NCBI GenBank assembly: GCA_003117195.1
Contig: BDSI01000075.1
Location: forward strand, 426,852-490,851
Direction: 5' to 3'
Length of the DNA: 64,000 bases
From: Eudorina sp. 2006-703-Eu-15
Taxonomy: Eukaryota > Chlorophyta > Chlorophyceae > Chlamydomonadales > Volvocaceae
Positions 1 to 64,000 of this stretch are shown here, piece by piece. Both the position numbers and the translations under genes were made by a program. The notes beneath the pieces were generated by a model, which searched no databases, was not told the origin of the DNA, and was given only the letters and a program-made list of their open reading frames with translations. Numbering within the stretch: the first letter of the stretch is position 1; every line of letters starts with the position of its first letter.

Positions 1-1790
1 GAGCTGACCGCTGGAGCGGCTGACGTCGGAGCTGGACCGCGGAGGCCGCGGCTGGCCACGACTCGACAGAGGTCTGGAGCTGACGCTGGATCGCTCGGAG
101 CTGGAGGCGCTGGACAGTCGGAGCTGGACCGCTGGAGGCGCTGACGTCGTCGGAGCTGCGACCGCTGGAGGGCCGGCAGTCGGAGCTGCGTGAGCCGGGC
201 TGGAGGCTGGTGGACGTCGAGGAGGCTGGACCGGCTGGAGCGGCTGCTGACGTCGGACGCGCTGGACTCGCTGGAGCGCGGGGGGGACGTCGGAGCTGGA
301 CCGCTGGAGAGCGGCTGACGGGGTCGGAGCTGGACCGCTGGAGGGCTGGGCGGTCGGAGGGCTGGACCGCTGGGGAGGGGCTGACGTCGTGGCGGGGGAG
401 GCTGGACGCCGCTGGCAGGGAGCTTGACGTCGGAGCTGGACCGCTGGAGGGCTGACGTCGGAGCTGGACCGCTGGAGGGCTGACGTCGGAGCTGGACCGC
501 TGGAGGCCGGCGGCATCGGAGCTGGACCGCTGGAGGGCCGGAGCGTCGCGAGCTTGCGACCGCTGGAAGGGCTGCTCGATCGTCGGAGCTGGACCGCTGG
601 AGGGCTGAGCGTCGGAGCTGGACGCGGAGGCTAGTCGGAGCTGACGCTGGGGGTGACGTCGGAGCTGGACGCTGGAGGGCTGACGTCGGAGCTGGACCGC
701 TGGAGGGCTGACGTCGGAGCTGGACCGCTGGAGTGGCTGACGTCGTCGGAGCTGGACCGCTGGAGTGGGCTGGAGGCTGACGTCGGAGCTGGACGCTGGA
801 GGGCTGCATCGTCGGAGCTGGACGCAGCTGGAGCGGCTGACGTCGGAGCTGGACCGCTGGAGGGCTGACGTCGGAGCTGGACCGCTGGGAGGGCTGACAT
901 CGCTGGAGCTGGACGCGTCGAGGGCCGGACGATCGGAGCTGGACGCTGGAGGGCTGACGTCGGAGCTGGACCGCGACTGGAGTGGACCGCTGACTCGGTC
1001 GGAGCTGGAGGGCCGCTGGAGGGCTGACGTGGAGGGGGGGTCGGAGCTGGACCGCTGGAGGGCTGACGTCGGAGCTGGACCGCTGGAGGGCTGACGTCGG
1101 AGCTGGACGCTGGAGGGCTGACGTCGGAGCTGGACCGCTGGAGGGCTGACGTCGGAGCTGGACCGCTGGAGGGTGACGTCGGAGCTGGACGCGCTGGAGG
1201 GGCTGACTCGGAGCTGGACCGCTGGAGGGCTGACGTCGGAGCTGGACCGCTGGAGGGCTGACGTCGGAGCTGGACCGCTGGAAGGCTGACGTCGAGCTGG
1301 ACCGCTGGGGAGAGCTGACCGCTTCGGAGCTGGACCGCTGAGGGTTCGGAGCTGGCCGCTGGAGGGCTCGGAGCTGACCGAGGGACCGCTGGAGCGGAGC
1401 TGGACCGCTGGCGGAGCTGGACTGGAGGGGAGCTGGAGGGGGAGCTGGACCGCTTGACGTCGGAGCTGGACCGCTGGAGGCTTGGACGCTGGAGGGCTGA
1501 CGTCTGGACCGCTGGAGACGTCGGAGCTGACCGCTGGAGGCTGGACTGGACCGCTGGAGGGCGTCGAGCTGGACGTGGAGGCTGACGTCGGAGCTGGACC
1601 GTGGAGGGCTGACGTCGGAGCTGGACCGCTGGAGCTGACGTCGAGCTGGACGCGGCTGACATCGGAGCTGGACCGCTGGAGGGCTGACGTCGGAGCTGGA
1701 CCGCTGAGGGCTGACATCGGAGCTGGACCGCTGGAGGCTGACGTCGGAGCTGGACCGCGGGAGGGCTGACGTCGGAGCTGGACCGCTGGA
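1..1790. repeat. degenerate 28-bp minisatellite array
   Basis: About 1.8 kb of a tandem unit of 28 bp, typified by ctgacgtcggagctggac followed by cgctggaggg. Regular copies are 28 bp apart (for example the starts near 426, 454 and 482). Many copies carry single-base or short indels, and the array touches the window's left edge. Because 28 is not a multiple of 3, all frames give repetitive open frames that are not genes. The indel-rich degeneracy could be real decay or uncorrected long-read error. Confidence 0.93.
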
Positions 1791-1800
1791 GGGCTCTGAG

Positions 1801-3213
1801 TGCGCTGCCAGTGCGTGGGATAAACACCGCAGCGAGTGGGCAGCTGCCACAGGGCAGCACAGCACTGACCGAGCGCGGCAGGAGGTGCAGGAGTCGGTCG
1901 CGCGGGTCTATCGAGTCTCGACCCACCATGGCCCTCCACCGCCCGGGCGTTACACCATTCGGGCTTTCCAGCGCACTCGCAGCGGTGCCGCTAGGCAGAA
2001 CAGAGCCCAGGGGTGCCTTGCCACGGTCTCGGTTTGCAACCGATACAAGGTGGACCGACCGGTTGTACTCGGTCCGCTGTGATGCCCTGCGGGCGCGAGT
2101 CTCTTTTGTGGCATGATTCAGTTACTTAGTCCGTGGCCTTGGCAATGCCACGCAGGCTAGTTCGAAGTGTGTGTGTGTGTTGAGAGGGAAGAGACGTCGA
2201 TGGTGAGCCGCGCCGTGAGGCCCCGTCAGGCAGCGGCGGGGCCGGGTTGAACAGTTATCGGTGGCAACGATAACAAAGCGGGCCATGGGTTACAAAGCGT
2301 GGCGAGAGGATGCAGAGGCCCGAAACCATCACCCCTCACCAATCACCCCGCATCGAAAAACTCCCCAGGCACCAAGCAGGGGGGGCCTCTGCGCAACATC
2401 CCCACCTCGCCACGTGCCAACCCCCTCGCCGCCCCCCGAGGGGCCCCCCCCGCACCCACCCACCCACCCATCTGGAGGTCCTTCCCCTCCCGTGCCCCCG
2501 ACTGGAGACAAGGGACCCAACGGACCGAGAGAGGGGGGCGTGCGCGCGTCGCGGCGATGTACCTCGTATGTCGCGACCTGCTGGGCCCCGCATAGGGCCC
2601 CCTGTGACAGCTGCTCCTGTGACCTGCCCGCATCACCCGAGAGCCGCCCCACATCGCCTTACTCTGTAGTAGGTGAGAGCTGGCAAAGGCTTCTCGAGAT
2701 GCTGGGACAGTGCTTTGCACCGTATTTGATGAGCAGGGCCGACCATTGTACGACACCGACTACATACTCCTCCGTCACCACCACATCGTTTACATCGCTG
2801 ACGCCCACAGCTCACACGACGGTCGGCCAGCTCTCCGGACGACTGCCTATCAGTACTTCTATTCCGCGCCCTCCCGATCCACACGCCCTTTCCCGCTGCT
2901 GATCTCCTCCCTTTCCCGCGGCTGCATGCCCACCGGCGCGCTGCGCCTCCCCCGCCGTGTCCTCGCTCTCTTAGTCCCTCTGTCTGCCTGTCTAGACTGT
3001 ACTTGATTGTCCGCGATGGGGAGAGGTGGTCAGGCAAACCAGGACAACCGATGAATAGCGTTCTCGAAGGCCCCGTCCGCGCAGCGCGCTTCCGTCAGCG
3101 CAAGCCCCAATCGTTGCCATGCTTCTCGCCCCCGTTTGTTTGTTTCTCTCCACCTGATGGAATATTCGCTCATGTATGTGGGTGTATGGTATATGACCAG
3201 CCGCGCCGACGCT
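1801..3213. other. no supported gene
   Basis: Intergenic stretch between the minisatellite and the 3' end of the TFIIE beta gene. It is pyrimidine- and C-rich in its middle part (2330-2520) and holds a short imperfect hairpin near 2250 (gttatcg facing cgataac). Open frames here are low in complexity and have no recognisable domain or splice structure. Confidence 0.6.
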
Positions 3214-3218
3214 TTACA
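3214..3218 (-). terminator. TGTAA polyadenylation signal for TFIIE beta
   Basis: On the minus strand this reads TGTAA, about 107 nt after the TFIIE beta stop codon. TGTAA is the usual green-algal polyadenylation signal, so it is the likely 3' processing site of that gene. Confidence 0.55.
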
Positions 3219-3324
3219 CCCTATGCCCTGACACCCTGTAGAAGGCCCCCCCCACAGCTCCAGGAGACCCCCCCACACACACACACCGCCCCCCTCGCTC
3301 CGCTGCATGGTACCCCCCACCCCG

Positions 3325-4669
3325 CTACTTGGTGTCTATATTGACCGGCTGCGCCCCCTCGAACAGCTCCCTCATGTGCGCGTTGGTGGCCTTGTCCACA
3401 TTGAACCGCCGCTCCACCTTGCGGCGCTTCTTCTTGTCCTTCTTGCCGTCGTCGTCCTTCTTGCGCATCGGCCGGGCCGCCAGCGCCGACTTGAGGCCCA
3501 GGTCGCGGCAGCCCCACGTCAGGTCCACCACGTCCACGGGCAACTTGATGCTGTGGAACAGGGACACCACCGCCTCGCCGACAGGGCCTGGGGTGCCGCC
3601 GCCACCACCACGGGGCGAGGAGAGGAAAGGAAAAGAGCGAGGGGGAAGGGCCAGCATTGCGGTACACATTGACTGACTGGGATTTTTTCCTGCATCTTGT
3701 TTATTGTGTTTGCCAGGAGCGCGCTGCCCCGCGCCCCCACAACACCAAAAGTCTGGTAATCGGTGCTACCGTACAGCCACATGCTACTGCTGCTACAACA
3801 GCGCGCGCAGTACCGGCAGCTGCGAAGCGCACGGGCAGCAGCAGCAGCAACGCACCGATGCTCATGTTCTGCACCGCGTAGATCACGTCGCCCGTTGCGC
3901 CCGTGTTGCCAAAGACGTACACGGAGCCCTCGGCCTGCAGCCGCTTGATGTCGTCCAGCACGTTCAGGTAGGCGTCCGCGATGTCCGCCACGCGCACCCC
4001 CGTCATGGGCACCGCCGCGGAGGCGCCCTCCACCGTCGTGTGGCGCCGCAGGTAGTTGAGCAGGTCGGTGGCGTTGTTGATGTTCTGGACCCGGGGCCGG
4101 TACCGCAGCGTACGGTCCCTGGAGTCGTACGTGACGTGGGTGTGGGACTGCAGCTGTTCCAGCAGCTCCGAGTCCACGGAGAGGTCCACATGCAGCTTGG
4201 CGCGCACGTCGGCGAAGGTGTGCGGGTCGCGGTTGGCGCGGAGCAGGTCCAGCACGCGCTTGAGGCGCATGGTGAGGGGCGCGTCCGGGGCGAGGGGCGC
4301 CGGGCCGCTGGCGGCCGCGGCGGCGCCGGCAGCGCCGGCGGCTGAGGCCGCCGCTGCCGACTGCGGCCCCGGCGGCGGCGGCGTCACGCGGCTGGCGGGG
4401 CCGCTGGCGGAGGGCGACGCTGAGCCCGTGGCGGGGGTCGAGGCCCGGGCGGCAGCACCCCCGCCACGTTCGCGCTTCTCCCCGGCGGCCTTGCCGCCAC
4501 CGCCGCCGCCGCCGCCTTGGGTGTTGACGGCGCCAGCCTGTCCACGAAGACGCTTCTGGAGGTCGGTCTGCGCCTTGGGTTTGCGAGGCTGGCGCTTGAC
4601 GGCATCGGACGATGTGACATTCACGGCGCCGGAGTTGATGCTGGAAAGAAGCTCCTCAAGAGAGCCCAT
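3325..4669 (-). CDS. GTF2E2: transcription initiation factor IIE, beta subunit
   Basis: TFIIE beta pairs with TFIIE alpha in the RNA polymerase II preinitiation complex, where it helps recruit TFIIH and open the promoter. Two exons on the minus strand, 4669-3856 and 3587-3325, join in phase 1 through a gtgcgt donor and a ccccag acceptor, giving 358 aa. The start is the first in-frame ATG, opening MGSLEELLSSINSG. A basic segment and a Gly/Ala/Ser-rich linker (about residues 35-135) follow. Next comes the winged-helix core, with LKRVLDLLRANRDPHTF, the motif VTYDSRDRTLRYRP, and DLLNYLRRHTT leading to IADAYLNVLDDIKRLQ. The second exon gives a Lys-rich stretch (KKDDDGKKDKKKRRK) and the C-terminal tail. 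Human and plant subunits are about 285-290 aa; the extra length is the low-complexity linker. I am sure of the family. The exact linker splicing is not in doubt because the linker lies within one exon. Confidence 0.88.
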
Positions 4670-5263
4670 ACTTGAGTGTCGGCCTTGCAACGGGGCGGTG
4701 GCCGCGGAGAAGACGTCCCCCGCCCCGACAGTGACACGATTACGTTTCGCTGGCTTAAGTTTGCAGAGACAACCCGTTACTCAAGTGAGTTCAATATTTC
4801 ATACGTCGACTCTTTCGTAACGTGGTGAAATAAAAGCTCAAGGATGAAAAGATGCAAACCGCTGAACCGTCAGGTAGACAATGTCAATTCTATTCCTGCA
4901 AGATAAACTCGCGCGGAAAAAGAAAGTGGCCTCTGTGACGTTGGAAACAAGAATGTCATGTCTACATACGGGCCTTTTCATGAAGTACGGTTCTAGCAAC
5001 AGGACGAAGGCCAAGGGCGATCACACTCGTGGTCGTGCCATCGCCGCTGGAGAGCATCGGCCGTTATTTTCATGGTCATGTTGTGCCATGATTTGGTTCA
5101 TTAGATCTGTTTGGAAGTTGAAGTTTACGCCCCGTGGGTCGCTTCCCAGTATCCATCGTAATGGAGCTCACCGTATCCATAGAGTCAAACAAGGCAGAAT
5201 CGTTCACTGTTCCATGAACGCGTCTGGTCATTCGGACTGGTGTCCTGACGAGTGCAATCATTA
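4670..5263. other. upstream region of TFIIE beta, no gene seen
   Basis: Between the TFIIE beta ATG and a retroelement tail. The part from about 4740 to 5260 is clearly less GC-rich than the exons, as is usual for promoter and 5' leader sequence here. No TATA box or gene is claimed. Confidence 0.5.
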
Positions 5264-5378
5264 TATTAAGGATGTTACAGCGGACCCCGCGGGTCATCGG
5301 TGACAGCCAACGGCGACAGCCGAGGCTTCCTCACCATACATTGCCTAAACGAACTGGCGCCACCATGGCGCTCCGGAC
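5264..5378 (-). mobile_element. 3' tail of a 5'-truncated non-LTR retroelement
   Basis: About 110 bp nearly identical to pieces at 28146-28262 and 52937-53046, with a shorter match at 62591-62657. Read on the minus strand it runs from atggtggcgccagttcg through cggctgtcgccgttgg and gacccgcggggtccgc to TGTAA (complement of 5275-5279) and then an AT-rich end. Ending just after TGTAA fits a retrotransposed polyadenylated transcript whose 5' part was lost. The insertion has no coding part. Confidence 0.7.
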
Positions 5379-5952
5379 ATCATTGTAAAAAGCAGCAGGT
5401 TGCGGCTGTAGCTGAAAAGAATGCCTGCCCGCAATTTCAACCTCCACCATCAAGAGAAGGAGTACTGCAGCGAGCAGTAGCAGCGTTTCAACCATCATGG
5501 CCACCAATCGTCCGTCCGTCTGTCCGATAGCGCAGCTGGGCATCCCTGGCCTCGCATCCTCCTTGCCTCGCCCTCCCCTCATGCCCTCCCGCGTCCAGGG
5601 CCACCGCGAAAACGCCGCCACGCCCCCTATCCGCCTTCGTCCCACTGAACCTCAACTCCCGTAGAAAAATCCTTGCCACCACCCCATGTGGCGGCGCACA
5701 TCCACCGGCCGCCTCTGCGGCGGCCCGCACGCGCCCACCCCAGCCGAACTCATTCGCCTGTCAGGCCGTTCGAACGAATCAGACCTTCACCGCTGCGGTT
5801 ATTGTTACCTTTACCTGCAACGGTATCCCGTACCCAGTCTCCACACCAGTTCAACTGTTCAACGCTGCGGAACGAGCTCGTAGCGGGAGATCCCCTTCCC
5901 CCGGGTCTCCGTTCTCTAAATCAGATCTTCTCAAGAAAAACTTATTGTAGGC
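5379..5952. other. 3' flank of the AAA+/polyferredoxin gene
   Basis: Probably 3' untranslated sequence of the minus-strand gene ending at 5953. I find no minus-strand TGTAA between that stop codon and the retroelement tail's own TGTAA at 5275-5279. The tail may therefore supply the polyadenylation signal. Open frames on both strands here are short and unsupported. Confidence 0.4.
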
Positions 5953-8900
5953 CTAGGGCAGTATGAGGGACCACAGCTCCGCCGTGAAGAGGCCGATCAG
6001 CGCGACTTGCGGCGCGAAGGTGACCCACGGGGCGGCCGCCAGCTTGCGGCTGAGGGCCGCGGAGGCGGCGGCGCCGAAGAGCAGCAGCGCTCCCTGGGGG
6101 TTGGGCAGGGTGTGGGGCGTGCATGTGCGGGTGCGGGAGAGGGCAGGTGCGGGAGAGTGTCGAGGGACCCGTTGGTTACCGTATGCAAGGGGGGAGGCGC
6201 GGTGGGGCCCTGGACGGGCACCCGTGGGGACTCAGCGGGCAACGGACAGCGGGTACGGCATCCCCCGGTACATCCTGGGCCCATCGTTTCTTTGAGCACC
6301 GCGGTAGTACGGCACCGTACCGCAGCATGCCCGGCGCGGTGTGGCGGGTTCCCGCATCCACGGCGGCCCATGCCCAGGCCCCAGGGCCGCCCGCTCCCTT
6401 ACAGAAGTCTACGATAGCCGTCCGGCCTTTCCCCGACTCGAGGTCCCCGACGATGTCCTGCCCTCGGGCTCACAGCAAAAACAAGAAATTTGAATTTCAA
6501 ACCTTCTGCACCGCCAACACGCACGCCAAATGCAGTGGTAAGAAAGCTGCTCGCTGCCCTCGACGCGTTTCCTCCCGCTTGAGGGAACCCCAACCCACCG
6601 ACAGGAAGTTGATGACGGCCGGGTCCGCCGCCACAGAGGGAAGCGGCGCGTCCTCCCAGCCGACTGCCGCGGCCGTGACCTTCGTCCGCGGGCGGGTACC
6701 ATAAGCACACATGTGCCATGAACACACACAGGAGTTGTTAGTTATTAGTTGTTGGCAAGTAAATCTTAGGTCCTGGAGAGTATCCGGGCATGGGCGGTTC
6801 TGGGTGGGCTTCTCCTTATACACACAGGAGTTGCCGTAACACAGAGGTTACGACAACTCCTTTCGGGAAACACACTCTGCGGGGGACTGTCGCTGACTTG
6901 CGAAACGGCACCAGTCGGGCGATTCCGGGAGCGCAGCGGGTGCACGTGCCCCGGGGCGCCAGCCTTGCCGCTGAAGGGGCAGTGGGCCCGGCATTGCCGC
7001 TGCGGAAGCGCTGGGCTGGAACCCCAGCGCCCCACCCTCCCTCCCACCCACCCACCCATCCAGCACCCACTAAGGTACCCCGCCCTGCAATTCCGCGGTC
7101 TCCACCGACTCAGTGTCCCAGTCAACGGCCCCGCCACCCACCAGAAGCACCTTGCCACCCTCCCCCAGGAGACTGGGCAGGTAGTGGCTCAACGTGGAGG
7201 CCCACAGCAACGGCAGGTAGCCGTACGACAACGTCAGGAAGGGCCTCGGCGTCACGGGCGGCGCATCCACAGCGGCCGCCGCTGGCACCGCCACGGCGGC
7301 GGCGGCGGCGCCGCCGCCGCCCGCCGGGGCGGCGGGCTGGCCGCCGCCGCCGCTGCCGAGTCGATCCGCGGCCTGCGACACCAGGCCCGACAGGAACGTC
7401 CCCGTGGAGGCGAGGGCGTGGGGGTTGCGCCTGCAGGCGGCGTCGGCGCCCCAGGCGATCAGTCCGGGCGCCGCCAGTACGACAACCGACGCGGAGACGT
7501 GGGGCCAGGTGACGCCGTGCAGGGCCAGGGCGGCCGGGTCCAGCCCCAGCTGACCCACCAGCGCGTCCAGGTGGTGCAGGAAGACTGCCGGAGCGGGGTG
7601 AGGGGGAGGGGTGCACCGGTACTGGTATTGGTACTGGCTGGTGGGTTGTTTCCCGCGTGCGTTTGGCGTGCGAATGGATGTCGCTGTGTCGGTGTGTCGG
7701 TGGTGTCGGTGTGTGAAAGGGATCTGGGAATGAGGAGGTGCACTCGCGAGTCGCATATGAATGGCAATAACAAAGATTGCGGAGCCCCACGAGGAGGGGG
7801 CTTACGGGCGAAGCGGTCACTTGGGGCGGGCGGTCGGGGCCGCACAGCCCGACGGCTCCTTGATGGGTGCTCGGGTGGTGTCACACTGGGGCCACCGGCA
7901 TTATGTACGGCGGTGTACGGTTTCCGGTGTACACGGCACTCACCCGCGCCCTGCAGCATGAACATGAGCGACACCTCCGCCACGGAGGCGGTGTGGCCGC
8001 TCCACAGGTCGGTACCCGGCGGCCGCAGCCGGAACTGCACCGAGCCGTTGGGACACGCCTGCGCGGTTGAGCGTTAGCAGTTGGCGCAAGAAAAAAAGGA
8101 ACGGGGGCGTATTTCTACGCGCCTTGGTTGCATGGCTCCACACCGGAGGGCCAAACGCCAAAACCAACTCGCCCCTATCGGTTGGCGGTTAACAGGGAAT
8201 TACGGCCCCTTTTATGGTCAACCCTTAAGGTGCGCTCCATCGCCCTCACGGGGAAGTAATATGTACGATACCCGAGTACGGCACCTTATCGTTGGTGCGC
8301 CGCTGCGGCCCCAGTCGTCAGCGGTCAGCCGCTCACCTTGAGGCACTCCATGCAGTTGACACAGTTACGGTTGTCGGTTAGCTGGGCGGGGTGGCTGTAC
8401 AGCGGGCAGCCGGGGCTCTCAAGACCCTCCGGTGGCTGCGCGCAGCCGCCCTTGTAGCAGTGGTAGGTGGAACACTCGCCTGCACGGGGATGGAGCGGGG
8501 TTGGGGGGCTGGGAGGAGGCTGGAAAGGAGGAGAAGGCCAAGGGGCGCGAGACAGAACCTGCCACGATGCGCCCTAGCCTCCCGCCCCGCGGTAAGGGCT
8601 CCTTACCCACAGGCCAACCGGGGGCCCCTATATCCCCTGGCCGACTTCCTCACCCGCCCATCCCCCTTCATCCTCACCCCCTCACCCTCACCCCCTCACC
8701 CTCACCCCCACCCCCTCACCCTCACCCCCTCACCCGAGCACACGCCGTGCCTAGCCCTGACCTCCGTGATGGACAGCTTGGCCATCAGGCCGTTCATGCC
8801 GCCGATGGGGCACAGGTAGCGGCACCACAGCCGGCGCTCGAAGATGGAGGAGCATATGACTGCGCCCGCCGTTATGATGATGAGCAGCCAGCCCGACAGC

Positions 8901-11900
8901 GCGGCAGTGTGGGGCAGATCCCACACCTCCTCCCACACCAGGATGGCGGCGAAGAGGGAGAACAGAAAGATGGGGCCGTACCGCTCCGCTGTGTGGGTTA
9001 CGGACATTGTACGAGGCCGGACGTGAGGGCGGGTGCGAGTACGACAACGACGGAATAAAGCGTGCCCGATGGGAAGCGCGTGGCTATGGAACACCGACCC
9101 ATGGGTCAGCAGCCATGGGTCCGATCGGCGATCGCGTCCCTGGATCCAGGATCCTGGCCGCCCCCCAACCAAATCCAACAAGCCCCGGTCGTACCCTCCT
9201 CCCGAGGCCACTTGTGGAGCTTGAACGCGCCCCCCGCGGGGCTGGTCCGCCAGGCCTGCGCCAGCTCGCCGTAGATCATGAAGGGGCACACGGCGCACCA
9301 GACGCGGCCCAGGAAGATGTACGACACGAAGACGAGCGGCCACCAGTAGTCCCAGAAGAGGGACAGCCCGGGGTTGTGCATCCGGTCCTGACAGGCGGCG
9401 CGGAGGATGGTGGGAGGAGAGAGGAGGGAGGAGGAGGGTATGGGAAATTCGTTAGGGTGGGAGGAGAGAGGAGTGTGGTGGTGCCGTAAATTGCGCCGGC
9501 CCCGGATTATCGGGCCCGCACCCCTCCGCACAACAGTCCCGTCCCCGTCCCCGTCCCCCGTCCCCCCTCAACTGAGGACCCCACCTGCGGCCCGAACAGC
9601 AGCAGGGCCACAATTAACGGGTACACGATGGCGGTGAACCTGTCAGGGGCACAGTCAGGGCACAGACAGGGACTGTCAGGGGCACAGTCAGGGGCACAGT
9701 CAGGGGCACAGACAGGGGCACAGTCAAGGGGAGAGCGTGACCCGGAGTGTTTGTAATGAATGATGGCATAAGCGGCATAAAATGAACAACATAATGTAAT
9801 AATGGACCGCAAGAGCGATGTCTTGGTGTGAAGCAAAACAAGGGCAGGGTGCCCCAAGAAGGCCCACTGGGGTGAGTCCGGACCGTTTGCGGGCAGGGAC
9901 GCACTTGAAGTTGATGTCGTTGGGCCACAGGGTGGAGCGCAAGAGGCGGCGCAGGGGCGGGTAGGTGGCGAGCAGGTTGAGCCGGAAGCGGTCCTTGGCC
10001 TTCGGGGACGGGCGCAACGGGCGGGAACGGGAGCAACGGGCGGCAACGGGCGCAACGGGTCGCTGAGGTAATGGCTGCAACCTTGGACTGCCCGGCATTG
10101 CTCAATCCCACCTCGCAGCCCCGTGACTGCGCCCATGTCAGGGAATCGTCGGAGGCCGCTGCCGCCGCCGCCGCGTCGAGCCTCCTCGTTACCACAGCCC
10201 CGCCACCCCTTCGCCGCCAAACACCATTCGGCTGACGCCTTGGTCGGCTGCCAGCATCCTACAGTTCACCGTCGGGTACCGGGTGTAAAGTGCGGTCCGC
10301 ACCGGCGCACCGTACCTGCTTCGCGAACCAAAACACCTCCTCCGTCAATCGGCCGCCGTCCTGCGAGGCCGTGGCGCTGTCCAGCCCCTGGATAATCGCG
10401 CGCTCCACCACCTGGGACAGCTCCTGGGGGGAGGAGGGGCATGCGTGTGTGTGGGGCGGGGGGTGTCGGGGAGAAGGGGCTCAGAGGGGCAATGTCGGGA
10501 GGTGGGGGTCCGGGAGGGGGCGGGAGGGAACGCAACAGCAAGCCCAACCCGGGTTGAACCACCTGTGCAGCCTCACTCCTTGTTCGTTGTCTTACTGTGA
10601 TCATGTCTTTTGAGACGTGGATCGTGTTCCCCTGTGTGCTGTTCGGGCGCCAGACATCGAACACAGTTAGCTCCCGGTGCCCCCCTACGCAATTTCTTTC
10701 CGGCACGACATGGCTCGACCGATCGGTTCCGCTTCCACGCCACAGCAGCCGCGGCGGTGGTGGCTGTGGAACTCACGCAAGCAGCGTCTCGCGCCGCCTC
10801 CCCGCCGGATTCGTGCAGCAACAACAGGCACGCAGTGTGTGACACCGTACTGCCGTACCGTACCATGCCGTACACCAGCCGTACACATCCGCGTACCGTG
10901 ATGTTTCCGGGCCACGCGTAGCTCTCCAGCGCCTTGACGGCCGCGGGGGTCACGGCCAGGCGCGGGGTGGCGGTGGCGCTGCTGCCCAGCGTCCGAACGA
11001 ACTGCCGCGTGTAGAACCGCTGCAGGTCCTTGACGTCCCCCGGGCGCAGCCGCAGCGGCGGGACCTTGATGACGGTGGCGACCTTGGCGTCCAGTTGGGG
11101 CAGCTGCAGGGGGGTGTGCATGGTACGACGGTGTACGGTATGATGGTACGGCACGGGATGAAAGGGGTGAGTGATGGACACGGGACGGGGTTGGAGCGCA
11201 GGTGGGCCGGGGCGAATCAAAACTACTGCAACTGCGCGGATGGTCCCCGGCATCGTCCTACAGACGGACCGCGGGCCAATACGGTAGCGCCCCCCAACTG
11301 TCAACAAACCTGGCGGTTGGACGTCATGATGACGCGGCAGGCGGCCCGCTGCAGCGGCGGCAGGTCATCCGGCGGGGCGTCGCTGCTGGACAGCGAGAAG
11401 GCCCGGTCGGAGGGCGGGGAGACGGGGGCGCGGCGGTACGTACGGTCTCGACACAGGCGGACCAGCTTGGGCACCAGCGCGGGGTTCAGCTGGGGGTTCG
11501 CGGAGGGGAGTAGGGCGGGGGGGAGGGGTTGTTTCCTAGTGGGGCGCGGCGGGGTGGGTATGTGCGCGCATGTTACACGAGCGGTTCAGACCAAAGCAGC
11601 AACCGCATCAGCAGCATCAGCAGCAGCAATGAAAGAGAAATGCCTGTATACGTGTTTAGGGGTGGGTAATCCACCCAACTAGGGTAACATACCAGGGTGG
11701 GGGTTGGGGGTCCGGGTGGTTACCGACGGCCGCCATCCCGCCAGCCGCCCTGTCATTATCGCCCCGTCCATGGCCGCCCGCCGCGCTGCTCGCAACCCCA
11801 CACCCCCTCCACAGACCCGAGCGCATCACCGCCCCGCCCTCCCCGCCCCGCCCCGCCCCGGATCGACCAGCTGTCCACCAGCCACCAACCACCTCAACAC

Positions 11901-13585
11901 AGCCCTCTCAGCTCCCACCTTTTGCACATTCTTGAGCAGGAGCGTGCCGTCCCCCACCAGCTCCACGAGCCCCGCCTTCTCCCCCCGCCCGAACAGCTCC
12001 GCACCGTACGGATCCAGCCGGGCGCAGTCCAGGTAGGCCATAGGGCCCTCCCGGCCGGGGCCGCCAAAGTGGATCAGCGTGGCGATGTTGGATTTCTGGA
12101 GGCCCGGCTCCCCGAAGACGAGGACCGCCTTCCTGCGGGCGTGGGTGTGTGTGGGGCCGCGGAAGGGTGGGTTTCGGACGGGCCCTGGGGTCGGTGCACG
12201 GTGCGGGGTACACACGTGGGGGAGGCTACGACGCGAGGCGGGTACGACACGGGTCTAGGAGCGTTGAAGACTCCCACGTCCAGCACAGGCCTCTACCGGA
12301 CGGCGGGGTCAGAGAGCTACGGCGTCTCTAGATCGGGCTAGCCGCACTGCAGCAGGCGACGGCTATCCAGGTACTCGGAACTCAAGCGCCCCTTCCCTTC
12401 CCTCCCCTCCTGCCCTCGGACGGTACTCGGGCACCAGTCCCGCGCCCCTTGCTCCACAGCACCCGATACACCCGACCCCGACCTCCCCGTTGGCGCCATA
12501 TGAAGATCTGATATTGCGTATTGGGCACCCTAAGGATCCCCTTCCCCGGGGTAGTCCCCACAGGCCGAGCACCACGGACGGACGGACGGACGGAGTACTC
12601 GAGGCGACGCACCGGCTGGGGTCGCGGGCGGCCGTCACCACCTGCCGCCTCAGCTGCTCAGCGAACTTGGAGGCGCCTACGATGCCGTGGGTGGGGGAAG
12701 CCACCAGGTAGGGCGCGAGGGCGCGGAGGCGCTTGCGCTCTTGCTGCGGGCCAATGGCGTTGAGAAGGGGATAAATGCGAAGAAAGCCGAGAACCAGCCA
12801 GCCCGGGGACGGGGGCGGGGAAGAGGCGGCCGACGGAGCGTGCAGACCGGTGATGAAAGGTGGGAGGTGCGGGAAGGGCGGGTCATAATCAGGGATTTTG
12901 TGTGCGAGCCAATGCTGTCTTGTAGTGCTTACAACCGCCTGGCGGTGGAGTGGTTGCACCCGAGGCGCGGGCGCGGACAAGTTCGGCACTCCAGCGGATA
13001 AATGCCCGATCCCCTGCTGACACTGGTATGGAGTTAAGCATAGCAGTGGAGACGAGCAGATGTGGTGTGCAGGTCGAAAGGAAGTACGTGCATGGTACGG
13101 CCGGACAAATACCGGTACACCTATTCACTTGCCGGATATGACTCGCGTGTATTGTTGTTGCATTCAATTGAGTTCTTTGTTGTTTCACATTGGCTCGCTT
13201 GGAACGTAAGGTGTGCGGCGCGTGCTTGGGGCACCAACGACAGCTTCTGGTAAATCGCAACGACAAAATGTCATCGAGGTTAAGAATGAGATTCATCACT
13301 TGCCTGCATCTCCTCGTTGAGCTCCTCCAGCTTTTCGAGCTTCTCGGTAAGCTGTGCCTCCGGTTCGGGCTCCAGGCTCCCCAGTGCGCCAGCAGCAGCG
13401 AGACCCGTGACATTTCGCAGCTGGCATGGAGGCGTTGCCCGTAGCACAGGTGATGCATAACGCTTGCAAATGAATGGCAGGGAAGCCCGTCGTCCAAGGG
13501 CTGGCGAGGGATGCAAGCTGACGGGTTTCTGCCGACTGAATGACAAGCTCGCACATGTATCAACCCGCCCTGACTTGAAAGCCAT
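5953..13585 (-). CDS. AAA+ (enhancer-binding-protein-like) / membrane polyferredoxin fusion protein
   Basis: Fifteen exons on the minus strand: 13585-13304, 12743-12613, 12132-11919, 11489-11310, 11103-10897, 10423-10316, 9999-9905, 9639-9585, 9387-9195, 8988-8734, 8479-8337, 8058-7944, 7584-7079, 6679-6599 and 6093-5953. All junction phases agree and give 901 aa. Residues 1-60 are Arg/Ser-rich and acid-poor, like a plastid transit peptide; a short acidic coiled segment follows. Residues 95-374 resemble the AAA+ domain of sigma54 activators: GEPGLQKSN at the Walker A site (145-153), GTLLLKNV where GTLFLDE is usual (200-207), VIMTSNR (sensor I) and WPGNITEL (sensor II region). Residues 380-901 have several hydrophobic helices and CxxCP (455-458), CxxxCP (544-548), Cys572/576/581 and C613-x2-C616-x2-C619-x3-C623-P, as in NosR/NapH polyferredoxins. 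The first intron uses a GC donor (cag, then gcaagt). Exon 1 is the least certain part. The family assignment is from motifs only. Confidence 0.85.
8661..8735. repeat. C-rich simple repeat (ccctcac)n in an intron
   Basis: Tandem ccctcac/ccccctcac units in the AAA+/polyferredoxin gene, directly downstream of the donor of exon 10. On the transcribed (minus) strand this is a run of ggtgaggg repeats able to form a G-quadruplex next to the 5' splice site. Confidence 0.85.
9640..9732. repeat. 12-bp tandem repeat in an intron
   Basis: About seven copies of a 12-bp unit (cagtcaggggca, with cagacaggggca variants) lie just upstream, in transcript sense, of the acceptor of exon 8 of the AAA+/polyferredoxin gene. 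In the transcript this is a ctgtgcccctga repeat that also serves as pyrimidine-rich sequence before the acceptor. Confidence 0.85.
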
Positions 13586-14701
13586 GTCGAAAGTTGAAAT
13601 CTTTCCGTATAGGAAAGTCTTCGGACTGGGTCACGAAATGCTCAGCCGGGCCCGCACCATTGCAGGTTTAACTTATGCCAGATCAATTTTTGACGAAAAC
13701 ATAACAACAATTCCTTGAACCTGCAAGTCCCAAGAGACGAGTCCGAGTGTCCGACGATATGTCTCCAGTACAATCGGTTTGTACGTTCGCGTCCGTTGTG
13801 GGTTCCAACAGCTAGCATCGCTCAGTGTCACTGGCGAGGTGGAGTACCTGCACAAATCTAAGAAATCCCTCTTGAAGCAAGATAAGATTGGGCCGAGCCA
13901 AAATGTTAAAGAACCGGCTCCGAAACGTCAGTTTACAAGCAGTCCGCCGATGTACTGCTGCTGGCCCAATTTGCTGGGTACTCGACTTGATCACTCCAGG
14001 GGAAAACGGGAGCAAAATCCTGCGGACCTCACCGTTTGCGACGGCAAGCTGAAACCTATCCGACGCTAGCAACACCAAATCCACGGCTCTACGCATCGGC
14101 CTCCAGGCCGAGAGACGCCACACAAACCCTTTCCCCACTAACCTTCACACGGCCACTCACTCAAGTACGCCAAGCGCGCATGTATCACGGGCCTGCACGG
14201 GCAAACGACCTCACAGCGAAAACCTGCTCATCAGGAAACCATGCGGACTGCGCGTTGCACTTTCGCTGTATCGTCCGGACATCCTAATGCAAGTTCGCGC
14301 CACAAGCCGCATCGCACGTCACGCACGCGCGTCCCATATTCATCAAGCTCCACCTGCACGCGCTACGCCAAACACCTGTCACGCCGTATGCGCGCCTAGA
14401 TGTTCGGCCATATCAACCTCTCCGCCCCCGCCTTAAGCGCACGCCTAAACTAAGACCAGTAAAGTCTTATTGCATGCGAACCACCGCACCCTCACCACAA
14501 GATACCTGCAGCCCCTACCCGGCTCATATTCTACCCCCTTGTCATTGGTATGTAATGTATGCACCCGGTCACCCTAGGGTCACTGACCACCCTCACACGC
14601 GCGCGGGCCCGGCTGTCGGCGAGTACCGTCTCGCGGCATCGAACTTTCCGACGAACCCAATTTGGGGTCGGCGGGACCATACTTCCTGCGACACCCTTCC
14701 T
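13586..14701. other. intergenic region between two minus-strand genes
   Basis: About 1.1 kb, less GC-rich than the flanking exons. It should hold the 3' untranslated region of the 14702-18282 gene (a minus-strand TGTAA lies at about 13932-13936) and the promoter of the AAA+/polyferredoxin gene. No other gene is seen. Confidence 0.5.
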
Positions 14702-17700
14702 TCACCCCCACCGGCGGAACAGCCCCTCGCCCGATTCCTCCAGCACCGGGTGCGGCAGCCGCTGGTGACCGCTCACGTGGCTGCTCCCTGCGGCGGCCCC
14801 CTTGCTGGCATATGCCGCCGTGGGGCGCATGGCCCGCGACTCCCCGACCGCAACCGAATTGTTGGCCATGGACATGCCCACCGACTGGGCCATCCAGTTG
14901 ATCCAGTGCTTCTGGCGGTGCTGCGAGGCGCACACCGAATCTGCGACGCCGCCGTAGCCCACGTTGGACTCGCCGTTGCTGAGGCCGCTGGCGCTGCGCC
15001 GGGCGGCTCCGAAGGCGCCGCTTTCGGCCGGGTCAGGCCCCGCCGCGGACACTCGCGACGCAGCTGCCACAGCTACTGCCACGGAGGCGTCACCACTGGC
15101 GGTCGACTCCGTGTCCGGATCGGTTGCGGCAGCAGCGGCGTTGATATGGGCTACAGTGGCGTTCCCGGCCATCGGATGAGGGACAGCGACGACCGCCGAG
15201 GTGGTTTCGCCGCTGCTGACGGGACCGTCGATGACGCTGGAGGCGTCTTCTTCCAGGGAGCCGCCGCTGCCGCCGGCGGTGTCCTGGGAGGCCGCGTCGG
15301 CGCAGAAGCTGACGTCCGGCGGCCCTGCTGCGTGTGCGAGATGTGCCACCCCCGCAGGCGCCTCCGGCGGCCCAGCGGCGTAAGCGGCGCCGTAGCGCCT
15401 GCTGCCGCTGCCGCGCTGCTGCAACGCGGTGACCGTGGTATTGAGCGCAACGAACCGCTGGCTGCCGGAAGCTGCCGAAGAGGAACTTGTCCGGGCGGCA
15501 GCCGCCACAGCAGCAGCAACAGAGGCAGCTGGTGCTGGCGCCTGCTGGGTTGTGGCGGCTGCGTCAGCTCGCTCGCCTGCGGCGCGCAGGACCTCCTTCA
15601 TGCGGTCCATCTCCGGTCCGTCGATGAAGCTGGGCCGGATGGACGCGAAATTGACACCATCGTCGTCATCACCAGCGATGCAGGCGCCGGTGTACACGGG
15701 CGCGGGCGCTGGGGGTGCAAGCGGAGGCGCCGCCGCGGCCCCGCCGTACCGCGACTGCGAGCCCTGCCGCTGCATCATCCGTGGGGCACCTGCGAGCAAC
15801 ACCTGCTGCGGCGTCGTGGCGGCGAGTGAGAAGTTGTCAGCGGATGCACCCACGCCGTCATCGACGTAGTCGTCGTCGTCGCTGCGGGCGCTGACGACCC
15901 GTGAATCCGCATCCCTGGCCGGCGTTGTGGTGGCGGTCACAGCTCGTTGCAGTTGCGTGGAAACCGCATCAGAGGCGGTTTGTGGGGGTGCTGCGGTGCG
16001 GCGCAGAGTCGGCGGCGCGGTCGCGTTGTTCCGGGCGTATACACCATCTGAGCGGCCGCTGCCACCGGGCGCCGCAGCGGTGTTACTGCCGCTGTCCGAC
16101 CCCATGCGTGCCAGGGCGCTCAGCGCCGCACCGCCCGGCGCGACCACGCCTGCGGCGTTGCTGATCATGTGGCCGGCGCCGTTGCCCCGCTGGGAGCTTG
16201 CGGCGGCAGACCCTACGTTCACGCGCGTGTTCAACCCAGCTGAGGATTCGGTGCCGCTGCCCAGGCCGTTGCTGCTCGCTGCATTCGTGGCGCGCAGCCC
16301 CCGCTTGGAGCTGCGGGAGTTCAGCGCGGCAGGCTGCTGACTCGGTGTCGCTGCTTGGGCGCCGCCGGCCGCAAAGGGGGACGCGAGCCTCGCCGCAGCG
16401 GCAGCAGCGTGTCCAGCGGTGAAGGACTCGCCCAGCAAGACCCGGGACGGAGTCGAGCTGCTGTCACAGCGGGGCCCTTCCGTGTCCGCCTCGGCGATGG
16501 GCGTCATGGTGCTCATCCGGTAGCTGTCCCACGGGACCGCGGGGTCCATGGAGCTCAGGGCGGTGCCACCGCCGCCGGCCGCGCTGCCGCTACCCCGCCC
16601 CGCGGCGCTGCCGCTGCCATTGAGCATGGCGTGGTCGATCATGGAAGACAGTTTGGAGGACGTGATGGTGTCATACGCGGCGGCTTGAAGGTCGCGGGAG
16701 CTGCCCGGCCTGGGCGGCGGCAGCGGCGCCTCCGCACTGGAGGCTTGCGCCCGCATAGGGCTGCGGGCGGCGGAGGCGGCAGTGCAGGCGGACATCGCAC
16801 CGCCATTGCCGACGCTGGGGGCCTGGGTCGGGAGCTGCGACGCGTGCGACGCGGACGGGTCCAGCGCGAGACTGAAGAGGGAGGCGTCGCTTGCGGAGAG
16901 GCCGGAGGCGGTGGGGCCGCCGGCTGGCTGTTTGCTGGGCTGCGAGACGCTGCTGGTTTGATCGGACGGGTGATGGGCATCGTCCGCTGTGGGGCGCATG
17001 GGGCCACGAGGCACGTCAGCGGGAAATGGGGGCGCAATCAAGCGTCCCAGGTAGCTGAAAGTAACGTTGCTATACAGGATGTCTAGGATTTCGGCTCGCG
17101 TATGAATGATTACCCGGTCGAACTACAACTTACCGCGGCGCTGAAGCGTCTGGGAGAGGTGCGAGAGTTTCGGTCCCTGCACGGCAAGACAGGCGGTGGA
17201 TTATGATTTGGTGGTATGGGGCGGATACGTTGAGGCTGCATAGGCCTTGCGATGTAGCCAGCGGCTCACCTGCATCCACGCAGATATGACCTCCGAGTCC
17301 GCAGAGTCCGGCGGCTTCAGCGCTTTTGGCACGTCGAACTTCGGCGGGCTGCGGACAGTGCTGATCGGCAGGGCCGATGGAATGGGGAACGACGTCGAAT
17401 CTGCGAGGGTGCTCTCGCCCTCGTCGTTTGAGCAAGCGGTCGTGTAGGTAGGGACGGCGGGCCCGGCACCGACGTGTGGCGAATCGGTGACCTCTGGCGG
17501 CGGTATGGAGCTAGAGGCCGGCGCTGCGGTTGCAGTGCAGGAGGGCAGCGGATGCGTGTTGGCATTCAGTGCCTTCCATCCTCTCAGGCATCAAGAGTTC
17601 CCGGTCGCGCGCTCCTCCAGGTTTCTGGCGCTTTTTATACCAGCACTCCAGTCACTTCCCTCCAACCTATGTAGGGAACGCTCATGACAATACAGCCGCT

Positions 17701-18282
17701 GTGCGCTGCCTTAGCAGTCCTAGGTGAGAGTGAAGCCAGCACCAGCAGCCACCGCGCACGATGGGGCACAAGGCCCAATGGCTCGCTCAGTACATGCGCA
17801 AGCGGGGTGCATGCGCGAGTTGCTGGACACTTACTGCTGCGGGATTCTGCGCTGCTTGCGCTCGCCGTCTGGGAGGCTTGCTGCTGCGCCCGCCGCAGGC
17901 TTGTCCGCCCCCGACCGAACAACGTGACCACCTGGTCCGGGGTCTCGCCGACGCTGCTGGCGATCCCGCTGGCCGATGGCGCCTCATTCGCCGCTGTGGC
18001 CGTGAGAGACATCGAGCCTTGCCGAACGGCTGAAGGCGTCGTCTCTTCCGGTTCCGGGATGTCCAGCCGCGGGGGCGCAACTACGGGGCCGTGGACGGAG
18101 ATGCGCGGCTTGTCTGCCACGCGAGGCGGGGGCGTCACCGCACTGGGCAGCCGCATTTCCTGCTGGAGCGCGGCCACATCGTGGCTGCGTCCGGCACCGC
18201 TGCCGGTATTCGCGCGCTGCATGGCCCGCAGCGCCGCAAGGAGCGGACCGTGAGATCCTGGCCATTGTCCCGTGGGGTGCAT
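14702..18282 (-). CDS. unrecognised Ser/Ala-rich protein, mostly disordered
   Basis: Three exons on the minus strand, 18282-17835, 17580-17270 and 17122-14702, with matching phases, giving about 1059 aa. I do not recognise the protein. The N-terminal 250 residues are Pro/Ser/Ala-rich. Residues about 250-295 are the only ordered-looking part: SEVISAWMQ joins FDRVIIHTRAEIL at the exon 2/3 junction, followed by DILYSNVTFSYLGRL. The last 760 residues are low-complexity Ala/Ser/Gly/Thr with acidic patches (DDDDYVDDG, GDDDDGVNF) and a C-terminal segment with HWINWMAQSVGMSMANN. No signal peptide or clear membrane span is seen. The exon 1 donor (gtaagt) and the acceptor before FDRVI (gttgtag) are inferred from phase and are the weakest points. 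The start is the first in-frame ATG; extra upstream exons are possible. Confidence 0.6.
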
Positions 18283-20220
18283 TAGGGAAGGGCATCTTGA
18301 TGGGAATGGGCGTTCTCTTGCTCAGTTGTTCAGTTAAACATGGGACACGTTGATTGCAATTGTCATAAGATTGGCGTACCGTTGGCGCCTGAGCCCGACC
18401 GCAAGCGAGCCGCGTGATGGGCCGTGACGTAGAGGAAGGTGTGAGACTGGAAAATGGAGCATGGGTAGCAGCAGCCAGCGCCAATCTCCGAGAATGATGT
18501 GGGATTCCGCAGGCCATACTTGCCCCTGCGAAGATGGGCAGCGATGTCGATGACGTGTGGAGTGCGGGATAATACCCGTTTCAGGACCAATTTGCTGTTT
18601 CAGAGCAGGGCCTGTCAGGGCCTTTCGAGGTCCTATCTGTTGCATGAAAACACATGTGCTGCCGTCTTACCGAATCCGCTGACGTTGAATCAAGTTCTCC
18701 GTGCAGACAACTGGGAGTCCCATGCAGATGATCCTGCACGAGCACCAGGGTGCGCATGGGGTCTGGGAAAACACGTCACGAGTATCCTTGTGCAACCAGA
18801 CCAAGTGGGAACGCAACTAACCCGCATGTGAGCTGCGAGCGACACGTCCTGCGATAGTCTTCGAGACCCCGAGGCCCGATGGCGAAACCACTGCGAGGTT
18901 TCGTGAAGACACGAGTTAGCCGCTTGCGGAAGGTAACTTGCGTGCTCAGGGACTCACTCGGCGCACGGAATTCCATGCAAGTGAGATGAGTTATCTTCAC
19001 CATCGAGGAGCGAGCTGTTCGCCGCAAGGACAGCGGCGGGGCAGAGGCAGGCCTGCAGTTCAACACCACGTCTTCCTGTCAATACCACTCGATTAAAGGA
19101 TAACGATAGTAATCCTGAGATGATGCTGTTTCACCTGTAGGAGCAGCTTCACGCCAACCTGCGGCGCAACGCAGCACGATGTGTCATTTCTGTCGCGGCC
19201 CGCAAGCTTTTGTTTCAGTTTCGAAGACATACCCGTTCTTGATTCGTAGGGTCCACATAGCTGAAGCATCCCAACGAACGGGCTGCAGACAGAACGAGCG
19301 GTCAATTTGGCTGACTTAATTCCGCAGCTGTCAAAGCAAGCGAACTGTTCCTCACCGCCACAAGCCAAAACGTCTTGAGGTTCATCCTCAAGAGCACTGC
19401 TAGCCATCACAAATTTTTCACCAAGAGAATTGATGCTCCTCGTTGTCCGAATTTGTGTTTCTGCCCTTACGAAATCATAATGAGCGCCATTCCTAAGTGC
19501 AAAGTGCTCTATACCTTCATACGACGTAATGTGATGCAAAGAACATGTGTATACAACTGAGGTGTTTTGCCAGCATATAGGATCCAAACCGGGAAACCGA
19601 CAACGGTCGCCAAAACTTGTCAATGATGGGAGTGTGGAAAAGCAATTGCATCAACAGGATTTCTGGTAGGAACAGTGTAATGAAAGAAAGACCCTAGCAA
19701 AGCTGCTGATATCTGGCACAGCACGCCCCGCATCATCGCACGCGTGCTGTTCCGGGCCCACGTTCCCTTCACGGATTTTGGCGATGATGGCGTTCAGTCT
19801 CCCTTGCATCGTAGTTACTGGTACCAAATTGGTTGCGTTCTGCGTTTCTTTTCATCGACCATGACGTCCGACCAGGATGCCTAGAAACACCTGCGAAAGC
19901 GCACTACATAAGCGGTTTGGCGGGTATTGGTGACGCAGAATCGTTACGGTGTCGTCCGAAGGCTCTGCCCGAGACGTATGTTGTGTCCTCATCCTCTCTC
20001 CTACCCATCCGCGCTCCCACGCATGTAACTAGATATCTAACCATCCGGCGAGGCACCTCTCTGAGGCGTCCCCTGCCGCCCTCTTCCCCCCCCCCGGTCC
20101 ATAACATCTTCCACCTCCTCCCCACTACAACCACCACCACAACTATTGCCACTTCGCAGGCCCCCGATGGCCAACACCGCCACGGGCACTCATCAGGCCC
20201 CCGCCTGAACCTCGTTCATC
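18283..20220. other. gene-poor, lower-GC stretch
   Basis: About 1.9 kb between two minus-strand genes, clearly poorer in GC than the exons. It should contain the promoter of the 14702-18282 gene and the 3' untranslated region of RRP6. A 176-codon minus-strand open frame at 19093-19623 has Cys-rich, uneven composition, no splice context and no recognisable domain, so it is not called as a gene. Confidence 0.5.
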
Positions 20221-23200
20221 TTATTTAAATGTGAAGCTGCGGTTGCCCGATCGGGGCATCACCGCGGACCGCTTGCCGCCCTTCATCAAAAATTCGTCCG
20301 GAATGTCGTACGGGTTAAACGCCGTCGGCTGCCGCCCGCCGCGGCCCCGGCCGCGGTCGCCGCCGCCGCCGCCGCGGCCCCGGCCCCGGTCGCCGGAACG
20401 TCCCGCCTCCCGCGCCTCCGGAGCTGGGGGTGCCAGGTTGGTCCGCGGGAAGTCCGCCATAAGGCCCCTGGGCTCGGGTCTGCAGCGGCCACCGCCGCGG
20501 CCTCGGCCTCGGCCGCGCCCCCGCCCTTGCTGCTGCTGCTGCTGCTGCTGTTGCTGCTCTTGTTCTTGCTGTCCTTTCTTCAGCGCTGCCTTCTGCTGCT
20601 TGGGTTTACGCTTCTTGGCGAACGGACCTACGGTGTGGCCGCCGTCGCTGCCGCTGCCGTCACTGTCGCTGCCGTCGTCGTCGTATTCATCGGCGGCGCC
20701 GCCGCTGCCGCCAGCAGCGGCAGCGGTGGGCACCTCCGTGGTAAAACGACGTTTCCTGGGGCCGGCGGCAGCGGCACCGCCGCCGCCGCCCCCGGCAGCG
20801 GGTCCGCCGTCCTCCGCGCCGCCGGATTGCCGCTTCTTGCCCTTCCCGCCCTTATCCCTCCGTCCCATCTGGATGGAGAGTGGGCGTTACCGCACCAGGC
20901 AACAGCAATCCGTGTGTTTAGAAATGCAATCCGTGTGTGATTAACAAGAAGCCGTGTGTGAGAGCACTAAGAGGTCAAGGCGGCGCCCGAAGCGCGAGGC
21001 AACGAAGGCTGCGGAAGCGGGGTTTCCTTACCCGCCGCAAAACACCCACAAAAGGATTCCGCGCTTATTACTTCCGGATTGCGGCTAACACATACACACA
21101 CATCGCCTGTATCGCCTGGTGCGCTGGACTTCGCTTCCCGCGGCTCAGTTTCCGTTTACACACAGTTCCCTTTTACACCCACGCGTACCTGCGACAATGG
21201 CACGGGCACGTACTCCAGGATGTCCAGGCCCAGCTCGGCCCCCGCCACCCGCCGCTCCACACCGCCGGCGCCGTCACCTCCGCCGGCGCCGTCGTCGCCG
21301 CCACCGTCGTCGCGTCCGGCTCCCTCTTCTCCGCCATCCGCCTCACCTTCCTCGTCCTCATCGTCCGACATGGCAACGGACCGCACCCCTGGAGCCTCAC
21401 GACCCGTGCTTCCAGCATCGCCGGCGGCGGGGCCGCCGTCAGCACCCCCGCCGCCGCCACCGCCTGCTGCGGCGGTTCTCCGCGGCGCTGCCCCTGTCGC
21501 GGTGGCTTCCGCCTCCCGCTGTCCGTCGGCTCCGAGCACTATCTCCACGTCATCCCCTTCCGCCCGCATCGCCTCTACGGCCGCCCGAATGTCGGCGGCG
21601 GTGGCTGATGGCTTGGTGCGCTTGGGCTGCGGCGCCCCGCCGTTCGTGGTCGACTCGACGCCTATGTCCGCGTCGCCGTCAACGTCGAAGGCGGCGGCAC
21701 GTTCCCTTACAGTGGCGGCGGTGGCGGCGGCAGCACCGGCGGCGGCGCCAGCCGCCGCCGCCGCCGGCGCCGTCAAGAAGGGCAGCTCAAAGGTGGCGCG
21801 GAGGCGCTTGGCCCGCTGTCGCGCCAGTCGTTCCTCGTCGGCGTCATCACCGTCATTATCCGCCGCCGCAGGCTTCGCCGCGGGGGCTGCCGTACTCGAC
21901 GACACGCCCGCGCCGCCGCCACCGAACAAAGCACCCATCAGGGATGTACCGCCGGGGCGCTGCGTCAGTCGTACTGCGGCGGCCGACGGTCGCAGCGCCG
22001 GCGGCTTCGCGGGCGGCGCAGCAGCACCAGTGGCGCCGCTTGCGGCTGCTACCTCCTCCGCGGCCACAGCCTCACCTGCAGAAGGAGAGGCTTCCGAGGG
22101 TCCTGGTGGCGGCACCGCCGCTGTCGCTTCAGCAGCGGACGTCGCTGCGTTCGCCGCCGCCGCGCCGCCGCCGCCGCCGCCGAAGAGCGCCGCGGAGCGT
22201 GAAACCGCCGACCTGATCGGCGGTGGTTTGAGCGCCCGCGGCTTAAGGCCCCCGCCGGCCGCAGAGGCGGCGGCGGGCGCCGCCGCCCCAGCCCCAGGGC
22301 CTGGGCCTGTCTCCTCTCCGGCCGCCGCCCCTGCATCCCGCCCCGCCGCATCCGCACTCCCTGACACCCCTGCGGCGCCTGCTTGCTCGCCGGTAGCGGC
22401 AGGACCATCCCTAGTCTCCGGCACCGCCACCGACGCCGCCGCCTCCCCGGGCGGCGTTGTCGAGGTGTCGGCGGGCGATGCCACCGCTGTAGACGCCGCC
22501 GGCGCGGCCAGCATGGCCGTAGCAGCTACAGCCGCCGCCGTCTTCGCAGCTGCCGTACGGATCGGTGCCACAGCCCGGGGCTTGAGCGCCGGGAGCGCGG
22601 GGCGCGGCGGCGGCGCCGCCACCGCAGCGGCTGCTGGCTTCGCAGCAGCCGCCGGTGCAGTGGCGGCGGGTGCCGTACCCGGCGCAGCGACGGGCTGCGG
22701 CGGCTTGCAGTGCCGGGCGTCGTTGATGACCGCGATCAGCTCCCCGATTCGCCGTACAGCCACCTCCGACATTGCCCTTCCCAGGACCGACTGGATGCGC
22801 TTGGCGCCCTCTGCAGGTCAATCGAGACCCATGGGTCGGCGGTGATCACCGCGGAGAGACCATTCAGAGGTCAGTAAGTGCATCGCAATCAATACAGTGG
22901 GTCCTCGTGGTCCAGCGTCTGCTTCACCCCAAACCCCTTCTCCACCCCACCCCACCAACGAGTGCTGGATGTCTCCGGGTTCATTCTGGGCTTGCTCTTC
23001 CGTTCGACTCCACACCTCATCTCACCCCGGCCAAGGAAAAAGGACCCACCCGCCCACCCGCCCGCCCACCCGCCCACCCACCCGACCCACCCACCCCAAA
23101 CCGCCCACCCACCCACCCGGCATGGCCTGCGCCAGCGCCACCAGCTGCGCCTTGGACAGCACGTAGCCACTGCTCTCGTCCTCCGCCCGACACACCCGGT

Positions 23201-26200
23201 CGCGCCACTCCAGCAGCGCCGCGAACACCGCCGTCTGCTGCGGGCTCAGGATCAGGTTCCACTTGAGGAGCAGCTCCTGCGGGGGTGGCGGTCGGGGGGT
23301 TAAAAAGAAACAGCCCAGACACACCCAGTCCGGCGACAAATACTTACCAACGATAATTACCGGACGGGAAGGGAAGGGACGGGAAGGCAAGGTGCATAGG
23401 TAATGCCAACGGCCCAGGTAGGAAGGTGGAAGGTGGGAGGGAGGGGTATGGCAAATTGGTAGACATGTCCAAAACTGGGTGCGGGGAGGTAAGGTACTGC
23501 CAACGAGCAAGCGTCTGCAAGTAAAAGACCGGGGGTAGGGTGGGTTGATATCTAGACGCACCCAGCCCGGTGAGGTGGCTGCGGGTGCTGTGTTGAGGGT
23601 GGTGGCGGTGGTGGTGGTGGTTATGGATGGGGGTGGTGGCGGTGGTGGTGGTGGTTATGGATGAGGGTGGTGGCGGTGGTGGTGGTTATGGATGAGGGTG
23701 GTGGCGGTGGTGGTGGTGGTTATGGATGGGGGTGGTGGTTATGGATGGGGGTGGTGGCGGTGGTGGTGGTGGTTATGGATGAGGGTGGTGGCGGTGGTGG
23801 TGGTTATGGATGAGGGTGGTGGCGGTGGTGGTGGTGGTTATGGATGGGGGTGGTGGTGGTGGTTATGGAGGGGGGTGGTGGTGACCCGCGGGGTTGGCGG
23901 CGTACGTGCGCCTCGGGTTCCCCTTCCCAGCCCTGCCGCCCTGCCGTACTGTCGTACACCGCACCTGGTATCCTGTGGCCGAGAACGCGGGTTTGCGGTA
24001 CGTCTTCAGGCACAGCTGCCGGCTGCGCTCCAGAACCAGGCCCAGCCCGCCGCCGGGGTTGCTCCCCGGCAGCGGCACCACCAGCGAGGGCGCGATCTGC
24101 ACCAGGGAGGGAGGGCGGCCGGGCGGGCGGGCGAGTTATAGCGGGCGGTGCGCAGGAGGATGCTGCCTTGGATGCCAGTCCGCCCGTGTTGACCCCTTAT
24201 GTCGATTGGACTGGTATTTCTCCCGTTTCCCCCTCAACCCCCCCGGGCACAGCTGATGATGGGTTGATTAGCCCGGTCTTGTCCCTGATGCCCATCAGGA
24301 CAGCGAGAAACCGCACACACCCTCATCCTCCCCCAAGTGCCCTTGCTCCACACCCCGCCACCCCCCACTTCGCGCCCCCCCACCCACCCCGCACCCACCC
24401 GCTCGGCCGGCAGCGCCGCCAGCTGCTCCCGCAGCTTGTCGTACACGTACAGCAGGTAGTGCGTGTCGCACCGCGCGTAGTGCAGCATCTGCTCGCTCAG
24501 CGGCCGCACGCGCCAGTCCGCCATCTGGTACCGCTTGTCGGGCGCCACCCCGCACAGGCTCTCCATCAGGTGCGCCAGGCCGAAGGAGGGCAGCGCCAGC
24601 ACCCGCGCCGCCTGCCCCGTGTCGAACATGTTGACCAGGAACAGCCCAAAGTCGCGCTGCAGCCACTCCACGTCCGAGTCAGCGCCGTGGAGAACCTGGC
24701 GCGGCGGGCGGACGGGCGGACAGACTAGTTGCTCGAGTGTACGTGGTGTACGTGGTGTACGGGCGTGCACGTGTGGAAGTGCGTTTCATTAAGGCAGCGT
24801 GACACGACGTCCGCACACGCGACGCGCGAGCGGGGATCACTCTTCGCGACCTTCCCCGCCCGCGCGCACCTTGACGACCCGCGGGTCGGCGAACACGCGC
24901 GCCAGCGCGGGGCCCAGCTGGTTCCGGAGCGCCAGCGTGTCCACAACGTAATCGGTGGATCGGGTGGAGATCTGCATCAGACACGTAAATCCCAGGAACG
25001 ACCTGCGGAGGTGCGGGGGAGGCGGCGGGGAGGCGGCGGAGTGGGGGTATAGGAAATTGGTAGACATATTCAAACTGCGCTGCTGCCAGAGCAGAGGTCC
25101 GGTGAAAAACCAACTGTACCAGGTGTTGTGGCGAGCCGGTAACGTTAGACGACCATTTCTGACAGCCAGAGCAAAGCGCCGGTACAGATCCTGGTCTCTG
25201 AATTAGCCTGATCCCCGAGTAATATGCACAGGGAAGGGGGACGGCGGAAGGCGCGATGCGCGGCCGGAACGGCGCGGGCCCTCGGGATGTCCCCGCCCAT
25301 CCCGCGCCCCCTCCTCCTCCTCTCCACGTCCATACAATGAAATCAGCCGCATGCCCTCAGAGCGTTCGAACACCCCTCACGCTCCGCGTACCCCCCTTCC
25401 CCTCCCCCGGGCCCACCGGTGAGAGTGGTGCTCCAGGTCAATGGCCAGCTCCTCTGCCGTACTCAGCTCCGAGACCATGGCCTCCAGCGCCGCCGGCGTG
25501 TCCACCCACACCAGCGGGCTCTCCTCGGGGAGGGCGGGCGGCCGGGGCTTGCTGGCGGGGGCCTGCAGCTGGTCGGGCCGGTAGACCAGCGCCTCAAGAT
25601 CCGCCGCGAAGGGGTGCGGGTAGTCCTCGGCTGCACGGCGAAGAACGAACGACGACACGGCGCCCGGCAGCGCTCGGCAAGGCGGGTGGTGGGAGACGGG
25701 GTCCGGCCCGCGGCGGCGGTAGTTCGTGGACCGCGAGGCGAGGTGTGCAGCCAGGGCGCGGATTGAATGGGGTGTTCCTAGGCCTGGGTAGTCGTGGCCC
25801 AGGGCGGGCTCACCCGCGTCACTCTTATCAGTGCAATCGCCAGGACACCAGCTGGCCTCCCCAAGGTGCCCCCGTTCAACACCGCTTCTAACGTACAAAT
25901 ACTAATAACACAAACACGTTGTGCCCTATGCTTCCTGTGTGCCCCATAAGCCCCCGCGCCAGCGGGGCCGCGCTCCCCCGCCCCATGCGGCAGCTGGCTG
26001 ATTGCGGCTGCAGGCAGGCCCGGGCTTCACCCGGGGGGCCTCAAGCACTCACGCGCGCCCGGTGCCGCCAGGTAGACCCGTGGGTCACAGGGCTCCGCCG
26101 TAAGGCCCTCCAGGTGGTCTACTCGCGGCCGGAAGGGCACCTCCCGCCGGTTGTCGGGCCGCGGGTCGAACAGCTCCTGGGGACGGGCCAGGCCGGCGGC

Positions 26201-27374
26201 GTGTCGTACCATGTCCTTGTGGCGGGTGGCCCGTACGGCGGTGCCGCCTGGGGGCGGGGAGGGGCGGAGAGGGGCGGAGAGGGGCCGGGAGGAGACGGGC
26301 CAACGGGGGAGGGGAGATGGGGTGTCCTGATAAGAGCTCAAAAAGGAGAGGGGTGCGCGGGGGGGGGCAGAGTCGGACGGAATGGCGGCGACGTCGTTGG
26401 CGAGAGAGAGGTGAGGGTGAGGGTGAGGGGGCAGGTTCGTGGAGAGGAGGGCGGGAGAAGTCGCGTCCACCCCCGGGGTAATGTCCCCCCCCATCCACAT
26501 ACTTACATTATGCTGAAAACCTTCGAAAGCCGCCTGCTCAGCACACACACACGCCCTTGTTCTACCTGCCTGAGAACACACCCACATCCACACCCACACC
26601 CACACCCACACACCACAGGCAAATTTCTCCGCCAAACACAAGCCACACGCTGGTTTGGGTCGGGCGGGTGTTCCTTGGCTAAACACACAGCACAAGCGGA
26701 CACCCCCGGTCTCCGCCCCCGCGGCCAATCGCACCAAAGGAGGGCAGGTTGGCCATCAGGGCCATATCATCGGGAGCCCCCGCCGCCGCCGCTCCTCCCT
26801 CCGCCCCCTCCGCCCTCCTCGGCTCCCGGCCTCGCGCCCTGCACCGCTCCGCGTCCAGCGCCCCATCGAGCTTCTCCATCACGTCGTCGAGCAGGTCGCT
26901 GCTCCAGGTGGCCACGTCGTCGGCGTCGGTCCAGTCGGGCGGCGGCGCGCGGCGGGTGCGGACCATAGCCTGGGGCGGGCGAGGAGGGACAAACACAGTG
27001 GGTTGGCTTCAGGTCGTGTATGGTGGTGACAAAAGTGCACTGTGATGCAGGGGGTGCGGCGATGTGATGCCCCGGGACTGATTTCAGGTAGGGAAAGACA
27101 TACCTCGCAGGTGACTAACAGCTGCTGGACGGTGGCAAGTCCCTCCTTCAACGGTCCATGGTACGCCGGAAAGTTGCTATAATACTGCAGAGTGAGTGGA
27201 TGAAATTATAACTGAGTACAATTCTCAGGTGCTGCAAATAAAAGAAGCCGTGGCCGCCGCCGCGTTTCGGCATGGCCCGTCACCCACGTAGTGTTCGCCG
27301 CCCTGAGGAAGCTGCACCTCCAGAGCCGCCTCAGCTGTCCCATTAAGTTTACGAATGACTTCGTCTAACGACAT
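20221..27374 (-). CDS. RRP6: RRP6/EXOSC10, nuclear exosome 3'-5' exonuclease
   Basis: Catalytic subunit of the nuclear RNA exosome; it trims and degrades rRNA, snoRNA and aberrant transcripts. Eleven phase-consistent exons on the minus strand: 27374-27288, 27184-27104, 26969-26735, 26247-26053, 25630-25417, 25002-24870, 24695-24399, 24096-23950, 23276-23117, 22810-21189 and 20868-20221, giving 1272 aa. The N-terminal part carries FPAYHGPLKEGL and the conserved RPQELFDPRPDN segment. The DEDDy exonuclease follows: AIDLEHHSHR (Asp264/Glu266), GFTCLMQISTR, LHGADSDVEWLQRDF (about 317-331) and YARCD (Tyr388 to Asp392). The HRDC domain (about 464-535) has KWNLILSPQQTAVFAALLEWR. After it come about 500 residues of Ala/Pro/Gly-rich linker, then a Lys-rich, polyGln and RGRG-rich tail ending in NRSFTFK. 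Yeast and human proteins are about 730-890 aa; the excess is all C-terminal. Catalytic residues are complete, so it should be active. Confidence 0.93.
20525..20575 (-). repeat. CAG-type trinucleotide repeat coding polyGln in RRP6
   Basis: CTG units on the plus strand code a run of ten Gln plus neighbouring Gln/Glu (QEQEQQ) in the last RRP6 exon, between a Lys-rich stretch and the RGRG tail. Confidence 0.9.
23035..23116. repeat. CCCACC/CCCGCC simple repeat at a 5' splice site
   Basis: On the transcribed minus strand the intron after RRP6 exon 9 begins gtgggtgggtgggcgg and continues as near-uninterrupted G-runs for 80 nt. This is a strong G-quadruplex candidate touching the donor. Confidence 0.85.
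23303..23340 (+). repeat. short dispersed repeat, copy 1
   Basis: Shares gcccagacacacccag and cgacaaatac with 33350-33388. This copy is in an RRP6 intron and the other is in an intron of the 29535-44207 gene. Together with the repeat at 25030-25125 it shows that introns of unrelated genes here share sequence. Confidence 0.65.
23583..23880. repeat. ggtggtggcggtgg-tatggatg minisatellite in an RRP6 intron
   Basis: About 300 bp of variable-length units ending in ggttatggatgagg or ggttatggatgggg lie within the intron between RRP6 exons 8 and 9. In the transcript this is a CCACC/CATCC-rich pyrimidine array. Plus-strand open frames over it are Gly/Val repeats and not genes. Confidence 0.92.
25030..25125 (-). 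repeat. dispersed intronic repeat, copy in an RRP6 intron
   Basis: The reverse complement of this stretch closely resembles 39600-39698: both contain ctctggcagcagcgcagttt and gtctaccaa, followed by tttcctatacccc or cttcctatacccc. In RRP6 the copy is in sense orientation and lies a few tens of bases upstream of the acceptor of exon 6. A partial relative (gtctaccaatttgccatacc in sense) occurs near 23440-23480 in another RRP6 intron. Confidence 0.7.
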
Positions 27375-28145
27375 CTCAACTTCTTTGGCTGACAGCCCCA
27401 ACCAGTGCTGCTCTATCGCCGGCAACAAGGCAAGTGCAACGTCATTTTGGGGACAGAATGGTAGATACGAAAAGGGCTTCCGTCATCTCTGTTGTGTCGC
27501 GACTCTTCAGTTTCTAAATGTACGGCGCAACCACCTCGAGCTTTCCAGGCTCGCTTCATGCACAATTGACTCCTTATTCGTGTTGTGTTGGATGATGATG
27601 CCATGTAAATTATTCGATCTTTCATGCAAATCTGAAACAGTCAAACTTACGCAAACATGGTGCTGCGGTTAAAACTTACTGGCTGAACGTATCAAACGTG
27701 ACAAGATACCATTAGGATACGAGAACAATTTTATATACATGGTTGTGGAGGTTGCGGCGCCAACATGGCAGCGGCAGCTGCAGCAGCTTGTATCCCGAGT
27801 ATCCCCCGCACAGCACCACAACTGTGGGCGTTCAATAGTAGTGGGCCGCGGGTGGACGGGGCACTTACGCCCGATGGAGCAATCGCTAGGTGTGGGCGGT
27901 TTTTTCGACCCGGTGGGACCATACGGGCAGGCCCCTGATGGTGACTCGCGAGCCCCTCTGGCTCTCCAAGACTACGGGCCACCGCTGGAGAAGTGACCCC
28001 GCCTTGGTTTGGGTTGTGGTTCGCTAATAGGGGCGCCCTGGTGGCTAACTCCCCCTGAGCGGGCTTTATCCCTTGCCATTCAGGAACGGGGTGGTTCCCT
28101 GGTAGTGTGGGCCCGGGGAGTGTTTCGGTGCACTTGTGGAGCCTG
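27375..28145. other. upstream of RRP6, no gene seen
   Basis: Lower-GC DNA containing the RRP6 promoter and 5' leader. The part next to 28146 may be 3' untranslated sequence of the retroelement whose tail follows, but I find no protein motif in it. Confidence 0.45.
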
Positions 28146-28262
28146 TCCGGAGCGCTATGGTGGCGCCAGTTCGTTTAGGCAGTGTATGGTGAGGAAGCCT
28201 CGGCTGTCGCCGTTGGCTGTCACCGATGACCCGCGGGGTCCGCTGTAACATCCTTAATAATA
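28146..28262 (+). mobile_element. 3' tail of a non-LTR retroelement
   Basis: Plus-strand copy of the tail family also seen at 5264-5378 and 52937-53046 (minus). It ends in TGTAA (28244-28248) plus catccttaataat. The 3' end abuts the possible broken gene at 28285-28587, which reads in the opposite direction. Confidence 0.72.
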
Positions 28263-28284
28263 GCCACAACATGCCGGGCCGCGT

Positions 28285-28587
28285 CCGTGGTGACCAGCGC
28301 TTGATGCTGCAGGCGTTGCATGTGTAAGCAACTGCACCAGTTGCGTCCGCAGGTTCAGTGCCTCCACAGTACTGGCATCTGAGGTATATCATGCCTGCCG
28401 CCGTGACCATGGTCGCCACCGCCGCCAGAGGTGGCGCTGCGGCCACGGCTTCCCTCACAACACAGTTATGGATGTTCTGGTCAGGCGGTGACATGAGTGG
28501 CTCAGCAGTAGCCAGTGTTTTTTGCACAGCCAGCACCGCCTCGTACAGTGCATTGCAGCAGATCAAACTCTGCAGCCTGCCGGACCC
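28285..28587 (-). pseudogene. possible broken gene with a zinc-ribbon-like CxxC pair
   Basis: A minus-strand open segment beginning after a possible acceptor (ggcaggctgcag) has gene-like composition: LYEAVLAVQKTLATAEPL, then a hydrophobic Ala stretch, then YLRCQYCGGTEP and TCNACSIKRW. The two CxxC pairs are 17 residues apart and could bind zinc. The frame then runs into the opposite-strand retroelement tail, with no clear donor between them. I do not recognise the family. It could be one exon of an intact gene with unrecognised neighbours, an exon truncated by the insertion, or chance. Confidence 0.3.
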
Positions 28588-28599
28588 ATAACCACCTGT

Positions 28600-29534
28600 G
28601 TCCTTCTCACTGCGCCTGCATAATCTCAGTGGGCGCATGACGGAGGTTCAGAAGGGCAGCTCTGTCATGGAAAGTTGGAAACCTGCGTGTTTGCAAGTAC
28701 GTTGCTCTGCCGGCGCGGCCGGCGGAACGCCGCTGGTATTCCTGGCAGGCACCAACGATCCCGCTGTGAGGTCCGCACTAACATGTAGTCATTCAACAAG
28801 GTTTCGAATGGACTGAGGCACAGGGACAGTTTAGGGTTAAAACTCCTGTTGACGAAATTGGCACCACAGGGCACCACCGGTGCAGGCACTGCAGGCCGAG
28901 AAGATGAGGGAGGATGTGCATCCAGTTTAACGATCCATTTGCACCCTGTAACACGCTAACAGAGATACAATTCGGCTGATGCTGTATGCTGGCACCGGAT
29001 AGTCTGGGCAAATCATATGAGGGTTGAATTGGCACAGCATACCACGTCATTAAGGTACGGAACGCACTTGTAACGAAGCCCTGTGACAATGCCCCTTGCA
29101 AGTTTTTACAATTAACTTGATTGAATGTATGTGCACCATAATGCGTACAATTTATACATAGAAAACTCAAGGACAAGAAAGCCACCGGTTCCTTACTCAG
29201 CCTTGGGCGAGCGCTTTCGCCGGTGGCGTTTCTTCGCGCGATACCTTTGAACAATAGCTTAAAAATAGCTTGCTTTATTTGCCACTTAGTTGCAGATTTG
29301 CACGCAACGAACCGGAGTGCCGTATGCTCGTATCTTGCCGTGCCATAACGGAGCAAAGTCGCAGCTTTCGACATGTTTACTCATGTCAAGTGGAAGTAGT
29401 ACAGGACAAATTTCAACAGCATGGATTATGCCTTTTTGATCTACAAACAACTTTGAAATTCAAGAAGCCTTCCACTTCTTCTTCCGCTGTAATTTGAGAA
29501 TGACATTTTAATTGCTGAGTTATTACAATCAGGA
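28600..29534. other. no supported gene
   Basis: Lower-GC DNA between the possible broken zinc-ribbon segment and the first exon of the large plus-strand gene. A 193-codon minus-strand open frame (28793-29374) has no domain or splice context. The promoter of the downstream gene should lie here. Confidence 0.45.
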
Positions 29535-32500
29535 ATGGGGAACACGAGCTCGAGCGGGTCAAGAAAATTCTTGGACCCCGAACCATCGTGGCAGGAGTAT
29601 TATGTGGCCGAGTGGAGGTCTGAGCGTTCAAGAGAGCTTGATCGCCATGGAGGTGTGTGACCCTTGGCAGGCGTTAAGGGGAATGTAGAAGTAGCCATAG
29701 CGCCGTTGCTTCCGCAGGACCTGGGCGTCCCCCAGTTGGCCGTGGTGACTCTATCACTGCTAAGCTGGTGTTTTTAGAGGTAAGCTTCCAGTTTACCGCG
29801 AGGCGGACGTCCGCGACATGTCCTTACAGCTGGGGTCGCGCCTCCAAACGGAAAAGTTCTAAAAATTTGTATGCATTAGGCATAAGTCTGCAATTATGTG
29901 CAAGTACTCTGTGCGGGCGAGCGTTGTGAGCTGTTCGCATCGCGTTTATCGCCCAGCACACTTGCTTCTGGTCGTCCCGACCTGCCACGGTGCGTCCTGT
30001 CCTCAGGGGGCACTTAAGCATGAGCAGAAGCGCATGAAGCAGGTGCTGCAAGTGATGGACGATGAAGCCGTGAAGCGGGAGCAGCAAGTCCAGGCGAACA
30101 AGGCGAAGGCCCAAGAGCGATTGCCTGACTTCATCCTCAACACTGACTTCAGGTCCGGCGTTGGACAGCGCGCAGCAGGGCGGGTTCGCATGTCACGCTG
30201 ACCTCGGCAAGGGGTGTTCGGGACGCCCCCAGGTCGCCCTGGAGGCTCACGGGGAAGACGTTGGCAGGATATAGTGCCAAAGTTTGCACGGTTCACGCCA
30301 AGCAAACTCCAACAATATAATACCCGTTCCTAAAGGAAGCCAGCCGTCTAGCCCCCAGCCCGTCCTGTGATGGGTCTCATTCATTCTCAGCCTTCATGCC
30401 TGGGGCAGGCATGTGGTCACACACATGCCGCAGCCATAGAAAGCGAACAAGCTGACCAGAACCCGCATGTAGCCGCATGACCTAACCGTCGCCGCCTGAC
30501 CGCACGGCTGCACGGAAACTGGACGACGCACGGCTTGCTTCGCCAGTATTTGTTCCTTGACAACAAGAACTGCCGCATTACCAATGGCATGGCAACCCGC
30601 CAGGGCTTACGAACGGTCGCACACGGGCGATATGGAGGAGACGCCGGGGCCCCAGCAGCAGCAGCAGCAGCGGGACTTCTCTTTGCTGTCAAAGGACCCA
30701 GACCTGCGAAAGAAGATGATGGAGCAGCGGAAGAAGATGCTTGAGTACGGCAAAAGGTGCGCGTGCTGCTGGTTCTCATGTGATCACCCAGGCGGCTAAG
30801 CAGTAGCCGATCTGGAAGGCGGTGATAGGATGGGTTCGCCCTAGGGTAACAGTTCCGAAACATCCTGCCCGACCCGACTCGCGGGTCGGGGCAAGCCGCT
30901 TCTGGCGGGTGGGCATGGGATGAGTTCTCTGGCATGCGCTTTTCCGTGGCGCCGCCGATGGTCCTGGCCAAGATTCCATGGGTGCGGGGTCACTGCATGG
31001 GGCGGGAGTGCTGCCCGTCGGAACGCAGCTACGGCAGCTGTCCGGGGATTACGGGGCAGGGGCTGCAGGGCTTGGGGCTGCAGGACGTCATGACGGTTCG
31101 GCGCACAGCCAGGCGCAGCCTCTGGGTCTGGGGCGCTTTTCCATCTCCGGTGGGCTGTGGAGTTGCGGACGCATCCCTGCAGCCTGGCAGGCACCCACTG
31201 GTGGTGGTGCAGCGGCGACGGCAAAGCTGGTGGGACACGAGCGTTCAGCGTTGCAGGTCGAGCTTGTTTCGGTCGGCGTCGGTGGCCGGAGTGAACGAGT
31301 CCGGCTGCCGCAGGACGTGTGGTCGCCCCTGCCGCCTCTCCGGCAGAAGGCATCACGTGGCGTCAGCACGTCGCGTACCACCTGAACGGAGGGCCGAGGG
31401 ACCGACGATACACCACGCGCTGACGCGACACGGGGGCCTCGATTCCGCCACAGTCGCCATGGGACAGCGCACTCGAGGATCTCGCCAGCAACAGAGGTGT
31501 TGCAGTAGCAGCGTCACTGTCAGTGGCACGGTGCTTCGCCTGCGTGCTGCGCCCCGCAGCCACGCCCGCGGAGAAATGAGAGGGGCTGATGGGAGCAGTA
31601 ACACTGAAAGACGACGAACAGCACATCTGCGAACCCTAACCCAACCAAGGACGGGAGGGGCCATGGGCTAGGTTCTCAGGCTCCGTGCTACGTCCCGCGG
31701 TTAGCCCGCGGCGGCCACCCTACGCGTCCTGGTTCTGCGGAACGAACGGCCCAGGTGCTTGGAACGGCGGCAGCACAGTGCGGTCGTCCTAACGCTGATG
31801 TGGCGTTCGGTGTCGCCCTGCGTCCCGGCGGGTTCGGATCGTACGGCTCCAATCCTCGCAACAACCTGCCTTCCACGCTCACGTATGAAACCCACATCCG
31901 CGGACCCGCCGGTGCAGGCCCTGTGTCCAAACCTCCCGGACCACCCTCGTCCTCCCGCACAGGGTCAACGTGGTCAAAGGTGCTCCGGGCATCAAGCCGC
32001 TCAACCTGCCGGCCATAAAATCTAAAGTGGCATCAAGCTGGCGACCCGAAGAACGTACGTCGCTGGGTAGCGCGCGGTGGCTGAGGGCCGCGTCCGAGCG
32101 CGCGGGCGGGCCCGCGGCCGCCGCTGGGCGATGGGATGGTTGCGGTCTCCGATTCCAGCTGCCGAACACCTTGGGGACACGAGGGTCACGCGCGGGCGGG
32201 CGACCTTTCCCACCTCGCCATTGTGTGATTCGTCACCGCTGCGTTCCTGGAGACGTCACGGAGGCCACGCGGTATGGTCACCTGCATCCGCATCCGCACC
32301 TGTTCTTGCCTTGTAGACGCCGGCCATGACGACGAGGAGGGCGAGGGCGAGGACGGGATGTGGGACTCGCCGCAGCCCGCTGAGTGGCGCGTCCGGATGC
32401 ACCAGGCGCGGCGGCGAATGGCGCTGCTGGTGATGGCGATCTCGCGGTGGCAGCTGGCGCTGTCGCGGCGGCCCGGGCCCAAGCGCCTGCCGCGCGTCAA

Positions 32501-35500
32501 CTCGTTCAGCTACTACATCCCGCAGGTGGGGCGGGTGCGCGCGTCCGCGAGCGGGGCGGGTGCGTGGTGGGCTGGCGGCTCCGTGGGTGGGTGGCGCTGG
32601 ACTAGGGTTCAGGGTTTTTTAGGTTTTAGGGTTTCGCGTGGGCGGCTGGGTGCCTACGTGCCTTGGTGGGTACCCAGCAGACCACCTGGGTCATCTGGGT
32701 CATCTTGGACCTCTTGACTCACACTCCCGGAACCTGCACCATGGGGCTGCGGCGACCCGGGGCTTGAGAAAATTTCTTCGTCCTTGGGTTGGAGCGGAAG
32801 TGGGGCCCGTTTTGGGCATCACCATCTCCGCCCCGGGGCTCAACCATCAGCGGCGTTGGAGATTCCTCTTGGGAACCTTGTCAGCGGCACGAATGCGTTG
32901 TAGCGGGGTGATGAGGGTGGCGTGAATATGTGGTCCCGCGCCCGCCCTCCCCCGCCCGGCGCTGTCCCCGCCAGGTGCTGGGTGTGGAGGCCAAGAGGTT
33001 CATCGAGGAGGCCAACGTGATCGCGAAGATCAAGTCGGAAGCGCTGAAGGGACTGGAGGTGCGCGGGTCGCGTCGTGGCGACGGTTCAGGTTCAGGAAGG
33101 CATCAGCGCGCCCCGGACACGAACCGCTGAATGCGATGGGATGGATTTGGATTTGGGTCACAGCCCGGTCTGTGACCCAAATCGGTCGGAGGGGGCATCT
33201 GTCCGCGCATAAGCGACCCACATCAGACGACTCCGTGCAGCGCTGCCGGTCAAGGGTGGGGCAGGGGACAGGGCCCCGGGGGGACGCCAGAACCTGGATA
33301 CGGGAATGGACCGCCTGGCCATACGAACGGACAAGCCAAGTGCGAAAACGAAACTGCCCAGACACACCCAGCCCGTCGACAAATACAAGCCGGGTGCATG
33401 AATTCCTAATACAATGACGGAACGAACCCACGGCAAAGCTGAACGATATGGGTTTTCGGGAAGCGCCGGCGCCCGTGGCGGCATGGACGTTACGACCCGT
33501 GCCGACGCGGTGCCGCGCAGGACACGGGCGCTGCCTCGGAGCCGGGTCTGGAGCGCGTGCCCCCGGAGCTGCCGACACCGCAGCACCCGTTCCACCACCT
33601 GCGGCCACTGGGGCAGCACCCCACCCAGGCGGAGACCCCGGAGAGGCTCCGTCGGGGGCCGCCGCGGCGGGGCGTCTCCGACAGCGGCTTCCACGCGACC
33701 GCGACGGCGGCCGTCACAGCGGTCGACTCCGAGGCCGCGGCGGCGGCCGCGGTCGCGTCCGACGCGGAGGCGGCTGGCGGCGGCGCGCTGGGGGCCGCCC
33801 GACCCAAGCGGCGACCGGAGCTGCGCAAGTCTTCGTCAGGTGTGCGTTGAGGACGGGGCAGGGGCGGGGCCGGCGGCAGGGGACTCAGACCCAGGGTGAA
33901 CAATACGCTTTCCTCCTTACACCCATCCCGACATGCGATTACGGTAGGCGTTCTGCAAGAGCCATGTAAAGCGGCGATGACGCTGCCTCCGCCCATACCC
34001 GTCAACTGCCCACGAAATAAAAGGAGTAAACGACTCATTGACTGGCGGTATGTCCATCGTCGTGTACCTATCTGCGACGGGTGTTTGCAGCCGGTCTGGT
34101 TGTTTCGGGTGCGTCTCACAAACCCTCTCGCCATGTCGCTCGCGCGCCGCAGGCAAGGTGTCCTCCACCTCGCTCCCGGATTCCCTCATGCCCGGGCACG
34201 CGTCCGACGTGGAGAGCTACGCCCTGCCCCGCCGGGTGTTCAGCGGGCGGGTAACATCTACGCGCTTACCCGCCATCGGTAGCGGCCGCGTGTCCGCATC
34301 GGGCGTCCTGGGGCACGGCCTGGCGCACGGCGGCCCCGGTGACGGCATGAGCCCGCCGATAGCGCCGCGGCAGCCGCGGGCCAAGGCGATGCAGCGCATC
34401 GGCTCCACGGGCCGCCACGGCCGCACCAGCCGTCGCCAGTCGGAGAGCTGCCTCACAGCGGGGCCGCTGCCACCGTCCATCGCGGCTGCCGCCGCCGCGG
34501 TGGCCGCCGCGGTGGCGACAGGGTCGCCCGCCGCCGGCGCCGCCGCAGGCGCCGTCGCCAGTCCCACGCTGGCGGAGCGGCGGGCCGCGGCGGCGGCCCG
34601 CGGCAGCGGATGGCGGTCTCGGGGCTCTGACTCGGGGTCCCGGCGGCAGCGGGACCTCAGCGAGGCTGGTGGTGGTGGTGGCGGCGGCGGCCTCGGCACT
34701 ATTCCCTTCCTGGGGGGGCTGCGTCAGTCGGTGTCGGGCAATGCGCCCCTGGCCTCGCCCCGACGCAGCGAGGCGGGCGGCGGCGGGGCGCTGGGGCTGG
34801 CGCTGGCGTCGGCCGGCAGCGCGCCGCCGGACTCGCCCAGCGCCGCCGCGGGCGCTGGCGGCTTCCTGCCCCGGATATCCAGCTCCAACGGCGTGGGTAT
34901 CGGCGGCGGCAGCGGGCTGGCGTCGCCGTCGGCCGCGTCGAAGCCGATGACGTTAGCGCAAGGTGAGTTCGATCAGCCGAGTTGCCGGAGGGCGGATGCG
35001 GCGACAGAGCCGCGTCAGGCAACCAAAGTGGATACGCGGCCCTACACGGCGGTCACGTGCTGCCGTCGCGTGCTGCGGTCGCGTGCTGTCGTTGGCCGTT
35101 GCGCCCACGGTCAGGTGGTGTGCGGTGGCTCACAACCCGAGCCCTTTGTTCAAGGCAACGTCACGAAACAGCGACGTTGCGTGCGAGCCCTGGCTGACCG
35201 CACCCGCAGAGTCCCGTGGAGCCTGCTGCGGCTTGCTGCTTGCCGCTGTTCCCTTGGCTCCTAGCCTGTCCCTGTTCCCTTTGCTCCAAAGCTTGCTCAG
35301 GCAGGAGGGCAAAAGAGACGTCGCCATGGATCAGATCTTGGGTTCAGCAGCCGCCATTCCTGATCTCCGCGCTGTAAAACGCGCGCCTCACGTCCGTGCA
35401 CGCCTTCCCAGCCTCCGAAACCGCCGTGCCACCCTGCCTGCTGTGCCTGGGCCGTGCCATCCCACTGCAACGTGTAACCCGCACTGCCCCCCCCTCCCCC

Positions 35501-38500
35501 CGCCTTCAGCACGGCGACTAGCGCTGCTGGCGGAGGCTGGGAGCCTCACCGGCAACGGCAGCGAGGACGGTGTCGGCCGGACAAACGCCGCGATGTCGCC
35601 CTCGCGGCTTGGGGCACTCAAGCTGGGCAGCGGTGCGTGTTTGTACAGCTGGGATTGGACGGACGGGCTCACCGGATCCTTAACAGCAGCCAGTAGCCAG
35701 CAGCCAGCAACACGGAACAGGCACCGAAGCCTGCTTTTGCGACCTGTGCGGTTTTGCGCAAGTGCATCATCACACCGCGCCGCGCGCTAGCGCGACGGGA
35801 TCGTCTGACCCCCACGATCTCGCGTTGGTCGAATCCCGTCGTCCTTCATGAATTGCAAACCACACCACACCGAACCAAACCAACAGCCATGCCCTGGCTG
35901 CCTTGCCGTGTATCCCCGCTCCGGCTCCAGGTGGGGGCACCCCCACGGGCGGCAGCGGCATCTCCCGCTCCCCTGACAAGTCTGGGAGCATCAACAGCGG
36001 GGCGGGCAACAGCATCCTGGACGGCCTGCGGCACTCGCGGGACGGCGCGCTGGGGCTGCCGTTGGCGGCCGGCGGCATGAAGGAGCTGCGGGAGGCTCTG
36101 GCGCTGGCGAGCGGCGCGGCTGGGCCGCTCAGCCCCGTCGCTAGTCCCGGTGAGATGGGGTTGGTATGTGTGGGGTTTTCTATTAGAAACCTGCCCCGAC
36201 GCACCCGGTTGGGTTGGTGCTCTTATGCGGTTTCGACGTCTTTGATTGGAAAAAGGGTGGTTGGATGGGACCGGGCAGAGGGTCCATCAGGCGTTAGGGG
36301 GGGCGCTTTCGGAAGCTGACGCGACATCTGGCGAGGTGAGTTCTCCTCGTGAGTCCCCGGACTCATGCCGGGCGCCGGGGTAACTCTGCGTTGAGTGCAT
36401 TCCAGGCCCTGGCTTGGCTCGTGGACTCGGCCGACTGGGGGGCATCGCGCGGGACTCGTGAAAAGTGGAAGTCCTGTCCTAAGGCTCGTGTCTGCCACGC
36501 GGCTCTCGAGTGGCTGCGCTAGAAGCGATTTTCGGCAGCTCCGTCTGTCCTCCTCTGTGTGGCCGGGCCCGCTCCCCGCCTCACTCCGGCAGCGTCCAGC
36601 GGCGGTGTTGGTATCCTCCGATCGGGGGGCCCGGGGGGTCGGGGATAACTCCCTGCCGTAGCGCTCGCCGTGCCGCGCCGCGCCGCGTCGAGGGCGGGCG
36701 CTCCCTCCCACTCCCTCCCACGTCATTGCATGTTCAGCGCAATGCGTGTCAAGGGCCCTACCCTGACCATGAGGTGAATGCACGTTTGGCTCCGTCCGTG
36801 CTCATCCATCCACAAGTCGGTCTGTCCTGGGCGTGGCAGCGGAGAGCGCCACCCGGAGACCTTGGGGAGGGCAGTACCCCACCCGAAACCCCCAACGGGG
36901 TGCCTGGGCCTGTTTTTTCGGGTGTAATTTTTTTCGATTTAACCCCAACGGGTTCATGCTCCCAGTGCCGATCTATGAGTGACTCAGTTGGGCTGCCGTC
37001 GCACGATGGCCCCCCCTGGATGTGTACGGTGTACGGTGGCGGGGGCCCCCGTGGCCCATGCCCCACGCCCCGGTGTCTGCCCTCATGCCTGAAAAACACA
37101 TGGTCACGCGCGGGCTTCCGCCGCCTCCCTTGGTTCGGTTCCTTGGTCCTGCAGGCATGCGCGCCAGGGCGATCTCCCTGGACGCAGTACTGGTCGGGCC
37201 CCTCGCCGGCCTAAGCAACCCCGCCTCCGCCTCCATCGCCTCCGGCTCCAGCCCCGCCCGCGCCCCCCTCAGCACCGGCCCCGCGCCGCCCTCGGGCGCA
37301 GCCTCCCCCGCTCCCCTGCCGCTCATTCCCCCAGCCAACCCGGGCGCCCCCGGCGCCACCTCCGCCGCCGGACCTGGGTCAGGCTCCGATGACGCGCGGC
37401 CCGTCAGCCCTGGGGCAGTGCCCCTGCCGCTGGGGCCGCCGGTGCCGTCTTTGGGGCCCTCCCTCGCCTCCGGCCCCGCCTCTGCGCCCGTCTCCACGAC
37501 AACAGCCACCTTGAGCTCCGCGGCCAGCAGTACGATGTCCAGCACTGTCTCCAGTACGACTTCCAGTACGACATCGGCATCGGCATCGACGTCATCTGCC
37601 GGCGCCGCCTCGGCGGCGCCGCCTGGCAAGCCCAGCAAGCCGCCGCTGGGGCCAACGGGCACCGCCGAGCGCGTCCGAAGCGGTCGGTCGAACTCCGCCA
37701 ACTCCCATTCCACCTCCGCCGCCGCCTCCTCTGCCGCTACCCCCGCCCTCTCCTCCCCGCCCTCTCACTCCTCCTCCACCCCCACCGGCATGCCCCCACA
37801 AAGCTCCCTCACCTCGCAGTCCCCCTCCCCCTCCGTCCCAACCGCCCCGTCGCCGCCACCGCCGGCAGGCACAGCCGCCGCCGCCGCCACCGCCGCACCC
37901 GCGGCACCCATGCCGGCGCCCGCGCCGGCGCCGGTGCTGCCGCCCCTGGACGCTGAAGCGCAGGCACGGCTCTCCAAGGCGCAGCAGCTGATGGGCATGT
38001 ACGCCAACCGCGTCAACGCCACGTGGGCCGAGTCCCAGCAGTGGGGCCCGCCCACGGTGCTCTCGATCCCGGAGCAGGAGGTCTTCTGCGCCTCGGACGC
38101 GTGGGTGCCGTACAAGGTCACGGTGGTTCGCATGCTCAAGGCGGGTTCGCTGGCGGTGCACATCGACGCGTGCGCAGACGCGGTGACGCTGCCGGACGGG
38201 ACGAGCATGGACGTGTGGACGAACGACCCGTGGAACCTGGCGCAGAAGCTACGGCCCGGGAGTGTGAGTCGCGGGGGGTAGGGGTGTAGGAAATTCGGGA
38301 GGGAGGGTGTAGAAAGTCGTTGAGGGAGGGGTTGCGGAAGTCGGGGAGGGTTAAGGACATGCGGGGAGGGAAAGGAGGGGTGTTGTGGAAGAGACGAAGC
38401 GGAACAACCAAACCACAAACAGCCAAACTGGGCCGAAGCCGGCACAACCAAAGCAGTCAGGCTGCAACCACTCACCTGTCCGACCTGGGGCGTGGGAATC

Positions 38501-41500
38501 AGGGCATGCTCCGGAAGACAGGGTTCGCATTGTAGAAAGAGCCAGGGCCGGGGCGCATAGCATAGGCGACGTCCGTCGCCTTGTCATTGGCTGCTCGTCC
38601 TCCCCTCCTGCTTCTCTCCTTGCGTTCTTGTCGTCACCCATATTCCCTTTCCTCTTTTGCCTGTTGCCCCTCACCCTCACGCCCGCACCCTCACGCCCGC
38701 TCCTCCCCACCCTGCCACCCCCTCGCCCCCCTCCGACCGCAGCTGCCCCTCTCGGAGCGCATCGAGGGCGTGTCCATGGCCGCCCGGGTGCTACAGCAGC
38801 TGGTGCTGGCGGTGGAGTCCCTGGCGGGCCGGGACGCGGTGCCCAAGCTGACGGTGGTGCTGGCCATCAACGACGACCAGCGCAACGCAGTGGTGACGGA
38901 CATCATCCGGACGAGGTCCTACGGGTGGGTGGGGGTCGGGAGGTTGGGTGGGGGTCGGGAGGTTGGGTGGGTGGTTTGAGAGGCTGGGTGCGGTGGGCGG
39001 GTCGGGAGGCTGGGTCGGCACGGAGGGAGGCCGCGCAGGAGCGACCGGGCCAGTGGGAAACCAAGCCCGATGTTTCGGTGTATCTGCAGCCGAAGCTACC
39101 TGCCTACCTGCCTTGCGGTTCTTTTGATGTTCCTCACATTCCCTGGCCATCGCTGCATCTGTTAGATTCTTAGATATCTTGCTTCCGCCGTACTGCACCG
39201 GCACTTGGACAAACCTTCGTGTGTGTGGTGGGGGGGCCCTCAGGTTGAAGCCGGAGAACCTGATCCTCACCGCCCAGCGCAAGCGCTGCGGCTACCGGTA
39301 CGACCGGGACGCGCAGGCCTTCCTGGAGGTGAGCCGCGGGTCTGCTCAGGGTGCGCTGCGCCGCTCCTCAGGGCCGGCGCTCCCCCAGCTGCGGGGTCCT
39401 CTCGATGGAGGCAGCCCTCACGCATGCCTACGCCGCTGTCCCTGCAGCGAAACCCCACCGCCCGAGGTTCTCAATGATCCAACCTCGACCCGGAGATTGA
39501 TTCCCTGCTTCCCTTACCAAGCCCCTTTTCCGGGTTCTCTCCTCCCGGCCACCCCGGGGCCCCCCCTCCCTCCCCCTACACCGTCGTCGTCGTTGGAGAT
39601 CTACGGTACTGTACCAATTTTCTCCGGTCGAACCGTCGCTCTGGCAGCAGCGCAGTTTGAAATTGTCTACCAACTTCCTATACCCCTCCCTCCCCTTGCG
39701 CAGGACCCCTCCACGCCCCCGCAGGTGCTCGGCAGCGGCTACGCGCTGTGCCAGCTGGCCTGGCTGGGGGACGCCTTCTGCGTGACCCGCGAGGGCGAGC
39801 TGTCCATGCTGATGGGCCGCACGCTGCTGGAGCGCTTCGCGGAGCAGCGGGTGGAGTGGCTGGTGGCCCGCCGCGCGCGCGACCTGGCGCTGCTGACGGC
39901 GGAGGGGGTGCTAGACCTGCAGCACCTGGCTTTCGCGCTGTACGCGGCGGACAGGCACAGCGGGAACATGGTGCTGCAGGTGCGGGTGGCTGCCGGCGGT
40001 GGTGGCGGAGGAGCGGCGTGGAGGGGTTCCGGAGCGATTGTTCGCGTGGTGTTGGGACGCGAGAGGCCCGGCGGTTGATCATCGGGCCGGAAGTTCTGGT
40101 TCCGGCGCGGTTGTGGGTGGGTGGGTTGCGGCCCCCCGGGGACGCAGGCCGGGGGGCAGGTGTGGGGTGTAGAACGAGCCGAGGGAGCGAGGGTATGAAG
40201 GTTCTCCCAAAGAGCACATTATTACTTGTTTCCTTGCCCGGAAATTTTGCGCACCTGAGCCCTCGGTCCCTCGGTCCGTCGGGTCACACGGGGTCACACT
40301 CTCACACGGCCCCCTTGGTGGCTGCCTCCGACCGGCCGGTTCCCGTCAGGCTTCGCCTGCGTCCGCCCTCACCATCCCCCGCGCGTACGACTCCACCCTG
40401 CTGACGCTCCGAAACCCGCCGGGCAGCGCCGGCGGCGCGGGCGCGGACAAGCGCGCCGCCCCGGCGGCCACCCGCGTCGCGTCCGTGGCCGCGTGCGCCG
40501 CTGGCGTGGAGGGCGGCGGCGCGGCGGCGGGGGTGGTGGACCTCCGGTCAGCGGAGCTGAGCAGTCCTGTGATGGTGGAGGCGTTGGCGGCGGTGCGGAA
40601 GCAGTCGGACAGTGACGGATGGGTGGGGCTGCAGCGCTACCTGCTGCACCTGCCCACGCTGCACGGTGAGGCGGCGGCGGGCGGAGGGGCACCAGAGGAG
40701 AGGGGGGAGCGAGGGGAGGGAGAGAGGGGAGGGAGAGAGGGGAGGGTGGTAGGCGTAAAAGCAAGCCCAGCAGGGACCCAGCCGAAGCCGGACGACCGGG
40801 GCCGTTGTCGAGTAGTTGGGGCACGTTTGGGTGTGAGGATGTCTGGCGAAGGCAGGTGGTGGGAGGGATGGCGTTTTGCGGGCGGTTGAATGACATGGGC
40901 ATAGGGCTAAAGACGACGCGGCCCCGTTGGTGACGGTGGAGAAAACCTGCCCTCAATGTGGCACGGTCTGCCTGACCCGCTCACCCACCTGCCTGACCCG
41001 CGACCCATCCGCTCAACTCGCTACCCCGCGATTGGCCTCAACCGCTCGTGCAGCCATGCTGAACACGATGGGCCTGTTCCGCCCCAAGTTGACCATGTCG
41101 GGTGATGTGGCGAGGCTGTCCCTGGAGGCCGCCGACATCACCGCCGACCGCCGAGTGGCTTGTGTGGCGGTGCACACCCGGACCGCACCCGCCATCCTTA
41201 CCAGTCCCAACGTGGGTGCCGGGGCGGGAGGCAGGGAGGGAGGGAGGCGGGGAGGGGGCTACAGGACATTGGTAGTGGGGAGGGAGGGAGGCAGAGGGGA
41301 ACTTTGAGTTGATAGATGAGGGAGTGACGGAGGGAGGCGAGAATGGGAAACGGGTGGACCGGACACGCTGCCCTGACTGTTGAGTTTCCACCATCCTTGG
41401 GCGGCCGTCCGCTTCCATCAATCATATTACTGTCGTTATCACTAATCATATATTACTGAAGCCTCTTGGACCCACCATCGGAATTTCACTTGCCCTCAGG

Positions 41501-44207
41501 AGGTGGACGATCTCATCCCCCTGCTGCTGGCCCAGGACCACTCGGCGGCCTTCCGCGACATCGTCTCGTCCGCCAACGAGAGCGCGCGCGACGCCGCCGT
41601 CTCCGGCGGCGGCGCCGACGGCGCAGCGTCGGCGTCCACCGGCGGCGCGGTCAGCGCCGGCGGCGCCGCCGGCCCCTCCGCAGCGGTGCTGCTGACCACC
41701 AAGCCCGGCATCCGTATCCTGCTGTACATCGCCTCTAATGAGGTGTCCCAGCTGGCGGTCAACTTGGTGCTGCTGATGGCCAGGTGAGAGTGGGACAATA
41801 CGGTAGTGCCGGGGAGGCGCGATGGTTTGGGTTTTGACGGTGTCCAATGGACCGATGGACACCGGCGGATAGCGTCATAGAGCGGGGTGGGAACCGCGCA
41901 GACATGCGGCGTCGTCGTGGCCGTGGTTTGTTAGGCCGGGGGCCAGCATGCAGGCTTGCAGTCGAGGCCCGCGGCCCCCCTTCCTGCCTGGGTGCCGACC
42001 CGGCGTCCATCGCCTCGATGGACGGACGACCTGCGCTGATCTGGAGGAGGGTGTGGAGAGGAGGCAAGGCCCAACCGGCCCGACCGGGTGTATACGGTAG
42101 CCTTTGTCCCTCCCTGCCCCACCCCGCCTGGCCCCGCGCCTCCCTGCTCCTGCCTCCCCGGCTGCCTGACCCTCACTGGACGAGGTCCCCCATTGCCCTG
42201 CGACCCCCTGCGACCCCCCTCGGACCTCCTCCCCAGACCCGGTCGCGACGTGGTCCACCTGGTGACGGTGGTGCACAACAGCCTGCAGATGCCCACGGGG
42301 CAGGCGCTGCTGCTCAAATACCTCAAGCAGGTGCGGGGCGGGGGAGAGGGGTGTGTGTGTGTGTGGGTGGGTTAGGTAGGGTTGGGATGGGGCGCGTCGG
42401 GGCGACTCCACCTCGCCCGCGGGCCCAGATGCTGTCTCCCCCTCCCCCACGACGCATTCCGGTTGTTGCTTTCGCTGCCCAGGAACGCTGCGTGAGGTCG
42501 GCCTGACGTCAGCACACCCGTGCCTGGGGCCCGCCCGCGCGGCTTTGGGTTTGCTCGTCCAAGCCGCCGTGTCGTCCCGCCTTTACCTAGGGTCTTATTC
42601 CTCATGAATCCCCCTCGTTCCCCCTGTCTCCCCCTTATGTCCGTTAAGACAGCGAAACCGCGAAAATTCCCCTCCACTCCCCCGGTCCTTCCCCTCCCCT
42701 GTGACGCTGTGTGCATCCCGCCGGGCCCCCCGCCGCAGATCTCCAACGCCATGATCGAGGCGCACTCCGAGGTGCTGGTCAAGGGCATGAGCGGTCTGCT
42801 GGAGGTGATGGAGGGCGCCGCCCACCGGCTGCAGCCCAACCTGGTGGTGATGGCCTCCGCCGCCCTCACCATGGCCAACCTCAACACCGCCTCCGTCATG
42901 GGCTCCGTCACGCTGTCGGTGCTCAAGCGCCTCAGTCTGCCGGTGGCGGTGGCCACCTCCAACAGCAAGAACCTGGTGCTGACGCAGCGGCGTGAGTGGC
43001 GGGCTGGGGTGTGTCTGTGTGGGGGGGGGGAGGTGAGGGAGAGAGAGAGAGAGAGAGCGGGGGTCGAAGCGATTTCGCGATTTCGCTGTCTTGTCTTTAT
43101 CGACTAAGGGGGTCAAAGCGGGGGGCTGGGGGTCGGGGTCCGAGAGCAGATGCACGGTTTTCTTGAAAATTTTGTGGGGTGGGGTCAGGTCAGGATGGCT
43201 TGTTGGGTTTTACTGTGGGCGTGCGCGTCGACAGCTGATGCGTGACAGGACCGACGGCGGCTTGTGGGGAAGCTAGGCCATTCGACAGCGGCCCCCAGGA
43301 GCAGACCTCACATTCCCCTAACCGCCGACAAATCACCACCGGCGGCTGCTGCGTGCCGCACGCTCCCTCTCTCTTTCTCTAACCCCCGCCCCTCACCGCG
43401 GTCTTCATCTCCCTTCCCCCCTTCCCTCCTTTCCTTAGTCTTGCTTCCTTCCTTCCGTCTCCTCCCTCCCCCCGCTGCAGGCACGGCGCTGCGGTGCATG
43501 GTGCTGGTGGACGCCACCTCGCGGCCCTCGCTCAACTTCGTGTGCGGCAGCTGCATGGAGCCCATGCGGGGGGACAAGCTGGTGCTGGCGGGCCACCACC
43601 CCACCCGCCAGATGACCACGCAGCAGCAGCAGACGCAGCGCCGCCTCATCGACAACTTCGGCGACATCGCGTCCAGTGAGTCCCTTTCACCCTCCAACCC
43701 CCGGGGTTGTGCCGTACCGTGCCGTACCATACCGTGACGTGCATGGGGTTTCCGCAGCACGCGCGTGGTGGGTGGACCCGGGGTCGCATCCACCGGTGCG
43801 AGCAGGCGGCGGGCAAGGAGTCGACGGCCTCAGTTTGACCTCGCCCACACGACACACGATCACAACACGCCTCACCGTTCACGATGTCGTTACGGTGGAT
43901 TGACGGGGCGCGTCGGGATTCCTGACCGAATCATCTGACGCGACACATGAGCCACGCTTGCTGTCTTGTCATTTCTGAAAACCATTCGACATCGTCCCCT
44001 GCCCCCCCAGGCCACCGCTTCCACACGCCCACCAAGCTGCAGCTGGACGGCCCCGTGGACAAGGCCCTGGCCACCGCCGCGGAGGACGAGGCGGTGCACC
44101 TGGTGGCCATGCAGGTGCCGCTGGGCACCAAGGGCGCGCCGGGGCCCGTGCTGGGGCTCATCCGGGCCTGCAAGGGCGCGGTGCTCGTGTTCCGGGACAC
44201 GCAATAG
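29535..44207 (+). CDS. large multi-exon protein with universal-stress-protein-like C-terminal domain
   Basis: Exons: 29535-29654, 30007-30152, 30604-30756, [unresolved; 31109-31229 is a good candidate], 31755-31882, 31963-32054, 32317-32525, 32975-33058, 33521-33839, 34153-34962, 35510-35632, 35931-36149, 37155-38263, 38743-38924, 39244-39328, 39704-39979, 40350-40665, 41054-41211, 41500-41783, 42237-42330, 42739-42991, 43481-43675 and 44011-44207. All listed junctions keep phase; the product is about 1,850-1,900 aa. It opens MGNTSSS, an N-myristoylation-type sequence, then charged coiled-coil segments (HEQKRMKQVLQVMDDEAV, KKMMEQRKKMLEYGK). A long Ser/Ala/Gly-rich disordered middle follows (33521-37950), then ordered alpha/beta sequence. 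The last part (PNLVVMASAAL, SVMGSVTLSVLKRLSLPVAV, then LRCMVLVDATSRPSLNF) matches the beta4-alpha4-beta5 and beta1 patterns of universal stress protein (HUP) folds; PKLTVVLAINDD may mark an earlier one. Gene structure is strong downstream of 31755, weaker upstream. The first three exons could be a separate gene. Confidence 0.72.
32603..32634 (+). repeat. short interstitial telomere-like tract
   Basis: Contains ctagggttcagggtttttt and ttttagggttt. The Chlamydomonas telomere repeat is TTTTAGGG, so this intronic 30-bp tract has about one exact and two degenerate units. Confidence 0.4.
33350..33388 (+). repeat. short dispersed repeat, copy 2
   Basis: Second copy of the sequence at 23303-23340 (gcccagacacacccag, then cgacaaatac), in the intron before the exon at 33521 of the large plus-strand gene. 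Confidence 0.65.
39600..39698 (+). repeat. dispersed intronic repeat adjoining a 3' splice site
   Basis: Plus-strand partner of 25030-25125. It runs from ggtactgtaccaattt through ctctggcagcagcgcagttt to gtctaccaacttcctatacc, then a short pyrimidine tract and the cag acceptor at 39703. The repeat therefore supplies the polypyrimidine end of this intron. Confidence 0.7.
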
Positions 44208-47200
44208 CGAGGGCGCATCGCCAGAGGGCGCCGAGCGAGGGCGCTGGGTAAGAGGGCTGCCTGCTGCCCTTTCCCATCGTGTGTAGCACTGTACGGAGAT
44301 CCCTCCCTTGGAGATTCCTCGGAGAGATCCCTGCGGGGAACAAGGTATAGCCCGGTAGCTTGTGTGTTGCACTAGGGCACTAGGATACCAGTGCGCCAGC
44401 TGCCTGGGCAATGTGCTGAGTAGGTAAAAAAGTGTCGACACACTGATGTTTGTTCTTGTTTGCCATGGCTGGACAGCTACTAGACAGCGCGCTTGCAGTG
44501 TATGTGTGTTTGTACATGAGGTTCGGACCGTACATAACAGCTTGGGGGGGATGGTTGCGGGCGGGCCCGCAAGCGGAGGTGGATGCCCTTGCCGAGCCAG
44601 CCAGCCAGTCAGCCAGTCAGCCGGGGTGTCGCGCGCGAGCGTTGGACCACGGTGAGTGCTGATGGAGCGGGAGTTTGGGCCATCACGTGGATCTCATCGC
44701 GGCAGCCGGCCCGCTGGAAAGGACGGTTGTTGGCAGCCGGTTAAGCGGCGGCGGAGGGGCCGGTCCTGGTTAACAATAAAGGGAAGCGGCGGGTGGCCGT
44801 GCAGCATGGCGGCGCGGCGCGTTCCGCACTGCACGGTGAGGCCCTGCCTACGGCCGTCGGCTGCCGCCGTCGGTGCTCGCCCCGGCAGGGGCAGGGGTAG
44901 CGGATAAAGGACCAGAGCGATTGTGGAGCGTTTGCGACAGGCGGAGGTGGCCACGTTCCGGTATGGGTTTGCAGGGGAGGGCTGCGGCTAGGCTTCCCCG
45001 GCACCTGCTGACTGAGCCCCGGTCCATCACGCCGTCGGTCTGGTCACCGTCGTCCAGCGGCTGTCCTGAACCCCGCCACCGCCCCCGCAATGGGGCTCGC
45101 CCTCGCGTGTCCTCGTCGTCTGTTCACTAGGCTCGCACGGCGGCAGTGTGCGCGCGTGCATGTGTGTTTGTGACTTATCGTGAGAGGAACGGACGCGGGA
45201 GCGGTGAAGGGGGAGTACATACGGATACACACATAAGCGCACGCACAGGCAGGGGTATATGATGGCATGTATACGTCACTCCAGCAGACGAAGACGAACA
45301 AGCCCGGGGGTCGAAGGCGGGGCCGGGCAGCATTGTATTCGTGCTCCAGGGACCTAGGGTGGTTTGTGGATGTGGATCTGCATTGCACATTGCGCAGCCT
45401 TGCTCGGTATGCCCTGTGTGGGTACAACGTTTTAGACCTTGCTCGCCTGGTCTTCCCGCACGAATCTCGCCTGACAATGCGTCAATTAGTCCCAGTGTAT
45501 GCGAGGTGCACGGCAACATAGGTCGGCACTTGCTCGCTGCGCCTGGAAAGGAGGAGACTCGATGTGCGGTTCCCGGGTGTACAAGGAAACTGAGCCGCCC
45601 GTACGTGTGTTCAGAAATGAAACCGCCCGTACGTGTGTGTGTATGTGTGCGTGCTTCCGTCAACTCTTGCTACAAGTAGATGTGCCCTTCCTGGGGATGG
45701 GTACAGATATCGGTGTACGGAATATTCGGGCGCGTCATGTCCGAATAATAAAACCGTTGCGGCGGTGTTCTCTCTCAAGCGAATCCAGACGAGGTCATCG
45801 CGATTGTGTCCGGAGCAGAGACGCGTCACCGGGTTGTTAACCGTGGCGTTGAGGCGTATGCGGCTATCGATGGAGAGGGATTGCGCGCCAGTGGTTTCGG
45901 GGTCTGGGCTGGCAGCTGGCACGGTGCCGTTGGCGTAGTTTGGATCCGCGGCCGTGGTATGCTCCAGGTCCAGGGAAGCACATCGGAAGTCCGCGGGTTT
46001 GCACGGCAGAGCTGTGCTGATGCCCGTTTGCGCTAGCCTGCCAGACGTTGGTTGCTGGTTTCAGGGTGTTCGGGGAGGGGAGAACACCGGCCAAGTAACG
46101 CCGAGCTGTTGAACTCGAAACGCGTGAGCGTTACGAAGCCTTCTCCTTGCTCCCTCGGGTGCCGCTGCGGTCCTGGGCCCAGTCGTACAACGTTACCCAG
46201 CAATGACGTCGCACTCGACTTTCCCTCCCGCCCGCCGAAGTCCTGTCGGGGAATGTGCGACCGCTCCTGTGGCAGTGACGATGATGATAGTGGCGTTGGT
46301 TTCGACGAGGCGCAACCCCATGCGGCTGTGCGTGGGATGGTGCTGTGCCGTGTAGGAGGGAAGACGCTGACAGGGGGCTGCGGCGCAGAGGCGGTGGTCT
46401 CTCGGGAGTTTCCGGGAGGTCACGGTGTGATGAGGCGGACTGCAGCCATGCGTGTGCTGATGTTGGGGGCTACCGGGTAGCATAGCGATATACGTGATGA
46501 AAACGGGCGCATGAGAAGCGGGCCCTAAACATATACTGCATCGGAGGCGCTCTCCTCAATTTGTTTCCTTGGTTTTTGTGTGGTCCGACTAGTTGCATAT
46601 GTGCTTTGACGTGTGTGCAGTCAGTGCTGGCAGGGCGGAGGGGGGAATAGAAGGGGCTAGCGGCTAGGTGATGGCCATGGAAGTCAACAGACCAATTACA
46701 GAGCCTGCTTCTAGTACAGGAACTAAACGGTGACGTGACGTTATGACCGTACGACCCTCGAGCATGGGCTGACCCGCGCTTGGCAGGCTGTGAATGGGCG
46801 TGAGTGGCGTACATGAGTTACGTTCGGTGGCGTGTCCGAAGGTTGGCCTCATCGTACACGCGCTAGATAACAAATGCCTGGCGGGCTTGTGACTTTCGCA
46901 AATGCATGGGCAGGTGTCTCCACGATCCCCGTGCTTGCGATCCCGTAAGAGCCCCGCGTGTGGCCGAGGCATGCACAGCCGGGTGGCACTCCCTTGCACA
47001 TCACTTATTTGGTCTTCGGTGGGTCGGATTTAAGATGGTCGCATTGTCCCGGAAGTGGTTGAGCAAGGGCTAGCGAAGCCCTTACCACATGTCGGTTTGT
47101 CTCGAAGCAGCACATTGCTGCCAAGAACCGGGGCACTGCGAAAATCTGCTGTACAGCCGAGTCCTCGAACATGTAAGAGGGGCATCGTGCCTATGGTCCC

Positions 47201-47487
47201 TCATGGCCAGCCCCGCTCCAGGTCCCGCTGGCAAGTGGAATAGACAAGGGACTGATGCTCCCAAAACCGTGTACTGCACCTTCGGGCGACGCCAGTTCCC
47301 GTTGCGTTACCAAAATGGAAGCTGCGAAAGACAACAAACAGCAGCTTTCGTGCTGCCAGGTGGGCTGACGTCACGATAGTTGCTAACGCTGCGCCGCGAA
47401 TTTGATACTGGCCAGTTGGCCAGTTGTTGCGTGCTGTGCTGATACGGATCGACAGATTGTGACCAGAAAGGCGCGCCGTAGTTCGTG
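44208..47487. other. long intergenic region, no supported gene
   Basis: About 3.3 kb between two convergent genes. Part is presumably 3' untranslated sequence of the large plus-strand gene; I see no clear plus-strand TGTAA close to its stop codon. Small open frames on both strands (for example 46052-46480 plus) have no domain, splice pattern or consistent composition. No tRNA or repeat array is recognised. Confidence 0.5.
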
Positions 47488-47492
47488 TTACA
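47488..47492 (-). terminator. TGTAA polyadenylation signal for RPL18
   Basis: Minus-strand TGTAA about 77 nt after the RPL18 stop codon, at the usual distance for an algal ribosomal protein transcript. Confidence 0.6.
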
Positions 47493-47568
47493 CCTGGGGC
47501 GGCAAACACGGCGACCCAGACACCACCAACGCAGCAGCAGCGCCAGCACTTGAAGCAGCTGCCACGGT

Positions 47569-49994
47569 TTAGACCTTGAAGCCGCGGCTCTTCCGGCGGC
47601 CACGAGCCTTCTCGAACTTCCGGCCCTTGGAGCGCACATACGGCTTGGTGGTCGAACCCGGCACACCTGGATAAGGGATGGAGGGATGTCGGGGATCAGG
47701 TTCGCAACGACGAAAAACGAAGGTGTCCGAACCGGCACTACAACAGAATGCTCATGTAAACTTGCGAACCCGGCATCAACTGAAGGAGGAAGGTCCATTT
47801 GGATCGTCGCCTCTGGAGGGATTCCAGTCCAGGGATGGGCGGCTGGATAGTGGAACCGCGCGCTGATCTGCAATAACAGTCGGTGCACCCATTCGCGCCG
47901 GCCGGGCGCCTAGTCTTACCCAGCAACCGGAGAGGCAACACTCTCCCAATTGCGAATTGAGAACGGCGCAATGGACGTTAGGCACCCACGCGCAACTGAA
48001 AACGGACACCTGCTTCCAAAGCCAAGCATCCCCGAGTTCCCCTCCGAGCGACATGTCCTCTTTTGAATATTGAGGGGAATAAACTCTCTCAAGGAAAACG
48101 GCAGCGGGCTGTAACGCCTGAAACCCACGATCGCAACCAAGCACCCCCATAGCGCTGAAACACAATCCTAGCGCGTTCGTAGTACGCAATCCGAACGGTG
48201 GTCATTTGCAATTAACCCTAAAACAGTCTGATAAGTGACTTCGACCTGATTGCTTCTGAATCCCGTTGTTTCCGAGACCCATCCCAGGGGTTAAGGTGCA
48301 ACCCCAGGGGTAAGGTGCCATAGTTCACAGCTTGGACTGGGCAGCGTGCCATGGCTGTTCGTCCGCAACCAAATCTCTGACACCGCCGCGCATTGTCGAT
48401 TCAGGGTTCCCATCAAACTTTGACCGTGGCCCAAGCCAAGGTAGTGTAAAATTGCGCAAGGCCCAAACCTAAAAGCCCAGCCCACGCCCCCATGCGCCTG
48501 TTCCCCATTCCCTCCTTCCTCGAAACCGCGTCTCACCTGGCGCGGGGCCGAAGTGCTTGACGGCCTCGCGGTGGCTCTTGGGACCGCGCAGCAGGACGCA
48601 GTCCTTGCCGGTCGGGCGCTGCAGAGCCAGCTGGTCGAACGTCAGGCACTCACCACCGGCCTGCACGAGCAAGCCAATGCGCCACGGAACGACACCGCAG
48701 TGAGCCGCGGGGCCCCGCACGGACGGACGACTGGGCCGCAGTTGCAGATTTTCAAGGAGTCGGTTGCACACTGAATGCTACCCCATCAACGATCTGGAAG
48801 CGAGAAAGACGCCATGAGCTGATTTGCTGGTATGTGGCTGGTCGCTCCAACCGCTGTCGGTTCGGCAGTGGAGAGGAGCAGAGCTTCGCGCACTCCGCCT
48901 CCCCGTCCCCTTCCAGAGCGACACACCACGCCTGCCAGCCGCCGAGCTGCAAAGGTCGTCCACGCCGTCACCCGCAGGTGTTACGGGCGGGCGACTGGTA
49001 GAACCCCTCCCGTCCGTTAGATGCAGCTTCACTGCTGCTGAACCAGTGTGAGCTGCCAGCGGAATTCAACCGTTGCTGCTCCTCGTTCCTGGATACTGTA
49101 TCCAACTCCGCAAGTGCGCCATGCCCACAGCCACACGCCCTCGCTCCTATGCAGCAATAGCCCAAGTCCGACGTGCTCTTTCAAGAGGCTGTTCGCCAGA
49201 TAGCCTGCGGCTTTCGCCGCAAGCGATTTGCACAGCTGCTGCTGAAGCCCAGCCGCCGCCCTGCCGCCAGTCGACTTAATCGCTGATCATGATGACGACC
49301 GAACCCAAGCTAAAATGCCTGTTTTTATAAAAATATATACATAACAATGGAAACAACAAGTCAGGTTAGGAGCGCACACACCTTGGTGATACGAGCCCGG
49401 GCCGTCTCCGTGAAGCGCAGAGCGACCACGCGGAGCTTAGGCACCTCAAAGAGGCGAACGTCATCGGTGACGGTGGCCACGACCACGGCCAGCTTGTCCT
49501 CCTGTGGAGCCACCAGAGAGAAATGCTGAACATGGCCGCCAGAACGTTTATGCTCTCGGATTCCGCCCATAAACAAATTTGAGGATACAGTATTGCTTAA
49601 CATTTCGACGGCTCCGCCGCTTTCACCACATACCTTGCCCTTCATGAAAGCGGCGAGCTTGGAAAGGGACAGGGGCGGCCTGTTCGTCTTAGACATGAAC
49701 AAGCGCTTCAGGATGACCTTGTTGAACTTGCTGTCCGTCCGCCTCACAAGGAAGCGGTACAGCTGCAAGCGGGGGGTTCGGGTTGCTGAGAAAAGCTCCG
49801 TGTAATCCCAAGCTGCGACAAGTTTACCTTCACGAGCAGGGCCAGATAAGGATTCTGGCTCTTCGGGGCGGTGCGGTGCACCTTCTTGCTGCGGCCACCC
49901 GCCTTGAGGTCGATACCCTGGACGCAAAAGCAAGCCATTTGCTAAGTTCACCGTGGTGTCGCATTCTTGCCTACGCAGTAAACAAACTAACCAT
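47569..49994 (-). CDS. RPL18: 60S ribosomal protein L18 (eL18)
   Basis: Structural protein of the large cytosolic ribosomal subunit. Six exons on the minus strand, 49994-49992, 49917-49828, 49762-49634, 49501-49382, 48660-48537 and 47666-47569, give 187 aa, the normal eL18 length. The first coding exon is the ATG alone, followed directly by a gttagt donor. The next exon begins [20 protein letters not shown] as in plant and animal eL18. Other conserved segments are [68 protein letters not shown] and the basic C-terminus [17 protein letters not shown]. All junction phases agree. It sits head-to-head with TRM112, 248 bp from ATG to ATG. Nothing is missing. Confidence 0.96.
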
Positions 49995-50242
49995 GGCTGC
50001 GCCCTTTTTCCTAACGGACAGAAGGGTGAAAGAGGGAGGGACAGTGCGCGAACGCTCTGCAAAATGAGAGCGCCGCCCCGTACGACAACAGGAGGCCCCG
50101 GCCCTTCTTTCAATTCACGCAGAGGTTTTCGAAATTGTGAGAAAACATTCAAACGCTTAGTTACCAAAGAATTAACGACAGCACGCTTTCGACTGGACAC
50201 AAAACCGTTGTCAACTACCACCCAACACTGCATCAAGCACAA
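49995..50242. promoter_or_regulatory. shared bidirectional promoter region RPL18/TRM112
   Basis: Only 248 bp separate the divergent start codons of two housekeeping genes, so both promoters and 5' leaders must overlap here. No TATA box is obvious on either strand. The inference rests on spacing alone. Confidence 0.6.
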
Positions 50243-51991
50243 ATGAAGCTGTTAACACACAATATGCTCTCGTGTCACATCAAGGGCGTCAGGAATGGTT
50301 ACCCTTTCCTCATAGAAGTCGTCAAGGTGTCGGAGCAGGAAGCCGACTTTGACCCAGGTTATATGGTTGCAATCTAAGACCTGTTGAGGGGAAGGTTTAC
50401 ATTTATGAGGTTGTCGATGCCTGGATGCAGTGTCAGGGGTTTTGTGCAAGCCGAGGTACACCGACATCCCTTCCCCGCGATGGTCTATCCACACCCATAT
50501 TCGTCGTGTTGTTGTCCCTGATGTCCCCTTGGCCATCCGGTGCCCTGCTGACCGAGCCTCGCAGACTTCTTGAAGCACATCTTCCCGCGTATAAATTGGC
50601 CAGCTTTTCTTCAAGGCGCCCAAGCGGTGAGCCATTTGCCAGCGCTCCACACCAAGCCTCCTCCTCTGGGACTTCGACACTTGATGTCGTGCTCGCAACG
50701 TTTCTAAGCATGCTCAAACCCCTGCCCCAATCCCACTGATCCAACTGACCCAGATGGGCTGCCGGCAAGGCCTTCCTGAAACGGCCACGGAGGCTTCCCT
50801 GGAGGACGAGCAGTTCCAAAAGACCTTTCACCATGCGCTGTTGGAGGTGCGCAGTCGATGGCCTCCTGTTCTGACAGCGACCGGGGGAGCACCTGCAGGC
50901 TAAAGTTTCTTACGGCAACATGGCCGCATCGTTTGGCAGGTTCTAAATTGTGGGCAGCTGAATGCATTCGCGCCCAGGGGATGGGTCCCAACCGCCGTTA
51001 CCCTCACTTGCAGCTCGGGCAATAACCTTTTCATTCCGGTTCCGGCAGTGAGAGATATCCTGCCTACGACCCTGCGTATTTGGGGTGGGGGGAAGCACGG
51101 GCTGCCCCGAAAGGGCTGTCTCCAATGATGTGCTGGGGTGGTGGCCAGGGAGGGCCGCGATGATGATCCACCCGGCAAACCGCCCGACCATGCGCGCACC
51201 GCTTGGGGCTGAAATCTTGTAGGTGGGGTCTGGGCTGACAGCATTTACCCCCGGTGGGGACAGCTCTCGGTTCTGCCGCACGGGGAGTCGGGTGCCGCGA
51301 GCCTCCTCCTCGTGCACCCTAACATAACGGGTCCACCTCCTTACCACCGTGAGCGCTGCCGTGGCGGAGCGCCACCGTGGATCTGACGTTTCTCTTGGCA
51401 GCGACTCAGGTCCCATGCCCTTGGGATGGCGTCTCTGGATCACCCGGCGAGAACTGGCCGCTGACTGCCCTGACGGCGAACTCCCCGGTGATCAGCTGAA
51501 CCCTAGGGACGGACACTCGGTGGCCCCCGAAGCGCCAGTGAACCCACCCACCTGCCGGAGCGTCACGCGCCGTTTGTCGGCGCCGCCTCTCCACCCCCAC
51601 CGTGATACACCCACACCCTGGAAATTGCTGCGAGCGCAGATGGAACCGGACACCCAGTTCCGCGTCTGTAGCAATACGCGCGCCGACAATCGCGAAGGCA
51701 CCACCATTCAGGAGGACGTTCGACGTCCGCTTTTTGTCAATAATGACAGCGGAATCGCGGAACAATCACCGATTGCGTAGTAGTTGTCCGGTTGGCTGAC
51801 GCCGCCGTTGAAGTAGGACGTATTAATTAATTGATTCGATAGACGTCCCCTTGCTTCCCGTCCCTCCTCCCTCCCCATGTCGCCTCCAGGTGACGTTGGA
51901 GGAGGGCTCCCTGGTGTGTCCGGAGACGGGCCGCAAGTTCCCCGTGGCCAAGGGGATACCCAACATGCTGCTCAACGAGGACGAGTGCTGA
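50243..51991 (+). CDS. TRM112: TRM112, multifunctional methyltransferase activator subunit
   Basis: Small partner protein that stabilises and activates several methyltransferases acting on tRNA, rRNA and release factor eRF1. Four plus-strand exons, 50243-50357, 50565-50626, 50754-50846 and 51890-51991, join in phase to 123 aa, close to the usual 120-135. It opens [16 protein letters not shown], followed by [20 protein letters not shown], the helix [20 protein letters not shown], the segment [11 protein letters not shown] and the conserved C-terminal [20 protein letters not shown] then MLLNEDE. The last intron, about 1 kb, is much longer than the others and has no recognisable insert. The 29 bp at the end of the gene, including the stop codon, are duplicated in tandem immediately downstream. 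Confidence 0.94.
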
Positions 51992-52019
51992 ACATGCTGC
52001 TCAACGAGGACGAGTGCTG
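51962..52019 (+). repeat. exact 29-bp tandem duplication across the TRM112 stop codon
   Basis: The unit aacatgctgctcaacgagg followed by acgagtgctg occurs twice back to back (51962-51990 and 51991-52019). The TGA stop of TRM112 is completed by the first base of the second copy. The duplicate is out of frame and untranslated. Confidence 0.93.
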
Positions 52020-52936
52020 AGCGGCAGCAGGAGGCCGAGTGCTGACCGGGAGCATGAGCATGAATGCCGGGGGAGGGGTCCGGTCGGATGGGATGGGGGA
52101 AGTCAAGGGAGCGACTAAGTTTGCGCGGTGCGCACGCGTCTGCGGGTTCGTGGAGGGCGGAAGGAAACAGCCACTGCGGAAGAGTGCGCCCAGTGCGGGA
52201 CGAGCTCGGAGGCACCGCCGGGCGGGGGCGCTGCTGCGGGTCCTGGGAGAGCAGGGCAACAGGACGACGAGGATGATTTGGTGCCCCGAGCCCAGGTGGC
52301 GCCCCACCGTCCCCGCGTCCTTGGCCGGGTATCCTCCCAGTGCATGTGAACACAATAGCGTGCTGGCCACATGGCTACGTCAGCGGACGCATCGTATGCG
52401 GACCTGGCAAACAAGGTCGGTCTACGCCTGCTGGGACGGCTCCCTCTGGGATACCCTTCAGCTGATGAGTTCCCGATTTAGCTTTACATGAATGCGCCAG
52501 AGTTGACTGAGCTAAGCGGTTGGATCGGGTGGGTTGGGGGGCGCGGTGGCGATGGGTGCGGCGTGTGGGATTGCATGTCGGCGGGGAAGAATGGAGGCGA
52601 TCAGTCAGCCGGGCGGGCGGCTGCGCCACCTCCCATTGTGTGAAGGTACCGTATGACTTACTTGATGCGCCGGCTGGCACATGAGGTCGCGCAGCCCAGT
52701 TGCAGGCCAGGAGGAGTCGGCGTTCCCAAGCCCATTTGCCGCCTCGCTCCGGGCGTAAGGTGACCTTTGTCGATACCATGGCCTGCAGATGTGCACCCTG
52801 TCCACCGTGTTCACAGAGTCAAGATCAGGGCAGTCCGCTGCCGGGGCAGTGGGAGGTATCTAGATCGGGAAGCGGCACACATTTGGAAGTCGGGACTCAG
52901 GTCCATCTTGTAACAGTTACTACTATTCGGAGGGCA
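52020..52936. other. 3' flank of TRM112, no gene seen
   Basis: Contains the TRM112 3' untranslated region. A plus-strand TGTAA lies near 52909-52913; it is rather distant to be certain. Open frames on both strands are unsupported. Confidence 0.45.
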
Positions 52937-53046
52937 TTAATTATTAAGGATGTTACAGCGGACCCCGCGGGTCATCGGCGACAGCCAACGGCGACAGCCA
53001 AGGCTTCCTCACCATACACTGCATAACCGAACTTGCGCCGCCATGG
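52937..53046 (-). mobile_element. 3' tail of a non-LTR retroelement
   Basis: Minus-strand member of the tail family at 5264-5378 and 28146-28262, ending in TGTAA, catccttaataatt on the minus strand. It lies 3' of, and in the same orientation as, the LINE coding remnant at 53887-54863. The two could be one element with a long 3' region interrupted by the GT repeat, or two independent insertions. Confidence 0.7.
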
Positions 53047-53232
53047 CTGTAACACGCAAAGGCTTACCGGATGGTTGGGAATCCATTTGGGCTCCTTATG
53101 TTGTGAGCATCTGTACGGCGCACTGCCGTACCGGCTTACAATGGCGGACCGGACTAGCCGCCGCCGTTCGGCGGCGCTGGGGGCCGTAGGCCCGTAGCTG
53201 CCCGCGTCCCAGGTGAGTTGTGCGGCGCGTGC

Positions 53233-53233
<1 letters not shown>

Positions 53234-53268
<35 letters not shown>
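53234..53268 (+). repeat. (GT)n microsatellite
   Basis: About 17 uninterrupted GT units. Confidence 0.97.
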
Positions 53269-53269
<1 letters not shown>

Positions 53270-53886
53270 GTTACATATCTGCCGGGCCGACCGCCGAAGC
53301 ACTCTCCCCCGGATTCGGGGGAGAGGGGCGTAAGGGGCCTCTGTCCCCTCGCTCTCAACCAAGGGCGCGCGCCCGATCCCTGAGGATCGGTGACAGCTGT
53401 GCCCCCTCAAGGGATTGGGCGGAAGCCCATCCCGGGCGGTCTGTGCCTCGCAGTCCGCTGTTCAACCTCCTCAAGTCCTTGCAGCACCTTCCTCAGCAAT
53501 TCGGAGGCGTGCCCCTGCCCGGTGCAGTAAAACTGGCCTGGTCCCGCGTCCCAACCTAATCGTACTAGCTAAGGTTGCACCCTCCGGCAGGCCTGCCCGC
53601 CCAGCTGAGTCCCAGCGGGGCGTCTCGCACGCGTCAGACCTTGTTGGGTCCGGGTATGCAGTCGGGCGCTCCATGATGGGGCTATGGTTTGCACAAGGCA
53701 GCACATCACCACGTAAGCATCCCTGTCGTACACCCCTTCCCGTCGCAAGCGGCCCTCGCCTACATGTCCAGCTGCCAAGTACCACTGGTCTGGCCCTACC
53801 CTCCTCGGGCACCCACGGATCCCCTACGTGCCCGGGAGTGGGCTTCCCTAGTCCCAATCCCTGCCCCCTAGAGCCTCGCGCTGTCA

Positions 53887-54863
53887 TCAAGAGTTTACGT
53901 CTACTGGCTGCACGCAGCGGATCCGGCCGTCCACCACCGATAGGATTGGGTGGTCCGGTCCCACCCCCTCCCATCCCCGTCGCGGTCGGCCCAGTTCTGC
54001 AAAACTGGCCACCCGCTGCCAGAACTCCATGATTGCGCGCGCCTTAGCTACATCTACCGGCGACGGGGCAGCCGGCGCCCCCGGTACGGGTTGTGCGCCC
54101 CCGTTGCGGGTCGCTGCACGTAACCCCACCCTCGCCCGCTCCATGGCCGTCAGCGCCGCCAGGACAACGATGTCCCAAACCCCTTGCTGTACCCCCTGTG
54201 GCGGCTCAGCCAGCCACACGTTGGCTCGGGTGATGGGGCCAGGAACGTGTACCCCGATCTGCTGTATCACTGCCTGAGCGACCGGGCATGCCCAGAAATG
54301 GTGTGCCCGTGGTGAACACGGGTGGGGCCCCGCACCGCCGTACTCGCCGCACCCGCACGCCTCGGGGTGGGCGTTGTGGAGGTGGGCCAGGCGCCACAGT
54401 GTTTCTTTGTGCTCCCGTTCCCACTTGATGGCCCAAAGCCGCTGTAGAGTGGCAGGCATGCTGGATGCCGGGGGCCCAGTTACTCCGTCTGTCTCAAGCT
54501 GTCCCCGGGCCTCCTGCTCGTATTCAGCATGCAGTCGTGCCCGGGCTGCCGCCACCTCCTGCATCTGCAGCTGTGTCGCCAGCCGGACCGTCAGGCCACT
54601 AAGCTTGACCGTCAGCGAGTTGGCTAGCCTCCATCCCATCCGGTCCACAATCCGCCGACGGGTCCCTTCCTCGGACTCCAGGTCCCCCGCCCGCTCGGGG
54701 TGGTCCAACACAGCTGCTGCAGCTCCCCGCCACTCCTCGCTGATGTCGGGACGTCTTGCACCGGCGGGAGGCGGCTGAGGGCCCCCATGATTCTGCGGAT
54801 GTCCTGGGGCAGCGATGCCAGTCCAGGCAGCGTGTCCGCGCTGTCTGGTGGGCCTGCCGTCAA
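53887..54863 (-). mobile_element. LINE (non-LTR retrotransposon) remnant: reverse-transcriptase C-terminal zinc region
   Basis: A minus-strand open frame of about 275 codons (54711-53887), preceded by a shorter frame to 54863, matches the region after the reverse transcriptase domain in plant and algal L1-type elements. It has the helix KWEREHKETLWRLAHLHN, then the zinc-binding pattern ACGCGEY, HPC and HHFWACPVAQAVIQQI, and an acidic/Ala-rich tail. The reverse transcriptase palm with its YxDD motif and the endonuclease are absent, so this is a 5'-truncated, immobile copy. Frame breaks at about 54711 indicate decay. Confidence 0.72.
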
Positions 54864-54869
54864 TACTGA

Positions 54870-55875
54870 GCTGGGGCTAAGATTCGGGTGGTGGTGCCGA
54901 AGAGATGGTCTCGGCTGATGGGGTTGCGTATGCGTGCAAAGGTCATGCTCGCTGTGCTGACACGCATTCGGTCATCACCGAGGCACAGGTGGTAATCTCT
55001 TGGGCATGGTCGGTGTGCCGGTTCATGCTGGTTCTTGCTGGTTGACGCCGTCATGCCGTTTCATGACGGTTCATCATGACGCATGCACATGCCTGTTCTT
55101 CAATGCCGGTTCATGCCGGTTCATGCCGGTTCATGCCGGTTCATGCCACGCATTCCTCCTGCAATTGAGGGCGACATGCCAGGCATGACTTCCCTAAGCA
55201 AAAATTTTATTCTCGTGGGCCATGTCGTCGCATCCACCCATCTACGGGTGCCGTTGGGTGCGGTCTCCTGTATAGGCACTGATATTGGATTCAAGGATGA
55301 GCTAGGATACCTCGATCCGTTTACAACCGTTATTTAACAGCCAGCCCAGTGAATTCGTACAATATTCAATACGTAGTCTTTTGCGTAGAGCAAATTAGAA
55401 TGACTGTCGCGGGCATCACGAACATGGGCATCACAGCGCCTGCACGACGCAAGCAGATGGGCAGACGAGTTGTCGCCGCGGCCAATACATTTGTCAAACT
55501 GCGGTAGAATTGATATCATTTTCTGATTCTGTTCCTCGCTTTGTCGTTGTTGAGCGTTTGCAAATTATTTCGTCAAATGCGTAATCGGCGTAATCGACTA
55601 GGCACGAACTATGATAAGTTTCTCAATATTATACAAAATGAGTCGCTTCAATTTTTGAATGCGGAAAGGCCCAGCGAGCACGTTCTGGGCAGCAGATGGA
55701 CGCGCTTACTCGGTGGCAACCTGCGGGCAACGCTCCCAACTGTACGTCCCTCCCCTATATTTTTCCAGGGGCAATAATGAAATATGTAATAAAATTTGAA
55801 CTGTCAAGTAAAATCCCTAATATCGTCTCCTGAAGTTATGCGTATTTCGACATTCCAGACAACACACACGCCACC
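54870..55875. other. no supported gene
   Basis: Contains a 10-bp repeat (55103-55147) and, from about 55160 to 55870, noticeably AT-richer DNA that should include the promoter of the small gene at 55876. Confidence 0.5.
55103..55147 (+). repeat. 10-bp tandem repeat (atgccggttc)
   Basis: Four to five near-perfect copies, with degenerate relatives (gttcatgctg, gttcttgctg, catgacggttcatc) back to about 55015. Confidence 0.9.
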
Positions 55876-57739
55876 ATGCGGGCCTTGGCAAGACCTGCAG
55901 CGCTAATGACTACAATATGCTTTCTCATGTATTGCCTTCTTGTTCACGGTGAGGCGTGCGTTCCTTGCATGCTCGTGGTGCATCCCATTTCTGCCTGCGC
56001 CTTCACCAACGCAAAATTGTGCGTGTCAGAAGCTCAAAACACTCTGCAAACATGGTGATTGTGTCTGACGACGCGCGCCTGGCGAAAGCAGCCCGTTGGA
56101 GTCGACAGCCCATCTTTGTTGCACTTCGCATTCGCCACACGAAGAAACGTCCATTTCAGAGTATAATGCAATGAAGATCTACAAGTACATTATAACGCTG
56201 CAATCGTTCCATGTAGAACGCAATCCCTGGGTTTGGAACAGAAATTCGTTTGCGCGAGCGAAGGCGGGCGACTCGACGCTTTCCCCGCCCATTTAAGCTG
56301 CGTCGAGGCGGGTCACGGGGAGTCACGGCTGACGCTATCACCCTGGATCTCCGGGTCGCCAGTCTCAGGGCTTGGAGGGGGCCGCCAGTGTCAGGGCTTG
56401 GAGGGGCCGCCAGTGTCAGGGCTTGGAGAGGGCCGCCAGTCTCAGGGCTTGGAGGGGGCCGCCAGTGTCAGGGCTTGGAGGGGGTCGCCAGTCTCAGGAC
56501 TCGGGGGAGGGCTCCGCCGCAGTCAACCAGGGCGGTATCCCTCGTTGTCCACACCATCGCCACGAAAACCACCCTGGTCAAGTGCAGCGCCCCGGCTCCT
56601 CCCTTATGACATTTTAGTAATAACGTTGTGGCGCTCTTACGATGTTGAGCAGCGCGGTCCGCGCCAGTCAGGTTCATGTATGAAACCGGTCTCCCCTTCG
56701 TCGCACAATCCGTCGCCCCCTCCCTCCCTCCCTCTCTCCCTTCCCTCTCTCCCTCCCCTCTCCCTCCCTGGACGGTAGGTACCGGACCCCAGGAGCTGCA
56801 GGGCCTCCACACCGACCTCGAAGTCGACGCCCAGCCGACCCGAGGGTCGGTTTCGGATGCCGGCAGCGCCTCTCGGAGGGCGCCGGCGCGCAGCAGCAGC
56901 GGCAGGCAGCTGGCCCGCGCTTCGGATGCCGGCGGGCGGCGCGGGGGTGCGTACGCCGGCGAGGAGGTCGCCGCCGTCGGACTGGACCTGTGGACCATCC
57001 TGGGTGTGTCGTACTGGAGACGACCTCCGCGGCCTCCCCCGCCGGCACCCCAGCCCGGCCCCATGCCGCCCCTGCCCCTGCCCCCAAGCCGTGACCCCCG
57101 GTACGTCAGACAGCGAAAACCGCTCACGGCGCGCACAGCCCCCATGAATTCTGCGTCATGGCTGCACGGCAGGTGGACGTGCTCACTCCTCACCTGTTTT
57201 CGGATACTCCTTGATGCATCACGAAACGATGTGTGCGTGAGTGAGTGTGAGTGTTTAACAAGAAGTGTGAGTGTGTTCTCAGGCAGGCAGGCGGGCGTGC
57301 GCGACATGCAACGTGAGTGAATGTGGGTATGTGTTTAAAAATGAAACCCGCCCGCCCGCCCGATGTGGGTATGTGTGTTGTGCTTTGTGTCCCCAATCGC
57401 TGCTGTCCTCCTTGAAATCTATGAAGCCCGTCTGCCTCTTGAAGTAAGAAACCACTTTTTTTACCCCGCCGCCGCTCCCGTCCCCGGCCCCCACGTATCG
57501 GTTCCCCAATCCATACTCCCCGGCCCCCCAACCCCCGCAGGACCGTGCTGTGGGACTCCGAGCTACGCGGGGTAAAAAAAGTGGTTTCTTACTTCAAGAG
57601 GCAGACGGGCTTCATAGATTTCAAGGAGGACAGCAGCGATTCTGCAGCAGACGACAATAGGGTGCCGCAACCGGCCACTTGGAAGGGCAGGTTCCGGAAG
57701 AGGTTCCCGATGCGCTCGGGTGTCGTACGGCTGCTGTAG
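55876..57739 (+). CDS. small putative secreted or membrane-anchored protein, unrecognised
   Basis: Three exons, 55876-55948, 56779-57100 and 57541-57739, join in phase to 197 aa. The ATG has a strong context (gccaccatg) and opens a signal-peptide or signal-anchor-like N-terminus: MRALARPAALMT, then the hydrophobic TICFLMYCLLVH. The middle is Arg/Ala/Ser-rich with a Pro-rich tract (RRPPRPPPPAPQPGP) after LDLWTILGVSYW. The last exon encodes TVLWDSELRGVKKVVSYF and TGFIDFKEDSSDSAADD and ends in basic KGRFRKRFPMR. TGTAA follows two bases after the stop codon. The link between exon 1 and exon 2 rests only on phase and a long pyrimidine tract before 56779; intron 1 holds a minisatellite. Intron 2 carries an inverted copy of the start of exon 3. 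I recognise no family. Confidence 0.5.
56355..56516 (+). repeat. 27-bp minisatellite
   Basis: Six copies of a unit of about 27 bp (gccgccagtgtcagggctt, then ggaggggg) within intron 1 of the small gene. Confidence 0.92.
57395..57641. repeat. perfect 75-bp inverted repeat spanning a 3' splice site
   Basis: Arm 1 (57395-57469, intron 2) is the exact reverse complement of arm 2 (57567-57641, exon 3). The 97-bp loop contains the intron 2 acceptor at 57540/57541. Because arm 2 is coding, arm 1 is an inverted duplicate of part of the exon placed in the intron. The transcript could fold into a long hairpin over the splice site. Confidence 0.93.
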
Positions 57740-57740
57740 T

Positions 57741-57745
57741 TGTAA
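57741..57745 (+). terminator. TGTAA polyadenylation signal
   Basis: TGTAA two bases after the stop codon of the small gene ending at 57739, which supports that gene's strand and 3' end. Confidence 0.6.
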
Positions 57746-59126
57746 AGATGTATGCAGTGTGGATGGCCAGCCAAGTGATGAGGTTCCCAAGGCGTGTGTG
57801 CATTTCATGAATGAATGAATGAACGTTACAGTACTTGCTGTGCATTTCCTGTACTTGATGTGCACTGAGTTTGCGGCAAGGGATAGCGCACGTGCCCAGC
57901 GATCATACGTCTAGCGGTTATGCTTTGGGGTTATGCCAACTTTCCACCCTCTGCCAACGTTCCACCCTCCGCCGACGTTCCACCCTCCGCCAACGTTCTA
58001 CCTTCCGCCAACGGTCTACCTTCCGCCTGGGTACTGAATGGAACTTGAGTGGGACGTTGGAGTTGGGACGTCCGGTTGACTTCCGGCGGTTGCTGGGACC
58101 ATTGCCAAGGTAGTTGCTTGGAACCTCGACGGTTGACACGCTTTGCTGGAGGAGTGAACATTGCAGCGGGGCTTTGGTCGGGTTGCAAATGCATGGAGAA
58201 AAGCGTCAGTCAATGTGCCTTGCCTGACGGATACATGTTTGTGTGAACCCCTCCCAAGGGTCAGGAGTGCGATGTACCGTGCATGAGGGCGGTACGGATT
58301 TTGGTACGACAACGAAAGATGGCGCGGGCAGGTGCGGTCCTGCACTGAATACGGGATGTATGTGCGTGGCGACGCCATTCCTGGGGGCGTGATGGCCGCG
58401 CACCGGCCGCGATGCCGTCGCGGCACTCCGAAGACCGGAATGGCCCCCTGCTGCACCCCGGCGCCCCTAGACCTACCTACCGAGCTCTAGGATGGGCCCC
58501 GGCCTGCCCCCGGTAGGCAGGTATCATGTGCAGCGTCCCGGTGCCTCCTGGTGGTGTATCCGGCCTAGGCTGGGCCTCCATTATATTCATTAGCGAGTGT
58601 AGAAGATTACCCCATGTGCTGTGTCCATGTTTCCCCGAGGTCGCCGCCTTGGGATGGGGATTGGAGCACTACCGGAGACGCATTGTGGCGTAATACCGCC
58701 ACGGTGGTTTTGGGAATCCCTAACAGTTCCGTAGTCAGTGTTTCGGTTCACATTAAAAACCTTGTCGGGGGTTCTTTCCAAGCCGCGCGGGTCCATGCGC
58801 CGACGTGCCCTTGAGCAGCTCCCGAGCAGATGCGCAGGTTGTACGACGGCGGTTGCACCTCTCACGGAGTAGTTTCGGTTGACGGAAGTCTATTATCAGT
58901 TAGCATAATTGATTCTTCTTAACCTGTTGGTTAGGGCCTTGGATGGTGCCCAGTCCACGATCTCACAATGAGGCCGCGTCGATACTTGCACCGTAAGCTC
59001 GGGTCCCGGTTGCCTTGCTGGGCGCTGGAGGCCAACAGAGGGCGTGGGGGCAGACATCGTGTACTTAGGGAACAGCGGGTCTGTCGTTGCTGTGGGGCAG
59101 AAGGTCAGGTCGAGGACGAAAAGCAT
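57746..59126. other. no supported gene
   Basis: Contains an 18-bp repeat (57942-58034) and, at 57803-57830, gaatgaatgaatgaacgttaca, which on the minus strand reads TGTAAC followed by ttcattcattc. This resembles the tail at 59127-59176 and may be a very short retroelement end. Open frames are unsupported. Confidence 0.45.
57942..58034 (+). repeat. 18-bp tandem repeat (ttccaccctccgccaacg)
   Basis: Five to six copies with drift toward ttctaccttccgccaacg. The 18-bp period keeps frame on both strands; the minus-strand frame would read a LAEGGT-type six-residue repeat, but no gene context supports translation. Confidence 0.9.
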
Positions 59127-59176
59127 GTTTTTTTTGAATGAATGAATGTTACAGCGGACCCCAACGGGATCATCGG
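59127..59176 (-). mobile_element. retroelement 3' end with (ATTC)n and poly(A) tail
   Basis: On the minus strand this reads ggggtccgctgtaac, then attcattcattc, then eight A. The part before TGTAA matches the tail family at 5264-5378. The copy diverges soon upstream, so it is a different subfamily or a very short insert. Confidence 0.6.
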
Positions 59177-62100
59177 TGTATACCAGAGCAAGCCCCAGTA
59201 GGCCCCACCGCCAAGGCGGCAGGTCACCTCCACACCACAACGCCGCACCCAAAGAAAACACACCGGGCCATAACCCCAACCAGTCAGACACCGAAGCAAG
59301 CAGAGGCGCGCAGCGGGGCAACACTACCAAAGGGATAGGCACAGCAGCGGGCATAATCCCCAGAAGTGGATAAAGCCAAGCACAGGGGAGGTCGCCCACA
59401 CAGGCACCCCATTACCCAGCTACCACCACCTCTGAGGCACCCAACGCAGCACCCTCTCGAGGTCTTGGAAGGCCCACGCCTGGCTCGTGACACTGCCCAG
59501 CGACCGCTAGTGGGGTAACCCGCATCATAAGAAATAACTTGGCCAAAACACCAAAATGCCAACGGGAGCCCAACCTCCACCCCAATCTGAGGGTAGGCCC
59601 GGTCCCCAACTTGAACCCCGGTTCGGAGAGCCCGACGATAAACAGACAGAGGGCGGGGAACCCGCGCCTCATCCTTCTTCAGGAGCAGGTCCCGCACATC
59701 GCAGGACTCCCCCCGCCACTTTCAAGAAAGGGTGGAAAGGGCCCACTGAGCTCCAACCCCGTCTCGGGAGCCCCAACTGGGCGAACCCGTGAAGGCGCCC
59801 CATGTTTTGCTATGTTGTCCTGTGTACGACAATATCCGCGCGGAGGAGGGCTTCCCTCAGTTCACTACCATGCTGGAAGCCATGGCCTGGGACCCGGCTC
59901 GGTTAGCAAGACTCTTGGAGCGCATGTGGGCCCACCGTAACTCAATTGTCCCCTTTGGACGGTAGTAGTTCTTCTTCCAGTGCATCGTCATGCGCGTGCT
60001 TTTAGGCGTTTTTGCGTGCCCTTGGGCCAACGGCTCGTACGGGTAGTTGTACAGGTATGGGGTTATGCACCCCCAACCATGTAACACACACACACACACG
60101 TGACATGCTCCAGGGAGCCTGTCGTACCTAGGGTTGGTCAAGGGCCCACACATATGCGCGCCATTCTTCCAGAGGCACATGTGCCGCCTACCGACACTCG
60201 GGGGTGCATCGGCAGCATCGCCGGCGCTGATTCCCTTTGGTGGTGGAGGTGCCCTGCTGGCTGCTGCCCCTCATGATGGAGGTTCCTCCTGGTGGCGTGG
60301 TGGCGTGGTGGCGTGGTGGCTGGTGGCTGGTGGGGTACCGCCCGCCTGTGTGCGCGCGCCGGCGGCTCCCGAGCAGCAGACGGCCGGTGCCGGTGACGGA
60401 GACGGAACAGGGTCGGTCCGCCGGCGGCGAACCCGCGGTGGGCGCTGGTGCCGAAGCTGCGGCCCAGGACCAAGGCCCCAGCGGTGTACGGTACTGTATT
60501 ACCTGAGGATGGGAGAGGGTGGGCGCTGCTCCGGCGCCCCACTCCCCCGGGGCCACCCCGCGATGTCCCGCAACGTGTCCAGCCGGCACGACCCGAGCGG
60601 ACCGGCGGCTGCGCACCTGGTTTGTTGATCGGGTTGTGCGGCCGTACGTGCGCCCTGGCTGGGTTCCTTAAGGAGGCTAGGGTTTATTTATTTGGCCTCT
60701 CGCTGCGTCCGATGGGGGGGAAGCAGCAGGATGGCGAGGTTGTCTGTCGTGGATAGAAATGCAACCACATCTGTCGTGGATGTGAACAGTGTCGCCCTCC
60801 CAGGAGCTCGGTTCCTTGTGTTCGCGGCGCCGGGATGTGCCGTACATCTCCTCTCCGGTGTCCGTCCGATGCGTCAGTGCGAACTGGCAGTACGGTGCTG
60901 CCTGTACGGCCCGCAGCTGGCTGCGTCACATCACACCCAAACGCGGGTGCCCCGGGGCATCAGAGCGTGGGGCCAGATTCTAGCAGCGTCTGACGTACTG
61001 GAGATCTGGAGTGCTGATGCCGATCACTAAAGTCGCACCGGTACAGTTGACCACCGTAGATCGGTTCGAAGCAGAGGCAAGGTAGGCGCTCACCACCGTT
61101 TCTTCCACGCACGGTCGAGAAGATTGTTCCATGTAGCAGTGACCTTTTGAAAGTCCTTTTGTAAGCCTTATAAGTATTCGCATTTGTGTTGAGAGGTGAT
61201 GGGTTCATTGTTACGAAGATCGCCTGTTCAGGCGCCATTGAAAGGCGCCACTGCGGCCGATGACATCAAATTCCCCCTGCCGGCGATGAAACCGGCTCTA
61301 TCGTATGAATTCAAAATACAAGCATATTTCGGTCTGAAATATTGACTGCAGCCCTTCGCGTTGCTCTGTCCTTTCACATACGGTACGCTCCGATTCGAGT
61401 GTCACTCGTTTGGGAACCTGACATATCCAAGGTACCTTAGCTGCGTCGTTTGAGAAACCAATGCTAATTTATGAAGTAACAATCCAATTTAATGGCCATG
61501 AGATGCGCCAAGCTGTGATGATTGCAGGGGCAGCAGCAACGATAAATGCGCCAACCTCAGAGCGCGCGGAGGAAATGAGGTTCATGAATCATGCAGGTCT
61601 GGAAATGGCTGTATCAGCAGACTTCGGGCAGACGGCAAACCTGGTTAGGGGCCATGACACAAGGGCCATGGCATGATGCAGCGGCGTGGCTGAGAGTTAG
61701 TTACAAACAATCCTGCAATGCGAATCCTCAAATTAAAATGAATCCTTATTAACGTTTATGGAATGGGCAGCGGTGCATTCGGATCTGCGAGGGTCAGACG
61801 TGCCTTATACCGGTAGTCATGACGAGGAAACGGCGGGCAGGGGCGGGCGCAACTGATGCAAAAGCGCGGCAAGTCAGTACAGCTGGAGAAAGTGTCGAAC
61901 AGTATACGGAACTACTTCATATGCAAAACATTGAATGTGTCTGTGGGAGCGGTTCGCGCGGGTCAGGACAGGCCTCACCGCCCCGGCTTCCCCGCACCCT
62001 CCGCGGACCTGACGGAGGCCAGCCATCTTGCCGTCCTGAGCCTGTGTATGGCCCGTACGGCACCATATGTCCTGAACCTAGGTACGGCCCGTACGGCACC

Positions 62101-62590
62101 ATAAGTAATAATCTTGCGCGCTGCGAGGGTTCCTTTTGTCGTTTGCAACTTCCACTGCCGCACCCCACCCGTAAAAATCAAATTCGAAGTTTACCGCAAA
62201 CAGTGAGGTTGAGTCCTGCGAGGGGTCGGCCACCTGGTGTGTTGGCCGGGTGGCTGCACACCCCCCCTCTCCCCACCCATGGGTCATGGAGGATGGATGC
62301 GCAATCCTTGGTAGGGGTTGATGAGATGAGTCTGGGCCCCGTTGGACGCCTGGTCGGGGACTCGGGTCCACCTTGTAACGGTTAGAATTGATTTTGCATA
62401 ATTTGCTTCATGAGTTCGTAAAAAGGTATCGGTGTCGGCCATTGGCTGCTTCAGAGTCCGTACGGCAGACGTACACCGGCGCACCGCGCGGCATTGGCCG
62501 TGCCACTCTTTCTCGGGCATGGATATCCGCGTACGGTGTGATTGGATGGCTGCACTGGCGACGACGTAAACCACCACCATACCACCATAG
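59177..62590. other. repeat-rich, no supported gene
   Basis: The first 600 bp may be retroelement 3' untranslated sequence. A (gtggc)-type repeat lies at 60293-60340. A GC-rich block at 60180-60630 has competing open frames on both strands, but I cannot build a phase-consistent gene from it. At 62046-62102 a segment containing gtacggcaccata is duplicated with self-complementary cgtacg. A 71-codon plus-strand frame (61461-61676) is lower-GC and unrecognised. Confidence 0.45.
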
Positions 62591-62657
62591 CATCGGCTGT
62601 CGCCGTTGGCTGTCACCGATTACCCAAGGGGTCCGCTGTAACATCCTTAATAATAAT
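62591..62657 (+). mobile_element. 3' tail of a non-LTR retroelement
   Basis: Plus-strand member of the tail family (cggctgtcgccgttggctgt, then ggggtccgctgtaacatcc), about 65 bp long. It is followed by taataatacc and an (accacc)n simple repeat that may be its variable tail. Confidence 0.68.
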
Positions 62658-62939
62658 ACCACCACCACTACCACCATCACCACCACCACTAGCCGATCTA
62701 CCAGCTCCGCGGGCCGCGTTTCCCTGGGTGTTCAAGGTGGTAGACGTGGGTAGGTGCCGGTGCTAAGGGCGAGAGTCGTTCAGTGGGGAACAGCGGATGC
62801 CCGAGCACGGAACGGAACAACACGTACGGTAATGAACAACAGTTTTACGGCGGGGACGCAGAGGCCGTACTCTGAACCATCATGCTTCTTAATTATCCAG
62901 CCCCTCGCTCATCCCTATCGTAATTGAAGGTCATCCGAA

Positions 62940-63046
62940 TCACGATAGCGCGAAACCGAACTTGAAGCCACCGCCGAGCCCAGTCGGCTCCTCCTCCTTT
63001 ACATCTGCGGCACCTCCCACCGGCGCAGGCTTGCAGCCGCCCCCAC

Positions 63047-63112
<66 letters not shown>

Positions 63113-63720
63113 TGTACCCACCATCGTCACCACCGAAGCTGAACCCGAACGAGAACCCGCCTCGCACATCGCTGACCCCGTTGCAGCTTGCCGTGCTGGT
63201 GCCCCTCCCATCCGTCGAGGGGGTGTCTGCTGCATCTGCACACGCACAGATACCGTTGCCGTTACCGTTACTGTTACCGTTACCGACATGCGCGCGCAGA
63301 TGACCGTTGCCGTTGCAGGCGGGCCCGTCGCCCTGCAGCGGCTCCGCGGACTTGAACAGCGCAGCCAGCCTGGCGGGGCAGGGGTTAAGACACGTGGCGT
63401 GGGTGGCATCCTCTAGGACAGGTGAGGGAGTCAGGCAGTCGAATTCTGATCTCTGCCACCCAGGGCCCCGTATACATCCCCCTACGGCAGTAAGTAGGGT
63501 GGAGCGAGGCCCTTACCTCCCTCTCTCCCCTCCCTCCCTTCCTCCCTCGCTTCCTCCCTCCTCGCCCTTCCACCCTTCCCCCCTCCCTTCCCCTCCCTGG
63601 CCCCACTTGGCAGCTTCCCGAGCTCGCGACCGCGCCTGCTCCCGCCGGGCCTCCACCGCCGCCAGCACCTCGGGACGCTTCTCCCGGAGCGCCGCCACGA
63701 ACCTGTCGTACAGGTTACAC
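62940..63720 (-). CDS. 3' part of an unrecognised gene with polyGln and GFSFGF-type C-terminus
   Basis: Two minus-strand exons, 63720-63607 and 63369-62940, join in phase 2. The first encodes a charged helix: CNLYDRFVAALREKRPEV, then AAVEARREQARSRAREAAK. The second gives LAALFKSAEPL, a Gly-Asn repeat (NGNSNGNGNG), Cys-rich CACADAAD, the motif GGFSFGFSFGGDDGG, about 21 Gln, GGGGCKPAP and the end GGGFKFGFALS. The paired GFSFGF/GFKFGF motifs flank the Gln run. The acceptor at 63720 needs an upstream exon, which probably lies beyond 63,720 or off the right edge. I do not recognise the family; the strand and the two exons are well supported by phase. Confidence 0.62.
63048..63110 (-). repeat. uninterrupted (CAG)21 coding polyGln
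   Basis: Twenty-one perfect CTG units on the plus strand, in frame as Gln codons of the minus-strand gene. A pure, uninterrupted tract of this length is likely to vary in length between strains. Confidence 0.95.
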
Positions 63721-64000
63721 CTGCAGTACGACAGGCAATCCAGCATGCAACCCGGCATGTGACCTACCACGGACCGACCACTAGTGGCGGAGGCGGCTGT
63801 GAGGGGGGCCCCGGACCGGGGCTGTGGTGGAGAGCCGCCCTTCATTGACAAAAAGGGGGGACCGCGGTTGCGGTTAAGGGCTGGTGACTTGGGGGCGGGC
63901 CGTCTCAGCCCCACCGTGGGTGGATGATTGGATGCCGGAGCCCCCCTTACAGCCCCCGCCGTAACGCCCTCCCTTCCTGCCCCGCCCGAGCCCGGCTACG

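Follow-up and report, generated by a model that had tools for sequence, protein, structure and literature searches.

An algal form of a cyanobacterial AAA+-polyferredoxin family, with a predicted role in electron transfer at a chloroplast membrane

Bacterial enhancer-binding proteins, i.e., PspF, NtrC1, NifA, NtrX and FleQ, share with the algal protein described here an AAA+ fold, a lid and a Walker A lysine. The algal protein nevertheless is unlike these in being without a GAFTGA loop and Walker B acids, and in that neither a DNA-binding domain nor a sigma54 partner was found. With NapH/MauN it has in common membrane helices, two CxxCP-type cysteine pairs and two ferredoxin-type cysteine sets, with significant profile similarity. 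Its NapH/MauN score (TIGR02163) lies below the curated cut-off, however, at 56.1 versus 213.05 bits, its first ferredoxin-type set is spaced C-x3-C-x4-C-x16-CP, and it possesses in addition a C-terminal membrane bundle as well as the AAA+ domain.

Closer are cyanobacterial proteins that join a cyclic-nucleotide-binding-type (CNB-type) domain, an AAA+ domain and 4Fe-4S motifs, such as that of Picosynechococcus sp. PCC 7003 (P0073, 840 aa). In these the AAA+ domain, its lid, the polyferredoxin and the C-terminal membrane bundle follow one another as they do in the algal protein, with which they share all 12 cysteines along with the absence of GAFTGA and of the Walker B acids. They differ in their N-terminus, where a transit-like stretch replaces the CNB-type domain in the alga, and in what follows Walker A, usually Lys-Asp-Asn versus the algal Lys-Ser-Asn. 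Databases name them ‘sigma 54-interacting transcriptional regulator’ or ‘cyclic nucleotide-binding domain-containing protein’. An ortholog in Volvox carteri (P0001), labelled ‘nitrogen assimilation regulatory protein’, is identical at 606 of 856 aligned residues (71%), has the same domains, is adjacent in the tree, and differs only by the sequence changes of a related species. No paper describing this AAA+-polyferredoxin protein as such was found in the literature searched.

The gene comes from Eudorina sp. 2006-703-Eu-15 (assembly GCA_003117195.1, contig BDSI01000075.1). The window, meaning the whole 64,000-nt stretch of DNA analysed, is positions 426,852 to 490,851 of the forward strand; it holds no Rfam match at gathering score. 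On the window's minus strand the gene runs from 13585 to 5953, in 15 exons and 14 introns, and it occurs at a single place in the genome assembly. A 901-aa product had been predicted. The 15 exons were reproduced, but comparison with homologs ends exon 13 a total of 63 nt earlier, giving 880 aa, and with that correction the exon junctions agree with homologs. The exons, in window coordinates, are as follows:

13304..13585, minus strand, exon 1: start codon plus the first 94 aa, with residues 1-60 noted for composition; GC donor
12613..12743, minus strand, exon 2: linker and start of AAA+ domain
11919..12132, minus strand, exon 3: Walker A GEPGLQKSN (aa 145-153), site of the absent GAFTGA loop, Walker B LLLKNV (aa 202-207)
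11310..11489, minus strand, exon 4: AAA+ domain
10897..11103, minus strand, exon 5: AAA+ domain and lid, up to WPGNIT
10316..10423, minus strand, exon 6: AAA+ lid, ELSQVVERA
9905..9999, minus strand, exon 7: linker toward membrane module
9585..9639, minus strand, exon 8: predicted transmembrane segment 1
9195..9387, minus strand, exon 9: predicted membrane segment; cysteine pair 1, CAVCP (C455, C458)
8734..8988, minus strand, exon 10: predicted membrane segments; cysteine pair 2, CRYLCP (C544, C548); C572 of ferredoxin-type set 1
8337..8479, minus strand, exon 11: ferredoxin-type sets C576, C581, C598 (with H603) and C613, C616, C619
7944..8058, minus strand, exon 12: C623, H643; C-terminal membrane bundle begins
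7142..7584, minus strand, exon 13, 3' end as corrected (7079-7584 in the first model): C-terminal membrane bundle, including H663 and H688
6599..6679, minus strand, exon 14: C-terminal bundle
5953..6093, minus strand, exon 15: final predicted membrane helix and stop codon

By homology, the structure is established as that of a 15-exon single gene. That these exons might instead represent two separate genes, or contamination of the assembly, is scarcely credible given that the cyanobacterial homologs are single ORFs, that two EukProt homologs (P0015, P0016) are complete ORFs, that the corrected junctions fit those of homologs, and that the gene has its 14 introns within a contig no shorter than 490 kb. 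Residues 1-60 include 1 acidic, 10 basic and 11 Ser/Thr residues, a composition resembling that of a chloroplast transit peptide, and on this basis a transit peptide is putative. The algal homologs P0011 and P0013, viewed by eye, have no transit-like stretch at their listed start.

The original prediction placed AAA+ similarity at residues 95-374, and both profiles and folds do find an AAA+ domain of sigma54-activator type, followed by the NapH-like polyferredoxin. Family-wide comparison is based on an alignment (A1) of 103 rows, i.e., 89 of 187 proteins plus 14 distant-clade loci; filtering at 700 aa and 78% identity left 95 proteins, from which P0012, P0018, P0020, P0043, P0059 and P0108 were then left out. 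All 67 family-conserved positions (63 invariant in A1, 4 nearly so) are kept in the algal protein. The Walker A lysine, K151 in the alga, is present in 103 of 103 members, and ATP binding thus is probably kept. At the following position Asp occurs in 69 of 89 main-clade plus algal rows, where it could weaken Mg-ATP binding; the Eudorina residue is Ser. The Walker B glutamate, by contrast with the Walker A lysine, is found in none of the 103, with Asn there in 100, and the alga has K205-N206 where a DE pair is expected. GAFTGA likewise is seen in 0 of 103, the algal alignment to NifA showing a gap. As predicted, the AAA+ part lacks the residues that an ordinary ATPase, or a sigma54 activator, would have. 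Replacement of the sensor II arginine (WPGNITEL) also is seen but is not special, with Arg at that position in only 25 of 103 members. Nor did these features arise as decay following gene transfer to a eukaryote, a proposal which is rejected since the same losses, of both GAFTGA and the Walker B acids, already exist in cyanobacterial members. A Walker B Glu-to-Asn change together with a kept Walker A lysine resembles Walker-B mutants of PspF (E108Q) and NtrC1, which have been solved with ATP.

The 12 cysteines of the polyferredoxin part form two CxxCP-type pairs and two ferredoxin-type sets. Ten are invariant across the 103 members and the other two are present in 102. The cysteine motifs are intact, as had been claimed, and the 12 cysteines would hold three [4Fe-4S] clusters. 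This iron-sulfur/membrane part is the most conserved portion of the protein, at 86% identity to V. carteri versus 75% for the AAA+ domain. The conserved histidines vary more in a wider set, where H603, H643 and H663 were compared, with H688 left out: 8 small-genome rows have Met in place of H643, two of these also have another residue at H663, and in locus L099 it is H603 that is replaced. Among solved structures, the membrane half has by sequence only weak ferredoxin matches. In two VIA-align lists the fold matches fall on the AAA+ part and include a single CNB match (9la1), and a viral fold library gave chiefly general AAA+ matches. As the fold lists are nearly all AAA+, with the membrane fold barely tested, we do not claim that its fold is new.

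Cyanobacteria carry the same AAA+-polyferredoxin fusion at about 50% identity, mostly with the extra N-terminal CNB-type domain, and the algal protein is homologous to these over its full length with the same domain order. The description of the gene as a ‘eukaryotic fusion’ therefore fails, and a eukaryotic origin of the fusion is rejected. Among 291 genomes from the cyanobacterial phylum, 74 carry the family, and all 74 of those have photosystem I genes. Oxygenic photosynthesis does not depend on it, however, as only 74 of 140 genomes with PsaA/B have a match (E <= 1e-60). A CNB-type domain was not seen in the algal protein by Pfam, nor in the window by tblastn using eight homolog N-termini (five algal, two metagenome, one cyanobacterial). 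CNB-less cyanobacterial members exist, and P0004, which falls inside the volvocine clade, has the domain. Given P0004, its absence in this alga is due either to repeated loss or to the domain lying beyond the reach of tblastn.

Gene neighborhoods were considered using 80 of 92 related loci, in 79 of which a homologous ORF, in some cases partial, was found by its CPIGG motif. Within the main clade, to which the Eudorina gene belongs, no neighbor is common to the clade. A distant cyanobacterial clade adjoins cysteine synthase (cysK) in 13 of 21 loci, 3 of the 21 having fewer than 240 bases downstream, versus 0 of 65 main-clade loci. As L099 has Walker motifs that look like those of the distant clade, a stricter count is 13 of 22; the nine others without cysK found are eight small-genome types plus L099. 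Viewed by eye, small-genome loci L097 and L098 adjoin ORFs resembling a Zn ABC permease, and L100 adjoins a Fur-like ORF. The profile scan of neighbors covered ten neighbors from two loci (L080, L081). An apparent nitrate-transporter neighborhood (a 9-locus cluster) was rejected, as blast from one member yielded no more than four loci, whose ABC ATPases are divergent; the genes that by eye look nitrate-type lie in two Laspinema loci.

That cyanobacteria have the same fusion makes it likely that the gene was inherited with the chloroplast. In a tree of 68 hand-picked rows (a quick search without bootstrap, red algae and glaucophytes lying outside the sample), algal-type proteins, counting as algal the metagenome contigs P0004 and P0010, form one clade beside the sampled cyanobacterial clade rather than inside it, which is the topology expected from plastid inheritance. 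The suggestion of an ancient bacterial, perhaps cyanobacterial, origin is supported. A later horizontal acquisition from a cyanobacterium, rather than descent from the plastid ancestor, would fit with named eukaryote rows being green algae and Klebsormidium only, land plants, red algae and glaucophytes all being missing from the named rows among the best 120 of 1848 and of 2099 matches, though absence from these lists is weak evidence. Against such transfer are the algal clade's position, its span of chlorophytes along with a streptophyte, and the 14 introns, leaving it a distinctly unlikely origin.

Our main reading, to which we assign a probability of roughly 0.6, is that this is the algal form of a cyanobacterial AAA+-polyferredoxin family, likely plastid-inherited, with a predicted function in electron transfer at a chloroplast membrane, and that its AAA+ domain would bind ATP without splitting it, gating or positioning the redox module. 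The protein would reside in a plastid membrane, its three [4Fe-4S] clusters would carry electrons, with electron transfer as its activity, and by analogy with NapH the most likely membrane partner would be a quinone. With its Walker A lysine kept and its Walker B Glu replaced by Asn, the AAA+ domain would hold ATP unhydrolysed, such that adenylate may affect the iron-sulfur part. A plastid redox role, as originally proposed, is plausible by this reasoning. A more specific version, an ATP-gated electron valve in which the catalytic Glu was fixed as Asn in cyanobacteria, and in which an ATP-bound switch, retained in green algae, couples adenylate level to electron flow via the three-cluster polyferredoxin, is offered only tentatively and may well be wrong.

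Closer to the original prediction is a redox sensor or scaffold, with the AAA+ domain reading the iron-sulfur clusters to signal plastid redox state, without net electron transfer. This we consider unlikely. A signaling-family AAA+ domain so retained between the two algae, a CNB-type domain in most cyanobacterial members among the matches listed, and a main clade adjoining no conserved enzyme partner do suggest it, whereas no output domain (DNA-binding, kinase or cyclase) is among the profile matches listed (12 of 12; best 25 of 29), and it is the iron-sulfur/membrane part, with its near-invariant cysteines, that is best conserved. More improbable again is a CcoG/RdxA-type reductase, of metals or other substrates, or maturation factor, i.e., a polyferredoxin by which a metal ion or a cofactor is reduced at the membrane. 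Its conserved CxxCP/CxxxCP pairs and ferredoxin-type sets, and the Zn permease-like and Fur-like neighbors, point in that direction, as would the copper response of slr1529, the ‘ntrX’ of Synechocystis, which we take to be a family member. That response, as given in PMC4182526, is a lowering of slr1529, annotated ntrX, to 0.29 by copper. Because slr1529 is not among the best 120 of 1987 protein matches, its knock-out, described in PMC5318462, is not used as evidence. The lack of a neighbor common to the main clade, and of a metal reductase among the best 25 of 29 profile matches, counts against this type as well. As to the automatic names, a transcription regulator is very improbable, and a true sigma54 regulator is rejected. 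That is, beyond the lack of GAFTGA and of the Walker B Glu in all 103 aligned members, no separate HTH profile is among the matches listed, with predicted membrane helices found after the AAA+ domain in place of a DNA-binding domain; sigma54 (PF04552) was not found in an exon-by-exon search of the alga's genome in which controls were detected; and the sigma54 DNA-binding domain is over cut-off in just 1 of 74 family-carrying cyanobacterial genomes.

About half of the cyanobacterial genomes sampled that have photosystem I carry this family, and green algae have kept it; databases name it as a sigma54-interacting regulator though sigma54 is nearly absent from the sampled carriers. By the sequence evidence this name is misleading, and a membrane redox protein is indicated instead, one which in the sample is found only in photosystem I genomes. 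Should the ATP-switch reading be true, then the motor domain of a bacterial transcription activator would have been reused for control of electron transport. The result is a concrete, photosynthesis-linked gene, one that is open to knock-out in laboratory cyanobacteria and Volvox-type algae.

The protein under consideration, a sigma54-activator-type AAA+ domain followed by a NapH-like membrane polyferredoxin with 12 cysteines, was seen in the original prediction as a eukaryotic fusion. That view is not borne out, as cyanobacteria carry the same fusion, with about 50% identity to that of the window across some 85-94% of the searched residues (best 120 of 1848 matches). Among those same best 120, the closest matches are from Volvox carteri (74%, local alignment) and V. 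reticuliferus, with eukaryotic homologs found in volvocine, trebouxiophyte and other green algae, and in two copies in Klebsormidium. A quick-search tree of 68 rows, rooted on what is here called the distant clade, i.e., a cousin cyanobacterial group, pairs the window protein with those from the two Volvox species and separates 29 algal-type rows, which form a single clade (SH-aLRT 100), from 30 cyanobacterial ones (95). The closest matches and this pairing suggest a volvocine green alga, or a near relative, as host. Edaphochlamys and Chlamydomonas incerta have two copies each (P0003/P0008 and P0005/P0009), apparently on one contig per pair; the copies group together within each pair and thus stem from separate duplications. 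Three cyanobacterial-type members (P0018, P0020, P0021) are of about 1120 aa, and P0018, as read by eye, has the AAA+ domain twice in tandem.

The gene and its surroundings in the window are as follows:

5953-13585, minus strand: gene for the window protein, 15 exons
3704-4780, minus strand: neighbouring ORF, an ordinary gene for a nuclear transcription factor, matching TFIIE beta (TFA2 winged-helix domain 2, E 5e-11)
14705-17122, minus strand: open frame of 806 codons, upstream of the gene and without Pfam match at E 0.001, which, given its high GC, may be chance or an unrecognised gene
24237-24785 and 24840-25202, minus strand: two open frames containing parts of a DNA_pol_A_exo1-type 3'-5' exonuclease (E 1.3e-29 and 3.2e-5)

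The predicted exons, running from 13585 to 5953 and giving 901 aa, were reproduced, but the end of exon 13 did not stand. None of the six homologs aligned has its 21 final residues, and using an in-phase donor that lies 63 nt upstream eliminates them, hence an 880-aa model. Searched in six frames at the protein level, the whole 181-Mb assembly shows pieces of this gene at one locus only (11 matches, all at C75:434257-439594, C75 being the window's contig).

Most of the listed cyanobacterial homologs (best 120 of 1848) also possess an N-terminal cyclic-nucleotide-binding-type (CNB) domain, PF00027. A Pfam profile search did not find PF00027 in the window protein, nor did tblastn of eight homolog N-termini find a CNB match in the window, its sole significant matches being to AAA+ residues contained in the piece from homolog P0073. 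CNB-less cyanobacterial members include the Pseudanabaena types (about 730-770 aa) and those of small genomes, i.e., the small-genome types (657-725 aa). P0004, a homolog inside the volvocine clade, carries PF00027, so the rows sampled do not show a single, clean CNB loss.

The state of the AAA+ domain was read from 103 aligned members (89 main-clade or algal rows and 14 distant-clade loci). The Walker A lysine is present in all 103, followed by threonine in the distant clade (13 of 14 rows) and elsewhere mostly by aspartate (54/63 and 15/26), with serine in the window protein. The Walker B glutamate position is asparagine in 100 and glutamate in none, the preceding aspartate being kept in 8/14 distant-clade rows versus 3/89 others. 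GAFTGA, correctly predicted as missing, occurs in no aligned member, and the sensor II position is arginine in 25. This motif pattern would fit a stepwise loss of hydrolysis within cyanobacteria, with nucleotide binding retained. Fold matches include Walker-B mutants of PspF (E108Q; 4qnr, 4qos) and NtrC1 (3m0e), all titled as ATP- or ADP-bound.

With the distant clade and small-genome types counted in, family matches at E <= 1e-60 are seen in 74 of 291 cyanobacterial-phylum genomes; PsaA/PsaB are found in 140. All 74 carriers are among those 140 (Fisher p = 3e-30, uncorrected for shared ancestry), and the 66 PsaA/PsaB genomes without a family match mean that the family is dispensable for oxygenic photosynthesis. 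As for sigma54, said originally to be lacking from eukaryotic nuclei, a search of the window's genome in which the controls worked indeed gave no match to its DNA-binding domain (PF04552). PF04552 exceeds cut-off in two of the 291 genomes, one of which is a family carrier (G121, 62 bits); in another carrier, G009, the match stays under cut-off. The database name 'sigma54-interacting regulator', assigned automatically, misleads.

The most recurrent neighbour cluster among 65 main-clade loci, a loose chain of ABC ATPases, is found in nine, and none is shared by more. Of 21 distant-clade loci, 13 have a cysK-like gene no more than about 540 bases downstream. None of the 65 has one there, and neither has any of nine others, namely eight small-genome types and L099, a locus whose Walker motifs suggest possible membership of the distant clade. 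The 13 are:

L075, L078-L081, L083, L088, L090, L092, L104-L107: distant-clade loci with adjoining cysteine synthase (n=13)

Walker A in the distant clade is mostly GKT, and some of the 13 loci have SQR-, Hdr- or cytochrome bd-like ORFs nearby as well, the last, by eye, in L079, L092 and L107. A profile scan covered ten neighbours, from L080 and L081 only: cysK, PetC and an ArsR-type regulator exceed cut-off; matches to SQR, HdrB, HdrC and sulfur-dioxygenase/glyoxalase fall below it; and one of the ten has no profile match. Such neighbours tie a cousin of the window protein to sulfide-related redox metabolism, a main-clade role not thereby being indicated. Among small-genome types, by eye, the family ORF overlaps an SDR-like gene in L096 and L100, is followed after 8 nt by a Fur-like ORF in L100, and adjoins a Zn-permease-like ORF in L097 and L098.

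With the architecture, conservation and distribution of the family observed directly, the window protein is best explained, at a probability somewhat above even (roughly 0.58), as an electron-transfer protein of a chloroplast membrane whose AAA+ domain has a regulatory role and binds ATP without splitting it. The uneven record of the histidines and of CNB loss tempers that confidence. H643, H663 and H688, located at predicted C-terminal helix ends, are conserved in 102-103 of the 103 aligned rows, and in small-genome types H643 is methionine in 8/8 and H663 replaced in 2/8; one might guess that these histidines serve a quinone or haem site. Electrons would pass through the polyferredoxin module, with putative Fe-S clusters and electron partners, in what presumably is a plastid membrane, and the AAA+ domain would bind ATP without hydrolysis and gate that module. 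The family is not described in any paper found by literature search. The gene adds a member to an already annotated family, in which a polyferredoxin carries the activator-type AAA+ module.
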